64,000 bases of DNA, from the NCBI RefSeq assembly GCF_902500225.1, contig NZ_LR722652.1, positions 248,001-312,000 on the forward strand, written 5' to 3'. The notes under the pieces are model-generated. The model was not told where the DNA came from and searched no databases. It saw nothing but the letters and a program-made list of their open reading frames with translations. Both the position numbers and the translations under genes were made by a program. Source of the stretch: Buttiauxella massiliensis (GTDB lineage: Bacteria > Pseudomonadota > Gammaproteobacteria > Enterobacterales > Enterobacteriaceae). This document shows, in pieces, positions 1 through 64,000 of the stretch (positions within the stretch are counted from its first letter, which is position 1; each line of letters opens with the position of its first letter).

Positions 1-516
1 CTGATCAAAAAGCTGGTACAGCAGGCGCACTATGACGCATTAACCGGGCTATTTAACCGTCTGAGCCTGACTCGTTTCTTTGAAGAATGCGTAAGCTCAC
101 TTTCCGGGAATAACAAAAAGCTGTTCATGATTGTAATGGACATCGATTTCTTCAAACAATACAACGACGTTTATGGCCATGTTGCCGGTGATAAATGCTT
201 GATAAAAGTCTCGCAATGCATTGAAAAATCACTAAGAAAAGAGAGCGATAGTGCGTTTCGTTTTGGTGGCGAAGAGTTTGTCGTTCTGACGGTGTGTGAT
301 GATATCTCCCAGGTCAAAGCGATCAGTCAGAGGATTCAGCAAAATATTGCTCATGCCCATATTCTTCATAAGGGTTCAGACGTCTCTTCGGTGCTAACCA
401 TCAGCCAGGGTATTGCACAATGGCAAGAAGGAATGGCACTGGAAGCATTGGTTGAACAAGCAGACCAACAACTTTATAAAGCTAAGAAAAATGGTAGAAA
501 CTGTGTTTGCTATTAG
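1..516 (+). CDS. GGDEF-domain diguanylate cyclase, C-terminal part
   Basis: The frame is open from base 1, so the gene begins outside the window and only its last 171 codons are here. The visible protein opens with the DALTGLxNR signature that precedes GGDEF domains and carries the active-site motif as GGEEF, followed by the usual terminal QLYKAKKNGRN segment. Proteins of this family make cyclic di-GMP from two GTP. The motif is intact, so activity is plausible. The sensory N-terminus is missing, so the signal and subcellular location cannot be told. An ATG at 127 lies inside the domain and is not the real start. Confidence 0.93.
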   Translation: MIKKLVQQAHYDALTGLFNRLSLTRFFEECVSSLSGNNKKLFMIVMDIDFFKQYNDVYGHVAGDKCLIKVSQCIEKSLRKESDSAFRFGGEEFVVLTVCDDISQVKAISQRIQQNIAHAHILHKGSDVSSVLTISQGIAQWQEGMALEALVEQADQQLYKAKKNGRNCVCY

Positions 517-585
517 ATGTTAATAGTCCCATGAAAAAAACAGATTCAATGGTGTGATATATCTAGGTTTTGTTGATTATTCCTC

Positions 586-620
586 ACCGAGTAAAGGCAA
601 TCTTTGCTCGGTTATTCCTT
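586..620 (+). terminator. Probable terminator of the GGDEF gene
   Basis: An 11-bp stem (ACCGAGTAAAG / CTTTGCTCGGT, one G-U pair) with a 5-nt loop at 586-612 is followed by a T-rich stretch. It lies 70 bp after the GGDEF stop. The rest of 517-886 is AT-rich, shows no gene, and presumably holds the sulfatase promoter. Confidence 0.5.
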
Positions 621-886
621 TTGGTTCCCTCATAAACCCCGCATAATTTTTAGCTATAAAGTTTAAAATTAAATAAATCCATAACATTCTCTTTAATCCA
701 AAATGGTACTGTATATAGCGCCATTTATTAAATTTCAATTAGTTAGCTAATTCCTCTTATTTTTTCACGTTAAGAATATCTTTAACTATCTTAATCAGAA
801 ATTTTTCCTGGTAATTCATAATGTAATAGCAAGTTTCAACCCTTGACTATACTCATTCAGTCCCCTAAATGAACGGAGTCCCAAAG

Positions 887-2476
887 ATGCTTAACAACGT
901 CCCTTTCAAAAGGACAATGATTGCCAGCATGCTTACTTTGATGTCTGGTGCAGTGTCCTCTGTTAATGCCGCTCCTGCTACCGCCTCACCCGAAAATGCA
1001 CCGAAACAAGACACATCAAAACCAAATATCGTGGTTATTTTCGGTGATGATATTGGTTACTGGAATATCAGCAGTTATAACCAGGGAATGATGGGTTATA
1101 AAACGCCGAATATTGACAGCATTGCTAATGAAGGGGCCAAGTTCACCTCCTATTATGCAGAGCAAAGTTCTACCGCCGGACGCTCTTCGTTCATTACCGG
1201 GCAAATGCCATTCCGTACCGGGATGAGTAAAGTCGGTATGCCGGGTGCACCACAAGGCCTGAGCAAAGAGGACCCGACGATTGCCAATATCCTCAAACAA
1301 CTCGGTTATGCCACCGGTCAGTTTGGTAAAAACCACCTCGGCGACCGCGATGAATTCCTGCCAACCGCACATGGTTTCGACGAATTCCTCGGTAATCTCT
1401 ACCACCTGAACGCTGAAGAAGAACCCGAAAACCCGGATTACCCGAAAGATCCTGAATTCCGTAAAGAATTTGGCCCGCGCGGCGTCATTAAGAGCACCGC
1501 CGACGGAAAAATTGAAGATACCGGCCCGCTCACCGTCAAACGTATGGGCACAGTCGATGAAGAAACTCTCGCCGCCAACAACGACTTTATGGAGCGCCAG
1601 ACCAAAGCAGGTAAGCCATTCTTTACCTGGTTTAACACCACTCGCATGCACAACAAGACTCACCTCAAAGATGCCAGCATCGGCGTAACGGGGCTTGGGA
1701 CATATGCAGATGGCATGGTTGAGCACGACAAGATGGTTGGCGAAGTACTGCAAAAGATTAAAGATCTCGGTATCGAAGACAACACGATCATTCTCTACAC
1801 CACCGATAACGGCCCGATGACGGCAACCTGGCCTGATGCAGGTATCACGCCATTCCGTGGCGAGAAAAATACCGGCTGGGAAGGCGGTTTCCGCGTACCG
1901 GCTATGATCAAATGGCCGGGCCATATTAAGCCAGGCACACTGATTAACGATATCTTTGGCAGTAACGACTGGTTCCCGACACTGGTTGCTGCAGCTGGCG
2001 TTCCTGATATCAAAGAGCAGTTGTTGAAGGGCTACAAAACACCGTCCATCACCTACAAAGTCCATCTTGATGGCTATAACCAACTCGACTTCCTGCAAGG
2101 CAAAGGTGAAGACCCGCGTAAAGAGTTCTTCTACTGGAGCGATGACGGCGACTTGCTGGCCATCCGTTATGGTCGCTGGAAAGCGCACTTCATGATTCAG
2201 GAGCACACCGGCCTTGATCTGTGGCGTTATCCATTTACCAAACTGCGCGCGCCGATGATCTTCGATCTGGAAGTGGATCCGCTGGAAAAAGCTTCCGACG
2301 GCATGGGCTATCAGACCTGGTTCTACGACCGTATGTTCCTGATGGGTGGTGCACAGAAATACGTTAAAGAAATGCTGGCGACCTTCAAAGAGTTCCCACC
2401 ACGCCAGAAACCGGGTTCCTTCACCATCTCCGATGCCTCAGCGATGATTGAACAAGGTTCAAACGCGAATAATTAA
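887..2476 (+). CDS. Exported serine-type sulfatase
   Basis: A 529-residue sulfatase of the alkaline-phosphatase superfamily. Visible features are an N-terminal signal peptide ending near VNAA, the metal-binding DD pair (about residues 54-55), and the sulfatase signature S-T-A-G-R...TG starting at Ser95. The serine in place of cysteine marks a type whose formylglycine is made by an anaerobic radical-SAM maturase, and that enzyme is encoded next. The family hydrolyses sulfate esters in the periplasm; the substrate is unknown. I chose the ATG at 887 because GGAG lies 8 nt upstream; an ATG at 869 has no such site. Confidence 0.92.
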   Translation: MLNNVPFKRTMIASMLTLMSGAVSSVNAAPATASPENAPKQDTSKPNIVVIFGDDIGYWNISSYNQGMMGYKTPNIDSIANEGAKFTSYYAEQSSTAGRSSFITGQMPFRTGMSKVGMPGAPQGLSKEDPTIANILKQLGYATGQFGKNHLGDRDEFLPTAHGFDEFLGNLYHLNAEEEPENPDYPKDPEFRKEFGPRGVIKSTADGKIEDTGPLTVKRMGTVDEETLAANNDFMERQTKAGKPFFTWFNTTRMHNKTHLKDASIGVTGLGTYADGMVEHDKMVGEVLQKIKDLGIEDNTIILYTTDNGPMTATWPDAGITPFRGEKNTGWEGGFRVPAMIKWPGHIKPGTLINDIFGSNDWFPTLVAAAGVPDIKEQLLKGYKTPSITYKVHLDGYNQLDFLQGKGEDPRKEFFYWSDDGDLLAIRYGRWKAHFMIQEHTGLDLWRYPFTKLRAPMIFDLEVDPLEKASDGMGYQTWFYDRMFLMGGAQKYVKEMLATFKEFPPRQKPGSFTISDASAMIEQGSNANN

Positions 2477-2485
2477 ATCAGTCAG

Positions 2486-2510
2486 CCGGGCGGGAAACTG
2501 CCCGGTTTTT
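2486..2510 (+). terminator. Intercistronic terminator or attenuator after sulfatase
   Basis: CCGGGC / GCCCGG stem with an 8-nt loop followed by TTTTT, placed between the sulfatase stop and the maturase start (2536). It is likely a partial terminator that makes the sulfatase mRNA more abundant than the downstream operon. Confidence 0.65.
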
Positions 2511-2535
2511 CAACGCCTGTTGTCAGGGGATTGCC

Positions 2536-3831
2536 ATGAAATACAGCACGACATTGCCGGTTAAAGCATTACCGTCAGCAGAAAAATATGATGGCAAAGG
2601 CCCTGAATACAAACGCCGTTTCCACGTGATGGCAAAACCGACTGGCTCAACTTGTAATCTCGATTGCTCCTACTGTTTCTACCTACACAAAGAAGAGTTA
2701 CTGCATCAAGACCGCCACACCGGCATGAGCGATGAAGTGCTGGAAAACTTCATCCGTCAGTACATTGACGGACAAGATGGTGAGCAAGTGGTCTTCTCAT
2801 GGCAAGGCGGTGAGCCAACACTGATGGGGCTGGAATTCTTTGAAAAGGTGGTGAAATTCCAGAAGCAGTACCAAAAACCCGGCCAGCGCATCGAAAACGA
2901 CTTACAGACAAATGGTGTACTGATAAACGATAAGTGGGCCGAATTTCTTAAAGAACACCGTTTTCTGGTGGGTTTATCGATTGATGGCCCGCGAGAATTG
3001 CACGACCGCTATCGCGTCACCCGCAGCGGCAAACCAACTTTCGATTTAGTGATGAAAGGCGTTGAAGCGCTAAAAAAATACAAAGTCCCGTTTAACGCAC
3101 TTGTCACCGTCAACCGCACCAATGCCCGCTTCCCACTGGAAGTTTACCGCTTTGTGACCCGCGAACTGGGCGCAACCTACGTGCAGTTCAACCCGTGCGT
3201 AGAACCTGTAGATTTCAAAGTCACCGCCCCACAATTCTGGCGCGATGACACCATCCCAATTACCGGCTCCCGCCGTGCTCGACCAGGCGATCTGGACTCT
3301 ATCGTCACCGATTGGTCAGTCGACCCGGAAGACTGGGGTACGTTCCTGAAAACGGTATTTGAAGAGTGGGTGAATAACGATTTAGGCCGCGTGCAGGTCA
3401 ACCTGTTCGAAACCGCTGTTGCTCAAACCATGGGTATGCCCGCGCAAATTTGTACTGCGTCTGAGTTCTGCGGCAAAGGGCTGGCCATTGAAAAAAATGG
3501 CGATATCTATTCCTGCGACCACTACGTTTACCCCGAATACCAGATTGGCAATATCGAAGACACCAAACTCGCGCACTTGGCCTTTTCTGAGCGCCAGAAA
3601 GCATTTGGCATGGGCAAAAAAGATACCCTGCCAGAATACTGCAAGCAGTGCCCATACCTGAAATTGTGCTGGGGAGAGTGCCCGAAAAACCGCCTTGTCC
3701 GTACACCAGACGGCGAGCCTGGCCTTAACTATCTCTGCCCTGGTATTAAAACTTTCTTCAATTACGCCGAGCCGATTCTTGTCGGTCTCGCCACGCTTTT
3801 GAAACGTGACTTTGCAGGATTGCGCAAATGA
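2536..3831 (+). CDS. Anaerobic sulfatase-maturating enzyme (radical SAM/SPASM)
   Basis: A 431-residue radical-SAM enzyme with the CxxxCxxC cluster at Cys40, Cys44 and Cys47 and a cysteine-rich SPASM region from about residue 295 to 400. It resembles AslB/AtsB-type anSMEs, cytoplasmic enzymes that oxidise the active-site Ser or Cys of a sulfatase to formylglycine before export. The preceding gene is a serine-type sulfatase, its obvious client. Its last codons overlap the moxR start by 4 bp (ATGA), so translation of maturase and AAA+ protein is probably coupled, which is unusual for an anSME. Confidence 0.93.
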   Translation: MKYSTTLPVKALPSAEKYDGKGPEYKRRFHVMAKPTGSTCNLDCSYCFYLHKEELLHQDRHTGMSDEVLENFIRQYIDGQDGEQVVFSWQGGEPTLMGLEFFEKVVKFQKQYQKPGQRIENDLQTNGVLINDKWAEFLKEHRFLVGLSIDGPRELHDRYRVTRSGKPTFDLVMKGVEALKKYKVPFNALVTVNRTNARFPLEVYRFVTRELGATYVQFNPCVEPVDFKVTAPQFWRDDTIPITGSRRARPGDLDSIVTDWSVDPEDWGTFLKTVFEEWVNNDLGRVQVNLFETAVAQTMGMPAQICTASEFCGKGLAIEKNGDIYSCDHYVYPEYQIGNIEDTKLAHLAFSERQKAFGMGKKDTLPEYCKQCPYLKLCWGECPKNRLVRTPDGEPGLNYLCPGIKTFFNYAEPILVGLATLLKRDFAGLRK

Positions 3832-4826
3832 CAAACAGAGAGAAACTGCTCGAACTTGAGCAGCGTATGAACCAACAAGTTTTGGGTCAGGAATCGCTGG
3901 TACGCATGTTGATTGTCGCCCTACTGTGCGACGGGCACGTGCTACTCGAAGGCTTGCCAGGTTTGGCTAAAACCCGTGCGGTGCGTGAACTCGCTAAACA
4001 CGTAGAAGGTGAATTCCGCCGCATTCAGTTCACGCCGGATTTGCTGCCGTCGGATATTACCGGCAGCGAGATTTACCAGCAAAACGCTACGCGGGAAGAA
4101 GACCAGTTCCGCTTCCGCCCAGGCCCGGTGTTCGGCAATATTATTCTGGCCGATGAAATCAACCGTGCATCGGCACGCGTACAGTCAGCATTGCTTGAAG
4201 CCATGGAAGAGCGCCACGTCACCGTTGCCGGGAAAACCTGGCCATTGCCGGGTGTTTTCATGGTGCTGGCAACACAAAACCCGGTCGACCAGGAAGGCAC
4301 ATGGCCGTTGCCTGAAGCCCAGCTCGACCGTTTCCTGATGAAAGTCCTGGTGGATTACCCATCCAAAGCGAACGAACAAAAAGTGATGCAACTGGTACGT
4401 GATGAGCAGCAGAAAAAGTACCAGGCAGGCTCGGTTGAAGCTGGGGAAAAACAGCCGGAAACGCTGATGTTATCGCAACAGGATATTGCTACCTGCTGGC
4501 AGGAAATCTCTGCGGTTTACGTCGCCCCCACTATTGAAAACTACATCGTGAACCTGGTGGATATGACCCGTCATCCACAAGGTGTTAGCGATACCCTCGC
4601 CAGTTACATCACCTTTGGCGTCAGCCCGCGCGGCACACTGGCACTCGACCGATGTGGCCGTGCGTTGGCCTGGCTTGAAGGCCGCGATGCAGTATTGCCG
4701 GAAGATATTCAACATGTCGCACCAGCGGTGTTGCGCCACCGCCTGATGCTGAGCTACCAGGCCAACGCCGATAATTGCTCACCAGATGATGTGATTCGGA
4801 TGTTGCTTGATGCAGTGGTAGCGTGA
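3828..4826 (+). CDS. MoxR-family AAA+ ATPase
   Basis: A 332-residue MoxR-type ATPase. Walker A (GLPGLAKTR) is at about residues 42-50, Walker B (LADEINRAS) near 110, and there is a TQNP sensor-1 segment. MoxR proteins work with VWA-domain partners as chaperones for metal or cofactor loading and envelope functions; the client here is not known. It starts inside the anSME stop codon and ends overlapping the DUF58 gene, so it is the second member of a translationally coupled run. No regulatory site is visible within the coding overlap. Confidence 0.93.
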   Translation: MTNREKLLELEQRMNQQVLGQESLVRMLIVALLCDGHVLLEGLPGLAKTRAVRELAKHVEGEFRRIQFTPDLLPSDITGSEIYQQNATREEDQFRFRPGPVFGNIILADEINRASARVQSALLEAMEERHVTVAGKTWPLPGVFMVLATQNPVDQEGTWPLPEAQLDRFLMKVLVDYPSKANEQKVMQLVRDEQQKKYQAGSVEAGEKQPETLMLSQQDIATCWQEISAVYVAPTIENYIVNLVDMTRHPQGVSDTLASYITFGVSPRGTLALDRCGRALAWLEGRDAVLPEDIQHVAPAVLRHRLMLSYQANADNCSPDDVIRMLLDAVVA

Positions 4827-5731
4827 TGGGCAGCGCATTGCAGGTGGACAGAAAAACCCTGATGGCACTGGCAGGCGAAGCGCGGCTGCTATCAAACCCG
4901 CCGGGGCAAATCCCACCAGGGGCGCTTGCAGGTGAACGCGTATCACGCCAACAGGGGCGTGGGCTTAATTTTGACAGCCTCAGGCGCTATCAACCCGGTG
5001 ATGATGTGCGGTTGATCGACTGGCAAGCTACAGCGCGCCTGCGATCGCCATGGATCAGGCTCTACAACGAAGAGCGCGAGCGCCCGGTTTTCTTGATAGT
5101 CGACCAACGGTTAGATATGTTTTTTGCCACTCGTGGGCAAACCAAATCCGTCGCCGCCGCCAAAATTGCTGGTCTGCTGGCATGGCGCAGTTGGCACGAC
5201 GGCGATCGTCTGGGTAGCGCGATTTTCAGCGATACCCAATACAGCCTGCAAAAATGCCGCTCTCCGAAAAGCAATCTCCCTGCCGTGCTTGATGATGTGC
5301 TGCAATACAACCAACAGTTACCCGAACGCTATCCTGATGAAACGCCCGCCTCTGTCACGTTGACTCACGTGCTACAACACGCAATTCAGCTGATCCCCAG
5401 CGGATCGTGGGTGGCAGTCATCAGCGATTTCCACGATCTGGATGCGCCAAGTGAGGCATTACTTGCAGCCTTGAGACGACGCTGCGAGATAAGCGCCTTT
5501 GTGATCCTCGACGATCTCCATCTTAAACTGCCCGCGCAAGGTGATTTAGCCGCCAGCTATCAGGGGCGTGAAGCGGCATTTTCTCTTTCAGCCAGCTTGA
5601 AAGATGAGATTGCGCAAAGCACAACTTCCCGACTTTCTGGCCTGCAAAACCGGCTCACACGACTTGGGATCCGCGTAAATCAGATAGTGGTCGCGCAGGA
5701 TCTTCTCAAGCAGCTACAAAAGGGAGTCTGA
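4826..5731 (+). CDS. DUF58 domain protein (Bat-type operon)
   Basis: A DUF58 protein of about 300 residues carrying the family hallmark YxPGDDVRxIDW (about residues 58-70) and a degenerate VWA-like C-terminal half. DUF58 proteins almost always follow moxR and are thought to adapt the ATPase to its VWA partners. A GTG at 4823 sits in frame just before the ATG at 4826; either could be used, and both overlap the moxR stop. The next gene begins at the base after this stop. Confidence 0.9.
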   Translation: MGSALQVDRKTLMALAGEARLLSNPPGQIPPGALAGERVSRQQGRGLNFDSLRRYQPGDDVRLIDWQATARLRSPWIRLYNEERERPVFLIVDQRLDMFFATRGQTKSVAAAKIAGLLAWRSWHDGDRLGSAIFSDTQYSLQKCRSPKSNLPAVLDDVLQYNQQLPERYPDETPASVTLTHVLQHAIQLIPSGSWVAVISDFHDLDAPSEALLAALRRRCEISAFVILDDLHLKLPAQGDLAASYQGREAAFSLSASLKDEIAQSTTSRLSGLQNRLTRLGIRVNQIVVAQDLLKQLQKGV

Positions 5732-6172
5732 ATGCTGGAGAAAGGATTTAGCGTGCCGGATCTAATAAACCCAGCACTTCCGCAAAGTATCTCCTGGCTT
5801 CCATTACCCCCAGGTTGGTTTGTGTCTGCCGGTCTGTTGCTGATTGCCCTGCTCATTTTCCTGCTATTTCGCCTGGCACGCTGGCGGCGAAACCTGTGGC
5901 GACGTGAAGCACTGGCGGCTTTGCAGCAGCCGCACAGTGTTGATAGCTGGCTTGAACTAATAAAACGCATTCTTCTGATGCACCAGCCGCGAACCCTCGT
6001 CAGCCACACGCTCTCCCCGGAACAGCTTTTACAGCAGGTGGAAATCGACAACGATTTACGCCAGCAACTTAGCGACAAATATTGCAGGCCCGATAACCAG
6101 CTCAATGCAAGTCAGGCTGCACGCCTGCAAACTCAATTGAAAAACTGGCTGGAGAAACTGCCGTATGTCTGA
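5732..6172 (+). CDS. DUF4381 single-pass membrane protein
   Basis: A 146-residue protein with one clear transmembrane helix (about residues 23-45), followed by a basic WRRN segment and a soluble helical C-terminus. It matches the small DUF4381 protein regularly found between DUF58 and VWA genes in MoxR operons. No enzymatic motif is visible; it is likely a membrane anchor or scaffold for the complex. It starts directly after the DUF58 stop and overlaps the next gene by 8 bp. Confidence 0.85.
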   Translation: MLEKGFSVPDLINPALPQSISWLPLPPGWFVSAGLLLIALLIFLLFRLARWRRNLWRREALAALQQPHSVDSWLELIKRILLMHQPRTLVSHTLSPEQLLQQVEIDNDLRQQLSDKYCRPDNQLNASQAARLQTQLKNWLEKLPYV

Positions 6173-7142
6173 GTTTCTAAGCCGCATAGATTTCGCCTGG
6201 CCATGGGCCTGGTTATTGATTTTCTTGCCATTGATTGGCCGCTATTTTTTGCCGCAAGACCGCGAAGTGAAAGAGCATGTTCGCGTGCCGTTTCTGCCTG
6301 AACTGATTGATGAACTAAAGCTTAACAGCCAGCCTGTGCGCAGCAGCAGACTCTCAAGCCTGCTTTTCTGGCTGGTATGGATATTATTAGTTGCCGCCCT
6401 ATCGCGTCCGGAATACCTGACACCACCACAGCATATTCAAAAACCGATGCGCGATGTGGTGCTGATTCTTGATGTCTCGGGTTCGATGGCAAAAAACGAC
6501 GTTCAGGGTGGCGTAACGCGATTGCAGGCGGTTCAGGATTCAGTACGCAAATTCGTCGCGGCCCGTAAGTCTGACCGTATTGGGCTGGTTATTTTCGCAA
6601 GCTCCGCCTGGCCATTCGCACCTGTTAGTGAAGATAAACAGGCGCTACAAACCCGTATCAACCAATTGGCTCCCGGCATGATTGGCCAGCAAACCGCGAT
6701 TGGTGACGCGTTAGGCGTGGGTGTGAAACTGCTCGACAGTACCACCAATAAAGATGCCAGCAAGCTGGCAATTTTGCTCACCGATGGCAACGACACCGCT
6801 TCGCAATTAGCCCCACCGCTAGCCGCGCAACTGGCTGCAATACATCATGTTCAGGTGCATACCATTGCTTTTGGCGACCTCAACAGCATCGGCGATGACA
6901 AAGTCGACCTCCCGCTAATGCAGGAAATTGCGCGCATTACCGGTGGCAAATCCTGGACTGCTGCCAGTTCGGGCGCGTCGCTCGATAGCGTCTGGAAGGA
7001 AATCGACGCCATCACGCCTGTTCAGGTCAAATCCATCGGTTGGTCGTGGCATATTCCGCTGTTCCAGTGGCCACTAATGCTCGCGCTGGTATTGCTGATT
7101 TTGCTCGCCATCGGTCGTTTTGTTCGGGGGAAAACAGCATGA
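6165..7142 (+). CDS. BatA-like VWA membrane protein
   Basis: A 325-residue protein with two N-terminal membrane helices (about 14-28 and 65-80), a von Willebrand A domain and a final helix (about 302-320). The MIDAS motif is intact: D103-V-S-G-S107, with a TDGND segment further on, so it should bind a divalent metal. This is the BatA architecture of MoxR-linked operons, with the VWA domain facing the periplasm. The stop overlaps the next start by 4 bp. Confidence 0.92.
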   Translation: MSEFLSRIDFAWPWAWLLIFLPLIGRYFLPQDREVKEHVRVPFLPELIDELKLNSQPVRSSRLSSLLFWLVWILLVAALSRPEYLTPPQHIQKPMRDVVLILDVSGSMAKNDVQGGVTRLQAVQDSVRKFVAARKSDRIGLVIFASSAWPFAPVSEDKQALQTRINQLAPGMIGQQTAIGDALGVGVKLLDSTTNKDASKLAILLTDGNDTASQLAPPLAAQLAAIHHVQVHTIAFGDLNSIGDDKVDLPLMQEIARITGGKSWTAASSGASLDSVWKEIDAITPVQVKSIGWSWHIPLFQWPLMLALVLLILLAIGRFVRGKTA

Positions 7143-8662
7143 GTGATTTCCATTTTGTTTATCCCTGGCGGCTACTCGGCCTGCTGATTTGCGCTTTGTT
7201 GTGGTTTATCAGCACCGGGCAGCGCAGCGCCTGGCACAAGATTATGGACAAGCCTTTCGCTAAGGCGCTCATTATCGGGCGGCAAAAACGAATCACTCAG
7301 GTTTTACCATGGCTGTGCGCATTAGGCGTTATCGGGCTGGCAGGCCCAACATGGCAACGCGAACTGCCTGCGGCATTAACGCAGCAAAGCAATATGATGG
7401 TGGTTCTGCAACAAGATCCGGCAATGTACGTGCAGGATCTCGCACCCAGCCGCCACCAGCGGATGCAAAGCAAAATCATGGATTTGATGTCGCGCTCAAC
7501 CGGCACGCATTTTGGCCTGGTGGTCTACAACAGCCATGCATATTTAACAACCCCGCTCACTTCAGACCCATCGTTTTACGCGCTGTTTTTGCATGCCCAA
7601 AGCCCAAATCTTTTGCCTGAGGGAGAAGGCTCAGGGCTAAAACAGGCCATCGCTCTGGCGCTGAAAAACATGCCAGCCACACCGAATATGCCGCGCAATA
7701 TTTTGCTGGTCGCCGACACCGTTTCAGCGCAGGACGCGGCCTGGCTCGCACAACTTAAAGCGCCGATTCAAATCTGGGTGCCCGGCACCGCACGCGGTGG
7801 CGAACTACCGGAAAGCTACGCCCAACGCGGCATTGATACCCGACTTAACGTCGAACGTTTCAGTCAGATTCGCGACGGTGGTATTCCCGTAACGCTTGTG
7901 ACCAGTGACGACAGCGATTTATCCGTCATCACCAGCCATATCCAGCAATCGGTCAGTGCACAGAATAATGCACGCGGTGATTTGCACTGGAAAAATAGCG
8001 GCTATCTGCTGGTTATCCCGATGCTGATTTTGTTGTTGCTTGGGCGGCGTCAGCTAATTTGCTGGCTCATTGTATTGGTACCGCTGCTCTATCTGCCACA
8101 AAGCCAGGCCGCATGGCAGGATGCGTGGGTTAGCCCGGATATGCAGGGGCAGATCGCTTTCAAAAATGGTGATTACAAAAAAGCGGCTGAACGTTTCCAG
8201 GACCCGCTCTGGCAAGGCATTGCTTACTACCGTGCGGAGGATTTTGTCGCTGCCACTTCGGCATTTCACCAGGCACCACAAACCGCTGAAACCCTGTTAT
8301 GGACGGGTAATAGCTATGCCCAGCAAAAGCAGTGGCAACAGGCAATCAACAGCTATGACCGCGCGTTAAGCCTGCGACCAGACTGGAAAATGGCGCAACA
8401 AAACCGAGCTGCAATCGCCAAAATCATTATGGAGTTGCGGCAAAAAGAGCGCGATCGCCAGGCGGCCCAAGGCAAAGAGCAAGACTACAAACCCGATGAG
8501 ATTAAGCATGATTTGAAGAAAGATCAGGGCGTGAATCAAAAGGATATTCAACCGGTTGAAAGCAGCAGCCCGCAGGTTAACCAATGGTTTGAAAACCTCG
8601 AAGTTTCCCCGTCCGGCCTGCTGGAAAATCTCTACCGCGCCAATACGGAGGAGACACCATGA
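7139..8662 (+). CDS. BatB/BatC-like VWA-TPR fusion, MIDAS lost
   Basis: A 507-residue protein: N-terminal membrane helices, a VWA-like domain (about 85-290), another helix near 305, then TPR repeats (about 360-440) and a charged tail. It thus fuses BatB and BatC functions. At the MIDAS position the expected D-x-S-x-S reads Q91-Q-D-P-A95, although the following PSRHQR segment is family-like, so metal binding is probably lost. I chose the ATG at 7139 (ATGA overlap with BatA); an upstream in-frame ATG at 7040 lies within batA. Confidence 0.9.
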   Translation: MSDFHFVYPWRLLGLLICALLWFISTGQRSAWHKIMDKPFAKALIIGRQKRITQVLPWLCALGVIGLAGPTWQRELPAALTQQSNMMVVLQQDPAMYVQDLAPSRHQRMQSKIMDLMSRSTGTHFGLVVYNSHAYLTTPLTSDPSFYALFLHAQSPNLLPEGEGSGLKQAIALALKNMPATPNMPRNILLVADTVSAQDAAWLAQLKAPIQIWVPGTARGGELPESYAQRGIDTRLNVERFSQIRDGGIPVTLVTSDDSDLSVITSHIQQSVSAQNNARGDLHWKNSGYLLVIPMLILLLLGRRQLICWLIVLVPLLYLPQSQAAWQDAWVSPDMQGQIAFKNGDYKKAAERFQDPLWQGIAYYRAEDFVAATSAFHQAPQTAETLLWTGNSYAQQKQWQQAINSYDRALSLRPDWKMAQQNRAAIAKIIMELRQKERDRQAAQGKEQDYKPDEIKHDLKKDQGVNQKDIQPVESSSPQVNQWFENLEVSPSGLLENLYRANTEETP

Positions 8663-9675
8663 GAGCCTTGTTGATTCTGCTTTTGCTGGCGGTACTTCCA
8701 GCTCGTGCAGCAATGGACATCACACGTGAACTCGAGGTGCCGGAACATGTGGTGCCGGGCCAGCCAGTACGCATCGCTATTACTTTCTGGACAGATAGCT
8801 GGTTTAACCCGCCGCCTGAGTGGCCTGACTTTAAAATTGAAAACGGCTCGTTAATGAGCACCCCACTGCCAAACCAGCTGTTAAGCCGCCAGAAAAATGG
8901 CATTAGTTGGAGCGGTATTCGCCTGGAAAAACAGGTCACGGCATGGGATCAAGGCGTGCTGCTTCTACCTGCAGTAGAAATTACGCTGACATCACCAAAC
9001 CAGCCGCCGGTAACGGTGCAGTTGCCAGAGTTGAAAAAAGAGGTGGTCTGGCCGAAAGGCGTTGAGCAGCCAGACCGTTTCTTACCTGCCAGCAACTTAA
9101 CGTTAAGCCAAAAAATCACCCAGTATCACGCCCGCAAAGACACCACTCTGCACGCCGGAGATGTTGTGGAACGCATTGTCACGGTGAAAGCTAACGGAAT
9201 TGTGGCGACGCAAATCCCGCAATTGCTGTACGCCATTCCAGGCACAGAAACGCAGCGCCTGACGCCTGTAAATACGATGCTGAAATCTGGGCGCGGCGAA
9301 ATCGAAGGCGCACAGCGTGAAGAGACATTGCGTTATCTACCCTCGCAGGAAGGAACCATCACGCTACCCCCCATTAAATTGCGTTGGTGGGATACCGCCA
9401 ATCAGCAATGGCAAGTCGCGCAATTACCCGGTTCAACGATGCCAGTCGTACAAGCACGCGCAGCGGGTAGCGAATCGGCACTACGCGGCACGACAGGCCA
9501 GGATAAATGGCAAACCGTGCTGGTTATCAGCGCCATTGCCATCCTTTTGCTACTTATCTGGTTTACGCGACGCCTGCTCAAGCGCTGCCTGAAATACCTG
9601 CACCATGCCTGGCGACGCTTCTGGAACCCGGTTCAACTACCCGAACTGACTCCCACCAAAAGGGGTGAACGATGA
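8659..9675 (+). CDS. BatD-like exported membrane protein
   Basis: A 338-residue protein with a signal peptide (cleavage near ARAA), two beta-rich modules typical of BatD, and a transmembrane helix near residues 280-300 followed by a basic tail. BatD proteins are periplasmic partners of the VWA proteins. It overlaps the preceding and following genes by 4 bp each. It is shorter than the long BatD versions, which suggests a two-module form. No catalytic motif is seen. Confidence 0.85.
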   Translation: MRALLILLLLAVLPARAAMDITRELEVPEHVVPGQPVRIAITFWTDSWFNPPPEWPDFKIENGSLMSTPLPNQLLSRQKNGISWSGIRLEKQVTAWDQGVLLLPAVEITLTSPNQPPVTVQLPELKKEVVWPKGVEQPDRFLPASNLTLSQKITQYHARKDTTLHAGDVVERIVTVKANGIVATQIPQLLYAIPGTETQRLTPVNTMLKSGRGEIEGAQREETLRYLPSQEGTITLPPIKLRWWDTANQQWQVAQLPGSTMPVVQARAAGSESALRGTTGQDKWQTVLVISAIAILLLLIWFTRRLLKRCLKYLHHAWRRFWNPVQLPELTPTKRGER

Positions 9676-10682
9676 AAAATAAACTATTACTCAGCGCTCT
9701 GATTTTTAGCGCTATTGGCACAGCACAGGCCGCCGACCCGCTCTCTGCCTGGAACGATACCGCCGCGAAACAAGCGATTGAGCAATGGGTGCAAAACGCA
9801 ACCAACAAAGATCGCTCGACCTTTATTCCACCTGAGAAACGCTACGTTGTGTTTGATAACGACGGTACTTTGTGGCCTGAAGCACCTCTGACCTTCCAGT
9901 TACAGTTTGCTATTGATGAAGTGAAACGCCTTGCACCTGAACACCCTGAATGGAAGAGCGACCCGATTGCAAGTGCTGTGCTGAACAACGATTTGCAAAG
10001 CGTCGCCGCCGCAGGTGAAAAAGGATTGATGCAACTGCTGGAGATAACGCACAGCAATATCACCACGGATGAATTCGACCAACGCGTCAGTAACTGGGTG
10101 GCCAGCCATCGTGATAACCGTTTTGGCTGCCATTACGACCAGATGGGCTACCAACCGATGCGTCAGCTGCTCGACTACCTGCGCGACAATGGTTTTAAAA
10201 CGTGGATTATTTCCGGCGGCGGCATCGATTTTATGCGTGTCGTGGCGCAGAGGATGTACGGCATCCCGCCAGAACAAGTGGTGGGATCATTCTCACTGAG
10301 CGAGTTTTCGCTAACGGACAACGGCACGCAACTGCGTAAAACCATGAAAGGCGCGTTTAACGACGACGCCGCCGCCAAGCCTGTCGCCATTCATCTATTT
10401 ATGGGCCAACGCCCGGTTGCAGCATTTGGTAACAGTGACGGCGATTTGGCGATGATGCAGTACACCGCAGCAAACCCGGACTACAAAACTTTCGGCTTAC
10501 TGGTTCACCATACGGATGCAAAACGTGAATATGCGTACGACAGTCATCCACCAGCCAGCGGAAAACTGGTTGAAGGGTTAACGGTGGCGAAGGAAAAAGG
10601 TTGGACGGTAGTGGATATGAAGCAGGACTGGAGAACGGTGTTTGACCCGAAATCCTGTGTTCCGGAATCGCCAAAACAGTAA
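9672..10682 (+). CDS. Exported HAD-family phosphatase
   Basis: A 336-residue HAD hydrolase with a clear signal peptide (cleaved near AQA). Motif I is DNDGT (nucleophile Asp62, acid/base Asp64), motif II lies in IISGGG near residue 178, and motif IV is GNSDGD near 257. It resembles phosphoserine-phosphatase-like secreted HAD proteins; the substrate cannot be read from sequence. It is the last gene of the coupled run, starting inside the batD stop. The link between a periplasmic phosphatase and a sulfatase/MoxR operon is unexplained. Confidence 0.85.
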   Translation: MKNKLLLSALIFSAIGTAQAADPLSAWNDTAAKQAIEQWVQNATNKDRSTFIPPEKRYVVFDNDGTLWPEAPLTFQLQFAIDEVKRLAPEHPEWKSDPIASAVLNNDLQSVAAAGEKGLMQLLEITHSNITTDEFDQRVSNWVASHRDNRFGCHYDQMGYQPMRQLLDYLRDNGFKTWIISGGGIDFMRVVAQRMYGIPPEQVVGSFSLSEFSLTDNGTQLRKTMKGAFNDDAAAKPVAIHLFMGQRPVAAFGNSDGDLAMMQYTAANPDYKTFGLLVHHTDAKREYAYDSHPPASGKLVEGLTVAKEKGWTVVDMKQDWRTVFDPKSCVPESPKQ

Positions 10683-10689
10683 ATCATAG

Positions 10690-10716
10690 GGTGGATAAGC
10701 ATGAACGCCATCCACC
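10690..10716. repeat. REP-like hairpin (GGTGGAT family)
   Basis: GGTGGAT / ATCCACC inverted arms around a 13-nt centre in the convergent gap between the HAD gene and the toxin gene. It shares its stem sequence with hairpins at 17941-17971 and 26699-26726. There is no T-tract. Confidence 0.5.
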
Positions 10717-10732
10717 TTAAAATGAAGTCTTC

Positions 10733-11254
10733 TTATTCTGCGAACAACTGTTCGATGGACTTAGTGGGGTAGAAAAGCGAATTCGCATTGTCGCCTACCA
10801 ATGCAGTAAATCCGAGTTTGAGATAAAACTGCATCGCCCCCGCGTTAATGGCATCCACAAACATTCCGTGAATCCCCACCGCCTGTGATGCAAGCCAGGT
10901 CGTTTTCATCGCGTGCGTGACAAGCGTTGTGCCCCACTCTTGCCCATGAAGATCTTTATGAACCGCCAGGCGCCCTAACGTGACGCTGGGAATATTGGCA
11001 TAAGGGACTTGCCGCTTCTGTGTATTCGACGGAAGTGTCGCCTTTTCAAAGCAGCTGCCCGACAACGTATAGTAGCCGAACACTTTCGATTTCTGCTCTT
11101 TAGCAACAAGCAAGTAGCCGCGTAAGATACGGCCACTATGCTGACGTGCAAGATGATCGGTTAGAAAAGTATTCAACGATTCTTCACCGCAATCGAAGCC
11201 GGAAAAATCGTATTCAGCATCCTGCGAAAAAATCTCAATCATCAGGTCAGCCAC
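10733..11254 (-). CDS. ataT: AtaT-like GNAT acetyltransferase toxin
   Basis: A 173-residue GNAT protein aligning along its length with AtaT, which acetylates the amino acid on initiator Met-tRNA and blocks translation initiation. The GTG start (VADLMIEIF, matching AtaT's beginning) lies 3 bp after the antitoxin stop. The catalytic tyrosine is kept (Tyr144 in FYLKLGF). The acetyl-CoA loop, QGQGWG in AtaT as I recall it, reads H103-G-Q-E106-W-G here, so two conserved positions differ. The protein may be weak or inactive. The symbol is given by homology. Confidence 0.88.
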   Translation of the reverse strand: MADLMIEIFSQDAEYDFSGFDCGEESLNTFLTDHLARQHSGRILRGYLLVAKEQKSKVFGYYTLSGSCFEKATLPSNTQKRQVPYANIPSVTLGRLAVHKDLHGQEWGTTLVTHAMKTTWLASQAVGIHGMFVDAINAGAMQFYLKLGFTALVGDNANSLFYPTKSIEQLFAE

Positions 11255-11257
11255 GCG

Positions 11258-11527
11258 TTACTCCATATTTTGTAAGCGTTTAGCGGCACTTTTAAGCCTG
11301 GCGTTCGGTGCAGGCGGATTGCTGAGAGCCTCCATCACCAAATCCCACGATTCTTCATTAAGAACCAGACGGCGATGTTGCTCAATGACTTGTGCAGCAC
11401 GTTCAGAAGCGCTGGCTACCATAAACTGAGTGATAGTCTGGTTGGACATTGCCGCAGCTTCTTCGATTAAGCTCTTGTCGTCGTCAGTTAATCTGAGATC
11501 GATGCGCTGTTTTTTTAATGCTGACAT
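11258..11527 (-). CDS. ataR: AtaR/TacA-like DUF1778 antitoxin
   Basis: An 89-residue DUF1778 ribbon-helix-helix antitoxin, closely matching AtaR (KKQRIDLRLTDDDKS start; EQHRR and EESW segments). The N-terminal half should bind DNA as a dimer and the C-terminal tail should wrap the toxin. I chose the ATG at 11527 because GGAG lies 8 nt upstream and because AtaR starts there; in-frame upstream starts at 11557 and 11539 are less likely. It leads the two-gene operon and probably represses it through the palindrome at 11568-11586. Confidence 0.9.
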   Translation of the reverse strand: MSALKKQRIDLRLTDDDKSLIEEAAAMSNQTITQFMVASASERAAQVIEQHRRLVLNEESWDLVMEALSNPPAPNARLKSAAKRLQNME

Positions 11528-11567
11528 AGTGCGCTCCATAACTGCTCGCGTTGGCATCGGAAATTAT

Positions 11568-11586
11568 GTACGGTATTTTTCCGTAC
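11568..11586. promoter_or_regulatory. Probable antitoxin operator
   Basis: Perfect inverted repeat GTACGG-TATTTTT-CCGTAC, 39 bp upstream of the antitoxin start. Its position and symmetry suit autoregulation by a ribbon-helix-helix dimer. This is inferred, not shown. Confidence 0.6.
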
Positions 11587-11656
11587 GCTGACTATAGAGT
11601 GGAATGAATAAATTTTCAACAAGTGATCCGGTGGGGAACCGTATCGGACAGAAACG

Positions 11657-11681
11657 AAAAAACCCGCCGAAGCGGGTTTTT
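11657..11681 (-). terminator. Terminator of the cold-shock gene
   Basis: AAACCCGC / GCGGGTTT stem with a short loop, flanked by A and T runs, 31 bp past the csp stop. On the minus strand the stem is followed by six Ts. The A/T symmetry means it could also act on the other strand. Confidence 0.85.
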
Positions 11682-11711
11682 AAATTCTTTAGAGCTTAGT
11701 TAACGCTAACC

Positions 11712-11924
11712 TTACAGGCTAGTTACGTTACCAGCTGCTGGGCCTTTAGCGCCGTTCTCGATGGTGAAGGAAACTTTCTGGCCTTCATCAAGAGATTTGT
11801 AACCGTCGTTCTGGATTGCAGAGAAGTGAACGAACAGGTCTTTTGAACCGTCGTCTGGAGTGATGAAGCCGAAACCTTTATCAGCGTTGAACCATTTTAC
11901 CAGACCAGTCATTTTGTTAGACAT
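11712..11924 (-). CDS. cspA: CspA-family cold-shock protein
   Basis: A 70-residue single cold-shock domain, nearly identical to E. coli CspA. The RNA-binding motifs are KGFGFI and FVHF. It is an RNA chaperone that melts secondary structure at low temperature. The long leader with an exact cold box (12064-12074) shows that it is one of the cold-induced members and not a constitutive CspC/CspE. A leucine replaces the usual valine before FVHF. Orthology with cspA itself, as opposed to a cspA-like paralogue, cannot be settled here. Confidence 0.93.
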
Positions 11925-12082
11925 GTGTATTACCTTTTGAATTGAGTGTGCCTTACGGCGATTTGGTATGCTTTACAGATTTTATGAAGCGGTAGAGGAG
12001 CACACGACAAAGGGTATCCAGGGATGACTCTTGAAGGACTGCTTTACTAGGTTGCTTTAAAGGTCTGTACGTCAAACCGATG
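11925..12082 (-). promoter_or_regulatory. Cold-shock 5' leader with cold box
   Basis: On the minus strand TGACGTACAGA (12074-12064) equals the E. coli cspA cold box. From there to the ATG the sequence follows the cspA leader closely, including the TCTGTAAAGCA segment and the AAGG ribosome site before the start. By analogy transcription begins near 12082, giving a leader of about 158 nt that refolds with temperature to control stability and translation. Confidence 0.88.
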
Positions 12083-12181
12083 GGGCGTATTAACTCATGC
12101 TTAGGCGATGAATGACAAGGATTATTTTAGCCGTCCACAGCTCTATAGCTAAATTACGTCTCATTTACCGTTTCGTTTAGG

Positions 12182-12208
12182 GGGTGCGAATGGCATCCTT
12201 TCGCACCC
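12182..12208. terminator. Hairpin after the quinate operon
   Basis: GGGTGCGAA / TTCGCACCC, a 9-bp perfect stem with a 9-nt loop, 25 bp past the dehydrogenase stop. There is no T-tract on either strand, so it may stop or stabilise the transcript only weakly. Confidence 0.45.
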
Positions 12209-12232
12209 ATCTACCACTACCTTAACCAATTG

Positions 12233-13069
12233 TTAGTAATCAATTTTAGCTACGCGACGCAGTGCTTCAGGCGTCACTTCTGGCAGGCCAAAAAATTCCA
12301 TATATGCAGGAATCATCTCAAACAACATATCTGTTCCAGGTTGTATCTGGCAGTCTCTTTTCATGGCGGCCTGCAAAAATGGCGTGATTTCGCTCTTCAT
12401 TACCACCTCTCCCACGAAGGTTCCGGGCGTTATCGCGCTAACATCCACCGGTAATTCGTCACCGGCATTCATACCCAGCGGCGTTGCGTTAACAACAATG
12501 GAAAACTCTTTCGGGTTGCGCAACCCGGTAAGCACCTTAAGAGACGGATAGTGGCTACGTAGCCGTTTTGCCAGCTCTTCGCAGCTTTCAGCCCGGCTAT
12601 CAAACAGCGCCAGCGTATCAACGCCAGCAGCCGCAAGAGACGCCGCAATAGCGGAACCCACGCCACCGCTACCCACGACTAACGCACGAGCTCCACCCAC
12701 CTGAATACCTTTGCGCAACACGCCACGAACAAAACCGTCGCCATCAAACATGTCGCCACGCAATGAGCCGTCTGGCTCAAGGCGAATGGCATTACACGCC
12801 CCGGCAATTTGCGCCGTTGGGCTAATAGTGTGAACCAACTCACAAGTCGAAACTTTATGCGGCATCGTCACCAACGCGCCAATAATATTGGTCATGCGAA
12901 ATAGAGAAGGAATCAACTGCACATAGTCTTCTGCTTTCACCCCCATCGGCACCACTTTGATATCGATGCCTTGCTCTTCAAACCAGGGGTTGTAAATCAT
13001 CGGTGCTTTGAACGTGGTTGTCGGGTAGCCCAGATGGGCGATTAAACGCGTCTTGCCACTCATGTCCAT
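12233..13069 (-). CDS. Shikimate-dehydrogenase-like oxidoreductase
   Basis: A 278-residue AroE/YdiB-superfamily protein. The catalytic lysine is in VTMPHK and the dinucleotide loop is GSGGVGSA. The substrate pocket is unusual: the N-terminal SxS of true shikimate dehydrogenases is replaced by TTTFKAP, and GAVNT by GACNA. It begins 2 bp after the transporter stop and is the third gene of the quinate/shikimate operon. By context it probably oxidises quinate or shikimate to the 3-dehydro compound, but the pocket changes leave the substrate open. Confidence 0.82.
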   Translation of the reverse strand: MDMSGKTRLIAHLGYPTTTFKAPMIYNPWFEEQGIDIKVVPMGVKAEDYVQLIPSLFRMTNIIGALVTMPHKVSTCELVHTISPTAQIAGACNAIRLEPDGSLRGDMFDGDGFVRGVLRKGIQVGGARALVVGSGGVGSAIAASLAAAGVDTLALFDSRAESCEELAKRLRSHYPSLKVLTGLRNPKEFSIVVNATPLGMNAGDELPVDVSAITPGTFVGEVVMKSEITPFLQAAMKRDCQIQPGTDMLFEMIPAYMEFFGLPEVTPEALRRVAKIDY

Positions 13070-13071
13070 AA

Positions 13072-14388
13072 TTAGTCCGCCAGCTCAATACGTTTGATAT
13101 CGCCAAGAATAAAGACATACGCGAACACACCCAGAAGTGCAGCACCGCCGATATAGACCAGCGCGTAGAAGAAGTTGCCGGTCGCCGCAACGATAAAACC
13201 GACAATCAGTGGCGTGATAATAGAGGCCAGGTTTGAGCAGAAGTTAAATAAGCCGCCGGTCAGCCCCGCGAGATTCTTCGGTGCCATATCGGAAATCAGC
13301 GTCCAGCCGAGTCCCACCATGCCTTGCCCGAAGAACGCTACCGACATCACCGTAATCACCAGCGCATCGGTTGGCATCCAGTTAGCCGAGATAATCAGAC
13401 TGGCCATCAACAACCCAGAAATGATTGGCAATTTACGGGCGATATTCACCGAACCGGTGCGTTTGAGGATTTGGTCGGAGACCCAACCACCAAACATCAC
13501 GCCCACTGCGGCGGCGAGGAACGGCAGAATGGCGAAGAAGCCCACTTTCAGCCATGGCATATGGCGTTCGGTAGCAAGGTAGGTTGGGAACCAGGTCAGG
13601 AAGAACACCAGCGTCGTGTTCCCGGCAAACTGGCCAATGCCCGCACCGAGGATTTGGCGGCATTTAATAAGCCTTGCGACATTCGCCCAGCTAAAGTTCA
13701 TCTTCGGTTCAGGCTCGGCCTCTTTGAGATCGTGACCGATGTATTCAAGCTCAAGACTATTGGCAGTTTTGGACTCGTGCGGTTCGTGATAGAAACGCCA
13801 CCACACCAGCACAAACAAAATGCCCACGACGCCGACGGTGATAAACAACGCACGCCAGCCGAAGGTTTCCATAATAAAGAACAGCAGCGGCGCAAACGCA
13901 GCAAGGCCAATGTATTCACCGACGGTGTAAACCGCCGTAGCGCGCGCACGCTCATGCTGTGGGAACCATTTTCCCACCACGCGACTGTTCACCGGGAAGC
14001 ATGGTGCTTCACTAATCCCTAAACCTAAGCGGCATAGCAGCAGCGTTTTCAGGCCAACGGTTAAACCGTGGAACAGGGTAAATGCCGACCAGAAAAACAG
14101 TGCCAGCGCATAGGTGACTTTATTGCCAAAGCGGTCAAGGAAGATGCCGCCGGGGATTTGCATTGCCGCGTAAGTCCAGGCAAACGCCGAGAACACAATC
14201 CCCATCGTTGCCGCGCCGATGCCAAGATCGGCACTCAGTTGCGGTGCAGCAATGCCAAGCACGGTGCGGTCGAGATAGTTAATCATGGTTCCGATAGCCA
14301 GAAGAGTCAGGATAACCATTCGGGTACGGGTTCTTTTTACAACACCAGTTTTCTGGGCAGCGATGTCGCCCTGGCCATAACTCGCCAT
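13072..14388 (-). CDS. MFS transporter, anion:cation symporter family
   Basis: A 438-residue, 12-helix MFS protein of the ACS family (NYLDRTVLGIAAP near helix 1; QIPGGIFLDRFGNK in loop 2-3), related to glucarate/hexuronate carriers such as GudP. It sits between the 3-dehydroshikimate dehydratase and the dehydrogenase genes, so uptake of quinate, shikimate or a related ring acid is the likely job. A 16-bp palindrome precedes its start by 41 bp. The substrate is inferred from context only. Confidence 0.86.
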   Translation of the reverse strand: MASYGQGDIAAQKTGVVKRTRTRMVILTLLAIGTMINYLDRTVLGIAAPQLSADLGIGAATMGIVFSAFAWTYAAMQIPGGIFLDRFGNKVTYALALFFWSAFTLFHGLTVGLKTLLLCRLGLGISEAPCFPVNSRVVGKWFPQHERARATAVYTVGEYIGLAAFAPLLFFIMETFGWRALFITVGVVGILFVLVWWRFYHEPHESKTANSLELEYIGHDLKEAEPEPKMNFSWANVARLIKCRQILGAGIGQFAGNTTLVFFLTWFPTYLATERHMPWLKVGFFAILPFLAAAVGVMFGGWVSDQILKRTGSVNIARKLPIISGLLMASLIISANWMPTDALVITVMSVAFFGQGMVGLGWTLISDMAPKNLAGLTGGLFNFCSNLASIITPLIVGFIVAATGNFFYALVYIGGAALLGVFAYVFILGDIKRIELAD

Positions 14389-14428
14389 GGTTTTTACCTC
14401 GGTTATTTGTAGGTTACAGGTGTCTTAT

Positions 14429-14444
14429 TGAACCTTAAGGTTCA
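14429..14444. promoter_or_regulatory. Palindrome between quiC and transporter
   Basis: TGAACCTTAAGGTTCA, a perfect 16-bp palindrome between quiC and the MFS gene. The half-site GGTTCAT recurs upstream of quiC at 16377-16383. It is a candidate operator for an unidentified regulator; no regulator gene is linked here. Confidence 0.5.
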
Positions 14445-14463
14445 TTTATTGTTGTAAATCGCA

Positions 14464-16329
14464 TTAACGCATTTGCATGGCGGCCAACCGCACGGCGGCG
14501 TTAGTTGCACCGTATTGTTGATAATCCCCCCGCCGTTCAACTAACTCAAAGAAGAAACGGTCCGGGCGGAAAGGTGGCGTATAGGCATGCAAAAACTCAT
14601 GCTGGCGCGCATCTCGTTCATAAAGAATATCCAGGCGCTCAAGCCCTTGGAGCAATGGGTTATTTGCCCCGTACCGCGCCAGCAAATCGTCATAATAGTT
14701 TGCCGGAATTGGCAGCAATTTCAGCCCTTGTGATTGCAGGCTTTCTACCGTCGCGAGTAAATCATCACAAGCAAACGCCGCGTGTTGCAGGCCCGTGCCC
14801 TGATAGCTGGCAACCGAACGGGCAATTTGCGTATCAAGGCTGTGCGACATATTCAGCGGCAAGCGGATCGAGTGACAAGGGCTGTGCATCACCTGGCTTC
14901 TGACCAGGCCATACGGGTCCGGCACGCTAAGTTCGTTGTCCAGTTCAAATCCGAACACCGCGCGGAAAAACATAATCCAGTTATCACGGCTGCCTTCTAC
15001 CAGCCCTAACGCCAGATGATCAATCCCAAGTAAGCTGCCCTGGTTGGCGGTTTCTGAAAGGTTAAAATCGGTTTGATAAATATCGTTTTCACCCTGATCT
15101 GGTGCCTCTATCAGATAAATCAGGCTGCCGTCAGGCGCACACACTGCCGCCAGCGCACGCTCATCTGGCCCATGCTTTTCATGCCAAATCGGGTAACCGT
15201 AATCCTGCGCCCGTTGCACTACATTTGCCGCCCCTTTCATGCGCCACGCCATCGCGCACAGCGAAACACCGTGACGACGATGAAACTCATCAGCCCAGCT
15301 ATGCGACTCATGGTTAAGAATCACATTCACCCCACCGTTGCGCCACAGTGAAACATCCTTAGAACGGTGCTCACCGGCTTGTGCAAAACCCAGTGGTTGC
15401 AGTGCTTCGCCCAATGCCTGTGCATCTTTTGCATCGGTGGCAAATTCTAAAAACTCGATACCCTGGTAACTGGCCTGGGTTGCGCTATGGAACAGCTGCG
15501 CATCAATTTGCGGATTAGCATTCCAGATCTGCTCTTCCAGCCAAAGCAGCGAGCGATAACCATCTTTGGCGGTTGGTGCATTTGGCGTAGCACGGAAACT
15601 GTCGTTGAAAATCTCCAGCGACCATGGGCCACGGTAGCCTTTTTCCGTCAGCAAGCGGGTAAACTCAACCACCGGCAATTCGCCTTGCCCAGGGAAGCAG
15701 CGGAAATGGCGGCTCCACTCAAGCACATCCATTTTCATCAACGGTGCGTCGGCCAGTTGCAGGAAGGTAATTTTATCGACCGGAATGTCGTCGAGATTAA
15801 TCAGTTGGTCACCCAACGAAAGCACATGGAAGCTGTCGAGAACCAACCCCAACGCCGGGCTGTTTACCTGTTTTACACGCTCCCATGCCTGGCGATAACG
15901 GTTCACATGTGTGCCCCACGCCAGCGCTTCATAGCCAACGGTTATTTCATTACGTTGTGCTAACTCAGCCAAATGCGCCAGGTCACTGACCTGCAAATCA
16001 AGATTCGGCGAACAATCGGGAGCCACGTTGCTACACAGCAGCATGGTGTTGCACCCCAGCTCGTGCATCAGAGCAAACTTGCGCCGCGCGCGTTCCAGAT
16101 TGCTGGCAAACTGCGGGCGCGACGCGCCTTCGAAATCGCGGAACGGCTGAAACAATGTAATAGTAAGCCCTAGATCGGCCGCCATTTTTCGCACATCGGC
16201 AGGCGTGCCTGGGTAATAAAGAAGATCATTTTCAAAGATTTCTACACCGTCAAAACCAGCAGCCGAAATTGCGGCCAGTTTTTCAGGCAACGTGCCAGAG
16301 ATGGATACGGTTGCAATTGAACGCTGCAT
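14464..16329 (-). CDS. quiC: 3-dehydroshikimate dehydratase fused to HPPD-like domain
   Basis: A 621-residue fusion. Residues 1-280 form a xylose-isomerase-like TIM barrel with the metal ligands of QuiC-type dehydratases at Glu134, Asp165, Gln191 and Glu239. Residues 290-621 form a vicinal-oxygen-chelate domain like 4-hydroxyphenylpyruvate dioxygenase, with candidate iron ligands His438, His516 and Glu595. The dehydratase turns 3-dehydroshikimate into protocatechuate. The role of the dioxygenase-like half is unclear. It is the first gene of the operon; no protocatechuate-cleaving genes are in the window. Confidence 0.9.
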   Translation of the reverse strand: MQRSIATVSISGTLPEKLAAISAAGFDGVEIFENDLLYYPGTPADVRKMAADLGLTITLFQPFRDFEGASRPQFASNLERARRKFALMHELGCNTMLLCSNVAPDCSPNLDLQVSDLAHLAELAQRNEITVGYEALAWGTHVNRYRQAWERVKQVNSPALGLVLDSFHVLSLGDQLINLDDIPVDKITFLQLADAPLMKMDVLEWSRHFRCFPGQGELPVVEFTRLLTEKGYRGPWSLEIFNDSFRATPNAPTAKDGYRSLLWLEEQIWNANPQIDAQLFHSATQASYQGIEFLEFATDAKDAQALGEALQPLGFAQAGEHRSKDVSLWRNGGVNVILNHESHSWADEFHRRHGVSLCAMAWRMKGAANVVQRAQDYGYPIWHEKHGPDERALAAVCAPDGSLIYLIEAPDQGENDIYQTDFNLSETANQGSLLGIDHLALGLVEGSRDNWIMFFRAVFGFELDNELSVPDPYGLVRSQVMHSPCHSIRLPLNMSHSLDTQIARSVASYQGTGLQHAAFACDDLLATVESLQSQGLKLLPIPANYYDDLLARYGANNPLLQGLERLDILYERDARQHEFLHAYTPPFRPDRFFFELVERRGDYQQYGATNAAVRLAAMQMR

Positions 16330-16522
16330 GATAGCTCCTGGTCTGTCGGGATAAGTCGGTTAATGTTGTATCATTTGGTTCATATTGCAAATTTATAGTT
16401 AATTTATTGTTACCTCAGATCACACCTCAGAAAGTTAAAAAAAATAGCGGGCGATTACCGAACAAAACAAAGTGGGGTTACACTTTTCAATCTCTCACTG
16501 GCAATTAAAAGGCAGACACAAC

Positions 16523-17389
16523 ATGTCAGATAATAACTATCAGCCGCCAAAAGTTTGGACTTGGCAAAAAGGCGAAGGCGGTACCTTTGCTAACATCAAC
16601 CGTCCGATAGCGGGCCCAACTCACGAACGCACGCTGCCAATTGGCAAGCATCCCTTGCAGCTTTATTCACTTGGCACACCGAACGGGCAGAAGGTGACTA
16701 TTCTGCTTGAGGAGCTGCTGGCTCTGGGTGTAAGTGCTGCCGAATACGACGCGCATCTGATTCGTATCGGTGAAGGGGATCAGTTCTCAAGCGGCTTTGT
16801 AGACGTGAACCCGAATTCAAAAATCCCGGCACTCATGGACCATTCGGTAACACCACCGATTCGTGTGTTTGAATCCGGTGCAATCTTGCTGTATCTGGCG
16901 GAGAAATTCGGCCATTTCCTGCCTAAAGATCTTGCCGCACGCACTGAAACCTTGAACTGGCTGTTCTGGTTGCAGGGTTCAGCGCCATATCTGGGCGGTG
17001 GCTTCGGTCATTTCTATAATTACGCACCAATGAAAATTGAGTACGCAATTAACCGCTTTGCCATGGAAACCAAGCGCCAGTTAGACGTGCTCGACAGGCA
17101 ACTGGCGACACATCGCTTTATTTCAGGTGATGAATATACGATTGCAGATATCGCCATTTGGCCGTGGTACGGCAGCCTGGCAAAAGGTGGGCTGTACAGC
17201 GCGGCTGAATTCCTCGACCTCGCCTCGTACAAAAACTTCGTACGCTGGGCCGATGAAGTCGCAAGCCGCCCGGCGGTTAAGCGTGGGCGCATTGTAAACC
17301 GTACCTTCGGTGAGCCGTCTGAGCAGTTGCATGAACGCCACGATGCGTCGGACTTTGAGTTACGTACCGAAGATAAGCTGGCGAAGTAG
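16523..17389 (+). CDS. yghU: YghU-type glutathione transferase
   Basis: A 288-residue protein, the same length as E. coli YghU and very similar along its length (QLYSLGTPNGQKVTI, NPNSKIPAL, ESGAILLYLAEKFG). This Nu-class enzyme has a thioredoxin-fold N-terminus and a helical C-terminus and shows disulfide-bond reductase and peroxidase activity with bound glutathione. I chose the ATG at 16523 by homology; an upstream ATG at 16472 would add 17 unrelated residues. It is divergent from quiC across 193 bp. Confidence 0.95.
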   Translation: MSDNNYQPPKVWTWQKGEGGTFANINRPIAGPTHERTLPIGKHPLQLYSLGTPNGQKVTILLEELLALGVSAAEYDAHLIRIGEGDQFSSGFVDVNPNSKIPALMDHSVTPPIRVFESGAILLYLAEKFGHFLPKDLAARTETLNWLFWLQGSAPYLGGGFGHFYNYAPMKIEYAINRFAMETKRQLDVLDRQLATHRFISGDEYTIADIAIWPWYGSLAKGGLYSAAEFLDLASYKNFVRWADEVASRPAVKRGRIVNRTFGEPSEQLHERHDASDFELRTEDKLAK

Positions 17390-17407
17390 ATACAGTTGTA
17401 CTCAACC

Positions 17408-17437
17408 ACGCCCTGCAAGTTGCAGTATGCAGGGCGT
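17408..17437 (+). terminator. Hairpin after yghU
   Basis: ACGCCCTGCA / TGCAGGGCGT, a 10-bp perfect stem with a 10-nt loop, 19 bp after the yghU stop. The tail is AAAAATTT rather than a run of Ts, so termination may be imperfect. Confidence 0.5.
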
Positions 17438-17536
17438 AAAAATTTAAAATTAAACAAACTATGGGTGGTTTAAGCCTAACCGTTGCAGGTAACTTGCCGT
17501 CTGAATTATTCAGTGAGCAAACTGCAAGGAAATATC

Positions 17537-17929
17537 GTGTTAAAAAAATTCGTACTCGTATTCACTTTCGTTATTGCCGGATGTGCCAATCCTGGTGATG
17601 AAACGGTCGAAGCCCTAAATACCCTCGAATTCCATCCCGGCACGATGTCTCCAGCGATTAATAGCACCCCGGAAGAATTGCAAACTTTGCATACTTCTAA
17701 TAAGGAGGTAATTACCCGTCTCACCACAGAAATAAAAGCGGCACGGGTCGATAACCTCAGAAGTGTAGATGTTTTTGATAATCGCTATGGTATTGATGAT
17801 GTTTTCCAGGCGCTGACTCGGCTCGAACAATTTGATGAGCTGAATAACACTTATCTAAAAGATCAAAACAAAGATGGGTTAGTGCAGATTGGCAAAGCAT
17901 TAAAACCAATAAAAGAGAAAACATCCTGA
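17537..17929 (+). CDS. Small predicted lipoprotein
   Basis: I do not recognise this 130-residue protein. A GTG start at 17537 has AAGGAA upstream and gives a short signal sequence ending in VIAGC, a lipobox with the acylated cysteine near residue 16. The mature part is soluble, helical and rich in charged residues, with no known motif. An ATG at 17483 would add 18 residues and push the signal away from the N-terminus. It stands alone, convergent with the Spy-like gene. Confidence 0.75.
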   Translation: MLKKFVLVFTFVIAGCANPGDETVEALNTLEFHPGTMSPAINSTPEELQTLHTSNKEVITRLTTEIKAARVDNLRSVDVFDNRYGIDDVFQALTRLEQFDELNNTYLKDQNKDGLVQIGKALKPIKEKTS

Positions 17930-17940
17930 GCCAACTAAAA

Positions 17941-18012
17941 TTGGTGGATGTCGCTTACGCTAGTCCACCAACCAACGACTTACCGTAGCTCGGATAAGCG
18001 ACGCTAAATCCG
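17941..18012. repeat. Pair of REP-like hairpins
   Basis: Two palindromes fill a convergent gap: TTGGTGGA / TCCACCAA at 17941-17971, and CGGAT-AGCG / CGCT-ATCCG at 17991-18012 preceded by GTAG. The second resembles enterobacterial REP units; the first matches the stems at 10690 and 26699. Confidence 0.5.
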
Positions 18013-18031
18013 ACTCTCGTTCACTCAATAA

Positions 18032-18433
18032 TCAGTAAAGTTGCTTCTCAATCAGCATTTGCTGTAACTGCTTTTTTTGTTCCGTGGTTAACACCTGGCT
18101 GACATTAAACAGGTACTTTGCTCGCTGGTAGCGCACCTTACTCTGAATATCACCGATGGCATTAAGTTGTTTTTTCGCTGCGCTATCATCCCAGACGCCA
18201 GAATGGAACATATCAACAATCGCATCTTGTGTTAAAGCATCGGTATTAATTTTGGCGATCTCTTTTTGCGTATCTTCACGCAGTGCTTTTACCTTCTGCG
18301 TTTGCTCTGGTGAGAAATTTAATTGCTTCGCCAATGAATCCTGCGGCAGCGTTTCTGTAGCAGAAGATGCAACAGACATTCCTGAAAAAGCCAGTACCGT
18401 AATCAATGTGGCAATTTTAAATACTTTCTTCAT
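18032..18433 (-). CDS. Spy/CpxP-like periplasmic protein
   Basis: A 133-residue protein with a cleaved signal peptide (near SVASSA) and two LTxxQ-type motifs: LNFSPEQTQKV near residue 38 and VLTTEQKKQL near 113. This is the Spy/CpxP fold, a helical cradle that acts as a periplasmic chaperone or stress sensor, often under Cpx or Bae control. It is too distant from Spy or CpxP themselves to assign a symbol. No Cpx box was identified upstream. Confidence 0.8.
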   Translation of the reverse strand: MKKVFKIATLITVLAFSGMSVASSATETLPQDSLAKQLNFSPEQTQKVKALREDTQKEIAKINTDALTQDAIVDMFHSGVWDDSAAKKQLNAIGDIQSKVRYQRAKYLFNVSQVLTTEQKKQLQQMLIEKQLY

Positions 18434-18600
18434 TCTATACCCTTAAACATAGTGTGTATTAATAGCATCTGAACGCCCACATTATTAACGCAGTAACAAC
18501 ATCATTAGAAATCATTAGTTATTTATTTTTAAACAAACCAATTAATTGTATTTAAAAGTTTATTATTATAATAAAGGTTATATGTCACATGGAGTATCTA

Positions 18601-18786
18601 ATGCTTATCACGCAAATTATAACTTTGTTCTTATTCGTATTTTTGCAATGGATTATTGTCAAACGTACCGGACTGAAACCCTGGGTTTCAATTTTATTAC
18701 TGCTTCCGCTAATCAATTTGTTCGTATACTTCTATATCGCAACTGCACGCTGGCCAAATGAAAAAAACCAAAAATGTCCAGATTGA
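18601..18786 (+). CDS. Small two-helix membrane protein
   Basis: A 61-residue hydrophobic protein with two predicted membrane helices (about 3-20 and 30-50) and a polar tail. GGAG 7 nt before the ATG at 18601 supports this start; an ATG at 18589 is the alternative. I do not recognise the family. It overlaps the next frame by 29 bp and the pair is more AT-rich than its surroundings. Confidence 0.5.
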   Translation: MLITQIITLFLFVFLQWIIVKRTGLKPWVSILLLLPLINLFVYFYIATARWPNEKNQKCPD

Positions 18787-19141
18787 ATCAAGTGAAAAAC
18801 CACATTGCAAAGAAAAACAGAACCGTCAAGGTTGGCTGGCAGGATTATTTTCATTACTCTACACTATATTTGCGGTGATATTTAATGAATACAGTAATTA
18901 TGTTGAATTGAAATACCTACAAACTCCTGTTGAGTTTTTAGTTATTGCACTACTCACCTATCTTATTTTTATCAAGAGCAAGATTGGCGCAGTGCTTATG
19001 GTTATTTACTTCGCCACACACAGGATGATATTATTAATTTCTGGAGTTTATTTCTCAGTAAGTAACATCATTATCGATGTTGTTTTGTTTTACTGCTATG
19101 TTACTGCGGCTCGCGAAATTAATTTTATATACCCAAAATAA
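18758..19141 (+). CDS. Hypothetical membrane protein ending in an ERIC
   Basis: A 127-residue protein with a charged N-terminus (about 1-25) and three or four membrane helices. I recognise no family. Its start lacks a strong ribosome site, so it may depend on translation of the overlapping upstream gene. The last codons (Y-P-K-stop) are supplied by the ERIC element that begins at 19128, so the insertion probably replaced the original C-terminus. The codons are AT-rich compared with neighbouring genes. Confidence 0.5.
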   Translation: MKKTKNVQIESSEKPHCKEKQNRQGWLAGLFSLLYTIFAVIFNEYSNYVELKYLQTPVEFLVIALLTYLIFIKSKIGAVLMVIYFATHRMILLISGVYFSVSNIIIDVVLFYCYVTAAREINFIYPK

Positions 19142-19254
19142 TTCGAGTGGCAGGAAGGCGGCAAGTGCGTGAATCCCGATGAGCTTACTCTGGTAAGTGA
19201 TTCGGGTGAGCAAACGCAGCCAACGCACATGCAGCTTGAAGTAAGACGGGTATA
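19128..19254. repeat. ERIC element, full length
   Basis: A 127-bp element bounded by TATACCC and GGGTATA, with the conserved ERIC core (GTGAATCCCGATGAGCTTAC and GCAGCCAACGCACATGCAGC). Length and termini equal the canonical ERIC/IRU. It can fold into a long imperfect hairpin if transcribed. Its left end forms the stop region of the hypothetical membrane protein. Confidence 0.95.
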
Positions 19255-19261
19255 AAGATAA

Positions 19262-19289
19262 AGCCACACTATGTTGCCATAGTGTGGCT
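19262..19289. repeat. Perfect 12-bp stem-loop next to ERIC
   Basis: AGCCACACTATG-TTGC-CATAGTGTGGCT, 7 bp after the ERIC. On the minus strand it is followed by TTTATCTTTAT, so it could end minus-strand transcription. The surrounding 456-bp gap (19142-19597) shows no convincing gene. Confidence 0.6.
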
Positions 19290-19415
19290 GCTGAGCACTA
19301 ACTATTTGATTATTACTTACATAGCCTACATCCTTATTGGCTATAAACAGCATAGAACCATTTCTCCCAGTACTCAATTATCTTTTTATTTAAAAATAAA
19401 TGCTGCATTATGGAT

Positions 19416-19441
19416 AAAAAAATACCCGCCGGACAGGCGGG
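19416..19441 (-). terminator. Terminator of the yfaZ-like gene
   Basis: On the minus strand CCCGCC-TGTCC-GGCGGG is followed by TATTTTTTT, a classical intrinsic terminator about 157 bp downstream of the YfaZ stop. Confidence 0.75.
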
Positions 19442-19597
19442 CACATTGTATTGGCGCAATAAAACGCACAAACAACATTAAAAAAATATCTAATCACTCG
19501 GGATTGATAATATCAATGAGACTTGATGCATCAACAAAATAATTTTAATGCGCAATTTGTTATCGGGCAATTGTCTTCACATATAAAAATAAATTGA

Positions 19598-20140
19598 TCA
19601 GAAGTTGAAATTAACCGCAGCGTAGCCCCCATCGGCTAAGATGTTATCGCTATGACCATCTTTTCCCTGCATACCCACATAGCGATACCCACCTTCAACT
19701 GACAGCGTTGGGTTAACTTTCCAGCGAATGCCTGCGTTCGCTTCCCCATACTGCTCAACACCACTTGAGAGCGAATCAGGTGAATAATATGCGTCACCAA
19801 ACAGACTAAAATGATCGCCAAGTGGAAGTTGCGCGCCACCACCCACGGCTACGGCATAACCTTCATCACCATCACTCGGATTGAGGTACAGTGTTTTCCC
19901 ACCCAATGTCACCAAAACAGAGCCAAGCGGTATATTCCAGCCCATTCCCAGACTGGCAATATCACCATCATTATCGTTGTGCGCCCAGTTACCATTGAAG
20001 GTAAAACCCGGTTCGTTTGCACCAAAACTCATTCCAAGATTAGTCCAGTCGGCACCAGCCTCACCGTGAAATGCCACCGCATTAGCATTCGTTACTGCAA
20101 AGGTGTTGAATACGATTAACGCAATAAGAGTCTTTTTCAT
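19598..20140 (-). CDS. YfaZ-family outer-membrane protein
   Basis: A 180-residue protein with a signal peptide (cleaved near ANA) followed by alternating short beta strands and a terminal phenylalanine (AAVNFNF), the usual end of an outer-membrane barrel. It matches the YfaZ family; function is unknown, probably a small porin-like barrel. I chose the ATG at 20140 (MKKTLIAL) for its spacing from AAGGA; upstream in-frame ATGs at 20143 and 20158 exist. A likely terminator lies at 19416-19441. Confidence 0.85.
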   Translation of the reverse strand: MKKTLIALIVFNTFAVTNANAVAFHGEAGADWTNLGMSFGANEPGFTFNGNWAHNDNDGDIASLGMGWNIPLGSVLVTLGGKTLYLNPSDGDEGYAVAVGGGAQLPLGDHFSLFGDAYYSPDSLSSGVEQYGEANAGIRWKVNPTLSVEGGYRYVGMQGKDGHSDNILADGGYAAVNFNF

Positions 20141-20318
20141 CATAATCCTTGAAATCACTGCAGAGAGATTACTCTATGGTTTTGATATTTCAGGGATGGA
20201 TGGTATTCAGACTCCCAGGGAGAGGGAATTTGATTTTTGTTTAATTTTAAATAAAAGAAGATTGGGCGAAAATTATTTCGCCAGTGCTTTTAGTAATTAT
20301 CCAGAATGTAAACCTGCC

Positions 20319-20948
20319 TCAGAATTTCTCTGGCAAGTTGATCACTTCCAGTAAATATCCACCACGCTTAATATCGATGTATCCACCATTTTTTAGCGCA
20401 AACATCACATTCAAAATACTGCTGCGCGATAAGTGCGTTCTTTCCTGAATGTAATCAAGAACGGAAGTTCTCAACCGCGAATCTTCAGGCAGGCGGTTCA
20501 TTTCAATAAGATGGCCTCGAATGATGGAATAGGTGCGTTGCTGCACCACCACAGAATCGCGATAGAAAAGATGGGTAGTATAATAAGCAAGTATCACCGC
20601 AATATCTTTCCACATCCCTTCCTGAGTAATGATTTCATGTGCAAGACTGGCATCAAGACGCAGCATGGTGCATTCAGTTTCTACTCGCAAAATATGGCTA
20701 CGTAATGGCTGGATGCTTTCTGCAATACCAAACAGATTCTGGCCAGAAACCGTGGCGATAACCAGGCCATCGGTCGCCCGCAAGACAGAGATCTCGCCTT
20801 GCTTGAAGATATAAAATTGCGGGATCTCTTTATATTCCCAGTTTATCCGTTTACGGGGAATCACCTCCATCGGTGTTCCGTGGGGCTCGAGGATGGCAAT
20901 CAGACGCTGGATAGCTGATTCCGGGCGGGTTGGAGGAGAGATAGTCAT
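20319..20948 (-). CDS. IprA/YaiV-like winged-helix regulator
   Basis: A 209-residue CRP/FNR-like protein: an N-terminal cyclic-nucleotide-binding fold (about 20-125) without the cAMP-contacting residues, and a C-terminal winged helix (about 140-200, THLSRSSILNVMFALKNGGYIDIKRGGYL). It resembles the YaiV/IprA family, IprA being linked in Salmonella to peroxide resistance. It probably binds DNA in response to an unknown signal. It lies upstream of yfaZ on the same strand and is divergent from yiaW across 323 bp. Confidence 0.8.
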   Translation of the reverse strand: MTISPPTRPESAIQRLIAILEPHGTPMEVIPRKRINWEYKEIPQFYIFKQGEISVLRATDGLVIATVSGQNLFGIAESIQPLRSHILRVETECTMLRLDASLAHEIITQEGMWKDIAVILAYYTTHLFYRDSVVVQQRTYSIIRGHLIEMNRLPEDSRLRTSVLDYIQERTHLSRSSILNVMFALKNGGYIDIKRGGYLLEVINLPEKF

Positions 20949-21271
20949 TATTTTTCCTGAAATTACTCACGGTATGCACAGGTTCCTTGAAGTATATACC
21001 ACGCCAAAGATCTCGCTGGGTGCGCTACATTGCGGTGTTTGGCTTATAGATACAACCGTGTTTATTAAAACTAAAACAATATTCAGCAACATTCTTACAA
21101 CTATTTCTATGATGCAAAGAATTGTAATTTTCAAGCTTTCCTCTTGCACACTATTATGGCTTTGTGCAATTGAATATTTACCCTCTATTTATTTTTAAAC
21201 AAAATAAAAGTGGAGCGATACACGCCTTATCTTTAGTGTCTCCAGACATTTTCTCACGGGGGCACCCATCT
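20949..21271. other. Divergent intergenic region, no gene
   Basis: An AT-rich gap of 323 bp between the IprA-like gene and yiaW. It must hold both promoters. I see no convincing gene, palindrome or terminator in it. Confidence 0.5.
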
Positions 21272-21601
21272 ATGTTTCTCGATTACTTTGCCTTAGGCGC
21301 ACTTATTTTCGTGGCACTGACGCTCTTTTATGGCGTTATTGTTGTACACGACATCCCCTATGAAATAGCAGTGCATCGTAACCATCCCCATCAAGATGCT
21401 ATTCATGCAGCAGGATGGGTAAGTCTATTTACTTTGCATGTTTTATGGCCGTTCCTGTGGATCTGGGCGATGTTATATCGTGAAGACAGAGGCTGGGGGT
21501 TTGCCGTCAAAAATAATGAAATGGAAATGCTACGTGAAAGGTTACTCCGGCTGGAATCCCAGCATGAGAAAAACCAAAGCAAGTCATCAGTAACCGACTA
21601 A
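21272..21601 (+). CDS. yiaW: YiaW, DUF3302 inner-membrane protein
   Basis: A 109-residue DUF3302 protein closely matching E. coli YiaW (MFLDYFALG, VHDIPYEIA, LHVLWPFLWIWA, YREDRGWG). It has two membrane helices and a charged coiled tail. Function is unknown; it always accompanies the HlyD-like YiaV, encoded 16 bp downstream. I chose the ATG at 21272 by homology and the GGGGG upstream, not the ATG at 21164. Confidence 0.92.
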   Translation: MFLDYFALGALIFVALTLFYGVIVVHDIPYEIAVHRNHPHQDAIHAAGWVSLFTLHVLWPFLWIWAMLYREDRGWGFAVKNNEMEMLRERLLRLESQHEKNQSKSSVTD

Positions 21602-21617
21602 TTGAGCAGGATTCATT

Positions 21618-22757
21618 GTGGATTTATTACTTATTCTTACATATACCGCCATTTGCTTCGGTATATTTAAATTCTTTAAAATTCCGTTAAATAAATGGAG
21701 TGTGCCTACTGCTGTATTGGGTGGCATTATTCTTATTGGCTCGTTGTTATTATTAATGAATTATAACCATCCATACACCGAACGAGCCCAGATGGTTACC
21801 GTTACGTTACCCATCATCCCAGAAGTACAAGGCGTCGTGGTAGAAGTGACCGCCAATGCCAATCAGAAGCTAAAAAAAGGGGACTTCTTATTTAGGGTTG
21901 ATCCCACTGCTTATGAAGCCAAAGTCGAAGCAATAAAAGGTGAGATAGAAAGCGCTCAGCAAAATGTAGAGATGCTCAAAGCACGCCTTGCTTCCGAAAA
22001 CGCTGATATCGCGCAGGCGAAAGCAGAGCGTGATTTAGCCTTGAAAGATGCCGACCGTTACCGTAACGGCAGCCGGGACAAACTGAAAAGCCCGTTTACC
22101 GATCAAGAAGTGGTTCGCGCACAGCAGACGTATCTGGCCGCGCAAGCACAGTGGCGCTCTTCCCTCTCAAAGAGAGATCAAACAGCGGCACAGCTTGATG
22201 CCATGATAAACGGTGAAAACGCCACGGTTTATCGCCTGAAAGCAAACCTTAAAGAAGCAGAGTACTTCCTTGCAAAAACCGTGGTTCGCGCACCGAGCGA
22301 TGGCTACGCGACACAGCTTTTGCTGAAACCCGGTATGTTCGTGCGCCCTTTGCCACTGCGCCCGGTGATGGTGTTCGTTCCGGATCAAAAAACCAGTGTT
22401 TATGCCGTATTCCGCCAAAACTCCGCCCTTCGCTTAGTCGCAGGCGACCAGGCCGAAGTGGTATTTAATGGCCTGCCCGGCAGTGTCGTGCAAGGTACGG
22501 TCAAGCAAATCCTCCCGGCGATTGCTAACAGCAGCTATCAGGCGCAAGGCCATCTACAAGGCTTGAGCCTTGACCCAAAACTCGACGGTATCTATGCGGA
22601 AATTGAGCTGAAAAACGTTGCCGATGTGCAAAGGCTACCCGCAGGAACCATGGGCCAGGTCGCAGTGTATTCCGGTTATTTCGAGCACGTTTCCATTATT
22701 CGTAAAATCCTGCTGCGCATGACCAGCTGGATGCACTATCTCTATATTGATCATTAA
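21618..22757 (+). CDS. yiaV: YiaV, HlyD-family membrane fusion protein
   Basis: A 379-residue periplasmic adaptor, E. coli YiaV being 378. N-terminal helices anchor it, a biotinyl-lipoyl-like segment follows (about 68-100), then a coiled-coil hairpin (about 100-210) and a beta-barrel domain (VVRAPSDGYATQLLLKPG). The C-terminus RKILLRMTSWMHYLY is the family signature. It starts with GTG. YiaV with YiaW is thought to act as an efflux adaptor; a DMT transporter gene follows 26 bp downstream and may be co-transcribed. Confidence 0.93.
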   Translation: MDLLLILTYTAICFGIFKFFKIPLNKWSVPTAVLGGIILIGSLLLLMNYNHPYTERAQMVTVTLPIIPEVQGVVVEVTANANQKLKKGDFLFRVDPTAYEAKVEAIKGEIESAQQNVEMLKARLASENADIAQAKAERDLALKDADRYRNGSRDKLKSPFTDQEVVRAQQTYLAAQAQWRSSLSKRDQTAAQLDAMINGENATVYRLKANLKEAEYFLAKTVVRAPSDGYATQLLLKPGMFVRPLPLRPVMVFVPDQKTSVYAVFRQNSALRLVAGDQAEVVFNGLPGSVVQGTVKQILPAIANSSYQAQGHLQGLSLDPKLDGIYAEIELKNVADVQRLPAGTMGQVAVYSGYFEHVSIIRKILLRMTSWMHYLYIDH

Positions 22758-22783
22758 GTTAAGGTAAAAAAGGGAGCCGCCCC

Positions 22784-23695
22784 ATGCAGAAAACAAAAAT
22801 GTTTATTCTTTTCGCCATCGTTATTCTGATGTGGGGAACAACCTGGCTTGCCATGAAGTTTGCGTTGGTCAGTATGCCGCCGATATTTGCCACCGGGCTG
22901 CGCTTCTTAAGTGCAGCACCCTTGCTGCTATGGCTGCTGCACATTACGCGCTCATCATTGTTATTTCCGCCAGGGCACCGGTTCTTTCAGTTCTGCGTGT
23001 TCCTATTTTGTTTCTGCCTGCCCTTTACGCTGGTGATTTACGGCGAGCAGTACGTTAACGCCAGCACTGCGGCGATAATCTTCGCCGGAATGCCCGTCGC
23101 CGTGCTTCTGATTTCTATTGTGGTGCTCAATGCACCCACCAGCCTGTTGCAGCTGATGGGCGCAATGTTGGCAATGCTCTCCCTGTTTTGTCTCTTGCAG
23201 GAAGAGTCCAGAAACAGTCTCAGTAATAACTGGAAGGGCGCATTTGCTGTCGTAGCGGCCGTCACCATGCATGCTTTTATGTATGTGCAATGCAAAAAGC
23301 GCAGTTGCCAGATTTCGCTTTTCACGTTTAACGCCCTGCCTTGCCTGGCTGCGGGTTTACTGCTCACATTGACTGGCGCGGTAGTGGAAAGGCCGGAAAT
23401 TGAAAACATCACCTGGTTGTCTTTTTCTTCGATTCTTTACCTGGGCGTCGTGGCTAGCGTATTCGGGATCTTGTGTTATTTCTCGCTGCAAAAACGCATT
23501 TCGACTTTTAACACCTCTTTGGTATTTATCTGCTTTCCCATTATCGCGGTCATCCTGGAATGTGTGGTGATGGGCAGCGTATTTTCTCAAACATCGTGGA
23601 TTCTGCTCGCGGGAATGTTATGCGGCGTATTGCTGTCTGTTATTCCTGTAGAGAGAGGAAAAATGGCCACAACGACAAAACGTTTGTGGAATTAG
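22784..23695 (+). CDS. EamA/DMT-family transporter
   Basis: A 303-residue protein with about ten membrane helices in two EamA halves (WGTTWLAMKFAL near the N-terminus; YLGVVASVFGILCYF in the second half). DMT carriers export metabolites such as amino acids; the substrate is unknown. A GGGAG site precedes the ATG. The 26-bp gap from yiaV points to a yiaW-yiaV-DMT operon, an addition compared with the E. coli pair. Confidence 0.88.
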   Translation: MQKTKMFILFAIVILMWGTTWLAMKFALVSMPPIFATGLRFLSAAPLLLWLLHITRSSLLFPPGHRFFQFCVFLFCFCLPFTLVIYGEQYVNASTAAIIFAGMPVAVLLISIVVLNAPTSLLQLMGAMLAMLSLFCLLQEESRNSLSNNWKGAFAVVAAVTMHAFMYVQCKKRSCQISLFTFNALPCLAAGLLLTLTGAVVERPEIENITWLSFSSILYLGVVASVFGILCYFSLQKRISTFNTSLVFICFPIIAVILECVVMGSVFSQTSWILLAGMLCGVLLSVIPVERGKMATTTKRLWN

Positions 23696-23773
23696 CACGA
23701 TTTTTACATCGCCATATTTACAAGTAATTAATAGCTGTTAAGAATGGATATTATTTACTCATAACTGTGGTCA

Positions 23774-24739
23774 ATGTCAGAAGAGATACTCAGGCAGCAG
23801 ATTCAGAACCTTAAAAAACACAATGCCCGACTCAAAAGAATTGCACACGACTCTCGCAATAAGCTCAGTGCAGCGCTGGACGGGACAGGCTTATGTTTAT
23901 GGCAACTCGACGTGCCAAGCGGCAAGTTGGTTATTTTCAACCGTCGCTGGGGTTCCATGCTGGGCTTTCAGCCCAAAGAACTTAGCGCTCATTTTGATGT
24001 GTGGCGTGAGCATCTGCATCCTGAAGATAAAGAGATGGTGCTGTCCGCGTTTTATAACCACCTCGAAGGTAAAGCGCCATTTTATGAAGCACTGCATCGC
24101 ATGCAGGCTAAAAATGGCGCCATCACATGGGTGCTGGATCGGGGCCGTGTGACCGAATGGAGTGATGATGGAAAACCGCTGAAAGTTACCGGCACCCACA
24201 TTGATATGACCAAAGAAAAGCAGTACGAGCAGCAGCTGGCAAAACTTGCCAATCATGACCCCCTCACCGGCCTTGCCAACCGCCACGCGCTTCAAGCGCA
24301 GTTCGATCTGCTAAAAAAATTGGGCCCACTTTCGATAGCGTTTATCGATCTCGATGACTTCAAAAACGTTAACGATACGCTGGGCCACCGCAGCGGTGAT
24401 GAAGTGCTGTTGCAACTGAGCCAGCGCCTGCACGAATCCTGCCCACCAGAGGTCACCATTGGCCGCATTGGGGGAGATGAATTTATCCTGTTATTGCCCT
24501 GGTCGCTGGAACATCCCGAAATAAACCACATCGCCAGATGCTGTCTGGATGCCGCCATCACCCCGTTCGAATTAGGTAATGGCGCCGCCAAAGTAGGAGC
24601 ATCTATTGGGGTGAATGAATCTTGGGCGGACGACACTTTTAATAATGCGGTGATTCGCGCCGATGAGTCGATGTACTTGATTAAACGCACCGGCAAAAAT
24701 GGTATCGCGTTGGGTGCCAGGATTATTATTCAGTCTTAA
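23774..24739 (+). CDS. PAS-GGDEF diguanylate cyclase
   Basis: A 321-residue protein: an N-terminal coiled segment (about 1-30), a PAS/PAC domain (about 35-155, ending GTHIDMTKEKQYEQQL), then a GGDEF domain with the DPLTGLANR lead and an exact GGDEF motif near 233-237. No membrane helix is present, so it is a cytoplasmic sensor making cyclic di-GMP. An inhibitory RxxD site is not evident. The stop overlaps the convergent yghX stop by 4 bp. Confidence 0.92.
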   Translation: MSEEILRQQIQNLKKHNARLKRIAHDSRNKLSAALDGTGLCLWQLDVPSGKLVIFNRRWGSMLGFQPKELSAHFDVWREHLHPEDKEMVLSAFYNHLEGKAPFYEALHRMQAKNGAITWVLDRGRVTEWSDDGKPLKVTGTHIDMTKEKQYEQQLAKLANHDPLTGLANRHALQAQFDLLKKLGPLSIAFIDLDDFKNVNDTLGHRSGDEVLLQLSQRLHESCPPEVTIGRIGGDEFILLLPWSLEHPEINHIARCCLDAAITPFELGNGAAKVGASIGVNESWADDTFNNAVIRADESMYLIKRTGKNGIALGARIIIQS

Positions 24740-25623
24740 ACCAGGTATTTGCGGAACCAATCAATGGTTCTCGTCCATGCAAGTTCTGCCGCGGCTTTGT
24801 CGTAACGCGGAGTCGAATCGTTGTGGAAGCCGTGATTCACGCCAGGATAGATATAACCTTCGTAGACTTTATTATTGGCTTTCAGAGCCGCTTCATAAGC
24901 GGGCCATCCCTCATTTATGCGCGAATCGAGCTCGCCATAATGCAGTAATAAAGGTGCTTTGATACGCGGTACATCTTCAGTTTTTGGCTGGCGACCATAG
25001 AACGGTACGGCGGCTGCTAATTCCGGGTAAGCGACTGCTGCGGCATTGGCGACTCCTCCGCCGTAACAAAAACCGGTGATACCGACTTTTCCCGTGACCG
25101 CATCGTGATGCATCAAAAACTCTATCGCGGCAAAGAAATCATTCATCAGTTTGGTCGGGTCGACCTGGGATTGTAGCTCGCGGCCTTTTTCATCATTGCC
25201 AGGATAGCCACCAACCGAACTTAATCCATCAGGAGCCAACGCAATAAAACCCGCTTTGGCAACGCGCCGCGCCACATCTTCGATGTAGGGATTAAGCCCA
25301 CGGTTTTCATGCACCACGACCACTCCCGGTACTTTGCCCACGGCTTTTGACGGACGCACCATGTAGGCCCGCACTTTGCCGTGGCCCTGCGGACTTGGGT
25401 ATTCGATATATTCAGCGACAATATCTGGGTCGGTAAACTCCACTTGCGTCGCAAAGGCATAATTTGGGGTCAGCAATGTACCGAGTGCCACAGCCGAAAG
25501 GCCACCAACAACAAATTTCCCCGCCAGATCGAGAAACTCGCGTTTGCTGATTTTGCCATGTACATAAAAATCGAAGTATTCGAGTAATTCAGGAGGGAAA
25601 TCTTTTGCGGTAAGTCTGGTCAT
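24736..25623 (-). CDS. yghX: YghX, dienelactone-hydrolase-family protein
   Basis: A 295-residue alpha/beta hydrolase close to E. coli YghX over its whole length. The nucleophile elbow is GFCYGGG with catalytic Cys, and the acid and histidine lie in ELDSR and GVNHGFHNDS. The N-terminus (KISKREFL...VGGLSAVALG) looks like a membrane or Tat-type segment. The enzyme family hydrolyses ester or lactone bonds; the substrate of YghX is unknown. It appears to be a single-gene unit. Confidence 0.93.
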   Translation of the reverse strand: MTRLTAKDFPPELLEYFDFYVHGKISKREFLDLAGKFVVGGLSAVALGTLLTPNYAFATQVEFTDPDIVAEYIEYPSPQGHGKVRAYMVRPSKAVGKVPGVVVVHENRGLNPYIEDVARRVAKAGFIALAPDGLSSVGGYPGNDEKGRELQSQVDPTKLMNDFFAAIEFLMHHDAVTGKVGITGFCYGGGVANAAAVAYPELAAAVPFYGRQPKTEDVPRIKAPLLLHYGELDSRINEGWPAYEAALKANNKVYEGYIYPGVNHGFHNDSTPRYDKAAAELAWTRTIDWFRKYLV

Positions 25624-25688
25624 TTGCAGGCCCTTTATCGATAAAAGATAGATAAATAATGGCCTGCATTTAATGATTTTGCCTGGTT

Positions 25689-26621
25689 CTAATTTAAACG
25701 GGATTTCACCACGTTAACCCGCCAAATCCCGAAGCACACCAGCACAAGCGCCAGCGCATAACGCCACTCAAGAATGCTCTCTTGCAGGAAGATTGCCGAC
25801 AATACCGCACCGGATACCGGGATCAGGAAGTTAAATGGTGCAATCATGCCCACACGGTTATGTTTGAGCAGCAGGCTCCACAGTGCAAACGCCACGGATG
25901 ATAACAGCGCCAGGTAACCCAGAATGGCCACCGACTCCCAACCATGAAACGCAAGCGTACCGCCGCAGGCATAGCCGCCAGCCGTGAGCACAAGGCCACC
26001 AATAGCCAGTTGCCAGCCGGTCATAATCGTCGCATCCATGGTTTGCGAAATACGCTTACCGTACAACGACGCGGCAGAAAGAATAAACGCCGCCAGCACC
26101 ACGAAACCATCGCCCATCAGGCTGAAGCTAAAGTCCATCAACTGGCTGTTGAAGTTCACCACCATCACACCGGCAAAACCGAGCACGCAACCCACGACTT
26201 TGTTGATGCTGAGTTTGTCGTTTTGGTAGATAAAATGCGCCAGTAGCACGCTAAAGAAAGTACCGGTGGCATTCATAATTGAGCCTTTAACACCGGTGGT
26301 GTACGCAAGGCCAATATAGAAGAAAATGTATTGAATTGCGGTTTGCGTGACCCCCAATACGGCCAGTTGGGAATACTGCTGGCGCGACAAACGAGCAATC
26401 GGCTTACCCTGTAAAAACGCAAATGCCAGCAACAACAAGCCAGCAATCACAAAGCGGTATCCGGCAAAGACAATTTTGCCAGGCAGGTCGTCCGTCGCTA
26501 TCTGAAATATTTCATAGCCGTTTTTAATTGCCGGGTAAGCACTACCCCATAACAGGCAACAAAAAGCAGCCCCCATCCATGCGATTTTCTTATTAGTAAA
26601 CCGTGAAACGTTATTACTCAC
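25689..26621 (-). CDS. EamA/DMT-family transporter
   Basis: A 310-residue protein with ten predicted membrane helices in two EamA repeats (WGSAYPAIKNGYE in the first; LNFLIPVSGAVLSAIFLQE-like segment in the second). It is likely a metabolite exporter with unknown substrate. I chose a GTG at 26621 with AAGGGAAGAGG just upstream; a TTG at 26639 would place that site inside the gene. It stands alone between yghX and gadC. Confidence 0.86.
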   Translation of the reverse strand: MSNNVSRFTNKKIAWMGAAFCCLLWGSAYPAIKNGYEIFQIATDDLPGKIVFAGYRFVIAGLLLLAFAFLQGKPIARLSRQQYSQLAVLGVTQTAIQYIFFYIGLAYTTGVKGSIMNATGTFFSVLLAHFIYQNDKLSINKVVGCVLGFAGVMVVNFNSQLMDFSFSLMGDGFVVLAAFILSAASLYGKRISQTMDATIMTGWQLAIGGLVLTAGGYACGGTLAFHGWESVAILGYLALLSSVAFALWSLLLKHNRVGMIAPFNFLIPVSGAVLSAIFLQESILEWRYALALVLVCFGIWRVNVVKSRLN

Positions 26622-26698
26622 GCCTCTTCCCTTAACCAAAATTAAACTGTCGTTTCAGAATCGACCATTATCCTTCAATAAAGAAAAATAGCGATAGC

Positions 26699-26726
26699 GC
26701 CATCCACACTTTGCGCGGTGGATGGC
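26699..26726. repeat. REP-like hairpin after gadC
   Basis: GCCATCCAC / GTGGATGGC, a 9-bp perfect stem with a 10-nt loop, 13 bp past the gadC stop. The stem belongs to the same family as those at 10690 and 17941. It may stabilise the 3' end of the acid-resistance transcript. Confidence 0.55.
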
Positions 26727-26738
26727 ACGACGTTTAAT

Positions 26739-28259
26739 TTAAGGTTTAGGAAGATGCGAAGGACGCGCTTTCGGATGCACAGCAAAGTGCCCTTCTGGCG
26801 CATTATCGACTTTCACATGAACCAGATCCGGAGCCTGACTTTTAATGGTTTTATCGCGGAACAGATAGACGTTAAACGGCAGAATAAACACCAGTACAAA
26901 GCAGACAATCAGCAAACCGCCGTACACATCGTGGGCGTGGGCACCGGGTAGAGAACTTGGCGGAATAAATGACACAATAAACGCCAGCACCGACACCACC
27001 AACCCTGAACAGGCGATAGCCAGTTTCACTGGTTTCCCACCTGGAACCTGGAAGGCACGTTTTCTATCACGCTGTTTACGCACCAGTTGGATATACCCGA
27101 GGAACAACATCAGATAACTGCACAGATAGATAACTACGGTGAGTGACAGAGCCACGAGGAATGACATATTGCTACCGCCGCCAGTATTGGTCAGGACAAT
27201 CAGCGCAATGGAAGTGATGATCAACTGAGAGATCACCAGTGCTACAGGTACGCCGTTTTTATTCACTTTGGCAAAACGCGCAGGCAGCAGACCTTGTCGT
27301 GCTGTCACTAACATGCCGCGAGAAGGGCCAACAATCCACGAAGCAATTTCGGCTAACACACCCAACATCAGCAATGCCGCAATGACACGCACCGCCCATT
27401 CAAAACCTGGGCCGTAATAACCAATCAGAGTACTAAATGCCTGCATCACCCCAGCGGAGAGGTTGATTTCATCATGCGGAATAACCGCCGCGACCGACAG
27501 ACCGCCAATCGAGCTAAGTACAATAGCGGCAATCACCAACAGAATCATCGCCAGTGGGTAATCACGCGCCGGGTTGGTCATCTCATTGACGTGAGTCGCT
27601 GAAGCTTCAACGCCCATATAACTGAGCACAAATGCCACAAACACCACTAATGTGCCAATTTGTGAAAAATCAGGGAAGAAAGTCGCGGCCGACATTTCAA
27701 TTGCCAGCGGTTGGCCGTTATACAACCAGGCGACAGCCAGCCCCACCAACACGATTGCCGGGAATAAAATCCCAAAGAAGAAACCCGCTTTAGCAATACG
27801 CGCGGTGTAGCGTGTACCTTTAAATTGTGTCAGAGCCAAGCCCCATAAAATAATCAGGGCTGCGATGGTTTTCACCAGCGGATCGGTATTTAGCGCAGGC
27901 CAGTTAAGGATGTATGAGAGCGCGCCGAGCACAAAATAGAGCATCGGAATAAAACCGATGGCGATTTGCAAATAGCTAAAGGAAATCGCCGCAAATCCCC
28001 AGCGTTCACCAAGCGTATTGGAAACCCAGGCAAATAAACCGCCCTCCTCCCAGCCTTCAACGGTTGCCATTTCAGCGGCGCATAAACCAACGGGAATAAA
28101 CCAGAAAACCCCGCCCATCAGCAGGAAGAAAATCAGGCTAAAACCGGAGGTGGCAAACGTAGGATATTCATAAACCGCCATCACCATTGAGGCAGTAATC
28201 GCGAAAAAGCCAAGCAAAGTCAGCGACCTTGCGGGGGCATTTGTCGTTGTGGTGGACAT
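26739..28259 (-). CDS. gadC: Glutamate:GABA antiporter GadC
   Basis: A 506-residue APC-family antiporter highly similar to E. coli GadC (511). It has twelve membrane helices, begins [20 protein letters not shown], and ends in the basic C-plug segment ([15 protein letters not shown]) that closes the pore at neutral pH. It swaps external glutamate for internal GABA, completing the proton-consuming cycle with GadB. It lies 64 bp downstream of gadB as the last gene of the hdeD-hdeB-gadB-gadC run. Confidence 0.96.
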
Positions 28260-28323
28260 AAGTCTCTCCGCATCCGCAAGCAGAAGCCTGCGGATGTTTT
28301 TGGTTAATTGATAAGAAAGTGTC

Positions 28324-29721
28324 TTATGCGTGGTTGAAGCCGCCCGCTTCTTCGGCGGTCAGCGAATGCGTAACCGGATTTTTCTCCAACGCCTCAAGAG
28401 TGCGTTTCAGATCGGCAATCAGCAATTCAGCCAGGTCGGTACTCATCCCGTGACGGACCAGGATGCGCTGCACCACTAAGTCTTCACGATGAGTTGGCAT
28501 GGAGTAAGCAGGCACCTGCCAGCCACGGCTACGTAAGCGGTCAGCCAGGTCATACAGAGTGTATCCATCATTCTGATGGTCAGCTTTCAGCGCCCAGGTC
28601 AGCGCCGGAATACCGTTCAGGTGGCTGCCGTCAAAAATAATCTCGAATGGACCAATCGCGGCAATTTCTCGAGCCAGATACTGCGCAGTCTCGTAACAGG
28701 CCATGTGAATTTTGCGATAGCCTTCGCGGCCCAGGCGCAAGAAGTTGTAATACTGCGCGACAATTTGCCCACCAGGACGCGAGAAGTTCAGCGCAAAGGT
28801 CGGCATATTGCCGCCGAGGTAGTTAACGTTAAAGATAAGCTCCTCTGGCAGGTCCTGTTTTTCACGCCATACCACCCAACCGGCACCAAGTGGCGCAAGA
28901 CCAAATTTGTGGCCAGATGCGTTAATGGATTTCACTCGCGGTAGACGGAAGTCCCAATCGATTTCCGGTGCGCAGAACGGAGCAAGGAAACCACCGCTTG
29001 CGGCATCCACGTGCATTGGAATATCCAGCCCGGTTTTCTCGAACAGATCATCGAGCGCATCGTGAATTTCTTTTACTGGTTCGTACTGGCAGGTGAAGGT
29101 AATACCCAAAGTCGGCACCACACCGATGGTGTTCTCATCGACATATTTCAGTGCTTCTTCCGCCGTCATCATCAGGCGATTACCGTCCAATGGCACTTCG
29201 CGCAGTTCAACATCAAAGTAGCGGGCGAATTTGTGCCAGCAGATTTGTACCGGGCCACACACCATGTTTGGTTTATCAGTAGATTTCCCGGCCAGTTCAC
29301 GGCGTTTGCGCCAGCGCCATTTCAGCGCCAGGCCGCCAAGCATCGCGGCTTCAGAAGAACCAATGGTTGAGCAACCGAGCGTATCGGTGGCTGCTGGAGA
29401 ATGCCAAAGGTCGGCGAGCATATTCACGCAGCGCTGTTCCAGTTCAGCAGTTTGTGGGTACTCGTCCTTATCAATCATGTTCTTATCGATGGAGAGATCC
29501 ATTAGCTGGCGAATCTCATCATCCACCCAGGTCTGGCAGAAGGTCGCCAGATTCTGGCGTGAATTGCCATCGAGCATCAGTTCGTCATGAATGGCATGAA
29601 AAACATTACGTGGATTGCTTTCTTGAACCGGGAATTCGGTTTTTGGCAGTGAAGTGGATAATTCTACAGATGCATAAACATCGTCATTTTCATTTTCAGC
29701 GGGTTGAATGAGCATAGTCAT
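28324..29721 (-). CDS. gadB: Glutamate decarboxylase
   Basis: A 465-residue PLP-dependent decarboxylase close to GadB/GadA. The PLP lysine is Lys272 in [11 protein letters not shown]. The penultimate histidine (His464, as in E. coli His465) that shuts the active site at neutral pH is present. The first 40 residues differ from E. coli, which may alter acid-driven membrane or hexamer behaviour. It consumes a proton while turning glutamate into GABA. It begins only 39 bp after hdeB, so it has little room for a promoter of its own. Confidence 0.95.
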
Positions 29722-29760
29722 AATTAATCCTTTTTCGTATCAGATAAATTTATTATTCAG

Positions 29761-30060
29761 TTACTTTAGGGCTGGAGTTATTTCACCCAGTTTGGCATGC
29801 GGTGTTTTTTGACATTGTTTGAATATTTTCGGTACCGCTATGGTTTCGACTTCATGCCAGTGAACATAATCGCCACCTTTAAAATCGGTATTTCTATTGA
29901 CTACCCAAAAAGCGATTGGCGTCATGGATTTCGGATTCATATCCATAAATTCCTGACAAGTCATATTTTGTGGCGTCGTTTCCTGTTCGGCAAAAGCAGA
30001 ATTAATAGAAGTAGAAAGAGCTGCAGCAATAATTATCGAGATACTTACTTTAATATTCAT
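29761..30060 (-). CDS. hdeB: Periplasmic acid chaperone HdeB
   Basis: A 99-residue protein with a signal peptide (cleaved near AFA) and the two conserved cysteines of the HdeA/HdeB fold (MTCQEFMDMNPKSMTP and FKQCQK). The sequence fits HdeB better than HdeA. It protects periplasmic proteins from acid-induced aggregation. GGAA precedes the ATG. No hdeA partner is present in the window. It lies 15 bp after hdeD, in the order hdeD-hdeB-gadB-gadC. Confidence 0.92.
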   Translation of the reverse strand: MNIKVSISIIIAAALSTSINSAFAEQETTPQNMTCQEFMDMNPKSMTPIAFWVVNRNTDFKGGDYVHWHEVETIAVPKIFKQCQKTPHAKLGEITPALK

Positions 30061-30075
30061 AAATTATTCCAGTGG

Positions 30076-30678
30076 TTATTTTGAATCTTTTGACGCCAGT
30101 CGTTTAGGTTGTGCCAGCGCCAATTTCTTACGCAAAGAGATAAAACTCCCGGCGCTGAAGATCATCTCCAGGCCAATAAAAACAGTGGTGAATAGATAAG
30201 ACTGCTCAGGGTTCATGCCCAGCCAGATGGCGGCAATCAGCAAGTCAAAAATACCGATAAAGATGTTCCAGATAGCCCCGGAACGCCCGCGCATAGTGAA
30301 GCCAGAAACGATGCGTGAAACACCGCCGATAATGAACAGACAGCAAAATACTATCGATAGAGAGTTCATCCCAACCATTGGGTTGGCGACGAAGCTGTAA
30401 CCCAGTAACAACCAGGCTAGAGCGAAAATCGCACTGACAAATTTTGATTTCCAGTGCTGCTGGCGAAAGACAACCAGGCAGTAAAGAGTATAAAAGCCGC
30501 AAACCATAAACATCATGCCAATGATATAACTGAGATACAGTCCTGACATAAATGGATAGATAAGACAGCAAGCGCCACATATAAGCAGCAGCACCGCCAT
30601 GACCAGAGCATGTTTTTTATAATAAAGACGAGAAGCTTCGCTCAGTGCCTTCATTCTATATTGGTTAAAGATGAACAT
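30076..30678 (-). CDS. hdeD: HdeD-family membrane protein
   Basis: A 200-residue protein with six predicted membrane helices in the DUF308/HdeD pattern (GIFDLLIAAIWLGMNP, FIGLEMIFSAGSF). HdeD supports acid resistance at high cell density by an unknown mechanism. A GGAGATAAT site precedes the ATG at 30678. It is the first gene of the operon, whereas in E. coli hdeD is divergent from hdeAB. A perfect 7-bp inverted repeat lies in its leader at 30694-30710. Confidence 0.9.
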   Translation of the reverse strand: MFIFNQYRMKALSEASRLYYKKHALVMAVLLLICGACCLIYPFMSGLYLSYIIGMMFMVCGFYTLYCLVVFRQQHWKSKFVSAIFALAWLLLGYSFVANPMVGMNSLSIVFCCLFIIGGVSRIVSGFTMRGRSGAIWNIFIGIFDLLIAAIWLGMNPEQSYLFTTVFIGLEMIFSAGSFISLRKKLALAQPKRLASKDSK

Positions 30679-30693
30679 ATTATCTCCGCCGTA

Positions 30694-30710
30694 ATTTCAA
30701 TGGTTGAAAT
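30694..30710. promoter_or_regulatory. Inverted repeat in the hdeD leader
   Basis: ATTTCAA-TGG-TTGAAAT, perfect 7-bp arms, 16 bp upstream of the hdeD start. It may be an operator or an mRNA hairpin; no known consensus was matched. Confidence 0.4.
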
Positions 30711-30788
30711 GGTAGTTCCCACCTGGCTGCGGAGTAAATAAGAGTGAAGGGTCATTGTTATACGCTGAGTCTGACATCCGTCTGTCTC

Positions 30789-30806
30789 TTCTGACATATG
30801 TAAGAC
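30789..30806. promoter_or_regulatory. Putative EvgA box
   Basis: TTCTGACATATGTAAGAC resembles the 18-bp inverted-repeat EvgA site known from E. coli (TTCYTACA..TGTARGAR, from memory), differing at about two defined positions. It lies between hdeD and yfdX, 104 bp before the yfdX start. yfdX is an EvgA target in E. coli and evgAS is close by, which makes the assignment reasonable. Confidence 0.65.
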
Positions 30807-30909
30807 TCAGCTTGCATTATTCATTCGGCACTCTGATTTTCATTGTGATACTTATTTTTTATTCTGGTGGCGTTTGGTGATGAACACCTATTTTATTAAG
30901 GAGAAGATA

Positions 30910-31542
30910 ATGAAAAAATTAATTCTGGCAGGCCTGTTGGCAACCATGATGAGTTCCGCACCTGTATTAGCAGCAGCGACTGCAACCCCAGCACAGACAG
31001 CTGCTGCAACCGCACAAATCCAAAAAGAAGCGGCTGATGTCATGCAAGTTGCGGTACAGGGTGCCAATGCAATGCGCGATATTCAGTTTGCACGCCTGGC
31101 GCTATTCCACGGTGAACCTGCCAGCGCGAAGAAATTAACCGACGACGCAGCAACTTTGCTCAAAGATGACAGCGCTGACTGGAAGAAATTTGTCAAAACC
31201 GACGCCAAAGCGAAAATGATCGACGATCAATACGTGATCATTAACGCAACCGTTGCGCTGTCTGAAGACTACATTGCGACCCCAGCAAAAGAGACCGCCA
31301 TCAAATCTGCTAATGAAAAACTGGCAAAAGGTGACCAGAAAGGTGCGATGGATACCTTACGTCTGGCTGGTATTGGCGTGATGGAAAATCAGTATCTGAT
31401 GCCACTTAACCAGACCCGTAAAGCGGTTGCTCAGGCCAAAAAACTGCTGGCAGACGGTAAATACTACGAGGCGAATTTGGTACTGAAAGGTGCTGAAGAC
31501 GGTATCGTAGTTGATAGCGAAATGTTTGCTGCCAGCAACTAA
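30910..31542 (+). CDS. yfdX: YfdX family acid-stress protein
   Basis: A 210-residue exported protein (signal cleaved near VLA) matching E. coli YfdX (211 residues) along its length ([33 protein letters not shown]). YfdX is strongly induced by EvgA and reported to act as a periplasmic protein under acid or multidrug stress. AAGGAG precedes the ATG at 30910; an upstream ATG at 30874 has no such site. It is divergent from the hde-gad operon. The yfdWUVE genes that follow it in E. coli are absent here. Confidence 0.94.
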
Positions 31543-31571
31543 TCTGCGTTTGTATTGAGAGTGCACGCGGG

Positions 31572-31602
31572 GAATGGTCGGGCGATAACTGCCCGACCAT
31601 TC
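31572..31602. terminator. Shared hairpin between yfdX and evgS
   Basis: GAATGGTCGGGC / GCCCGACCATTC, a perfect 12-bp stem with a 7-nt loop, in the convergent gap. It has no T-run, but the position suits a bidirectional stop. Confidence 0.65.
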
Positions 31603-31606
31603 AATC

Positions 31607-34600
31607 TCAGTGGCTCATCAAGCTCTCTATCTCCACCTCGATTTCCCGCATAACTGTCGCAATTTCTTCTAACGCCTCCCGTCGCTCCTCAAGCGGTAGC
31701 GAATCATGGCGGCGTGACTCAAAGGGTTCACAAAGTTTCTGCAACGCAGTGATTTCCAGTATTTGAGCCGAGCCATGCAGACGATGTAGCGCATGCAAAA
31801 ACATCTGCGGCTCATCTTCTTCTATTGAACGCACAGCAGCCTGCAAATCATTTGCCGAAGCTTCGCGGAAGGTTTCCAGAATTTCATTCATCAACTTCCG
31901 CTCCCCCCCAGTATTCTCGGTCAAAATACTGAGTTTCAAATGCCGGGTAACACAAGGCATTGAACGGCCAACATCGAGTTTGCTGAGCTCATGGGTCAGC
32001 GTTTGAATCGATACTGGCTTAAACAGACACTGATTCATCCCACTTTCCAGACACTGTTCGCGTGACTGAGACAAGGCACTGGCAGTAAGCCCCCAAATTT
32101 GCAGCCGCTGATTTTGACGACGTAACGACGCCGCCAGTTCGAGGCCATCTTTTTTCGGCATATTCACATCAGTTATCAATAAGTCGTACTGCTTGCTGAG
32201 GATTTTGGCTTCTGCTTCTTCGCCATCACAAGCCTCATCAACATTGAAACCAATAGTATTTAACTGCCGTTTGAGTAGCAGGCGATTAGTTGGGTTATCG
32301 TCCGCAATCAGAATCGATAAGCGCGGCAATGGCGACAGTGCAGCAGGCGTATCGCGCGTTGGCGTTAGCGATTGTTGAGCCGTTTCAACCGCAAGCGTTA
32401 TCGTAAAAGTGGTACCCAGCGATTGGCGGCTGCTCATTTCAAGCGAGCCTCCCATCAGCGTGACCAGCTCTTTACAGATAACCAATCCCAGACCAGACCC
32501 CGTTTGTTCACGTCCCTGGCGTGCCTGAACGTAGCGGTGGAATAACGTTTCCTGCTCTTCCGGGCTAATCCCGCAACCGGTATCACTTACCGTAATCACT
32601 AACGTGCCCTGTTTATCCGTTTCGGGGATCAGGCGAGCAGACACCTGAATATGCCCTTGTTCGGTAAACTTCAGCGCATTACCGACCAAATTGGTGAGGA
32701 TTTGTCGCAAAGCCTGCGGATCGACCAGCACCCGATCATTAGCAGCCAAATGGCTAACGCAGCGCAACGTAATACCCTTTTGCCGTGCAAGCGCATCAAA
32801 CGAGTGGCATTGCAGATCGATAAGCTGAGTTAAATCAGTCCACTGTGGAGCAATTTGATATTTACCTGACTCAATTTTATCGACATCAAGGATCTTACCA
32901 ATCAACCCCAGCAGCGATTGCGCCGTCGCCCCGGCAAGCGCTATCGCCTCTTTGCGTTGGCTGGAGCTGAGATCCGAACTGGACAGCAATTCTAAGAAAC
33001 CCACAATAGAACTGACGGGGGTGCGTAGCTCATGGCTCATACTCGCAAGGAAACGACTTTTCGCTTTAGTCGCCTGAATCGCTTTATCTTTTTCAGCCTC
33101 CAGTTCGTGAGAAAGCGCCTCTTTAAGATGCAACTGCTCTTCGAGTTGCCGCTGTGATTGTTTTCTTTTACGCACTTCACGCGAAAGCGATAGCCCCCAT
33201 CCCAGGCTGATGGCGATAAGCATCAGCGCGAAGAGAACCAACTGATAGAACTGTTTGCTGTAAAGGCTCCAGGTGTCAATCTGCACGCTGGAAATCTTCG
33301 ACCACTTCTCCGTCATTTGCAGAATTTCGCGCGGAGGAATGGCTTGCAGCGCTTTGCCTAAAATAGACTTCAGTTCAGGCTCATCGCGCGCCATCGCAAA
33401 ACTAAGAGCCGCGCTGGGCATACCTGGCAGCCGGGTATAGTGCATATTTTGCGGATAATAATGGTCAATCATGTAACGAGCGGAAAGCTCGGTGGTTATC
33501 GCCGCATCAACCTCCCCCTCCTCGACCATTTTCATCGCCACTTTGACATTATCCGTTTCAACCCAGGTCGCCTGCGGGAAACGAAGCTTGAGGTCGTGCG
33601 TCAAAATATGCCCCGCTGCCACGGCGATACGCCGAGGTTTTGCCAGCATTACGTTGGCATTTTCTCGGTGTGCGGTAACCAGTACGAAAGAGACATTCAT
33701 CAAGGGATCGCTAAACGAAATAAATTTCTGTGGCTGGTTACTGAGGGTGGCGGCTGGGATCATATCCCACTGACCCGGCACCATTTTTTCCGCCATTTCC
33801 TTATTGGAATTAACGATAACTGGCTGAAACTCAAGGCCGGTTTGCAGTTGGACGATATTGAGCAAATCCGCCATGATGCCGCGCAGCTCACCGTCATGAT
33901 CGATAAGCGTAAACGGTGGGTAGTTTGGATTCACCAGCACGCGGATTTTAGGGTGCTTTTTAAGCCAACTCTTTTCCTCACTGCTGAACGGAATCGGGGT
34001 ATTCAGGTAAGAAAGGTTGCCGCGATTTAGCCAGTTCTGCATGACCCGCATATGGGTTTCATTGCTAATTGCGGTAATAAAACTTTCAAGGATGTTTCGC
34101 AACAGCGGCTGATTCTGGCTAGTGACAAAATAGTTATATTGTTCCTGCTTGTTAAAGTAGTGCGTGATAACCAGCGATTGTGAGAAATATTTCGAGATGC
34201 AATTACCGGTGGTAACATTATTACCAATAAAATATTGGTTAAGACCTGACATAACGGACGACAACGCCTGATAATCGCTATCGTAAAAGGTGATTTTTGC
34301 GTTAGGAAAAGCCACCTTAATCACATCGAGAAATGAACAATCACGCACGCAAGCAAGGGTGACTTTTTTATTTGTTGCCAGTGGCAGTAAGGTGTTTTTG
34401 AGAGAAGTGACCAATGTTGGCCAGGTCTTGATCAACGCTGAGGTTCGCAGCAAGTCGCTCCCTACTTCTTCGCGCTGAGATAACTGCGTGAGCAGAGTAT
34501 CCACTTCGTTTCGGGAGAGCGCTGCCAGGGCTTCTTTTTCGCTATCATACTGTTTGATAGCGACTTTAATATTCAGGTTTTTTTGTAATAGCGCGAGATA

Positions 34601-34849
34601 ATCAGCATTAACACCCTGATAATGTTCTCCACCACTTTCATAATCTATCGGAGAAACTTCCGGCAGCCAGGTGCCGACTGTCAGAGTATTATTACGTGCC
34701 AGCCAGCGTGATTCATCTGCACTTAAACGAATATCCAGTGCCGATGGTTGATAATTACTTTTAAGCTCAATTAACTGAGAAGCACCGTAGGCTGAAAAAA
34801 TGTTCAAGAAAAACATTGCTGCCAGATAAACATATAATAGAAACCGCAT
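31607..34849 (-). CDS. evgS: EvgS-like hybrid sensor kinase lacking PAS domain
   Basis: A 1080-residue unorthodox kinase. Order: signal or helix 1-23; two periplasmic Venus-flytrap domains (about 50-275 and 295-520); membrane helix about 535-554; a short coiled linker; HisKA with His606; ATPase with GxGLGL; receiver with Asp894; HPt with His1022. The phospho-sites are each 115 residues earlier than in E. coli EvgS (721, 1009, 1137, from memory), matching the loss of the cytoplasmic PAS domain. It phosphorylates EvgA, encoded 4 bp upstream, probably in response to acid. Confidence 0.92.
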   Translation of the reverse strand: MRFLLYVYLAAMFFLNIFSAYGASQLIELKSNYQPSALDIRLSADESRWLARNNTLTVGTWLPEVSPIDYESGGEHYQGVNADYLALLQKNLNIKVAIKQYDSEKEALAALSRNEVDTLLTQLSQREEVGSDLLRTSALIKTWPTLVTSLKNTLLPLATNKKVTLACVRDCSFLDVIKVAFPNAKITFYDSDYQALSSVMSGLNQYFIGNNVTTGNCISKYFSQSLVITHYFNKQEQYNYFVTSQNQPLLRNILESFITAISNETHMRVMQNWLNRGNLSYLNTPIPFSSEEKSWLKKHPKIRVLVNPNYPPFTLIDHDGELRGIMADLLNIVQLQTGLEFQPVIVNSNKEMAEKMVPGQWDMIPAATLSNQPQKFISFSDPLMNVSFVLVTAHRENANVMLAKPRRIAVAAGHILTHDLKLRFPQATWVETDNVKVAMKMVEEGEVDAAITTELSARYMIDHYYPQNMHYTRLPGMPSAALSFAMARDEPELKSILGKALQAIPPREILQMTEKWSKISSVQIDTWSLYSKQFYQLVLFALMLIAISLGWGLSLSREVRKRKQSQRQLEEQLHLKEALSHELEAEKDKAIQATKAKSRFLASMSHELRTPVSSIVGFLELLSSSDLSSSQRKEAIALAGATAQSLLGLIGKILDVDKIESGKYQIAPQWTDLTQLIDLQCHSFDALARQKGITLRCVSHLAANDRVLVDPQALRQILTNLVGNALKFTEQGHIQVSARLIPETDKQGTLVITVSDTGCGISPEEQETLFHRYVQARQGREQTGSGLGLVICKELVTLMGGSLEMSSRQSLGTTFTITLAVETAQQSLTPTRDTPAALSPLPRLSILIADDNPTNRLLLKRQLNTIGFNVDEACDGEEAEAKILSKQYDLLITDVNMPKKDGLELAASLRRQNQRLQIWGLTASALSQSREQCLESGMNQCLFKPVSIQTLTHELSKLDVGRSMPCVTRHLKLSILTENTGGERKLMNEILETFREASANDLQAAVRSIEEDEPQMFLHALHRLHGSAQILEITALQKLCEPFESRRHDSLPLEERREALEEIATVMREIEVEIESLMSH

Positions 34850-34853
34850 CTTA

Positions 34854-35468
34854 TTACCCTATTTTATTTCTTTGCGCATAATCATAAAGTTCCATTAATG
34901 AGGAACAATCTAACTTTTCCATTAAGCGACTTTTATAGGTACTGACGGTTTTATTACTGATATTCATTTTGCTGGCAATGGTCGTGTAATCAATACCATT
35001 GAGGATATAGCGTAATACTTTCATTTCCTGAGTAGATAACGTATCCAGCTTGTCCTGTTCCGTCGTCGCGGCACCGCTGAAGCGCTCGAGTGAGAATGGG
35101 AAATAGCTGTAGCCATTTTTTGCAGCCTCGATAGCCGCGAGGATGTTATTCATGCCCTCCTTTTTACTAACAAAGCCGTTAGCGCCGCATTCAGCACTGC
35201 GTTTACCGTAAAACAATTCATTCTTAGCAGAGATGATAATAATGATGCCCAGGTAGTGCCTTTTGCGTAGCTGTTCCAGCACTTCAATGCCGCTGATGCA
35301 GGGAATATCGACATCGATAATTAATAGTTCAGGCTTGAGTTTCTCGACGGTTTGTACCGCACGCTCACCGCTGTCGAGCTCAGTAGTGACCGTAATACCG
35401 TTGGTATCGAGCAAATTTCGAATGGCTATACGCGCCAATGGGTGATCGTCAACGATTATCGCGTTCAT
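34854..35468 (-). CDS. evgA: EvgA-like NarL-family response regulator
   Basis: A 204-residue regulator, the same length as E. coli EvgA, with a receiver domain (acidic Asp7/Asp8 pocket, phospho-acceptor Asp52) and a C-terminal LuxR-type helix-turn-helix (about 140-200, DYTTIASKMNISNKTVSTYKS). It should activate acid-resistance genes; a matching site lies before yfdX. It is followed after 4 bp by evgS. No clear EvgA box was found in its own upstream gap. Confidence 0.93.
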   Translation of the reverse strand: MNAIIVDDHPLARIAIRNLLDTNGITVTTELDSGERAVQTVEKLKPELLIIDVDIPCISGIEVLEQLRKRHYLGIIIIISAKNELFYGKRSAECGANGFVSKKEGMNNILAAIEAAKNGYSYFPFSLERFSGAATTEQDKLDTLSTQEMKVLRYILNGIDYTTIASKMNISNKTVSTYKSRLMEKLDCSSLMELYDYAQRNKIG

Positions 35469-35853
35469 TGCGTTATAAGATCCTGATAAAAAAAGAAAAA
35501 GCGATGCCAGACCGCAGGTGCAGTATTATGATAATTATGCTTAAAATAATCCGGGATGCCGTCAATGCATCTATATATTGAAGTATGACGGAAATAGAGG
35601 TAAATCTGGAGGGAATGAGGGTATAACATTATGTAATTAGGTGTTGTGAAATGTTTACACCAGAACTAAGTAAACGAGAAAATTCAAATTAATTGATTTG
35701 AGACTGATTCTTATAATTATTTTAGTAATACTTAACATGATGTCGGTCATATTTGGATGACAACTGTAGGATTGGTATTACAGATATTATGGTGAGGTCC
35801 TAAAAGTGGGTAAACTTTGCGCTTACCCGACTCACTTCAATTACAATATTCGC
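35469..35853. other. Intergenic region upstream of evgA
   Basis: 385 bp, AT-rich, without a credible gene. It should carry the evgA promoter (minus strand) near 35500-35600 and the terminator of the OsmC gene at 35805-35832. I found no match to the EvgA inverted repeat. Confidence 0.5.
35805..35832 (-). terminator. Probable terminator of the OsmC gene
   Basis: On the minus strand AGT-GGGTAA / TTACCC-ACT (35832-35805, one bulged base) is followed by TTTTAGG, about 22 bp after the osmC-like stop. Confidence 0.5.
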
Positions 35854-36411
35854 TTAGCCTACAATCTGGTCGCCTTGCACTTCAATATTATTAGCCAGGT
35901 TCCAGCGGTTTGGTGAAGTCGCTATCACTACTTGGTGAATACGCTCAAACTGCTCAATCGTGCCATCGCCTTTTACGCTAATGGTGTAATTGATTTTGTC
36001 GTAGCCCGGCTTCACTTCGCTATCAAGACCCATAAAACCACGTAAATCTAAATTGCCTGTGGTTCTGATTTCCAGTTTTTCCAGCGTCACACCTTCTGCG
36101 GCAGCAGCGACAACATAGCCTACCGTCATGCAGGCATTCAGCGCAGCAAATAACAGTTCCTGCGGGTTCGGAGCACTTGCCACACCACCAAGTGCGGAAG
36201 GTTCATCGGCCGCAATGATCATCGGTTTTTCTGCTATTGGCTGTGGCACACCTTGCGCCGTCCACGGGTTAACTGTTGCTTCGCTGCGTGTACCGCCACA
36301 CCAGGAAGTGGTGACATCAAATCCGACAACGCCTTTCTCAGAATCTGCGGCGATATCATCACGTAACGCACCAATGGCCTGCAGATCGATACCGTTAATT
36401 AATTTATTCAT
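35854..36411 (-). CDS. OsmC-family protein
   Basis: A 185-residue OsmC/Ohr-superfamily protein (NPQELLFAALNACMTVGYV carries the conserved cysteine region). The pairing of reactive cysteines in true Ohr is not clear, so the reaction is uncertain: peroxide reduction or an uncharacterised OsmC role. I chose the ATG at 36411 with AGGA upstream. It lies 54 bp after an SDR gene that is divergent from a LysR regulator; the two enzymes are likely one operon. Confidence 0.87.
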   Translation of the reverse strand: MNKLINGIDLQAIGALRDDIAADSEKGVVGFDVTTSWCGGTRSEATVNPWTAQGVPQPIAEKPMIIAADEPSALGGVASAPNPQELLFAALNACMTVGYVVAAAAEGVTLEKLEIRTTGNLDLRGFMGLDSEVKPGYDKINYTISVKGDGTIEQFERIHQVVIATSPNRWNLANNIEVQGDQIVG

Positions 36412-36465
36412 GGTCATTCCTCAAATTTCTTATCCGGTGGCCTGTTACCGCCACCGGGCTTAATA

Positions 36466-37239
36466 TTAGTTACGGCCAGCCATCACGCCGCCATCGATAT
36501 CCCAAATCGCACCCGTTACCCAACCGGCTTTGTCAGACAGCAGGAAAGCCACAGTTTCAGCAATATCTCGCGGCGTACCCACACGATTAATAGGGTGGAA
36601 GCTATTGAAGCTGTCCATTACGCCGTGAACTTCTTCTTTCGGAATAAAGCCTTCGTAAATCGGCGTCTGCACTACCGCTGGCGATACCGCATTCACGCGG
36701 ATCCCGTTGCCGCCAAGCTCAATAGCCATGTTTTTGGTCAGTGCGTGCAGCCCGGCTTTCGCCATGGAATAAGCAGATGACGGTGTTGCTCCAATGGCCT
36801 GTTGCGCCCACATTGAACCGATATTCACGATTGAACCTTTGATTCCCGCCGCCAGCATGTTTTTCACCACATCACGGGTGATGAAGAACGTTGCACGGTT
36901 GATGCTCATATACATGTCGTAATCGGCTTCTTCATGCTCGGCAAAAGGTTTCGGGAAGAACACGCCAGCAGCATTCACCAACAGGTCGATATCACGGTGT
37001 TCAGCATTCACCACATCCATCACATGCTGCATGCCATCCGTCGTCATCAAATCAGCAATAACAGTGGAAACCTGACCCAGGGGAGCCAACGCAGCACGTG
37101 CTTCTTCCGCTTTTGCCTGGCGATTGCCTACCAGCACTACGCTGCCGCCCTGCTCCATAATCACGCGAGCGGTTTCCAGACCCATGCCGCTTGTGCCGCC
37201 AACAACCAAAAGTTTTTTACCTGCGAATACGTTGCTCAT
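36466..37239 (-). CDS. Short-chain dehydrogenase/reductase
   Basis: A 257-residue classical SDR: TGxxxGxG-type nucleotide motif as GGTSGMG (about residues 12-18), NAAG, catalytic Ser and YSMAK, and the C-terminal GxxxDIDGG. It oxidises or reduces an alcohol/ketone with NAD(P); the substrate is unknown. I chose the ATG at 37239 because GGAGAG lies upstream; an in-frame start at 37341 would run through the operator. It heads the SDR-OsmC pair and faces the LysR gene. Confidence 0.9.
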
Positions 37240-37348
37240 GATTCTCTCCACAATAATTTCTATGTTAGTTGATACAAGGAGAAGCTCGTCTCCCTGTCGA
37301 TGTGCAAAGAATGCCAGTTCCTCTCGACTGTAACGAACCATAAGAACT

Positions 37349-37383
37349 ACACTAGTGAGATAGAAAAACTATCTCACTAGTGT
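37349..37383. promoter_or_regulatory. Perfect 15-bp inverted repeat, LysR operator candidate
   Basis: ACACTAGTGAGATAG-AAAAA-CTATCTCACTAGTGT lies 12 bp before the LysR start and 110 bp before the SDR start. Each arm contains its own 8-bp palindrome CACTAGTG. The layout suits binding by the divergent LysR protein to control both directions. Confidence 0.75.
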
Positions 37384-37394
37384 AAAGAGATCCG

Positions 37395-38303
37395 ATGCGC
37401 ATTCTGAACAGACTTAAATGGTTGCAGGCTTTTGAGGCGACCGCGCGCCACGGTAGCTTTACCGGTGCGGCGAATGAACTTGGTGTAACACCTGCTGCGG
37501 TAGGCCAGCTGGTACGGGCATTAGAGGAATGGGTTGGGCATCCACTTTTGACGCGTAGCCGCTCAGGCAATGAACGTTTATCGCTCATTAACGAAGCGCA
37601 GGATGCACTAGAAGACATTACGATTGGCCTGGACAAACTTGAAAGCGGGCTAAAAAAACTTCGCGGGCGTAAAGCTCGCTCGGTGCTGGTTGTTACAGCA
37701 TCGCAAGTACTGGTGATGAACTGGCTGATGCCACGACTTAATCGATTCTCAGAACACAATGATTCAATAGACGTACGTCTGGACGTGGCAGACCGGCTTA
37801 TTGATCTCAGCCATGGCGAAGCAGACATTGGTATCCGCTGCGGCACCGGTACCTGGAAAGATTTAGTAGCCGACTGGATGATGGACGAAGAAGTGGTAAT
37901 GATTTGCAGCCCTTCCACGCTTCCTGCCACGGGGGCCGCGAATGTGGAATGGTTATACCAACAAAAGCTGATTCAGGATGATACACCGCACCCTGGCGCC
38001 AACTTCCCGTCCTGGGAAAGCGTGCTGCAAAAAATGGGGCTCGAAGGCGTGCAGCAAACGCGTCTTCATATCAACTCCACCGCCACCGTTATACAGGCGG
38101 TGCTCAGTGGCAGGGGAGTCGCGCTAGTGCGCAAAGCACTGGTACAGCAGGATTTGGATATTGGCCGTCTGGTGCAGCTATTCCCGGAAAACCGTTGGCC
38201 GATTAACTGGTCTTATTATGTTGTTTGTTCAAAAACATCATTGAAACGCCCGGAAGTTCAGGCGTTTCATGATTGGATGTTGGAAGAAGTGAGAGTTAAG
38301 TAG
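37395..38303 (+). CDS. LysR-family regulator (GcvA-like)
   Basis: A 302-residue LysR protein: an N-terminal helix-turn-helix (LKWLQAFEATARHGSFTGAANELGVTPAAVGQLVRALE; about 6-45) and a substrate-binding domain ending near 295. The DNA-binding part resembles the GcvA/AmpR subgroup. Transcribed away from the SDR-OsmC operon, it probably controls that operon and itself through the palindrome at 37349-37383. The effector is unknown. Confidence 0.9.
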   Translation: MRILNRLKWLQAFEATARHGSFTGAANELGVTPAAVGQLVRALEEWVGHPLLTRSRSGNERLSLINEAQDALEDITIGLDKLESGLKKLRGRKARSVLVVTASQVLVMNWLMPRLNRFSEHNDSIDVRLDVADRLIDLSHGEADIGIRCGTGTWKDLVADWMMDEEVVMICSPSTLPATGAANVEWLYQQKLIQDDTPHPGANFPSWESVLQKMGLEGVQQTRLHINSTATVIQAVLSGRGVALVRKALVQQDLDIGRLVQLFPENRWPINWSYYVVCSKTSLKRPEVQAFHDWMLEEVRVK

Positions 38304-38352
38304 AAATTGGCTGCCTCTTCAGCCCTCTTTCACAGAAAATGAGCAGGGTGTT

Positions 38353-39678
38353 TTAGGCATTCGCCAGCTGTTTCGCCTTCTCTTCTTCTTCGCGTTGTTG
38401 CTGCTCGGTTTCCAGCATCTTCTTCTCGTAAACCTTGAAGAATGGATAGTAGATAGCCAGTGAAATAAAGAAGCAGACGAACACCAGCCCACAGGCGACC
38501 AGATTCCAGTTTGAGGTGATCAACGCCCCTAACGGAGCAGGGATGGTGAAAGGTGGTTTCACCATCATGCGTGGAATAATTCCGGTGATAGTAAACAGAT
38601 ACACCACTATGGTGTTTGCCATCGGCGCAAGAATAAAGGGAACAGCCAGAATCGGGTTCATCACTATTGGCGCGCCGAAAATCATCGGTTCGTTGATGTT
38701 AAACAGCCCCGGAATAAAGGAGAGTTTCCCCAACGATTTCAAATAAGCAGCTTTAGAACGGATAAACAGCACAACTAGCGCAAGCGTCGAGCCAGTACCG
38801 CCCATCTGCGCATACCACTGGAAGAACTGCTCAGTGAAAATATTTGGCAGCTCGTAAGCGCTGGTTCCCGCCTGGAACATCTCCATATTCTGCACAATCG
38901 CCTGATCCCAAAGCGGGCGAATCAGTGGCCCCATTACCGCATGGCCATGAATACCGAATACCCAGAACAGGTCGATAAAGAACTGCGTAACAATGCCGCC
39001 AAACAGGTTCGTACCGGTCATAAACCCTTTGAGCGGCATGATGATGTAACTGATGATGGCGTTAATATCGATATTCAAAAAGTGACGCGGGATCCAGAAG
39101 ATCAACACTACCGCGAGTGTCGGGAATAGCGCTGAAAACGAACTCGCCACCACTGGCGGTACGCCCTCTGGCATTTTGATTTCAATATTTCTGACTTTAA
39201 TAAAACGGTAAATCTCGATAGCAATCAGTGAGGAAATAATCGCGCCAAACAGCCCCTGAGAACTTAGCGACGTAATGGGAATATAACGCCCGGAGACCGC
39301 GTCTCCGGCAACGGTAATGCCTTCTTTGATATTGACGGGCACAATCATCAGCAAAGTCGCCAGCATCGCCAACAGCCCGCTGGTAATATCGTTAAGCTTG
39401 TAACTTTTACCGAGGAACGAACCGATAGTAAAAGCGGCATACAGCGACATTAATCCCACGGTAAAACGGAACGGCACATCCAGCATATCGCGATATGGCG
39501 CGATAAAATCCATATAACCTTTAATCGGGATATTGAGCAAAATAACGAAGAATGACCCGACAATAGTCAGCGGTAAAATTGAGATAAGACCATTACGGAT
39601 TGCCTGCATATGCCGCTGGTTGCCAATCGCATTTGCCACCGGCAGCATTTTTTCAGCCAGTCGTTCAAAGTAAGACAT
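38353..39678 (-). CDS. PTS IIC, lactose/cellobiose family
   Basis: A 441-residue membrane component of the Lac family (ChbC/CelB type) with about eight to ten helices and the substrate-site segment NEPMIFGAPIVMNP. It imports and, with IIB, phosphorylates a beta-glucoside or diglucoside. Its start overlaps the stop of the 6-phospho-beta-glucosidase gene by one base. No IIA gene is linked, so the phosphate must come from a IIA encoded elsewhere. Confidence 0.92.
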   Translation of the reverse strand: MSYFERLAEKMLPVANAIGNQRHMQAIRNGLISILPLTIVGSFFVILLNIPIKGYMDFIAPYRDMLDVPFRFTVGLMSLYAAFTIGSFLGKSYKLNDITSGLLAMLATLLMIVPVNIKEGITVAGDAVSGRYIPITSLSSQGLFGAIISSLIAIEIYRFIKVRNIEIKMPEGVPPVVASSFSALFPTLAVVLIFWIPRHFLNIDINAIISYIIMPLKGFMTGTNLFGGIVTQFFIDLFWVFGIHGHAVMGPLIRPLWDQAIVQNMEMFQAGTSAYELPNIFTEQFFQWYAQMGGTGSTLALVVLFIRSKAAYLKSLGKLSFIPGLFNINEPMIFGAPIVMNPILAVPFILAPMANTIVVYLFTITGIIPRMMVKPPFTIPAPLGALITSNWNLVACGLVFVCFFISLAIYYPFFKVYEKKMLETEQQQREEEEKAKQLANA

Positions 39679-41069
39679 TATTCCGCCTCCTCGAATCCGT
39701 TGTTTTCAATCACAGCCTTGAACCACAGGCCTGATTTTTTAAGCGAACGCTGCTGAGTCTCTAAATCCAGACGATAAAAACCGTAGCGATTTTTATAAGC
39801 GTTTTGCCATGACCAACAGTCGATAAACGTCCACATGTGATAACCCAGACAATTGCTGCCATCAGCCATCGCCTGATGCAAATAACTCAGATGTTCTTTG
39901 AGAAACTCAATGCGGTAATCATCCTGTACCTGACCATTCACCATGAACTGTTCTTCGTCAGAAATACCTATCCCGTTTTCCGAGACAAACCATGGCAAAT
40001 TGCCGTAACGGTCTTTAACCACCATCGCGATGTCATAAAGTGCCGCAGGATAAATCTCAATGCCGCGCGAGGTATTCATTCTGCGTCCCGGCATAATATA
40101 TTCTTCAAAAAAGCGTTCTGGCACAAAACCATGCGGCTCTTCGAGCAGGGTTTCACGCGCTTTAACACGGCGCGGACGATAATAATTTATCCCCAGTAAA
40201 TCGATACGCGTGTTGGCAATAAGCTCGCAATCACCAGGCTGAATGACCGGCAATTGGTCGTGCTCTTTCAAAAGGGCGATCAGTTCATCCGGGTAGCGCC
40301 CAAGCAAAATCGGCTCGTTAATACTACGGGTATAAAACAGATCGGCCATTTCTGCGGCGTGTAAGTCCTCCGGCGTATCGCTGCGCGGGTAAACCGGAAT
40401 AACATCCATAATGATGCCAATCTGCCCGGCAATATTGAGCTCGCGCCAGGCGGCAACCGCTTTGCAATGCGCCAAAACAATATGATGGAGTACTTGCGCA
40501 GCGCGGCGGAAACTGGTCACGTAAGGATAATGGCGAGGATGTAAATAGCCGGCTTCAGCAGGAATTAATGGTTCGTTAAAGGTGAACCAGTAGCGCACCC
40601 GGTCGCCAAAAAGCTCGTAACAAATCCGCGCGTAGCGGGCAAACGCATCCACAACTTCACGGTTTTCAAAGCCGCCTTTTTCCTGAAGTGCCATTGGCAT
40701 ATCGAAGTGATAAAGGTTAATAAACGGCTCGATGCCCTGAGCATTGAGCTCATCAATCACTGCGTTATAAAAATCGACTGCCTGAGGATTAATTTCCCCA
40801 TCGCCATCAGGAATAAGGCGTGACCAGGAAATTGAGGTACGAAATGAATTCAGACCAATATCTTTGGCGCGTTGAATGTCTTCCCGATAGTTCTGGTAAA
40901 ACGTTGAGGTATCGTCAGCCGTTACGCCACCGAAGAAGCGTTCGTTAAAATGATGTGAGGCATAATCCCAAATATTTTCGCCTTTGCCATCTCCGGCCTG
41001 GTGCCCTTCGGATTGTGTTGCGCTGGTTGCTGTACCCCACCAGAAATTCTCAGGAAAACGATATTTCAT
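39678..41069 (-). CDS. GH1 6-phospho-beta-glucosidase
   Basis: A 463-residue glycoside hydrolase family 1 enzyme. The acid/base glutamate is in FTFNEP and the nucleophile in SENG. Residues binding the sugar phosphate in the C-terminal part (KNRYGFY) point to a 6-phospho-glycosidase. It splits the phosphorylated disaccharide delivered by the PTS into glucose 6-phosphate and an aglycone or sugar. It lies between the IIB and IIC genes, 9 bp after IIB. Confidence 0.92.
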   Translation of the reverse strand: MKYRFPENFWWGTATSATQSEGHQAGDGKGENIWDYASHHFNERFFGGVTADDTSTFYQNYREDIQRAKDIGLNSFRTSISWSRLIPDGDGEINPQAVDFYNAVIDELNAQGIEPFINLYHFDMPMALQEKGGFENREVVDAFARYARICYELFGDRVRYWFTFNEPLIPAEAGYLHPRHYPYVTSFRRAAQVLHHIVLAHCKAVAAWRELNIAGQIGIIMDVIPVYPRSDTPEDLHAAEMADLFYTRSINEPILLGRYPDELIALLKEHDQLPVIQPGDCELIANTRIDLLGINYYRPRRVKARETLLEEPHGFVPERFFEEYIMPGRRMNTSRGIEIYPAALYDIAMVVKDRYGNLPWFVSENGIGISDEEQFMVNGQVQDDYRIEFLKEHLSYLHQAMADGSNCLGYHMWTFIDCWSWQNAYKNRYGFYRLDLETQQRSLKKSGLWFKAVIENNGFEEAE

Positions 41070-41078
41070 GACCCATCC

Positions 41079-41393
41079 TTATTGTGCATTTTTTAATAAA
41101 GACAGGGCCTGATCCAGCACCTTATCGCCCTGCATTGAGCCGTACAGCATCATATCGATCGCCGCCACTGGCACGCCGTGTGGCGCGGCTGCGCTGGATA
41201 TACTCTGTAGCTGGAATTTCACCTGTGGCCCAAGCAAAATGACATCAGCGTCCGTGATGATTTGGTCAAAATCTGACACCGGCACCGCCGTAATTTCTAC
41301 TTCAATATTGCGGCTGGTAGCGGACTGTTTCATTCTTTCCACTAACATACTGGTGGACATTCCAGCAGCGCAGCATAAAAAGATCTTTTTCAT
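41079..41393 (-). CDS. PTS IIB, lactose/cellobiose family
   Basis: A 104-residue IIB protein with the phospho-cysteine motif CxxGMST (Cys8), similar to ChbB. It passes phosphate from a IIA protein to the sugar in IIC. I chose the ATG at 41393; a GTG codon directly before it is in frame. It is the first gene of the IIB-bgl-IIC operon. A 13-bp palindrome of LacI-operator type lies 273 bp upstream. Confidence 0.9.
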   Translation of the reverse strand: MKKIFLCCAAGMSTSMLVERMKQSATSRNIEVEITAVPVSDFDQIITDADVILLGPQVKFQLQSISSAAAPHGVPVAAIDMMLYGSMQGDKVLDQALSLLKNAQ

Positions 41394-41725
41394 CACATCT
41401 CCCTGGTGTAATAAGCACGATTACCCGCAGCATGCGGCAAAATATATTCTGAGGAGTGTGGGAAAAAGCAGCAAGTGAGGCGCAACACAGAATTGGTTTT
41501 ATTGTCTGGTACTTTTGCAGTGTTTGATGACAAAAGGCATAAATTAGTTATTACAAACAGAAGGATAGCACTGTTACTTTTCAGAAAATCATTGAAATTT
41601 AATATCTAAATTTGCGACATAATAAGAAAAACTTCTACGTTTAGATATATTTCAAAACCAGTGTAAACGCTGCGTTTAAAGCATATTTTTTTCATCAGCA
41701 GCCTCACACCGGAATATTAAGATCT
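41394..41725. other. Intergenic region upstream of the PTS operon
   Basis: 332 bp without a credible gene. It holds the PTS promoter (minus strand) and the end of the yjcZ transcript, plus the operator-like palindrome at 41666-41678. Confidence 0.5.
41666..41678. promoter_or_regulatory. LacI-type operator candidate
   Basis: AAACGC-T-GCGTTT, an odd-spaced palindrome with the central CG-like core common in LacI/GalR-family sites. No LacI-type gene is linked, so the regulator would be elsewhere. It also lies close to the yjcZ 3' end. Confidence 0.4.
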
Positions 41726-42619
41726 TTATTTGGCAAATCCACCATCAATAAAGACTTCATCCACCATTGCACTTCCCAGACGCATTGCGGAACAAATACG
41801 TGGCATACCAAGTGAAACGCCCTGGTGTGTTTGGGTAGTTGCAAAACTCACGGGCTGATGCTCACTGTCACAATCGTCGCCAAACCACGCCAGAGCTTCT
41901 TTGCTTTCCATCATTCCAGCCGTCGAAGGAAACATCAGCCACTCATAGTAGTAATGGCGCGTGCGGGCTGAAGCATTCACATCGCTGGCGAGTTGGCTGA
42001 TTGCCAGCGCGCGAGCTTGCTCAATTAATTCTGTGGCCTGCGATAAACGGCCAAAGCGCAGCGCGTCACCAAACGCGCCCCAGTACAGCTCCTGCAACGC
42101 GACATAGCAGCGACCAGCGGGAGAAAAGGTAAAATAATGCCCAGCCTGCCAGCGTGCAAAAACTTGCTCGCAATGTACGAAGCCCAGATGAGTGAGGTCG
42201 GTGCCCTGTAATTGTGTTTCCAGATTACTGACACGCTGCGCCAGTTGCTGCTGAACCTGAATGAGCTGCTTGCGGGCTTCTGAGGTGTCATTGGTCACCC
42301 GTGCCGAAGTTAACGCCATGGCACAGATGCTTTCATATACTTTCTCAATTGCGAGGTGCTTCTTCGCCACCCGCTGGCAAAGATGCCCAAGCATCGCCAG
42401 CATCACTTCAGGTTTTTCAAGCAGAGCCTCATCCACTGCCCACTTTTGCAACTGGCTCTGGCCAATAAACTCCCCGGTCAGCCTCTGGTAATACGCTTTG
42501 CTTTGCTGAGAACGCCACGGTTCACGAGAGATACCGCTGTTTCTGGCAAAATCGACGACAAACTTCTCTGCAACACACTCCAAAGCGCGAGTTTGAGTTC
42601 CTGGTAATACACTGCTCAT
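41726..42619 (-). CDS. yjcZ: YjcZ-like protein
   Basis: A 297-residue protein of mostly helical, soluble character. I assign yjcZ from position: it directly follows crfC, overlapping by 4 bp, as in E. coli between proP and the phn region. No catalytic motif or signal peptide is visible. A role linked to CrfC is likely from the coupled overlap, but the function is unknown. Confidence 0.82.
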   Translation of the reverse strand: MSSVLPGTQTRALECVAEKFVVDFARNSGISREPWRSQQSKAYYQRLTGEFIGQSQLQKWAVDEALLEKPEVMLAMLGHLCQRVAKKHLAIEKVYESICAMALTSARVTNDTSEARKQLIQVQQQLAQRVSNLETQLQGTDLTHLGFVHCEQVFARWQAGHYFTFSPAGRCYVALQELYWGAFGDALRFGRLSQATELIEQARALAISQLASDVNASARTRHYYYEWLMFPSTAGMMESKEALAWFGDDCDSEHQPVSFATTQTHQGVSLGMPRICSAMRLGSAMVDEVFIDGGFAK

Positions 42620-44982
42620 TGCTGTTCTACCGTAAAAAGCGTCTGAATATCATCCCGCAACAGGCGGGTGTCCTCATGGATGTAACGTGTGATTCTTACG
42701 CACTGCTGAAGCTGTTGGCGCAAAGCGGTCACCGCTTCTTCATTTTGCTGGCGCACCACCAGGCTTTGTTGCAGGTTAAGACGTATCGCTTCCAGTGCCT
42801 GGGAAAAATCAACAAAGAACGCCGCCATTCCTTCAGTCACAGACATTTCAATTTGCGCGGCCATATTCTGATTAAGCTGCAACAGGAAATCGCTGACGTG
42901 TTGACACAGTTTGCGTTGTACATCAGCTAAAGAAATGACGTAGCGACTTTGCATCACGGTATATCCTTCCCAGCCCCAATCCTCGCTATTAAGCCAGCGC
43001 GCAACCGTTCCACGCATCCCGGCCTGGCGTCGCAGTTGGGAGACAGGAATATCCTGCTCTTCAATGAGTTGATTAAATGCCTGATTAGCATTGAAGTTTA
43101 ATAAGCCAACATGAAATACCGGCAGACTGATATTGGTTCTAAATCCTGCTTGCGCTAACCCTTGTGCAACACGAGCCTCTATCGGTTTTAGGGTGTTACG
43201 CAGCGTATCTGCCAGTTCAACTTCCAGATAACTAAAAAGATGGGTTAACTCTTCAGTCATCTTTTCCTGCGCGGCGGTCAGGATGATTTCGCATGAAGCG
43301 CGGATCCTGTGCAGCGCAATCTGTGCCGATTCTTCATCGTCAAAACTGAGCGTTTCATTGCGCGCATCAAAGTCATTACCGCGCTGAGTCCCAAACGACA
43401 AAGCCTGCCGCTGGAGCTTTTCAGGTACTATTCCATGCTGAAAATAGTTCTGAATATTGTCATTAATCTGCTGTTCATAACGGCGAATAAAATCACTCAT
43501 CGCTTCAACAGCCAGCTTAGTATTGCTCTGCGCAACGACGTTTGCGGCTTTCTGACTGGAAGCAGCAAGATTCATGTCATCTTCAAGGGCTGCGATATTC
43601 TGCTGCAGTTGCTGGCTGGCAATATGTAGGCCCTGGCAGCGGAAATTCAGGTAATCCTCCGCACCCTGCGTGTAATTCAGTAATTTCTGGCAGGCAGAAC
43701 GCAATGCGTACATTGAAGCATTGGCATGTGCCGCATGAAGCACCGTGTGAATAGGCTCAGCAAACTGCGAGTCCTCCCACAACAGCTCAGCCGCCTGGCG
43801 CAAAGCGCCCGCATCGGCCAAATCCTCACTTTGCCAGCGGCGGCCCAGTGCAATATCAGCAAAATCCTGCACCCAACGCTGCTCATTCGGGTCCGGTAAC
43901 TTGCCGTGCAATGCCAATTCATGGCGCGCACGATTAGCCAGATATCCCCACATCGATGACACAGGGAAGACATGGTGAGGCTCAATCGTTCCTTTCATGA
44001 GCGTGCCAGAAATTAACGCTTTAACCTGTTCTGCATCGTCACCATTTCTGTCTTTCTGGTCGAATTTATTCACCAGCGCATAGAGCGGGACAGATGACCC
44101 GGTGCCCAATATCGCTTTACGTACATCTTCGTCAGAAACGGATTTTAATTGGGTGTAATCCAATACTGCCAACACAGCAGAAGCCTGCGACAGCTGCTCC
44201 TGAAGCATTTTTTGTAGATGCGGCTGCCCGGCTTCGTTTGGCCCCGGAGTATCCAGTAATGTCAGTTGCCCATAGGCTTCATCCATTCCTGCTAAATGGA
44301 CAAACTCCACTTCAATAACAGGAACATGCTCAATTGCGGCATAGGCCTTAAATGGAAAAGCCACATCCAGTGCTTTCGATAAACGCACTAAATCATTAAG
44401 GCTTTTCAGGCAATGGAAAATAGGTTGGGCACCAAGATAATGCTTAGCGAAAGATTCCCCTTGGGAAATACGGGTTAATAATCCCGTCATATCCCGATCA
44501 ATTTCCAGGTGCTTTGACAGCGTTTCACGATCGGTTTGTTGCAAACGAATTTGCAATGTATTCATAAGCTGTTCGATGGGTTGAACATAGGGAAAATGCA
44601 GCACAGGTTCACGCTGGCCCGGGGTGTGACGAATGAGTGTCGGTAATGCTGTCATAGGGCGATTACGGTTAGGTAATACCTCAGTCCCAATAATGGCATT
44701 AATGGTGGTCGATTTTCCCGCTTTTACTGTTCCGACAATCGCTAATACCATTTCATGCTGAGTTATTTTGCGTAACTCATTTTGCAGCATTGCCTGCTGC
44801 GCCTGGATGCTGCGTGGGCTAAATTTCGCAGGGACGGCCCCTCCAGCTTGGGACTGCCCAAAATAATTAACGTCATGCTGTGTAGTAAAAGAAACTGTTT
44901 TTAGTGTATTCAGATTTTGCAGGGCGAGTTGTAATAACCGCTCCGTTTCCTGACTTAACTCAAATATTGCTTGTGTGTGCAT
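42616..44982 (-). CDS. crfC: CrfC dynamin-like clamp-binding GTPase
   Basis: A 788-residue dynamin-family GTPase: P-loop GTVKAGKST (84-92), G3 in DTPGPNE, and G4 in NKFDQKD. The C-terminal half is long, helical and heptad-rich. E. coli CrfC (YjdA, 742 residues from memory) binds the DNA polymerase clamp and helps sister-replisome cohesion and chromosome partition. It is about 45 residues longer here. It is divergent from yjdM across 383 bp and followed by yjcZ with overlap. Confidence 0.92.
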   Translation of the reverse strand: MHTQAIFELSQETERLLQLALQNLNTLKTVSFTTQHDVNYFGQSQAGGAVPAKFSPRSIQAQQAMLQNELRKITQHEMVLAIVGTVKAGKSTTINAIIGTEVLPNRNRPMTALPTLIRHTPGQREPVLHFPYVQPIEQLMNTLQIRLQQTDRETLSKHLEIDRDMTGLLTRISQGESFAKHYLGAQPIFHCLKSLNDLVRLSKALDVAFPFKAYAAIEHVPVIEVEFVHLAGMDEAYGQLTLLDTPGPNEAGQPHLQKMLQEQLSQASAVLAVLDYTQLKSVSDEDVRKAILGTGSSVPLYALVNKFDQKDRNGDDAEQVKALISGTLMKGTIEPHHVFPVSSMWGYLANRARHELALHGKLPDPNEQRWVQDFADIALGRRWQSEDLADAGALRQAAELLWEDSQFAEPIHTVLHAAHANASMYALRSACQKLLNYTQGAEDYLNFRCQGLHIASQQLQQNIAALEDDMNLAASSQKAANVVAQSNTKLAVEAMSDFIRRYEQQINDNIQNYFQHGIVPEKLQRQALSFGTQRGNDFDARNETLSFDDEESAQIALHRIRASCEIILTAAQEKMTEELTHLFSYLEVELADTLRNTLKPIEARVAQGLAQAGFRTNISLPVFHVGLLNFNANQAFNQLIEEQDIPVSQLRRQAGMRGTVARWLNSEDWGWEGYTVMQSRYVISLADVQRKLCQHVSDFLLQLNQNMAAQIEMSVTEGMAAFFVDFSQALEAIRLNLQQSLVVRQQNEEAVTALRQQLQQCVRITRYIHEDTRLLRDDIQTLFTVEQQ

Positions 44983-45365
44983 AAAAAATCCTTACTTAAA
45001 TCAAATTATCCGGATTTTTAAAAACCTTTATATTTTTTGTGCCTATTCAGTACCGGAAATTATAATTACGCGCAGAAATCATTTATTCGACAATATTATA
45101 ATCAGGCTTATTTTTTCATAGCGTGAGTTTCTGGTTAAATAACCAGAAAGAAAGACCATAGCGTATTTTTATAAACTTATTCTGTATTTTCGTCGCGAAT
45201 TTGGCAATTGATTAACGTTTTAAAATAGCATTTTCTTATTACGATATTCTGGCTGGCACAAGGCATAGCGGCAATCGTCCCCACAAAAGTAGGGTTTTAA
45301 TGTATAATCACGCCACTTTTGGCGGGAAACCGCAATTTTTAAATCTTATTTTTGAGGATATGACG
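44983..45365. other. Divergent crfC-yjdM intergenic region
   Basis: 383 bp, AT-rich in its first half. No gene or clear hairpin is seen apart from the probable yjdM promoter. The crfC promoter should lie near 45000-45100 on the minus strand. Confidence 0.5.
45280..45308 (+). promoter_or_regulatory. Probable yjdM promoter
   Basis: A consensus -10 TATAAT at 45303-45308 with a weak -35 (CCCACA, 17-bp spacing). This predicts a leader of about 50 nt before the yjdM start at 45366. Confidence 0.5.
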
Positions 45366-45701
45366 ATGACACTCCCTCATTGCCCTAAATGCAATTCCGA
45401 GTACACCTACGAAGACAACGGTATGTTTATCTGCCCAGAATGTGCACATGAATGGAATGATGCCGAACCTGCTGCAGACAACGATCAACTGGTTGTTAAA
45501 GATGCCAACGGCAACCTGTTAGTTGACGGTGATAACGTCACTGTAATTAAAGATCTGAAGGTTAAAGGCAGCTCTTCAATGTTGAAGATTGGTACTAAAG
45601 TTAAAGGTATCCGTCTGGTTGAAGGCGACCATAACATCGATTGTAAAATTGATGGTTTTGGGCAAATGAAGTTGAAGTCTGAGTTTGTTAAGAAGAACTA
45701 G
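45366..45701 (+). CDS. yjdM: YjdM (PhnA) zinc-ribbon protein
   Basis: A 111-residue protein nearly identical to E. coli YjdM. Two CxxC pairs (Cys6/9 and Cys23/26) make an N-terminal zinc ribbon, followed by a KOW-like beta domain. Despite the old name PhnA it is not needed for phosphonate use, and its function is unsettled. I chose the ATG at 45366 by homology; ATGs at 45360 and 45300 are in frame upstream. AGGAT precedes it. Confidence 0.95.
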
Positions 45702-45736
45702 GTTCGTTCGCCATTGCTGTAATTGCTATGCAAGTA

Positions 45737-46302
45737 CGGTGATTTTCCGTTCACCCGAAAGTTATTCGATCCCGCATGGATTAGTGAACGGTGAACGTAT
45801 CAAGGGGTTAACGCCAACCCCTTGATAATCCTGGCGCCCGGTCTTTAAATTGCCGCTTCGCGGTAAACCCCAGCTTATCCCCAACGTTCAGGGTCGTTCG
45901 CGATTCGTTCCCGACGATCGCTCTCTTTCGCTGCTCCCGGCAGCTCAACCCTGACTTATGGGTAACGCTGGGGCAATTTATACCGGGACTCAAGGTCAAA
46001 ACCTAAACCAGCCTGGCTTTTGACTTTAGGTTTTGACGTTGACCTTTATCCCCGGCTTCAATCGCGCCGTTTTTCGCCCTTCAGTCGTGGTCACGTGGTC
46101 TGGAACCACGTGAGTGAGCGATCGCCGGGAGCGAGTCGCGAACGACCGCGAATGTTGGGTGAAAAACGGTGTTTACCGCGCAGCGGCGATTGACTTGCCG
46201 GGCGCCAGGATTGCCAAGGAGAGGGCGTTCTCTCCTTGGCACGTTCACCGTTCACAGATTCATGTGGGATCGCATAACGTACAGGTGAACGGAAACTCAC
46301 CG
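45737..46302. repeat. 566-bp near-palindromic element with covarying hairpins
   Basis: The outer 62 bp (45737-45798) and the reverse complement of 46241-46302 match at 53 of 62 bases. Homology continues inward to about 45945 / 46097. Inside each end sits an 11-bp perfect hairpin: 45799-45826 with loop AACGCC, and 46213-46240 with loop GGCGTT. The two stems differ in sequence yet both pair perfectly. Centre: 13-bp stem GTCAAAACCTAAA (45995-46007) / TTTAGGTTTTGAC (46025-46037). Another hairpin, CACGTGGT / ACCACGTG, is at 46092-46112. No protein is convincing. It resembles a dispersed intergenic repeat; I know no name for it. Confidence 0.85.
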
Positions 46303-46393
46303 AACCAGGCATAAGATACCCCTTCCCCCGCCTGGCTTGCCCAAGCTCCCCCAACTAAACTTATTCTGCACTCCGCATTATGAGGAACGAACA

Positions 46394-46831
46394 ATGTCTA
46401 TCGGACCCTACATCTTTTTTGACGGTACCTGCGAAGAAGCAATAGCGTTCTACAAACAAGCCGTCGGTGCTGAGTTACTGTTTAAAATGACTTTTGGTGA
46501 AATGCCAAAAGACGAGAATCAGTCGGCTGAAGGATGCAGCAGCGGTTTTAATTGGCCGGACGATAAAATCATGCATGCCAATGTGCGTATTGGCGGTGGC
46601 GAAGTGATGATGAGCGACGGCAATATGTGTGCCGATAAAGTGAAACACACAGGCTATGCGCTGAGCCTAACCACCACAGATGTCGCAGAAGGCCAACGCT
46701 GGTTTGATAATCTCAGTGCAGGTGGCGATGTCACCATGCCGTGGGGGGAAACGTTCTGGGCAAAAGGATTCGGCATGCTTACCGATAAATACGGTATTCC
46801 GTGGATGGTGAATGTCGAAAAACCAATGTAA
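46394..46831 (+). CDS. yjdN: YjdN (PhnB) VOC-fold protein
   Basis: A 145-residue vicinal-oxygen-chelate protein matching E. coli YjdN (FGEMPKDENQSAEGC, HANVRIGGGEVMMSD, WGETFWAKGFGMLTDKYGIPWMVN). The fold is that of glyoxalase/3-demethylubiquinone methyltransferase-like proteins; the substrate is unknown and it is not required for phosphonate use. GAGGAA precedes the ATG at 46394. The upstream gap is filled by the palindromic element rather than the short spacer seen in E. coli. Confidence 0.93.
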   Translation: MSIGPYIFFDGTCEEAIAFYKQAVGAELLFKMTFGEMPKDENQSAEGCSSGFNWPDDKIMHANVRIGGGEVMMSDGNMCADKVKHTGYALSLTTTDVAEGQRWFDNLSAGGDVTMPWGETFWAKGFGMLTDKYGIPWMVNVEKPM

Positions 46832-46885
46832 CCAAACTCTGGGAAACTACCGTCAGCTCCATAACAGACGGTAGTTTCCCATTCG

Positions 46886-48100
46886 TTAACGTGCAATCGC
46901 CCAGTTAATGGGGATTGCACCCTCCCCGCGTAGATAATCCTGCAAAGGCTGCGGGCTATATGATTCGCTTAGCCATTCACCATTGATTGCCGACTGTTGA
47001 AGTAGCGTTGTGCCACAACTAAGACGCTCAATCACCGACTGGTGGACCATCGTTGATGAAGTAACCGGCGGCGGAAGTTGCCGGGGCATAATGCGCAAAT
47101 AACGCGTGGGTGGATACCAGTCACAATGCAGCGGCCCAAGTGGGTCAGCCACCACTTCACTGGGTGCCAGATTAACGCCCAAATCGTCGAGTGCATCATG
47201 CATCCAAAGGTACGCGCCATTCGACAAGCTGCGGTCTTCGTCCGTGCCAATATAGCCCCCACCAACATCATGATGAATACCGGGAAACATCACCTGCAAA
47301 ATACGATCGCGGTTATCCCACAGCACCGGCGCTAAATCGAGCCGCTGCTCATCAATGGCGATGGCCTGAAGCCCGTATTTGACCCGTGAATGCAGCTCTG
47401 TATTGTTAAAACGAAAAACGTTGTAGCGCTTGTCATTGAAATACTTAGGAATCCCCATCTGCCCAACAGTTTCCCACACGGCAACCGCTTCTATGGAGAT
47501 CGGGCGAGAAATGCAGGTTGGGTCCACGCTGTCACAAAAAAATCCCGGCAACTCACGCACCACACTTCCCAAAAGGCTAGGGCTCATATCCGGAGCATGA
47601 GCAAGATATTGCGCCCATACGGATGAAGCAAAACGCCAGGCTTCATCTTTATTGCGAGCGTTTAAATTCAGCTTTTCACGATTTAATAAACCACGGTCGA
47701 TAATCATCTGCGCCAGCACTCGCGCGGTATAAGCACCGTGGCTAAATCCCACCAGATAGATACGATCGCCTGCCTGCCAGTGCCGACTAATAAAGCTATA
47801 CCCGCGAATGATCGGCACGATCAACTCGGCACCAAATGCACCACCGAGGCGTTTCACCAAACCATTATGCGGATCGCCCATACCATAAATGTACTTGGCA
47901 ACTTGTACGATCCCGCCACTGCTATTGGTAAGGATCTTTTCTTGCTCATTGGCTAACAACAAACTCTGCTTATCAACATTTCCTTTCAGATCAACAAACA
48001 ATTGATAAACATTACTCGCTGCGGCTTCGTCATCCGCTTGATTTTCTACACCGGGAGCGGTCCATGTGCCATCGGCACAAAAAATAATGTTTTTGCTCAT
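46886..48100 (-). CDS. DUF2235 alpha/beta-hydrolase
   Basis: A 404-residue DUF2235 protein: N-terminal CADGTW motif, nucleophile elbow GFSHGAY (Ser120), and an HDVGGGY segment near residue 290 that probably carries the catalytic Asp and His. The fold is a lipase-like hydrolase, also used by Tle1-type type VI effectors, but no secretion gene or immunity gene is beside it and it has no signal peptide. I chose the ATG at 48100. It lies between yjdN and phnC, where E. coli has no such gene. Confidence 0.87.
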   Translation of the reverse strand: MSKNIIFCADGTWTAPGVENQADDEAAASNVYQLFVDLKGNVDKQSLLLANEQEKILTNSSGGIVQVAKYIYGMGDPHNGLVKRLGGAFGAELIVPIIRGYSFISRHWQAGDRIYLVGFSHGAYTARVLAQMIIDRGLLNREKLNLNARNKDEAWRFASSVWAQYLAHAPDMSPSLLGSVVRELPGFFCDSVDPTCISRPISIEAVAVWETVGQMGIPKYFNDKRYNVFRFNNTELHSRVKYGLQAIAIDEQRLDLAPVLWDNRDRILQVMFPGIHHDVGGGYIGTDEDRSLSNGAYLWMHDALDDLGVNLAPSEVVADPLGPLHCDWYPPTRYLRIMPRQLPPPVTSSTMVHQSVIERLSCGTTLLQQSAINGEWLSESYSPQPLQDYLRGEGAIPINWAIAR

Positions 48101-48230
48101 CGCTGCTTTCCCAACACCAAAGGGTACCTGTAAGCAAAGACAAAAACGAAGCGTGAAACAATACGACAAATAGCTGATTAGCCTGATGACTTCCAGGCTG
48201 GAACTCACTCTTCATCATATCGAAACTTAT

Positions 48231-48248
48231 CCTTAACAAAATCGTCAC
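48231..48248 (+). promoter_or_regulatory. Possible Pho box of phnC
   Basis: CCTTAACAAAATCGTCAC partly fits the 18-bp PhoB site: a good second half (GTCAC after an A-rich spacer) but a poor first half. phnC is PhoB-controlled in E. coli, and the position 44 bp before the start is suitable. The rest of 48101-48291 shows no gene. Confidence 0.4.
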
Positions 48249-48291
48249 ATTCCATCGGCACCATGAGGCAACTTTTTAAGGAGCCTGAATG

Positions 48292-49074
48292 ATGCAAACA
48301 ATTATTCGCGTCAACAAATTGAGCAAAACCTTCAACCAGCATCAGGCATTAAATGCTGTTGATTTGGAAGTTAATGAAGGTGAGATGGTCGCTCTGCTGG
48401 GGCCGTCTGGTTCAGGCAAATCCACCCTCTTACGCCACCTGAGCGGTCTGATTACTTCTGATAAATCAGCAGATTGCCATGTTGAATTGCTTGGCCGTAC
48501 CGTCCAAAAAGCGGGCCGTCTGGCAGGCGACATCCGCAAGAGTCGCGCTCACACCGGCTACATCTTCCAGCAGTTCAACCTGGTGAACCGCCTGACGGTA
48601 CTGGAAAACGTACTGATTGGAGCACTGGGTTCCACGCCGTTCTGGCGCACCTGTTTTAACTGGTTTACCCGCGAACAACAGCAACGTGCGTTGCAGGCGC
48701 TGACCCGCGTCGGCATGACGCAATTTGCCTATCAACGCGTGTCCACCCTGTCCGGTGGGCAACAACAGCGCGTGGCGATTGCCCGTGCGCTGATGCAGCA
48801 AGCAAAAGTGATTCTCGCCGATGAGCCCATTGCCTCCCTCGACCCGGAATCAGCACGCATCGTAATGGAAACGCTGCACGACATTAACCGCCTGGATGGC
48901 ATCACCGTTGTGGTGACGCTGCATCAGGTGGACTACGCCCTGCGCTATTGCGAACGCATTGTCGCTCTGCGTCAGGGTCATGTGTTTTACGACGGAAGCA
49001 GCTCTGAGTTCGACAACGAACGTCTGGGCAATCTTTACCGCAGCATGAATCGCGTTGATGCGGTTGCTGCTTAA
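48292..49074 (+). CDS. phnC: Phosphonate ABC transporter ATPase PhnC
   Basis: A 260-residue ABC ATPase very close to E. coli PhnC. Walker A is GPSGSGKST, the signature LSGGQQQR and Walker B VILADEP. It drives uptake of alkylphosphonates through PhnE with PhnD as binding protein. I chose the second ATG (48292) by homology; the ATG at 48289 is adjacent, and AAGGAG lies upstream. It is the first gene of the complete phn operon and ends 34 bp before phnD. Confidence 0.96.
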
Positions 49075-49108
49075 CAACTTTGTTATCTCTTTCAAGGAAC
49101 AGTCAGCC

Positions 49109-50125
49109 ATGAGCTACAAAAAAGTTGCCGCCCTCGCCTTTACCAGCCTGCTAAGCGTCAGCACTCTGTTCAGCACCGCTCATGCGGATGAACAAGAAAA
49201 GTCCCTGAACTTCGGCATCATCTCGACTGAATCACAACAAAACCTGAAACCGCAGTGGGACCCGTTCCTGAAGGATATGGAGAAGAAACTTGGCGTGAAA
49301 GTGAATGCTTTCTTCGCACCAGATTACGCCGGGATCATTCAGGGTATGCGCTTTAACAAAGTAGATATCGCCTGGTATGGCAACCTTTCGGCCATGGAAG
49401 CAGTAGACCGCGCTAACGGCCAGGTATTTGCTCAGACGGTAGCGGCAGATGGCAGCCCGGGTTACTGGAGCGTGCTTATCGTTAACAAAGACAGCCCAAT
49501 CAATAACCTGCAAGACATGTTGGCAAAACGTAAAGAGCTGACTTTCGGCAATGGTGACCCGAACTCTACTTCTGGCTACCTCGTCCCGGGATACTACGTT
49601 TTCGCCAAAAACAATGCGGCACCGAACGAATTTAAACGCTCAGTGAACGCCAACCATGAGACCAACGCGCTGGCGGTGGCAAACAAACAGGTGGATGTGG
49701 CGACCAACAACACCGAAAACCTCGATCGTTTGAAGCAAACCGCACCTGAGAAATTCAAAGATCTGAAAGTCATCTGGAAATCTCCGTTGATCCCAGGCGA
49801 TCCGATCGTGTGGCGTAAAAACCTCTCCGAAGCCACCAAAGACAAAATCTATGACTTCTTCATGACTTACGGCAAAACGCCGGAAGAAGCCGCCGTGCTC
49901 AAAGGCCTGACCTGGGCGCCGTTCCGCCCATCCAGCGACCTGCAACTGGTACCGATTCGCCAGCTCGCCCTGTTTAAACAAATGCAGGGTGTGAAGGACA
50001 ACAAAGGGTTAGCGGAGCCTGAGAAAGCAACCAAAGTCACCGCGCTGCAAAACCAGCTTAGTGACCTGGATCGTTTGACCGCCGCGCTTTCCGCGATGAG
50101 CAACGTGAATAAAGCGGTTCAGTAA
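49109..50125 (+). CDS. phnD: Phosphonate-binding protein PhnD
   Basis: A 338-residue periplasmic binding protein, the same length as E. coli PhnD, with signal peptide (cleaved near AHA). The ligand segments [20 protein letters not shown] and [13 protein letters not shown] are conserved. It binds 2-aminoethylphosphonate and other phosphonates. I chose the ATG at 49109 with AAGGAA upstream; an in-frame ATG at 49055 lies in phnC. A strong hairpin follows the gene. Confidence 0.96.
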
Positions 50126-50135
50126 ATACAACCCT

Positions 50136-50160
50136 AACCCTCTCCCTGAAGGAGAGGGTT
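50136..50160 (+). repeat. Hairpin between phnD and phnE
   Basis: AACCCTCTCC-CTGAA-GGAGAGGGTT, a perfect 10-bp stem. Without a T-run it is more likely to stabilise or partly attenuate than to end the transcript, giving more PhnC and PhnD than downstream enzymes. The stem type is common in intergenic repeats of enterobacteria. Confidence 0.75.
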
Positions 50161-50184
50161 AAAGCCCCAAACACGGAGCACCCC

Positions 50185-50967
50185 ATGCAACAAACCATTC
50201 AGGTCGCCACACCCAAACGTAGCTGGTTCTCGCTACTTGCCTGGGCGATTTTGTTAGCGGTCCTCGTTGCCTCCTGGCAAGGCGCGGAAATGGCTCCGCT
50301 GACGCTGTTCCGCGATGCGGGCAACATGGCCACCTTCGCCGCCGACTTCTTCCCGCCAGATTTCAGCCAGTGGCAACAATACCTCGGTGAAATGGGCGTC
50401 ACGCTGCAAATCGCCGTCTGGGGCACCGCCCTTGCCATCGTACTTTCCATTCCTTGTGGCCTGATGTGTGCCGACAACCTGGTGCCATGGTGGGTGTATC
50501 AACCAATGCGCCGCCTGATGGACGCCTGCCGCGCCATCAACGAAATGGTCTTTGCAATGTTGTTCGTAGTCGCCGTTGGTCTTGGTCCATTCGCCGGTGT
50601 GCTGGCGCTGTTCATCCACACCACTGGCGTACTTTCCAAACTGCTTTCTGAAGCGGTTGAAGCCATTGAACCCGGCCCGGTGGAAGGCATTCGTGCAACC
50701 GGCGCTAACAAGCTTGAAGAAATTCTCTACGGCGTGCTGCCACAAGTGATGCCACTGCTTATCTCCTACTCGCTCTACCGCTTTGAATCGAACGTCCGTT
50801 CAGCAACGGTGGTTGGCATGGTAGGCGCAGGCGGGATTGGCGTAACGCTTTGGGAAGCGATTCGTGGATTCCAGTTCCAGCAAACCTGCGCGCTGATGGT
50901 CATCATCATCGTCACAGTAAGTCTGCTGGACTTTATGTCGCAACGGTTACGTAAGCATTTTATTTAA
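50185..50967 (+). CDS. phnE: Phosphonate ABC permease PhnE
   Basis: A 260-residue permease with about six membrane helices and the EAA-type cytoplasmic loop ([20 protein letters not shown]). The frame is intact, unlike the E. coli K-12 gene, which carries an 8-bp duplication making it cryptic. Phosphonate uptake should therefore work here. It follows phnD after a 59-bp gap holding the hairpin and precedes phnF by 16 bp. Confidence 0.95.
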
Positions 50968-50983
50968 CGAGGCTTTGTTGAAA

Positions 50984-51709
50984 ATGCACTTATCCAGACA
51001 TCCGACCAGTTACCCGACGCGTTACCAGGAAATTGCCGCCCTGCTTGAAGTAGAGCTGCGTAACCACTACCGCTGTGGCGACTATCTGCCAGCCGAAAGC
51101 CAACTGGCCGCACGCTACGAAGTGAATCGCCACACGTTGCGTCGCGCCATCGATCAACTCGTGGAGAAAGGTTGGGTGCAGCGCCGCCAGGGAATTGGCG
51201 TGTTAGTGCTGATGCGCCCATTCGATTACCCGTTAAATTCTCAAGCACGCTTTAGCCAGAACCTGCTCGATCAGGGAAGCCACCCCACCAGCGAGCGCTT
51301 ACTCGCGGTACTGCGCCCGGCTTCAAGCCATATTGCTGATGCGCTGGGTGTAACCGAGGGCGATGACATTATTCACCTGCGCACACTAAGACGCGTTAAC
51401 GATATCGCGGTGTGCCTTATCGACCACTACTTTGCCGACCTCGCCTGGTGGCCCGTGATGCAACAGTTTAATAGCGGTTCGCTGCACGACGTGATTCAGG
51501 ACCAGCTCGGTATCAACCTCAGACGCACCCAAACACGTATCAGCGCGCGCCGCGCTCAGGCCAAAGAAAGCCGCCTGTTGGAGATCCCAAATATGGCTCC
51601 GCTGCTATGTGTTCGCACTCTCAACCACCGTGAAGGTCACGCAATGCCTGCGGAGTACTCCGTAAGCCTGACGCGTGCCGACATGATTGAATTCACCATG
51701 GAGCACTAA
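50984..51709 (+). CDS. phnF: PhnF, GntR/HutC-family regulator
   Basis: A 241-residue regulator equal in length to E. coli PhnF: GntR winged helix (about 10-75, YLPAESQLAARYEVNRHTLRRAID) and a UTRA effector domain. It probably represses part of the operon, though phosphate control through PhoB dominates in E. coli. I chose the ATG at 50984 (MHLSRHPTSYP) by homology; TTG codons at 50975 and 50978 are in frame upstream. phnG starts at the next base after the stop. Confidence 0.94.
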   Translation: MHLSRHPTSYPTRYQEIAALLEVELRNHYRCGDYLPAESQLAARYEVNRHTLRRAIDQLVEKGWVQRRQGIGVLVLMRPFDYPLNSQARFSQNLLDQGSHPTSERLLAVLRPASSHIADALGVTEGDDIIHLRTLRRVNDIAVCLIDHYFADLAWWPVMQQFNSGSLHDVIQDQLGINLRRTQTRISARRAQAKESRLLEIPNMAPLLCVRTLNHREGHAMPAEYSVSLTRADMIEFTMEH

Positions 51710-52171
51710 ATGGACGCAACGCATTTTGATACCGCACAGCGCCAGCAGTGGATGGCCGTGCTCGCCCACAGCCTGCCTCAAGAACTGGCAGCACTTTGGG
51801 CAGAACAAAAACTCAATCCCGAATATCAGGTAATTCGTCAGCCAGAAACAGGCCTGGTACAAATTCAGGCGCGAATGGGCGCCACCGGGCAACGTTTTTT
51901 TGCTGGTGACACCACGCTGACCCGTGCGGTCGTGCAACTCGCCAACGGGACTTACGGTTACAGCTACATATCAGGGCGCGATAAAGCCCACGCCGAACGC
52001 TGTGCCGTGATCGACGCGTTGATGCAGGAACAAGTTCAGTTCCGGACATTGCAAGAAACCTTAATTGCTCCACTGGCCGCCAACCGTGAACAACGCCTGG
52101 CCGCCCGTCGCACCCAAATTAACAGCAGCCGAGTCGACTTCTTCACTCTGGTTCGCGGAGATAACGCATGA
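51710..52171 (+). CDS. phnG: C-P lyase core subunit PhnG
   Basis: A 153-residue subunit (E. coli 150) of the PhnGHIJ core complex. With PhnI it helps attach the phosphonate to ribose-triphosphate of ATP, displacing adenine. Conserved segments include [15 protein letters not shown] and [16 protein letters not shown]. The stop overlaps phnH by 4 bp. Confidence 0.95.
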
Positions 52172-52752
52172 CCCTGATGACCGCTTTTAACCTGCCTGTG
52201 CAGGATGCACAACAGAGCTTCCGCCGCCTGCTCAAAGCGATGAGCGAGCCGGGCGTTATCGTGGCGCTCCATTCACTGCAACATGGCTGGAAACCACTGA
52301 ACATTGCTTCCACCAGCGTACTGCTGACCCTTGCCGATAACGACACGCCGGTGTGGATTAGTAACGCTCTGAGCAACGATGTGACATTGCAAAACGTCCG
52401 TTTTCATACCAACACGCCAATTTCGCAGGCACCAGAACACGCACAATTCGCCGTTGCCGACAGCACGATAACCGCCGATCAGCTTAACGCGCTGGCACAG
52501 GGAACCGACGTGGCCCCCGACACCAGCGCGACACTGATTTTACAGGTGCCGAGCCTGAGTGGTGGCCGCATGTTGCGCTTAACCGGCGCGGGCATCCGCG
52601 AAGAACGCATGATTGCTCCACAACTGCCTGATTGCGTCATTCATGAACTCACCGAGCGCCCGCACCCGTTCCCGCTGGGCATCGACCTGATACTGACCTG
52701 CGGCGACCGCCTGCTGGCGATCCCTCGCACCACTCATGTGGAGGTGTGCTGA
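52168..52752 (+). CDS. phnH: C-P lyase core subunit PhnH
   Basis: A 194-residue PLP-fold-like protein without the PLP lysine, matching E. coli PhnH along its length. It is a structural part of the Phn(GHIJ)2 core. ATGA overlap with phnG; its stop shares a base with the phnI start. Equimolar synthesis of the core subunits is favoured by these overlaps. Confidence 0.95.
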
Positions 52753-53816
52753 TGTACGTCGCCGTCAAAGGGGGCGAAAAGGCAATTGCCGCCGCCCATG
52801 AATTGCAGGAACACAACCGCCGTGGCGACCAAAATCTCGCCGAACTAAGCGTCGCTCAAATCGAGCAACAGCTAGGGCTGGCCGTTGATCGCGTGATGAC
52901 TGAAGGCGGCATTGCCGACCGTGAACTGGCGGCACTCGCCATCAAGCAGGCCAGCGGAGACATGGTTGAAGCCATCTTCCTGCTGCGCGCTTATCGCACC
53001 ACGCTACCGCGTCTGGCGGTGAGCGAACCGCTGAACACCGCTGAAATGCGTATCGAACGCCGCATTTCAGCCGTCTACAAAGACGTACCCGGCGGGCAGT
53101 TACTCGGCCCGACTTACGATTACACCCATCGCCTGCTGGATTTCACCTTGCTGGCAAACGGCGAAGCACCAACTCTTAAAACGGCTGACGAGCACAGCGA
53201 ACCCGCTCCGCACGTGTTCAGTCTGCTGGCGAAACAGGGGCTGGCAAAAGCTGAAGAAGATAACGGCGAAAAGCCTGACGACATCACCCGCCAGCCGCCG
53301 GTTTACCCATGCTCGCGCTCCTCGCGTCTGCAACAGCTGGTGCGCGGCGACGAAGGCTATTTACTGGCCCTGGCCTACTCCACGCAGCGCGGTTACGGGC
53401 GCAACCACCCGTTCGCGGCAGAAATTCGCAGTGGCTATATCGATCTGGAAATTGTGCCGGAAGAGTTGGGTTTTGCAGTCAATATCGGCGAACTGCTGAT
53501 AACTGAGTGCGAAATGGTTAACGGCTTTGTGGCACCCGCTGATGAAGACCCACACTTCACCCGTGGCTACGGGCTGGTGTTCGGCATGAGCGAACGCAAA
53601 GCAATGGCGATGGCGCTGGTTGACCGCGCCCTGCAAGCCCCGGACTACGACGAAACCATCGCAGGCCCGGCGCAGGACGAAGAGTTCGTGCTGGCCCACG
53701 CCGATAACGTCGAAGCCGCCGGGTTTGTCTCGCACCTGAAACTGCCGCACTACGTCGATTTCCAGGCCGAACTGGAACTGCTTAAACGTCTGCAAAAGGA
53801 ACGTCATCGTGACTAA
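52752..53816 (+). CDS. phnI: C-P lyase core subunit PhnI (nucleosidase)
   Basis: A 354-residue protein equal in length to E. coli PhnI, the subunit with purine nucleosidase activity that swaps adenine for methylphosphonate with PhnG, PhnH and PhnL. I chose the ATG at 52752 (TGATG junction with phnH) by homology; a GTG at 52746 is in frame. It overlaps phnJ by 8 bp. Confidence 0.96.
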   Translation: MYVAVKGGEKAIAAAHELQEHNRRGDQNLAELSVAQIEQQLGLAVDRVMTEGGIADRELAALAIKQASGDMVEAIFLLRAYRTTLPRLAVSEPLNTAEMRIERRISAVYKDVPGGQLLGPTYDYTHRLLDFTLLANGEAPTLKTADEHSEPAPHVFSLLAKQGLAKAEEDNGEKPDDITRQPPVYPCSRSSRLQQLVRGDEGYLLALAYSTQRGYGRNHPFAAEIRSGYIDLEIVPEELGFAVNIGELLITECEMVNGFVAPADEDPHFTRGYGLVFGMSERKAMAMALVDRALQAPDYDETIAGPAQDEEFVLAHADNVEAAGFVSHLKLPHYVDFQAELELLKRLQKERHRD

Positions 53817-54657
53817 GGCACTCTCCGGCTACAACTTTGCTTATCTGGATGAACAAACCAAGCGCACCCTGCGCCGCGCGATTCTCAAAGCGGTAGCAAT
53901 CCCAGGTTACCAGGTGCCGTTTGGCGGGCGCGAAATGCCGATGCCATATGGCTGGGGCACAGGCGGCATCCAGATCACCGCCAGCGTGATTGGCGAAAAC
54001 GACGTGCTGAAGGTGATTGACCAGGGCGCAGACGACACCACCAACGCGGTGTCGATTCGCAACTTCTTCAAGCGCGTGACTAACGTCGCCACCACCGAAT
54101 CCACCGCCGACGCCACGCTAATTCAGACGCGCCACCGCATCCCGGAAACACCACTCACTGAAGACCAGATCCTGATTTACCAGGTGCCAATTCCTGAGCC
54201 GCTGCGTTTTATCGAACCGCGCGAAACCGAAACGCGCACCATGCACGCGCTGGAAGAGTACGGCGTAATGCAGGTGAAATTGTACGAAGATATCGCCCGT
54301 TTCGGCCATATCGCCACCACTTACGCCTACCCGGTGAAAGTGAACGAGCGTTACGTGATGGACCCGTCGCCGATCCCGAAATTCGACAATCCGAAAATGG
54401 ACATGATGCCTGCGCTGCAACTGTTCGGTGCCGGGCGTGAAAAACGCATCTACGCGGTGCCGCCGTATACCCGCGTCGAAAGTCTCGATTTTGACGACCA
54501 TCCGTTTACCGTCCAGGAGTGGGAAGAACCGTGCGCGATTTGCGGCTCGCACCACAGTTACCTCGACGAAGTGGTGCTCGACGATGCGGGCAGCCGCATG
54601 TTCGTCTGCTCCGATACCGATTTCTGCCGCCAGAACAGCGAGGCTGCGACCAAATGA
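53809..54657 (+). CDS. phnJ: Radical-SAM C-P lyase PhnJ
   Basis: A 282-residue enzyme that cleaves the carbon-phosphorus bond of ribose-phosphonate, releasing the alkane and a cyclic phosphate. The unusual cysteine set is intact: Cys242, Cys245 and Cys267 for the Fe-S cluster and Cys273 as the catalytic thiol (E. coli 241, 244, 266, 272). It starts with GTG, with AAAAGGA just upstream inside phnI. phnK begins within its stop codon. Confidence 0.97.
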   Translation: MTKALSGYNFAYLDEQTKRTLRRAILKAVAIPGYQVPFGGREMPMPYGWGTGGIQITASVIGENDVLKVIDQGADDTTNAVSIRNFFKRVTNVATTESTADATLIQTRHRIPETPLTEDQILIYQVPIPEPLRFIEPRETETRTMHALEEYGVMQVKLYEDIARFGHIATTYAYPVKVNERYVMDPSPIPKFDNPKMDMMPALQLFGAGREKRIYAVPPYTRVESLDFDDHPFTVQEWEEPCAICGSHHSYLDEVVLDDAGSRMFVCSDTDFCRQNSEAATK

Positions 54658-55412
54658 CTCGACCGTTACTTTCCGTCAATAACCTGACCCACCTTTATGC
54701 ACCCGGTAAAGGATTTAGCGATGTGTCATTCGAGCTTTATCCGGGCGAAGTGCTGGGAATTGTCGGTGAATCAGGCTCCGGCAAAACCACGTTGCTAAAG
54801 TCGATTTCCGCACGCCTCGCCCCGCAAAACGGCGAAGTGGTTTATCTCGACTCGTCGCTGTACGACATGAGCGAAGGCGAGCGCCGCCGCCTGCTGCGCA
54901 CCGAATGGGGCGTGGTGCACCAACATGCGATGGACGGTCTACGCCGCCACGTTTCTGCCGGTGGCAACATCGGCGAGCGCTTAATGGCAACCGGTGCGCG
55001 TCATTACGGCGATATCCGTGCCACCGCCGAGCGCTGGTTAGAAGAGGTGGAAATCCCTGCCTCGCGTATCGACGACCTGCCAACCACATTTTCCGGCGGC
55101 ATGCAGCAGCGCCTGCAAATCGCCCGCAACCTGGTGACGCACCCGAAACTGGTGTTTATGGACGAGCCAACGGGTGGGCTGGACGTTTCGGTACAGGCGC
55201 GTTTGCTCGACCTGCTGCGCGGCCTGGTACGTGAACTGAATCTGGCGGTGGTGATCGTTACTCATGATTTGGGCGTGGCGCGTTTGCTGGCAGACCGCCT
55301 GCTGGTGATGAAGCAAGGTCAGGTGGTGGAAAGCGGTCTGACCGACCGCGTGCTGGACGACCCGCACCACCCGTATACCCAGTTGCTTGTTTCTTCCGTC
55401 CTTCAGAATTAG
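54654..55412 (+). CDS. phnK: PhnK, ABC-type ATPase of C-P lyase
   Basis: A 252-residue ABC ATPase equal in length to E. coli PhnK. Walker A GESGSGKTT, signature FSGGMQQR, Walker B LVFMDEP. It does not transport but docks on PhnJ of the core complex and opens it using ATP. I chose the ATG at 54654 (ATGA with phnJ); an in-frame ATG at 54519 lies inside phnJ. Confidence 0.95.
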   Translation: MTRPLLSVNNLTHLYAPGKGFSDVSFELYPGEVLGIVGESGSGKTTLLKSISARLAPQNGEVVYLDSSLYDMSEGERRRLLRTEWGVVHQHAMDGLRRHVSAGGNIGERLMATGARHYGDIRATAERWLEEVEIPASRIDDLPTTFSGGMQQRLQIARNLVTHPKLVFMDEPTGGLDVSVQARLLDLLRGLVRELNLAVVIVTHDLGVARLLADRLLVMKQGQVVESGLTDRVLDDPHHPYTQLLVSSVLQN

Positions 55413-55421
55413 GTGAACACG

Positions 55422-56123
55422 ATGACCAGATTACGGGTTGAAAACCTGAGCAAAACCTTTGTGTTACACCATCAGCACGGTATCCGTTTGCCGGTACTGG
55501 CGAATGCTTCACTGGAAGTGGAATCGGGCGAATGCGTGGTGCTGCACGGCCATTCCGGCAGTGGGAAATCCACCCTTTTGCGCTCGCTGTACGCCAACTA
55601 CTTACCCGATGAAGGGCATATCTGGGTCAAACATAACGATGAATGGCTCGACATTGTGCAGGCTCCGGCGCGTGACGTGCTGGCGGTGCGCCGCCAGACC
55701 ATCGGCTGGGTGAGCCAGTTTTTGCGCGTCATCCCGCGTATTTCAGCACTTGAAGTGGTGATGCAACCGCTACTGGATTTGGGCGTGTCGCGTGACGTTT
55801 GTGAAGACAAAGCGTCGATGCTGCTGACCCGCCTGAATGTGCCGGAGCGCCTGTGGAATCTCGCGCCGTCAACCTTTTCCGGCGGTGAACAACAGCGCGT
55901 AAACATCGCCCGTGGCTTTATCGTCGATTACCCGATTTTGCTGCTTGATGAACCAACCGCCTCGCTGGATGCGAAAAACAGTGCCGCCGTGGTGGATTTA
56001 ATTCTGGAAGCCAAAGCACGTGGAGCGGCAGTCGTCGGCATCTTCCACGACGAAGCGGTACGCAATCAGGTAGCGGACAGACTGCATTCCATGGCAACCA
56101 TCGAGGCAAAAAATGATCATTAA
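55422..56123 (+). CDS. phnL: PhnL, ABC-type ATPase of C-P lyase
   Basis: A 233-residue ABC ATPase (E. coli 226). Walker [10 protein letters not shown], signature FSGGEQQR, Walker B LLLDEP. It is needed for the ribose-triphosphonate step and binds the core with PhnK. The ATG at 55422 fits the GGTGA site and homology; a GTG at 55413 directly after phnK is the alternative. It overlaps phnM by 11 bp. Confidence 0.94.
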
Positions 56124-57249
56124 TAACGTCAAACTGGTGCTGGAAAATGAAGTGGTGAGTGGCTCACTGGAAGTGGCCGATGGGGTGATTCGTAATTTTG
56201 CCGATAGCCAAAGCCAGTTACCACAAGCGCACGATGGCGAAGGCGGTTGGTTGCTGCCGGGGCTTATCGAGCTGCATACCGACAACCTCGACAAATTCTT
56301 CACCCCACGCCCGAAAGTCGACTGGCCTGCGCATTCCGCGATGAGCAGCCACGACGCATTAATGGTGGCGAGCGGCATCACGACTGTGCTGGACGCCGTA
56401 GCGCTGGGCGACGTGCGCGACGGCGGCGACCGCCTGGAAAACCTCGAGAAGATGATCAATGCGGTAATGGACAGCCAGGCGCGTGGCGTTAACCGCGCCG
56501 AACACCGCCTGCACCTGCGCTGCGAACTGCCGCACCACACCACGCTGCCACTATTCCAGCAGCTAATCGAACGCAGCGGCGTGTCGCTGGTGTCATTAAT
56601 GGACCACTCACCAGGCCAGCGCCAGTTCGCAAACCTGGTGAAGTATCGTGAATATTACCAGGGAAAATATTCGCTCAGCGATACGGAGATGAACAGCTAC
56701 GAGGCGGACCAACTTGCGCTTGCTGAGCGCTGGTCACAGCCCAATCGCCTGGCGATTGCCGCTGAATGTCGTGCGCGCAATATCGCGCTCGCCAGCCATG
56801 ATGACGCGACTGCGGCGCACGTGGTGGAATCCCACGAGTTGGGCAGCGTAATCGCTGAGTTCCCGACTACGCTTGAAGCCGCGCAAGCCTCACGCCAGCA
56901 TGGTTTAAGCGTGCTGATGGGCGCGCCAAACATTGTGCGAGGCGGCTCGCATTCCGGCAATGTGGCGGCGCATGAACTCGCACAAGTCGGCCTGCTGGAT
57001 ATTCTCTCGTCCGACTATTACCCGGCGAGTTTGCTGGACGCTGCGTTCCGCATCGCCCAGGACGAGTCGAACAGTTTCACCCTGCCACAAGCGGTGGCAC
57101 TGGTGACACGCAACCCAGCCAAAGCATTGAATCTCGATGACCGCGGCGTGCTCGCAGAAGGCAAACGTGCCGATATGGTGCTTGCGCATCTTCACGGCGA
57201 TCATGTCCACGTCGGCCATGTCTGGCGTCAGGGAATACGGGTGTTCTGA
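56113..57249 (+). CDS. phnM: PhnM triphosphatase of the C-P lyase pathway
   Basis: A 378-residue amidohydrolase-fold enzyme, the same length as E. coli PhnM. The metal-binding ELHTDN motif and the later SHDDAT segment are present. It removes pyrophosphate from ribose-triphosphonate to give ribose 1-phosphonate 5-phosphate, the PhnJ substrate. It starts inside phnL and shares one base with phnN. Confidence 0.96.
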
Positions 57250-57836
57250 TGAGCAAAATAGTCTGGTTGATGGGGCCGTCAGGCTCCGGGAAAGACAGCC
57301 TGCTGACGGCACTGCGCCAGCAGGAGAATAATCAACTACTGGTAGCGCACCGCTACATTACCCGCGCCGCCGACGCCGGGTGCGAAAACCATATTGCCTT
57401 GAGTGAAAAGGAGTTCGCTCAGCGCCAAGAACAGGGGCTATTCGCGCTGTGCTGGCAGGCGCATCACCAAAGTTACGGCGTGGGTATCGAGCTGGATATC
57501 TGGCTCGATTCCGGGTTCGACGTGGTGGTGAACGGCTCGCGCCAGCATCTGGCGCAGGCGCGCGCGCGTTACGCCGAAGCGCTAGTGCCGATTTGCCTGC
57601 ATGTTTCGACGGACGTTTTGCGCAAGCGCCTCGAACAACGCGGGCGTGAAACTGCGCAGCAGATCGAACAACGCCTGCAACGTGCGGCCTTTTATGCCCC
57701 GGATTTGGACGACTGTTTAATACTTAACAACGATGGCAGTCTGGCGGAGTCTGTCTTATCGTTTATGCGTCTGGTGAATGGCCAGCGCAATGCCAATATC
57801 GTCCATTTTCGTCCCAAGGAACCGCGCCATGTTTGA
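57249..57836 (+). CDS. phnN: Ribose 1,5-bisphosphate phosphokinase PhnN
   Basis: A 195-residue kinase with P-loop GPSGSGKDS near the N-terminus. It converts ribose 1,5-bisphosphate to PRPP, returning the sugar from the C-P lyase route to metabolism. TGATG junction with phnM; overlap of 8 bp with phnO. Confidence 0.95.
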
Positions 57837-58287
57837 ACTTCGCCCCGCCACTCTTGCCGATATTGATGCTGTTTACGCTCTGATCTGCGAATTAAAACAG
57901 GCAGAATTTAACCGCCAGGCGTTTAACGTCGGGTTTGCAGCAAATCTTGAAGATCACAATTTATGCTACCAACTTGCACTACTTAACGGCGAGGTTGTCG
58001 GCATGATCAGTCTGCATATGCAGTTTCATCTGCACCATGTGAATTGGGTGGGTGAAATTCAGGAACTGGTGGTAATGCCCGCTGCTCGAGGCCACGGCGT
58101 GGGTAGCAAACTGTTAGCCTGGGCTGAAGAGCAGGCGCGGATTGCCGGAGCGGAACTCACTGAGCTTTCCACCAGCGCCAAACGCCTCGACGCCCACCGT
58201 TTCTACCAGCGCGAAGGGTATCAAAATACCCATTTCCGCTTTACTAAACCGGTGGAGATAAACCGTGACTCTGACGCTAACCCTTAG
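57829..58287 (+). CDS. phnO: Aminoalkylphosphonate N-acetyltransferase PhnO
   Basis: A 152-residue GNAT enzyme (E. coli 144) with a C-terminal extension of a few residues. The acetyl-CoA loop is ARGHGVGSK. It acetylates aminoalkylphosphonates so that they can enter, or be detoxified in, the C-P lyase route. I chose the ATG at 57829 by homology; an ATG at 57778 lies within phnN. It overlaps phnP by 23 bp. Confidence 0.94.
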
Positions 58288-59023
58288 CGGAACGGGGGGC
58301 GCACAACTCGTCCCCGCCTTTGGCTGTTTTTGTGCGGCCTGCGAGCGCGCTCGCACTGATCCGCAATTTCGCCGCAAGCCATGCAGCGCGGTGATGAAGT
58401 TTAACGACGCGGTGACACTGTTGGACGCAGGCATTCCCGATTTAATGGACAGCTGGCAACCGGGGGAATTTAAGCAGTTTTTACTCACCCATTACCATAT
58501 GGACCACGTGCAGGGATTATTCCCACTGCGCTGGGGCGTGGGCGAAAAAATCCCGGTGTACGGCCCCGCCGATGAACAAGGCTGCGACGACCTGTTTAAA
58601 CACCCCGGCATTCTGGATTTCAGCCACCAGCTTGAGCCGTTTGTCTGGTTTACCTTGCAGGCGCTACGCGTGACCCCCCTGCCTCTCAACCATTCAAAAC
58701 TGACGCTGGGCTATTTTTTTGAAACCCCGCACAGCCGCGTGGCGTGGTTAAGCGATACCGCAGGTCTGCCCGATAAAACGCTGAAGTTTCTGGCAAATAA
58801 TAAACCGGATGTGATCGTGATTGATTGCAGCCATGAGCCGCGTCCTGAAACACCGAAAAACCATTGCGATTTGAATACCGTTATCGAGCTTAATAAACAG
58901 ATTGGCTGCCCACGCGTTGTCCTTACGCATATCAGCCACCAGTTTGATTGTTGGCTGATGGAGAATGCGTTACCGAAAGGGTTCGAGGCGGGGTTTGATG
59001 GAATGGTTATTCGGGTGGATTAG
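58265..59023 (+). CDS. phnP: Phosphodiesterase PhnP
   Basis: A 252-residue metallo-beta-lactamase-fold enzyme equal in length to E. coli PhnP. The metal motif is HYHMDH and further ligands lie in LSDTAG and DCSH. It opens ribose 1,2-cyclic phosphate 5-phosphate, the product of PhnJ. It uses a GTG start inside phnO and is the last gene of the operon. Its end overlaps the convergent unknown gene by 17 bp, so no dedicated terminator is seen. Confidence 0.95.
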
Positions 59024-59618
59024 CCGCTTTAATCTTGCTAATCACTAATAGCCGATGCTGATGAATTTCAGGGTCGGTTCCCCAAGCGTACGGTGACCAT
59101 TTGCTGACGAACTCCTCAGCGTTTTGGATAAGCGTTAATTCGTTATCTTCTTTTGTGCCATCCCAAATCATCACTTCAAATCGCGGGTCGGCGATAGCTT
59201 CAGTGATCCTATATTCCCAGAAACGACGACCATCAGCGGTTTGCTCATTATCAGAAACAACAATCTCATACATTTCCAATAACCAGGCAAATATCCGTTT
59301 TGCTAATCCCTGCAACGCATCCTGGTACTCCGGCATAAATGTGCGCCAAACCATGACCTGCGTACAGTGCTGTTTGCCTGGCACCACAAATTTCCCGGTA
59401 ACAATTTTTACCGCATAGGCGGTGATGTCGTCTTTTAGCAGGCGGCATTGTTTACCGTCGAGCGACACCACCAGACGGTATCCCGCCGGAGGAACGTAGC
59501 CGGGTAAGCTAAAAGGTTCAACCCCTTTGGCGAGGAACGCCAGGGTGTGTTCCCGGTTACGATCTGGGGCGTTGAGCTTTCTGTTGAAATCCGCGTCGCT
59601 TATCAATCTCGGTGCCAT
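59007..59618 (-). CDS. Uncharacterised protein, convergent with phnP
   Basis: I do not recognise this 203-residue protein. It has no signal peptide or membrane helix; it mixes charged and aromatic residues, with a block of acidic/aspartate-rich sequence near residues 135-170 and a terminal LLVISKIKA. Its end lies within phnP. E. coli has no gene here between phnP and yjdP, so it is an insertion or a lineage-specific gene. The coding signal is good over the full length and I regard it as real. Confidence 0.7.
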
Positions 59619-59854
59619 TAGTTGTGAAATCCTTATCCTAAGTATGCTTATTTTTCCCTTTAAAGCCAGCTTAAAAAAACCACGTTTTTCCTGATATTAC
59701 GGGTACTTGTAGTAACAAATCTTAAGCTTGATAAGAAAATTAACACACTAAATGAATAAAAATTCACCACTTTTTTGTTTGCTTTTAGTTTTCAGAAGAC
59801 AACTCGCAAAACGCAAATTTAATGTGCTTTTTATCACTCACCGATTTTCAAAAC

Positions 59855-60196
59855 TTACCGAAAATCATCATCCAAACGGCGTTCGTCCTCTTCAAGCTGA
59901 CGGCGCTGTTGATCCAACTGACGTTGCTGGTCGTCAAGCTGGCGTCGGCGATCTTCGAGTTGACGGTGACGGTCTTCATACTGGCGGCGATCGTCATCAT
60001 TTCGACGCTGGCTTTCGTCCCAGCGGCGGTCGTCGTTGTCATCACTACGGCTGTCATTCGGTTTGTAGGCATCGTTAATCGCCTGCGAAATAGACCCCAC
60101 AATGGAGTTATCAAACAGGCCATCCAACGCATCGGCGTGGGCAATGGTTGTCATGGTCAGGGTGCCGAGCAGTAGCACGGTGGAGTATCGATTCAT
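59855..60196 (-). CDS. yjdP: YjdP-like exported protein
   Basis: A 113-residue protein with a signal peptide (cleaved near AHA). The second half is a run of charged repeats built on Arg-Arg-Gln-Leu, Asp and Glu (about residues 65-113), likely one long helix. It matches E. coli YjdP in layout and location beside phnP. Function is unknown. 236 bp separate it from the unknown gene; that gap is AT-rich and shows no other gene. Confidence 0.88.
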   Translation of the reverse strand: MNRYSTVLLLGTLTMTTIAHADALDGLFDNSIVGSISQAINDAYKPNDSRSDDNDDRRWDESQRRNDDDRRQYEDRHRQLEDRRRQLDDQQRQLDQQRRQLEEDERRLDDDFR

Positions 60197-60620
60197 AAGC
60201 CCATCTCATGAAAATAGAGTTTAGGGACGATAAAAAAAATGCCAGAACCCTGACAGCAGAGAATTCCCAATTTTCACCTTAATTATATTTATAAGTAATA
60301 TTTACCTTTAACCCAATCCAGATTTTTCATGCCATATTTTGGTGCAAAAAAAATCAGAAAAACAACCACTTCCCACCCTGTGTAATAATTCGAAAATCCC
60401 GAGCAATGCGGTTTAACTTAGCCAAAAATCAGCAATTTAGATTGAAATTACACAGTTTAGAAAAAACAATCGCTCGGAAATACCTCACTTTCACAACCAC
60501 AAAAAATTCAAAAACATGATCACCATCAGTTATTTTAAATAAATAGTGAAACGTTATTTCAACTTATATGGATAGCGTGTTTTAATCTTTCCAATTCAAA
60601 CTAACTCATAGGGAACTACA
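60197..60620. other. Long AT-rich intergenic region before the symporter
   Basis: 424 bp with no credible gene. It contains the yjdP promoter (minus strand), the symporter promoter, and the operator-like site at 60545-60563. No further hairpin stands out. Confidence 0.5.
60545..60563 (+). promoter_or_regulatory. KdgR/IclR-like operator candidate
   Basis: AGTGAAACGTTATTTCAAC fits 16 of 19 positions of the KdgR consensus AATRAAAYRNYRTTTYATT (recalled), with core TGAAA-CGTTA-TTTCA. It lies 58 bp before the symporter start, suitable for repression. Confidence 0.5.
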
Positions 60621-62399
60621 ATGTTTTACGATTACATTGTAATAGCGGGTTATTTCTTATTAATGGTAGCGATTAGCCTACTGTTCAAAAAAATGGCCAA
60701 TAACAGTACCAGCGACTACTTCCGCGGAGGCGGCAAGATGTTGTGGTGGATGGTTGGGGCAACCGCGTTTATGACGCAGTTTTCTGCCTGGACGTTCACC
60801 GGTGCGGCTGGCAAAGCCTTTACCGATGGTTTCGCAGTTCTTGCCGTGTTTGTCGGCAACATGTTTGCTTATCTTCTGGCGTGGGCATACTTCGCTCGCC
60901 GCTTCCGTCAAATGCGTGTGGATACCCCAACTGAAGCGGTACGTCGCCGTTTTGGCCCGGTCAACGAGCAGTTCTTTACCTGGGTCATTATCCCACTAAG
61001 CGTGATTAACGCAGGCGTGTGGTTAAACGGTCTTGGCGTGTTCGCATCCGCCGTCTTTAACGCTGATATCATCACCACTATCTGGATTACCGGCCTTGCG
61101 GTTCTGGCTATTTCCATGCTGAGTGGCGCGTGGGGTGTGGTAGCGTCCGACTTTATTCAAACGCTGGTTATTGCAGTTATTTCAGTCGCTTGCGCAGTAG
61201 TTGCCCTATGGGCAGTCGGTGGCCCGGCTAACATCGTGACTGAGTTCCCATCCGGTTTCTTTACTGGCCCGGATATGAACTACCCGCTGTTGATGGTTGG
61301 CACCTTCCTGTTCTTTGTGGTGAAACAGCTGCAAAGTATTAATAACATGCAGGAATCCTACCGCTTCCTGAATGCTAAAGACTCCAAAAATGCCAGCAAA
61401 GCGGCTCTGATGGCACTGCTGATGATGCTGATTGGCGCGGTAATTTGGTTCATTCCACCATGGGCAACTGCGATTCTGTACCCAAATGCCGGGGCGCAAT
61501 ATCCTGAGCTGGGTGCTAAAGCACGTGATGCGGTTTACCTGGTGTTTGCTCGTGAAGCCATGCCGCTGGGTACTGTAGGGCTGCTGATGGCGGGTCTGTT
61601 CGCGGCAACCATGTCCTCCATGGATTCTGCATTAAACCGTAACTCCGGTATCTTCGTACGTAGCTTCTACGCAACGATTGTGCGTAAAGGTAAAGCAACA
61701 GATAAAGAGCAACTGCGTGCCGGTCAAGTTGCCTGCCTGGTTAACGGCTTGCTGGTTATCTTCATGGCGCAGTTCTTTAACTCTCTCAAGCACCTCAGCC
61801 TGTTCGACCTGATGATGCAAGTAGCAACACTGCTGCAATCACCGATTCTGGTTCCATTGTTCTTCGGCATGTTGATTCGCAGAACCCCTTCATGGGCTCC
61901 ATGGGCAACCGTCGTATTCGGCCTGGGCGTATCCTGGATGGTGGTTGATGTGTTCACGCCGCAGTATGTCATGTCCTGGTTCGGTGTTGAGAAACTGACT
62001 GGCCGTGAAGTTAGCGAGCTGAAAACAATCATTCCAATCGTTGCACATCTGGTACTGACCGGTGGCTTCTTCTGCCTGAGCGCGTTGTTCTATAAACCGC
62101 AAGCAGATACAAATGTCGAAGCAACTAATGCGTTCTTTAAAGATGTCGAAACCGAGTGTGTTGAAGACGACGCGCAGGACATCGTTGACCGTATGCAGCG
62201 TAACAAGCTGGGTGACCTGACTATCTATATGGCGATTGGCTTGTCGGCGATGATGCTGATTCCAAACCCAATGTGGGGCCGCTTGTTGTTCCTGGCCTGT
62301 GCCGCGGCGGTGTTTGCTGTCGGGTATGCGTTAAAACGCAGTGCGAAGATCGATAAAGCAGCTGTGGTTCTCAAGCCAGCAACGCAAAATAATCAATAA
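60621..62399 (+). CDS. Sodium:solute symporter (SSS family)
   Basis: A 592-residue protein with about 13 to 14 membrane helices. The SSS motifs are visible: SDYFRGGGKMLWW after the first helix and the sodium-site segment ATMSSMDSALNRN near residue 330. A hydrophilic stretch (about 500-540) separates the last two helices. The substrate is unknown; a KdgR-like site upstream hints at a sugar acid or uronate. It is a single-gene unit with a terminator. Confidence 0.9.
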   Translation: MFYDYIVIAGYFLLMVAISLLFKKMANNSTSDYFRGGGKMLWWMVGATAFMTQFSAWTFTGAAGKAFTDGFAVLAVFVGNMFAYLLAWAYFARRFRQMRVDTPTEAVRRRFGPVNEQFFTWVIIPLSVINAGVWLNGLGVFASAVFNADIITTIWITGLAVLAISMLSGAWGVVASDFIQTLVIAVISVACAVVALWAVGGPANIVTEFPSGFFTGPDMNYPLLMVGTFLFFVVKQLQSINNMQESYRFLNAKDSKNASKAALMALLMMLIGAVIWFIPPWATAILYPNAGAQYPELGAKARDAVYLVFAREAMPLGTVGLLMAGLFAATMSSMDSALNRNSGIFVRSFYATIVRKGKATDKEQLRAGQVACLVNGLLVIFMAQFFNSLKHLSLFDLMMQVATLLQSPILVPLFFGMLIRRTPSWAPWATVVFGLGVSWMVVDVFTPQYVMSWFGVEKLTGREVSELKTIIPIVAHLVLTGGFFCLSALFYKPQADTNVEATNAFFKDVETECVEDDAQDIVDRMQRNKLGDLTIYMAIGLSAMMLIPNPMWGRLLFLACAAAVFAVGYALKRSAKIDKAAVVLKPATQNNQ

Positions 62400-62416
62400 C
62401 ACTATTCACTAAACTC

Positions 62417-62446
62417 AAAAGCCACCCAATCTTCGGTGGCTTTTTT
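62417..62446 (+). terminator. Terminator of the symporter gene
   Basis: GCCACC / GGTGGC stem, flanked by AAAA and TTTTTT, 22 bp after the stop: a textbook intrinsic terminator. The A-run also allows action on the other strand. Confidence 0.9.
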
Positions 62447-62875
62447 ATTTCCCGAACAACTCAAATTGTTAACATTGCTTCGTAACCAACTATTTCTATT
62501 ATAATAGTTCACATAAGCAATGCGAAAGAATTGATTATTATTTAACTCAAGAAAACTTTCTTCAATTAAACCAAGCGGCTAAAAAAACGAATCTGGCCAT
62601 TGATTAAGAAGCATCTTAGCCATGAAAATTAAAAGAAAATAATAACCGAACGGTTATTTATTACATTCGATTGCAATAATTTGGCAATTTCTGCTGCAAT
62701 TATGTTTTCAGCACCTCCGAACACCTCCCCACAAAAAACCGCAAAGCACGCTAAGAATAATCTCAGATACATTCGTAAATATTATGTAATGAGGTGATCT
62801 AATACATTCATACTATGTAAATCAGATGTATCATTACCGTTAATGCTACCGAGGCCGCTAACAGAGTGATGCGCT
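62447..62875. other. Promoter region of the giant surface protein
   Basis: About 430 bp, very AT-rich, without a gene. Near the end are two TACAT...ATGTA dyads (62768-62788 and 62803-62819), within a loosely repeated ATACATTC...ATGTAA unit. They may be regulator sites just upstream of the start. No clear -10/-35 pair can be chosen. Confidence 0.5.
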
Positions 62876-64000
62876 ATGTCCAGACAAAGAAACGACAATC
62901 CTACCCGTCCACGCCATCACCGTTTCGCCCTGGAGCCACGGCAGTTGTTCGATGGCGCAGCCGTCACTGAGGCTGCTCATCATGCGGATAATCCGCTTGA
63001 TACCCAGCACCACGATAACGCGCCAGACGCCTCCAAAGCGGTTTTTGTCCCACCTGCATCGGTGCCTGCACCAGCATCAATAACAGCACCGGCTCCCGCA
63101 GATGCGACTGCGCCGCATGAAGTTTATGTTGTCGATAGTCACGTCCAAAATTGGCAATCGCTGGTCAGCCAGTTGCCAGAAGGCAGCCGCGTGCTGGTGC
63201 TGGACTCTCAGCACTCCGGGCTTGAGCAGATTAATGAAGCGCTAAAGAACGATAAAAATATCACTGCGATTCATATCATCAGCCATGGCGCCAGCGATGA
63301 GATAACACTCGGTAGCGACAAACTTAATGACAAAACGATTGCTCAATATCAGCAGCAATTAGAAACTCTTGGCGAAAAGCTCAGTACAGACGGCGATATC
63401 TTGCTGTATGGCTGCAACGTCACGGCAAAAGACACCATCCTGATTACCCGTATGGCGGACTACACCCATGCGGATATTGCGGCTTCAAATGACGAAACGG
63501 GTAGCGCAGCAAAAGCGGCTGACTGGACACTTGAATCCCGTACCGGCGTTATCGAAACACGTTCGCTGGAGTTGGCGTACGATGGCGTGCTGCAAGCCCC
63601 TGAACTCACCACCACTAACCCGGACATGGTGGTTTCTGAGCCAAGCTCACTGCACCCAGGTGCCGAAACCGGCAGTTTCAGCGGCATAACGATTAATGCC
63701 AGTGATGCAAATGTCGCGATCAGCGTGACATTGACCAACGGTGCCGTAGGTGATTTGGTTAATGGTGCTAAATCAGGGAAGACACTGGAGTTCGTCGGCT
63801 CAGTTGCAGATGCACAAGCTTGGTTAAACTCACTTAAATTCACCGCAAGTGATACCGAACTGGGCAAACAGTCCGCCTCAACGGATGTGCAGTTTTATAT
63901 CTTAAGTTTTTCAGGCAACGATAGTCTGGTCACGCATGTCACCATCACTCCATCTAACGACCCGGTAACTGTGCCAAACAAAACCTTAATCGTGCCGGAA
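62876..64000 (+). CDS. Large DUF4347 surface protein, N-terminal part
   Basis: The frame stays open to the window end (375 codons), so the gene continues beyond. The N-terminus is basic and carries FALEPRQLFDGAA (about residues 17-29), the LEPRxLFDGA tag of giant gammaproteobacterial adhesins. A Pro/Ala-rich linker follows, then a DUF4347 domain (about 82-230, with HIISHGASDEITLGS), then the first cadherin- or Ig-like beta repeat. Such proteins are usually exported by type I secretion and act as biofilm adhesins; the C-terminal signal and transporter lie outside. Confidence 0.88.
   Translation, partial: MSRQRNDNPTRPRHHRFALEPRQLFDGAAVTEAAHHADNPLDTQHHDNAPDASKAVFVPPASVPAPASITAPAPADATAPHEVYVVDSHVQNWQSLVSQLPEGSRVLVLDSQHSGLEQINEALKNDKNITAIHIISHGASDEITLGSDKLNDKTIAQYQQQLETLGEKLSTDGDILLYGCNVTAKDTILITRMADYTHADIAASNDETGSAAKAADWTLESRTGVIETRSLELAYDGVLQAPELTTTNPDMVVSEPSSLHPGAETGSFSGITINASDANVAISVTLTNGAVGDLVNGAKSGKTLEFVGSVADAQAWLNSLKFTASDTELGKQSASTDVQFYILSFSGNDSLVTHVTITPSNDPVTVPNKTLIVPE

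Follow-up and report, generated by a model that had tools for sequence, protein, structure and literature searches.

The gap between the genes yjdM and yjdN of Buttiauxella massiliensis is filled by a large palindrome without recognisable genes, which raises two questions: how did such an element arrive there, and what keeps its inner hairpins paired while their sequences change? Here, we analysed a window of 64,000 nt (contig NZ_LR722652.1 of assembly GCF_902500225.1, positions 248,001 to 312,000), to which all coordinates without a locus name refer, together with related copies in public genomes.

A giant imperfect hairpin in the window

A preliminary description of the locus, made from the sequence alone, had placed a palindromic element at 45737..46302, with arms matching at about 85% over the outer 62 bp and homologous for about 200 bp. 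Both figures were reproduced: 45737-45798 and the reverse complement of 46241-46302 share 53 of 62 positions, and arms of 230 nt share 171 (74%). Repeat finding yielded arms of 229 nt each, 75% complementary and 114 nt apart, and a sequence search of the element against itself inverted gave an E-value of 2.9e-81. The proposed extent holds a real inverted repeat but is too short, as pairing in the fold runs further out, to 45727-46313. Two 11-bp hairpins with different stems, both perfect, lie where they had been seen and are termed HP1 in the following (left, ATCAAGGGGTT AACGCC AACCCCTTGAT; right, GCCAAGGAGAG GGCGTT CTCTCCTTGGC). The absence of a protein or transposase was borne out as well, since the longest ORF wholly inside 45737-46302 (ORFs of at least 40 aa counted) comprises 63 aa (45808-45999, minus strand). 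The features are collected in Table 1.

Table 1 Features of the palindromic element and its neighbours (positions in the window).
Feature	Position	Strand	Basis
yjdM, upstream neighbour, outside the element	45366..45701	+	Pfam PF03831 YjdM, E 1.5e-33
Whole pairing element (giant imperfect hairpin)	45727..46313		Fold of 45722-46318 pairs 45727 with 46313; family copies
Left arm	45734..45962	+	Inverted repeat I1, 75% complementary
Left outer palindrome TTCCGTTCACC...GGTGAACGT	45745..45798	+	Sequence; motif also starts family arms
Left HP1 hairpin, stem ATCAAGGGGTT, loop AACGCC	45799..45826	+	Perfect 11-bp stem; family covariation
Central hairpin, between the arms	45990..46042		Inverted repeat I3, 18 nt, 94% complementary
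Right arm	46077..46305	-	Inverted repeat I1
Right HP1 hairpin, stem GCCAAGGAGAG, loop GGCGTT	46213..46240	-	Perfect 11-bp stem; faces left HP1 in the fold
Right outer palindrome	46241..46294	-	Reverse complement of the left outer palindrome, with changes
yjdN, downstream neighbour, outside the element	46394..46831	+	Pfam PF00903 and PF06983; order as in E. coli K-12 yjdM-yjdN

Folded as a single strand, 45722-46318 is predicted to form one giant hairpin, with the two HP1 facing each other across the stem to give a four-way junction. The fold reaches -360.9 kcal/mol as RNA (z -26.7) and -204.1 kcal/mol as DNA (z -22.7), and in neither case was any of 100 shuffles as stable. At gathering score, Rfam 15 gave no match to the element; the only match in the window is an ordinary one elsewhere, a full-length cspA thermoregulator (RF01766, 328.8 bits) at 11654-12081 on the minus strand.

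A mobile family with Tn5-like ends

The element proved to be a dispersed repeat. In a search of 60 genomes at 1e-5, 13 matched: related copies were found in 11 of the 12 Buttiauxella genomes, the source genome included (G005 being the sole one of the genus without a copy at this threshold), and weakly in two of 24 genomes from other genera of the family, while none of 24 genomes from other families of the order gave a match. A scan of genome contigs with a 20-mer of the core returned 39 stretches, all from Buttiauxella; the same 20-mer was absent from viral contigs, and in searches of E. coli genomes, plasmids and phages the window element had no match. The source genome alone holds five more long copies and several short derivatives. 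Copies are mosaics in which arms and inner modules vary in combination, and short copies retain only the outer palindromes, with or without HP1. Two interiors (L034 and L159) carry an extra block with further hairpins of the GGTTATTCGGCACATCCCTGTGCCGAACC and TTCAAAAATGTTCCTGACATTTTT type inside one inner module.

Outside TTCCGTTCACC, many copies show CTGTCTCTTATACACA or CTGTCTCTTAGTCACA further out. Allowing at most one mismatch, CTGTCTCTTATACACA was found 40 times, spread over 10 of the 12 Buttiauxella genomes, and its reversed control not at all, with the reservation that L138, one of these places, breaks off in CACATC where its contig ends and may be adapter. The end consensus CTGTCTCTTATACACAACT (35 ends) agrees at 18 of 19 positions, and the consensus CTGTCTCTTAGTCACATCT (40 ends) at 17 of 19, with the Tn5 mosaic end as printed in the accessible part of PMC4248319; one single end among these 75 distinct ends is identical to it (19 of 19). 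The mobile unit thus defined ends 34-78 bp outside the TTCCGTTCAC motif, at 37, 51 or 65 bp in 48 of the 75. Among 23 distinct copies with two ends, which commonly bear one end of each consensus, lengths range from 170 to 731 bp; 15 measure 613-731 bp and five of these 637-642 bp. Tn5-like ends are not confined to the palindrome family: a 157-bp element with a different interior (L243 1501-1657, G112) bears them too, inserted into CTCTCCTTGGGGAGAG and flanked by a duplication of 8 bp.

Tn5 makes 9-bp target duplications. In the two-ended copies, 10 of 23 showed a 9-bp duplication matching at 8 of 9 positions or better with a shift of at most 2 (shuffled mean 1.14, maximum 6 in 5000), and five of 23 did so in strict register (shuffled mean 0.57, maximum 4). 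The expected 9-bp length was thus found, though some duplications measure 8 or 11 bp. Several of the best ones are near-palindromic because the target itself is a hairpin.

The nature of the target shows at the site of copy L159, whose flank we located in all 12 genus genomes. In nine of them the site is empty but still holds the hairpin, e.g. ATCCTCTCCCCCAGGGAGAGGAT in the source genome; in G008 it reads CTCCCCTCTCAGTCCG, element, CTCAGTCCGAGAGGGGAG, and in G010 and G011 it carries an older copy whose left end has decayed. More generally, a perfect flank stem of at least 6 bp surrounds 10 of 23 copies compared to 8.4% of 3248 control positions, and one of at least 7 bp eight of 23 compared to 2.1%. 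The loop of a terminator-like hairpin (CCCTCTCC..GGAGAGGG) houses many copies, and the genes on either side are mostly convergent: by a simple rule that needs an ORF on both sides, and which left two of the 23 sites unclassified, 14 of 21 sites are convergent, six codirectional and one divergent.

Taken together, the Tn5-like ends, the duplications and the insertion into a hairpin loop that is empty elsewhere point to a non-autonomous, MITE-like element of Tn5/IS50 type, and the family has the terminal inverted repeats and target duplications of MITEs and, in the window copy, no long ORF. Which enzyme might have moved it? The transposase domain PF02281 was found in none of the 12 genus genomes, in a search whose control genomes gave no match either. 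Over the order, nine of 295 genomes matched, six of them above the cut-off. One of these loci (L224) encodes a 464-aa homologue of the Tn5 transposase (E 4.8e-80 to 1mm8), flanked on both sides by Tn5-type ends 1.5 kb apart; IS elements with ends of the family's kind around such a homologue hence occur in the order. Used as query, the L224 protein matched five of 149 genomes of the family at 1e-10 and none of the 12 of the genus, a search without a positive control within the genus. DDE_Tnp_1 transposases were considered and rejected as the mover, for they occur in seven of the 12 genus genomes yet are absent from G008, which has the most end matches, and none of 17 DDE_Tnp_1 loci has Tn5-type ends at fewer than four mismatches. 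The family is therefore classed by its Tn5-type ends; no autonomous partner was found in the 12 genomes, so the mover would be absent from them or unrecognised there.

Against this background, the site between yjdM and yjdN can be read. Three of the 12 genus genomes hold a full element in this gap, which measures 693 bp in the source genome, 689 bp in G006 and 726 bp in G008, and the left arms of the three copies differ. G007 has a partial element near a contig edge; in seven genomes the gap is 113-288 bp long and contains other hairpin repeats, and in G001 a yjdM beside yjdN was looked for and not found. In at least two short gaps (L115 and L122) a CCTCTCC..GGAGAGG hairpin, the target type of the family, lies directly behind yjdM. 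In the window copy, the yjdM stop codon lies 44 bp outside TTCCG, closer than the unit end in most copies, and both Tn5-like ends and the terminal inverted repeats of the family are absent. The window copy is an old one whose outer transposon ends have decayed or been lost. Of the target duplication and empty site that the preliminary description had proposed to look for here, the second is reflected in a site polymorphic across the genus, but a clean duplication was not recovered, as the short gaps are occupied by different hairpin repeats and the element has lost its own ends.

Tn5-like ends, target duplications and terminator-hairpin targets explain the spread of the family, and we consider it probable that the window copy is an old member, with decayed ends, of a gene-less Buttiauxella element family that a Tn5/IS50-type transposase moved in trans into terminator-like hairpins. 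Judged by their sequence, the inverted ends CTGTCTCTTATACACAACT and CTGTCTCTTAGTCACATCT should be recognised by such a transposase, which would have acted in trans and left duplications of about 9 bp; it may since have been lost or be located elsewhere. Insertion into a terminator loop would be tolerated because the element's own pairing lengthens the host hairpin. The interior forms a single giant, imperfect hairpin, with a four-way junction predicted at the two HP1, and its inner pairing may be preserved jointly by selection acting on the folded strand and by the swapping of entire hairpins among copies. Several observations weigh against this account: 13 of the 23 two-ended copies are without a good duplication, the best duplications are partly near-palindromic and some are 8 or 11 bp long, searches of the 12 genus genomes revealed no Tn5-type transposase, and the window copy itself shows neither Tn5-like ends nor a clean duplication.

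Pairing of the HP1 hairpins and its possible causes

From the differing yet perfect HP1 stems of the two arms, it had been concluded that the stems keep their pairing through compensatory change and that the folded form is therefore selected. The first part extends to other copies of the family. For the covariation counts we used 25 distinct HP1 of one length class (alignment A2), truncated copies and other length classes having been excluded beforehand; alignment A1 with 32 hairpins was kept out of the pair counts because its loops differ in length. In A2, 95.0% of cells are paired compared to 34.7-52.7% when one side is slid, and nine of 12 pairs have changed on both sides. Double-changed cells number 63 against 19.6 after shuffling, a test inflated by the relatedness of the sequences, which the slid controls retain; the number of pair types did not exceed that of the shuffles (16 versus 15.7; 294 of 500). 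With copies dispersed over the genus and compensation present in them, neither a singleton without relatives nor uncompensated stems elsewhere speak against the claim. The second part is less secure: compensation is real and variation is lower at loop than at stem positions (0.45 versus 0.77 bits, 17 hairpins), but G-T mismatches do not outnumber A-C ones (4 versus 11 of 627 inner pair cells), so that the strand counted lacks the wobble signature of an RNA. This test, meant to tell RNA from DNA, is a weak one; it used 57 of 100 distinct 31-mers, the others having more than four mismatches or not being HP1. In addition, hairpins can be exchanged as blocks, since in a tandem array (L213 2102-4759, G022) one unit bears a wholly different HP1 while a 300-nt part of its interior is 96-97% identical to that of its neighbours. 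Selection at the DNA or RNA level, template switching and hairpin exchange each fit part of the pairing data.

Perfect hairpins can also arise by template switching at quasi-palindromes, with no need for selection. An account in which such switching, joined by gene conversion or recombination, keeps the hairpins perfect without any selection on the fold is possible, though we regard it as somewhat unlikely. It would accommodate the double changes with few intermediate pairs, the HP1 block replacement between otherwise near-identical tandem units and the mosaic arms at one orthologous site (yjdM-yjdN), but not the stronger conservation of loop than of stem positions. Conversion between arms is further disfavoured by the two HP1 of one element, which were alike (at least 10 of 11 positions) in none of 45 two-arm elements; random pairing gave a mean of 5.1 and was as low in 0.25% of pairings, a control that is not fully fair because HP1 types go with arm types.

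Alternatively, the covariation might reflect selection on a structured RNA, in which a read-through transcript with a four-way junction and conserved ACGCC-type loops would either influence the 3' ends of mRNAs or function as an RNA after processing, and the Tn5-like ends merely dispersed the element. We hold this to be unlikely. The strong covariation of HP1, the conserved loops, the very stable fold, the location between gene 3' ends and the quite different stems with which other genera keep the same plan all accord with it, but no Rfam match reached gathering score, G-T mismatches are not in excess of A-C with the strand counted, and HP1 occurs in both arms in opposite orientation, so that both strands fold.

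The junction could also be functional as DNA, if an extruded four-way junction served as a site for a junction or nucleoid protein, or protected a 600-bp palindrome from cutting or deletion. This is a doubtful proposition. In its favour, a four-way junction is predicted in 41 of 45 two-arm elements, the two HP1 are unequal in all 45, and the arms are only about 74% alike. However, these 45 copies (40 from Buttiauxella and five from other genera) were chosen for good HP1 in both arms, extrusion is a prediction, and in three of the four exceptions HP1 is unformed and the arms pair through, so that the two HP1 pair together; the fourth was below threshold.

Relatives beyond the genus and known systems

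One copy comes from Citrobacter freundii, where the record bears the label plasmid; it shows the complete two-arm layout on different stems and is predicted to fold in the same way. A search with this copy at 1e-5 gave matches in 25 of 149 Enterobacteriaceae genomes, with at most three candidates scored per genome. E. coli was reached only with a query from another genus (L055). Of 5426 E. coli genomes, 5375 contain relatives of the core, at 1-10 places each (median 3), for instance at yegH-asmA and lysO-aqpZ. The three E. coli copies inspected comprise one arm each, that of K-12 being further shortened, and in two Klebsiella copies the outer palindrome GCGCTCCC/GGGAGCGC replaces CGTTCACC/GGTGAACG. 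Head-to-tail arrays of the wider family occur in G022 (L213 2102-4759) and G109 (L214 1202-2902), spaced at 634-641 and 665-667 bp. At five loci of other genera no Rfam family reached gathering score. An Rfam search at a permissive threshold yielded two matches, which scored far below gathering and were taken as chance. Tn5-like ends (at most three mismatches) were present at one of 35 loci outside Buttiauxella, in G108, and absent from the other 34; the Tn5-type account therefore covers the spread within Buttiauxella and not the wider core. One may speculate, with little confidence, that the core is an ancient folding element of the Enterobacteriaceae in which a four-way junction (two necessarily different self-pairing hairpins on a giant stem) is conserved, carried on varied transposon ends that are Tn5-like in Buttiauxella, and acting as a DNA junction or as RNA at gene 3' ends, with its sequence free and its shape kept.

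How does the family compare to known systems? With Tn5/IS50 it shares ends matching the mosaic end at 17-18 of 19 positions and duplications of about 9 bp; it differs in having no transposase, a giant branched hairpin as interior and many copies in terminator-like loops. MITEs, as described in the accessible part of PMC10969869, are likewise short, gene-less and dispersed between genes, with inverted ends and target duplications; the present family is large (15 of 23 copies at 613-731 bp) and has nested hairpins and covarying stems. ERIC and YPAL are also palindromic, intergenic and dispersed in enterobacteria but, according to the available portion of PMC2759123, measure 127 and 168 bp and have TA duplications, in contrast to the CTGTCTC ends and duplications of about 9 bp in Buttiauxella; the YPAL (RU-2) sequence was compared by eye. 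Our literature search, which covered few subscription papers, returned no earlier description of the palindrome family, nor, including the accessible part of PMC10969869, a natural gene-less family with near-mosaic ends.

The E. coli RSA repeat is 152 bp long with six copies in K-12. In size it is similar to the K-12 relative at asmA-yegH, which measures about 155 bp, and in its low copy number to the median of three places per genome. REP/BIME repeats are intergenic and palindromic as well, and in E. coli K-12 they fill the same gaps (yjdM-yjdN and proX-ygaY), but they differ in sequence and unit size. In K-12, the yjdM-yjdN gap measures 657 bp and contains an array of REP-like units in place of the element (L112 2793-3390), and the proX-ygaY gap holds another (L183 3625-3730) where E. 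coli KE47 has a palindromic element (L126). REP-like arrays thus fill gaps that elsewhere hold the palindromic element, i.e. shared insertion hot spots.

Tn5 ends are standard laboratory tools, and a natural gene-less family with near-mosaic ends appears undescribed in the literature searched. Because genomes display its ends, its duplications, an empty site and the hairpin-loop target, whether a Tn5-type enzyme mobilises a natural substrate becomes directly testable, and the family interior provides a natural case for the old question of whether covariation in DNA palindromes stems from selection on the fold or from palindrome-perfecting mutation.

The laboratory use of these ends also suggests that they might be remnants of sequencing adapters, a very improbable reading that is consistent with four loci (two each) running into adapter-like CTCCGAGCCCACGAG at contig ends in G034 (124 matches) and G176 (42), and with the adapter-compatible L138 of the genus, but is already contradicted by the Buttiauxella ends, which lie inside contigs, one of 5,141,063 bp, run on into element sequence (AACTCACCC or ATCTTTGAGG), exist in diverged versions and stand on both sides of the element with duplications. 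Reads of Tn5-made libraries might also get trimmed at the natural ends, breaking assemblies there. The public assemblies G034 and G176 apparently retain library adapter at contig ends, a trap for searches for Tn5-like ends.
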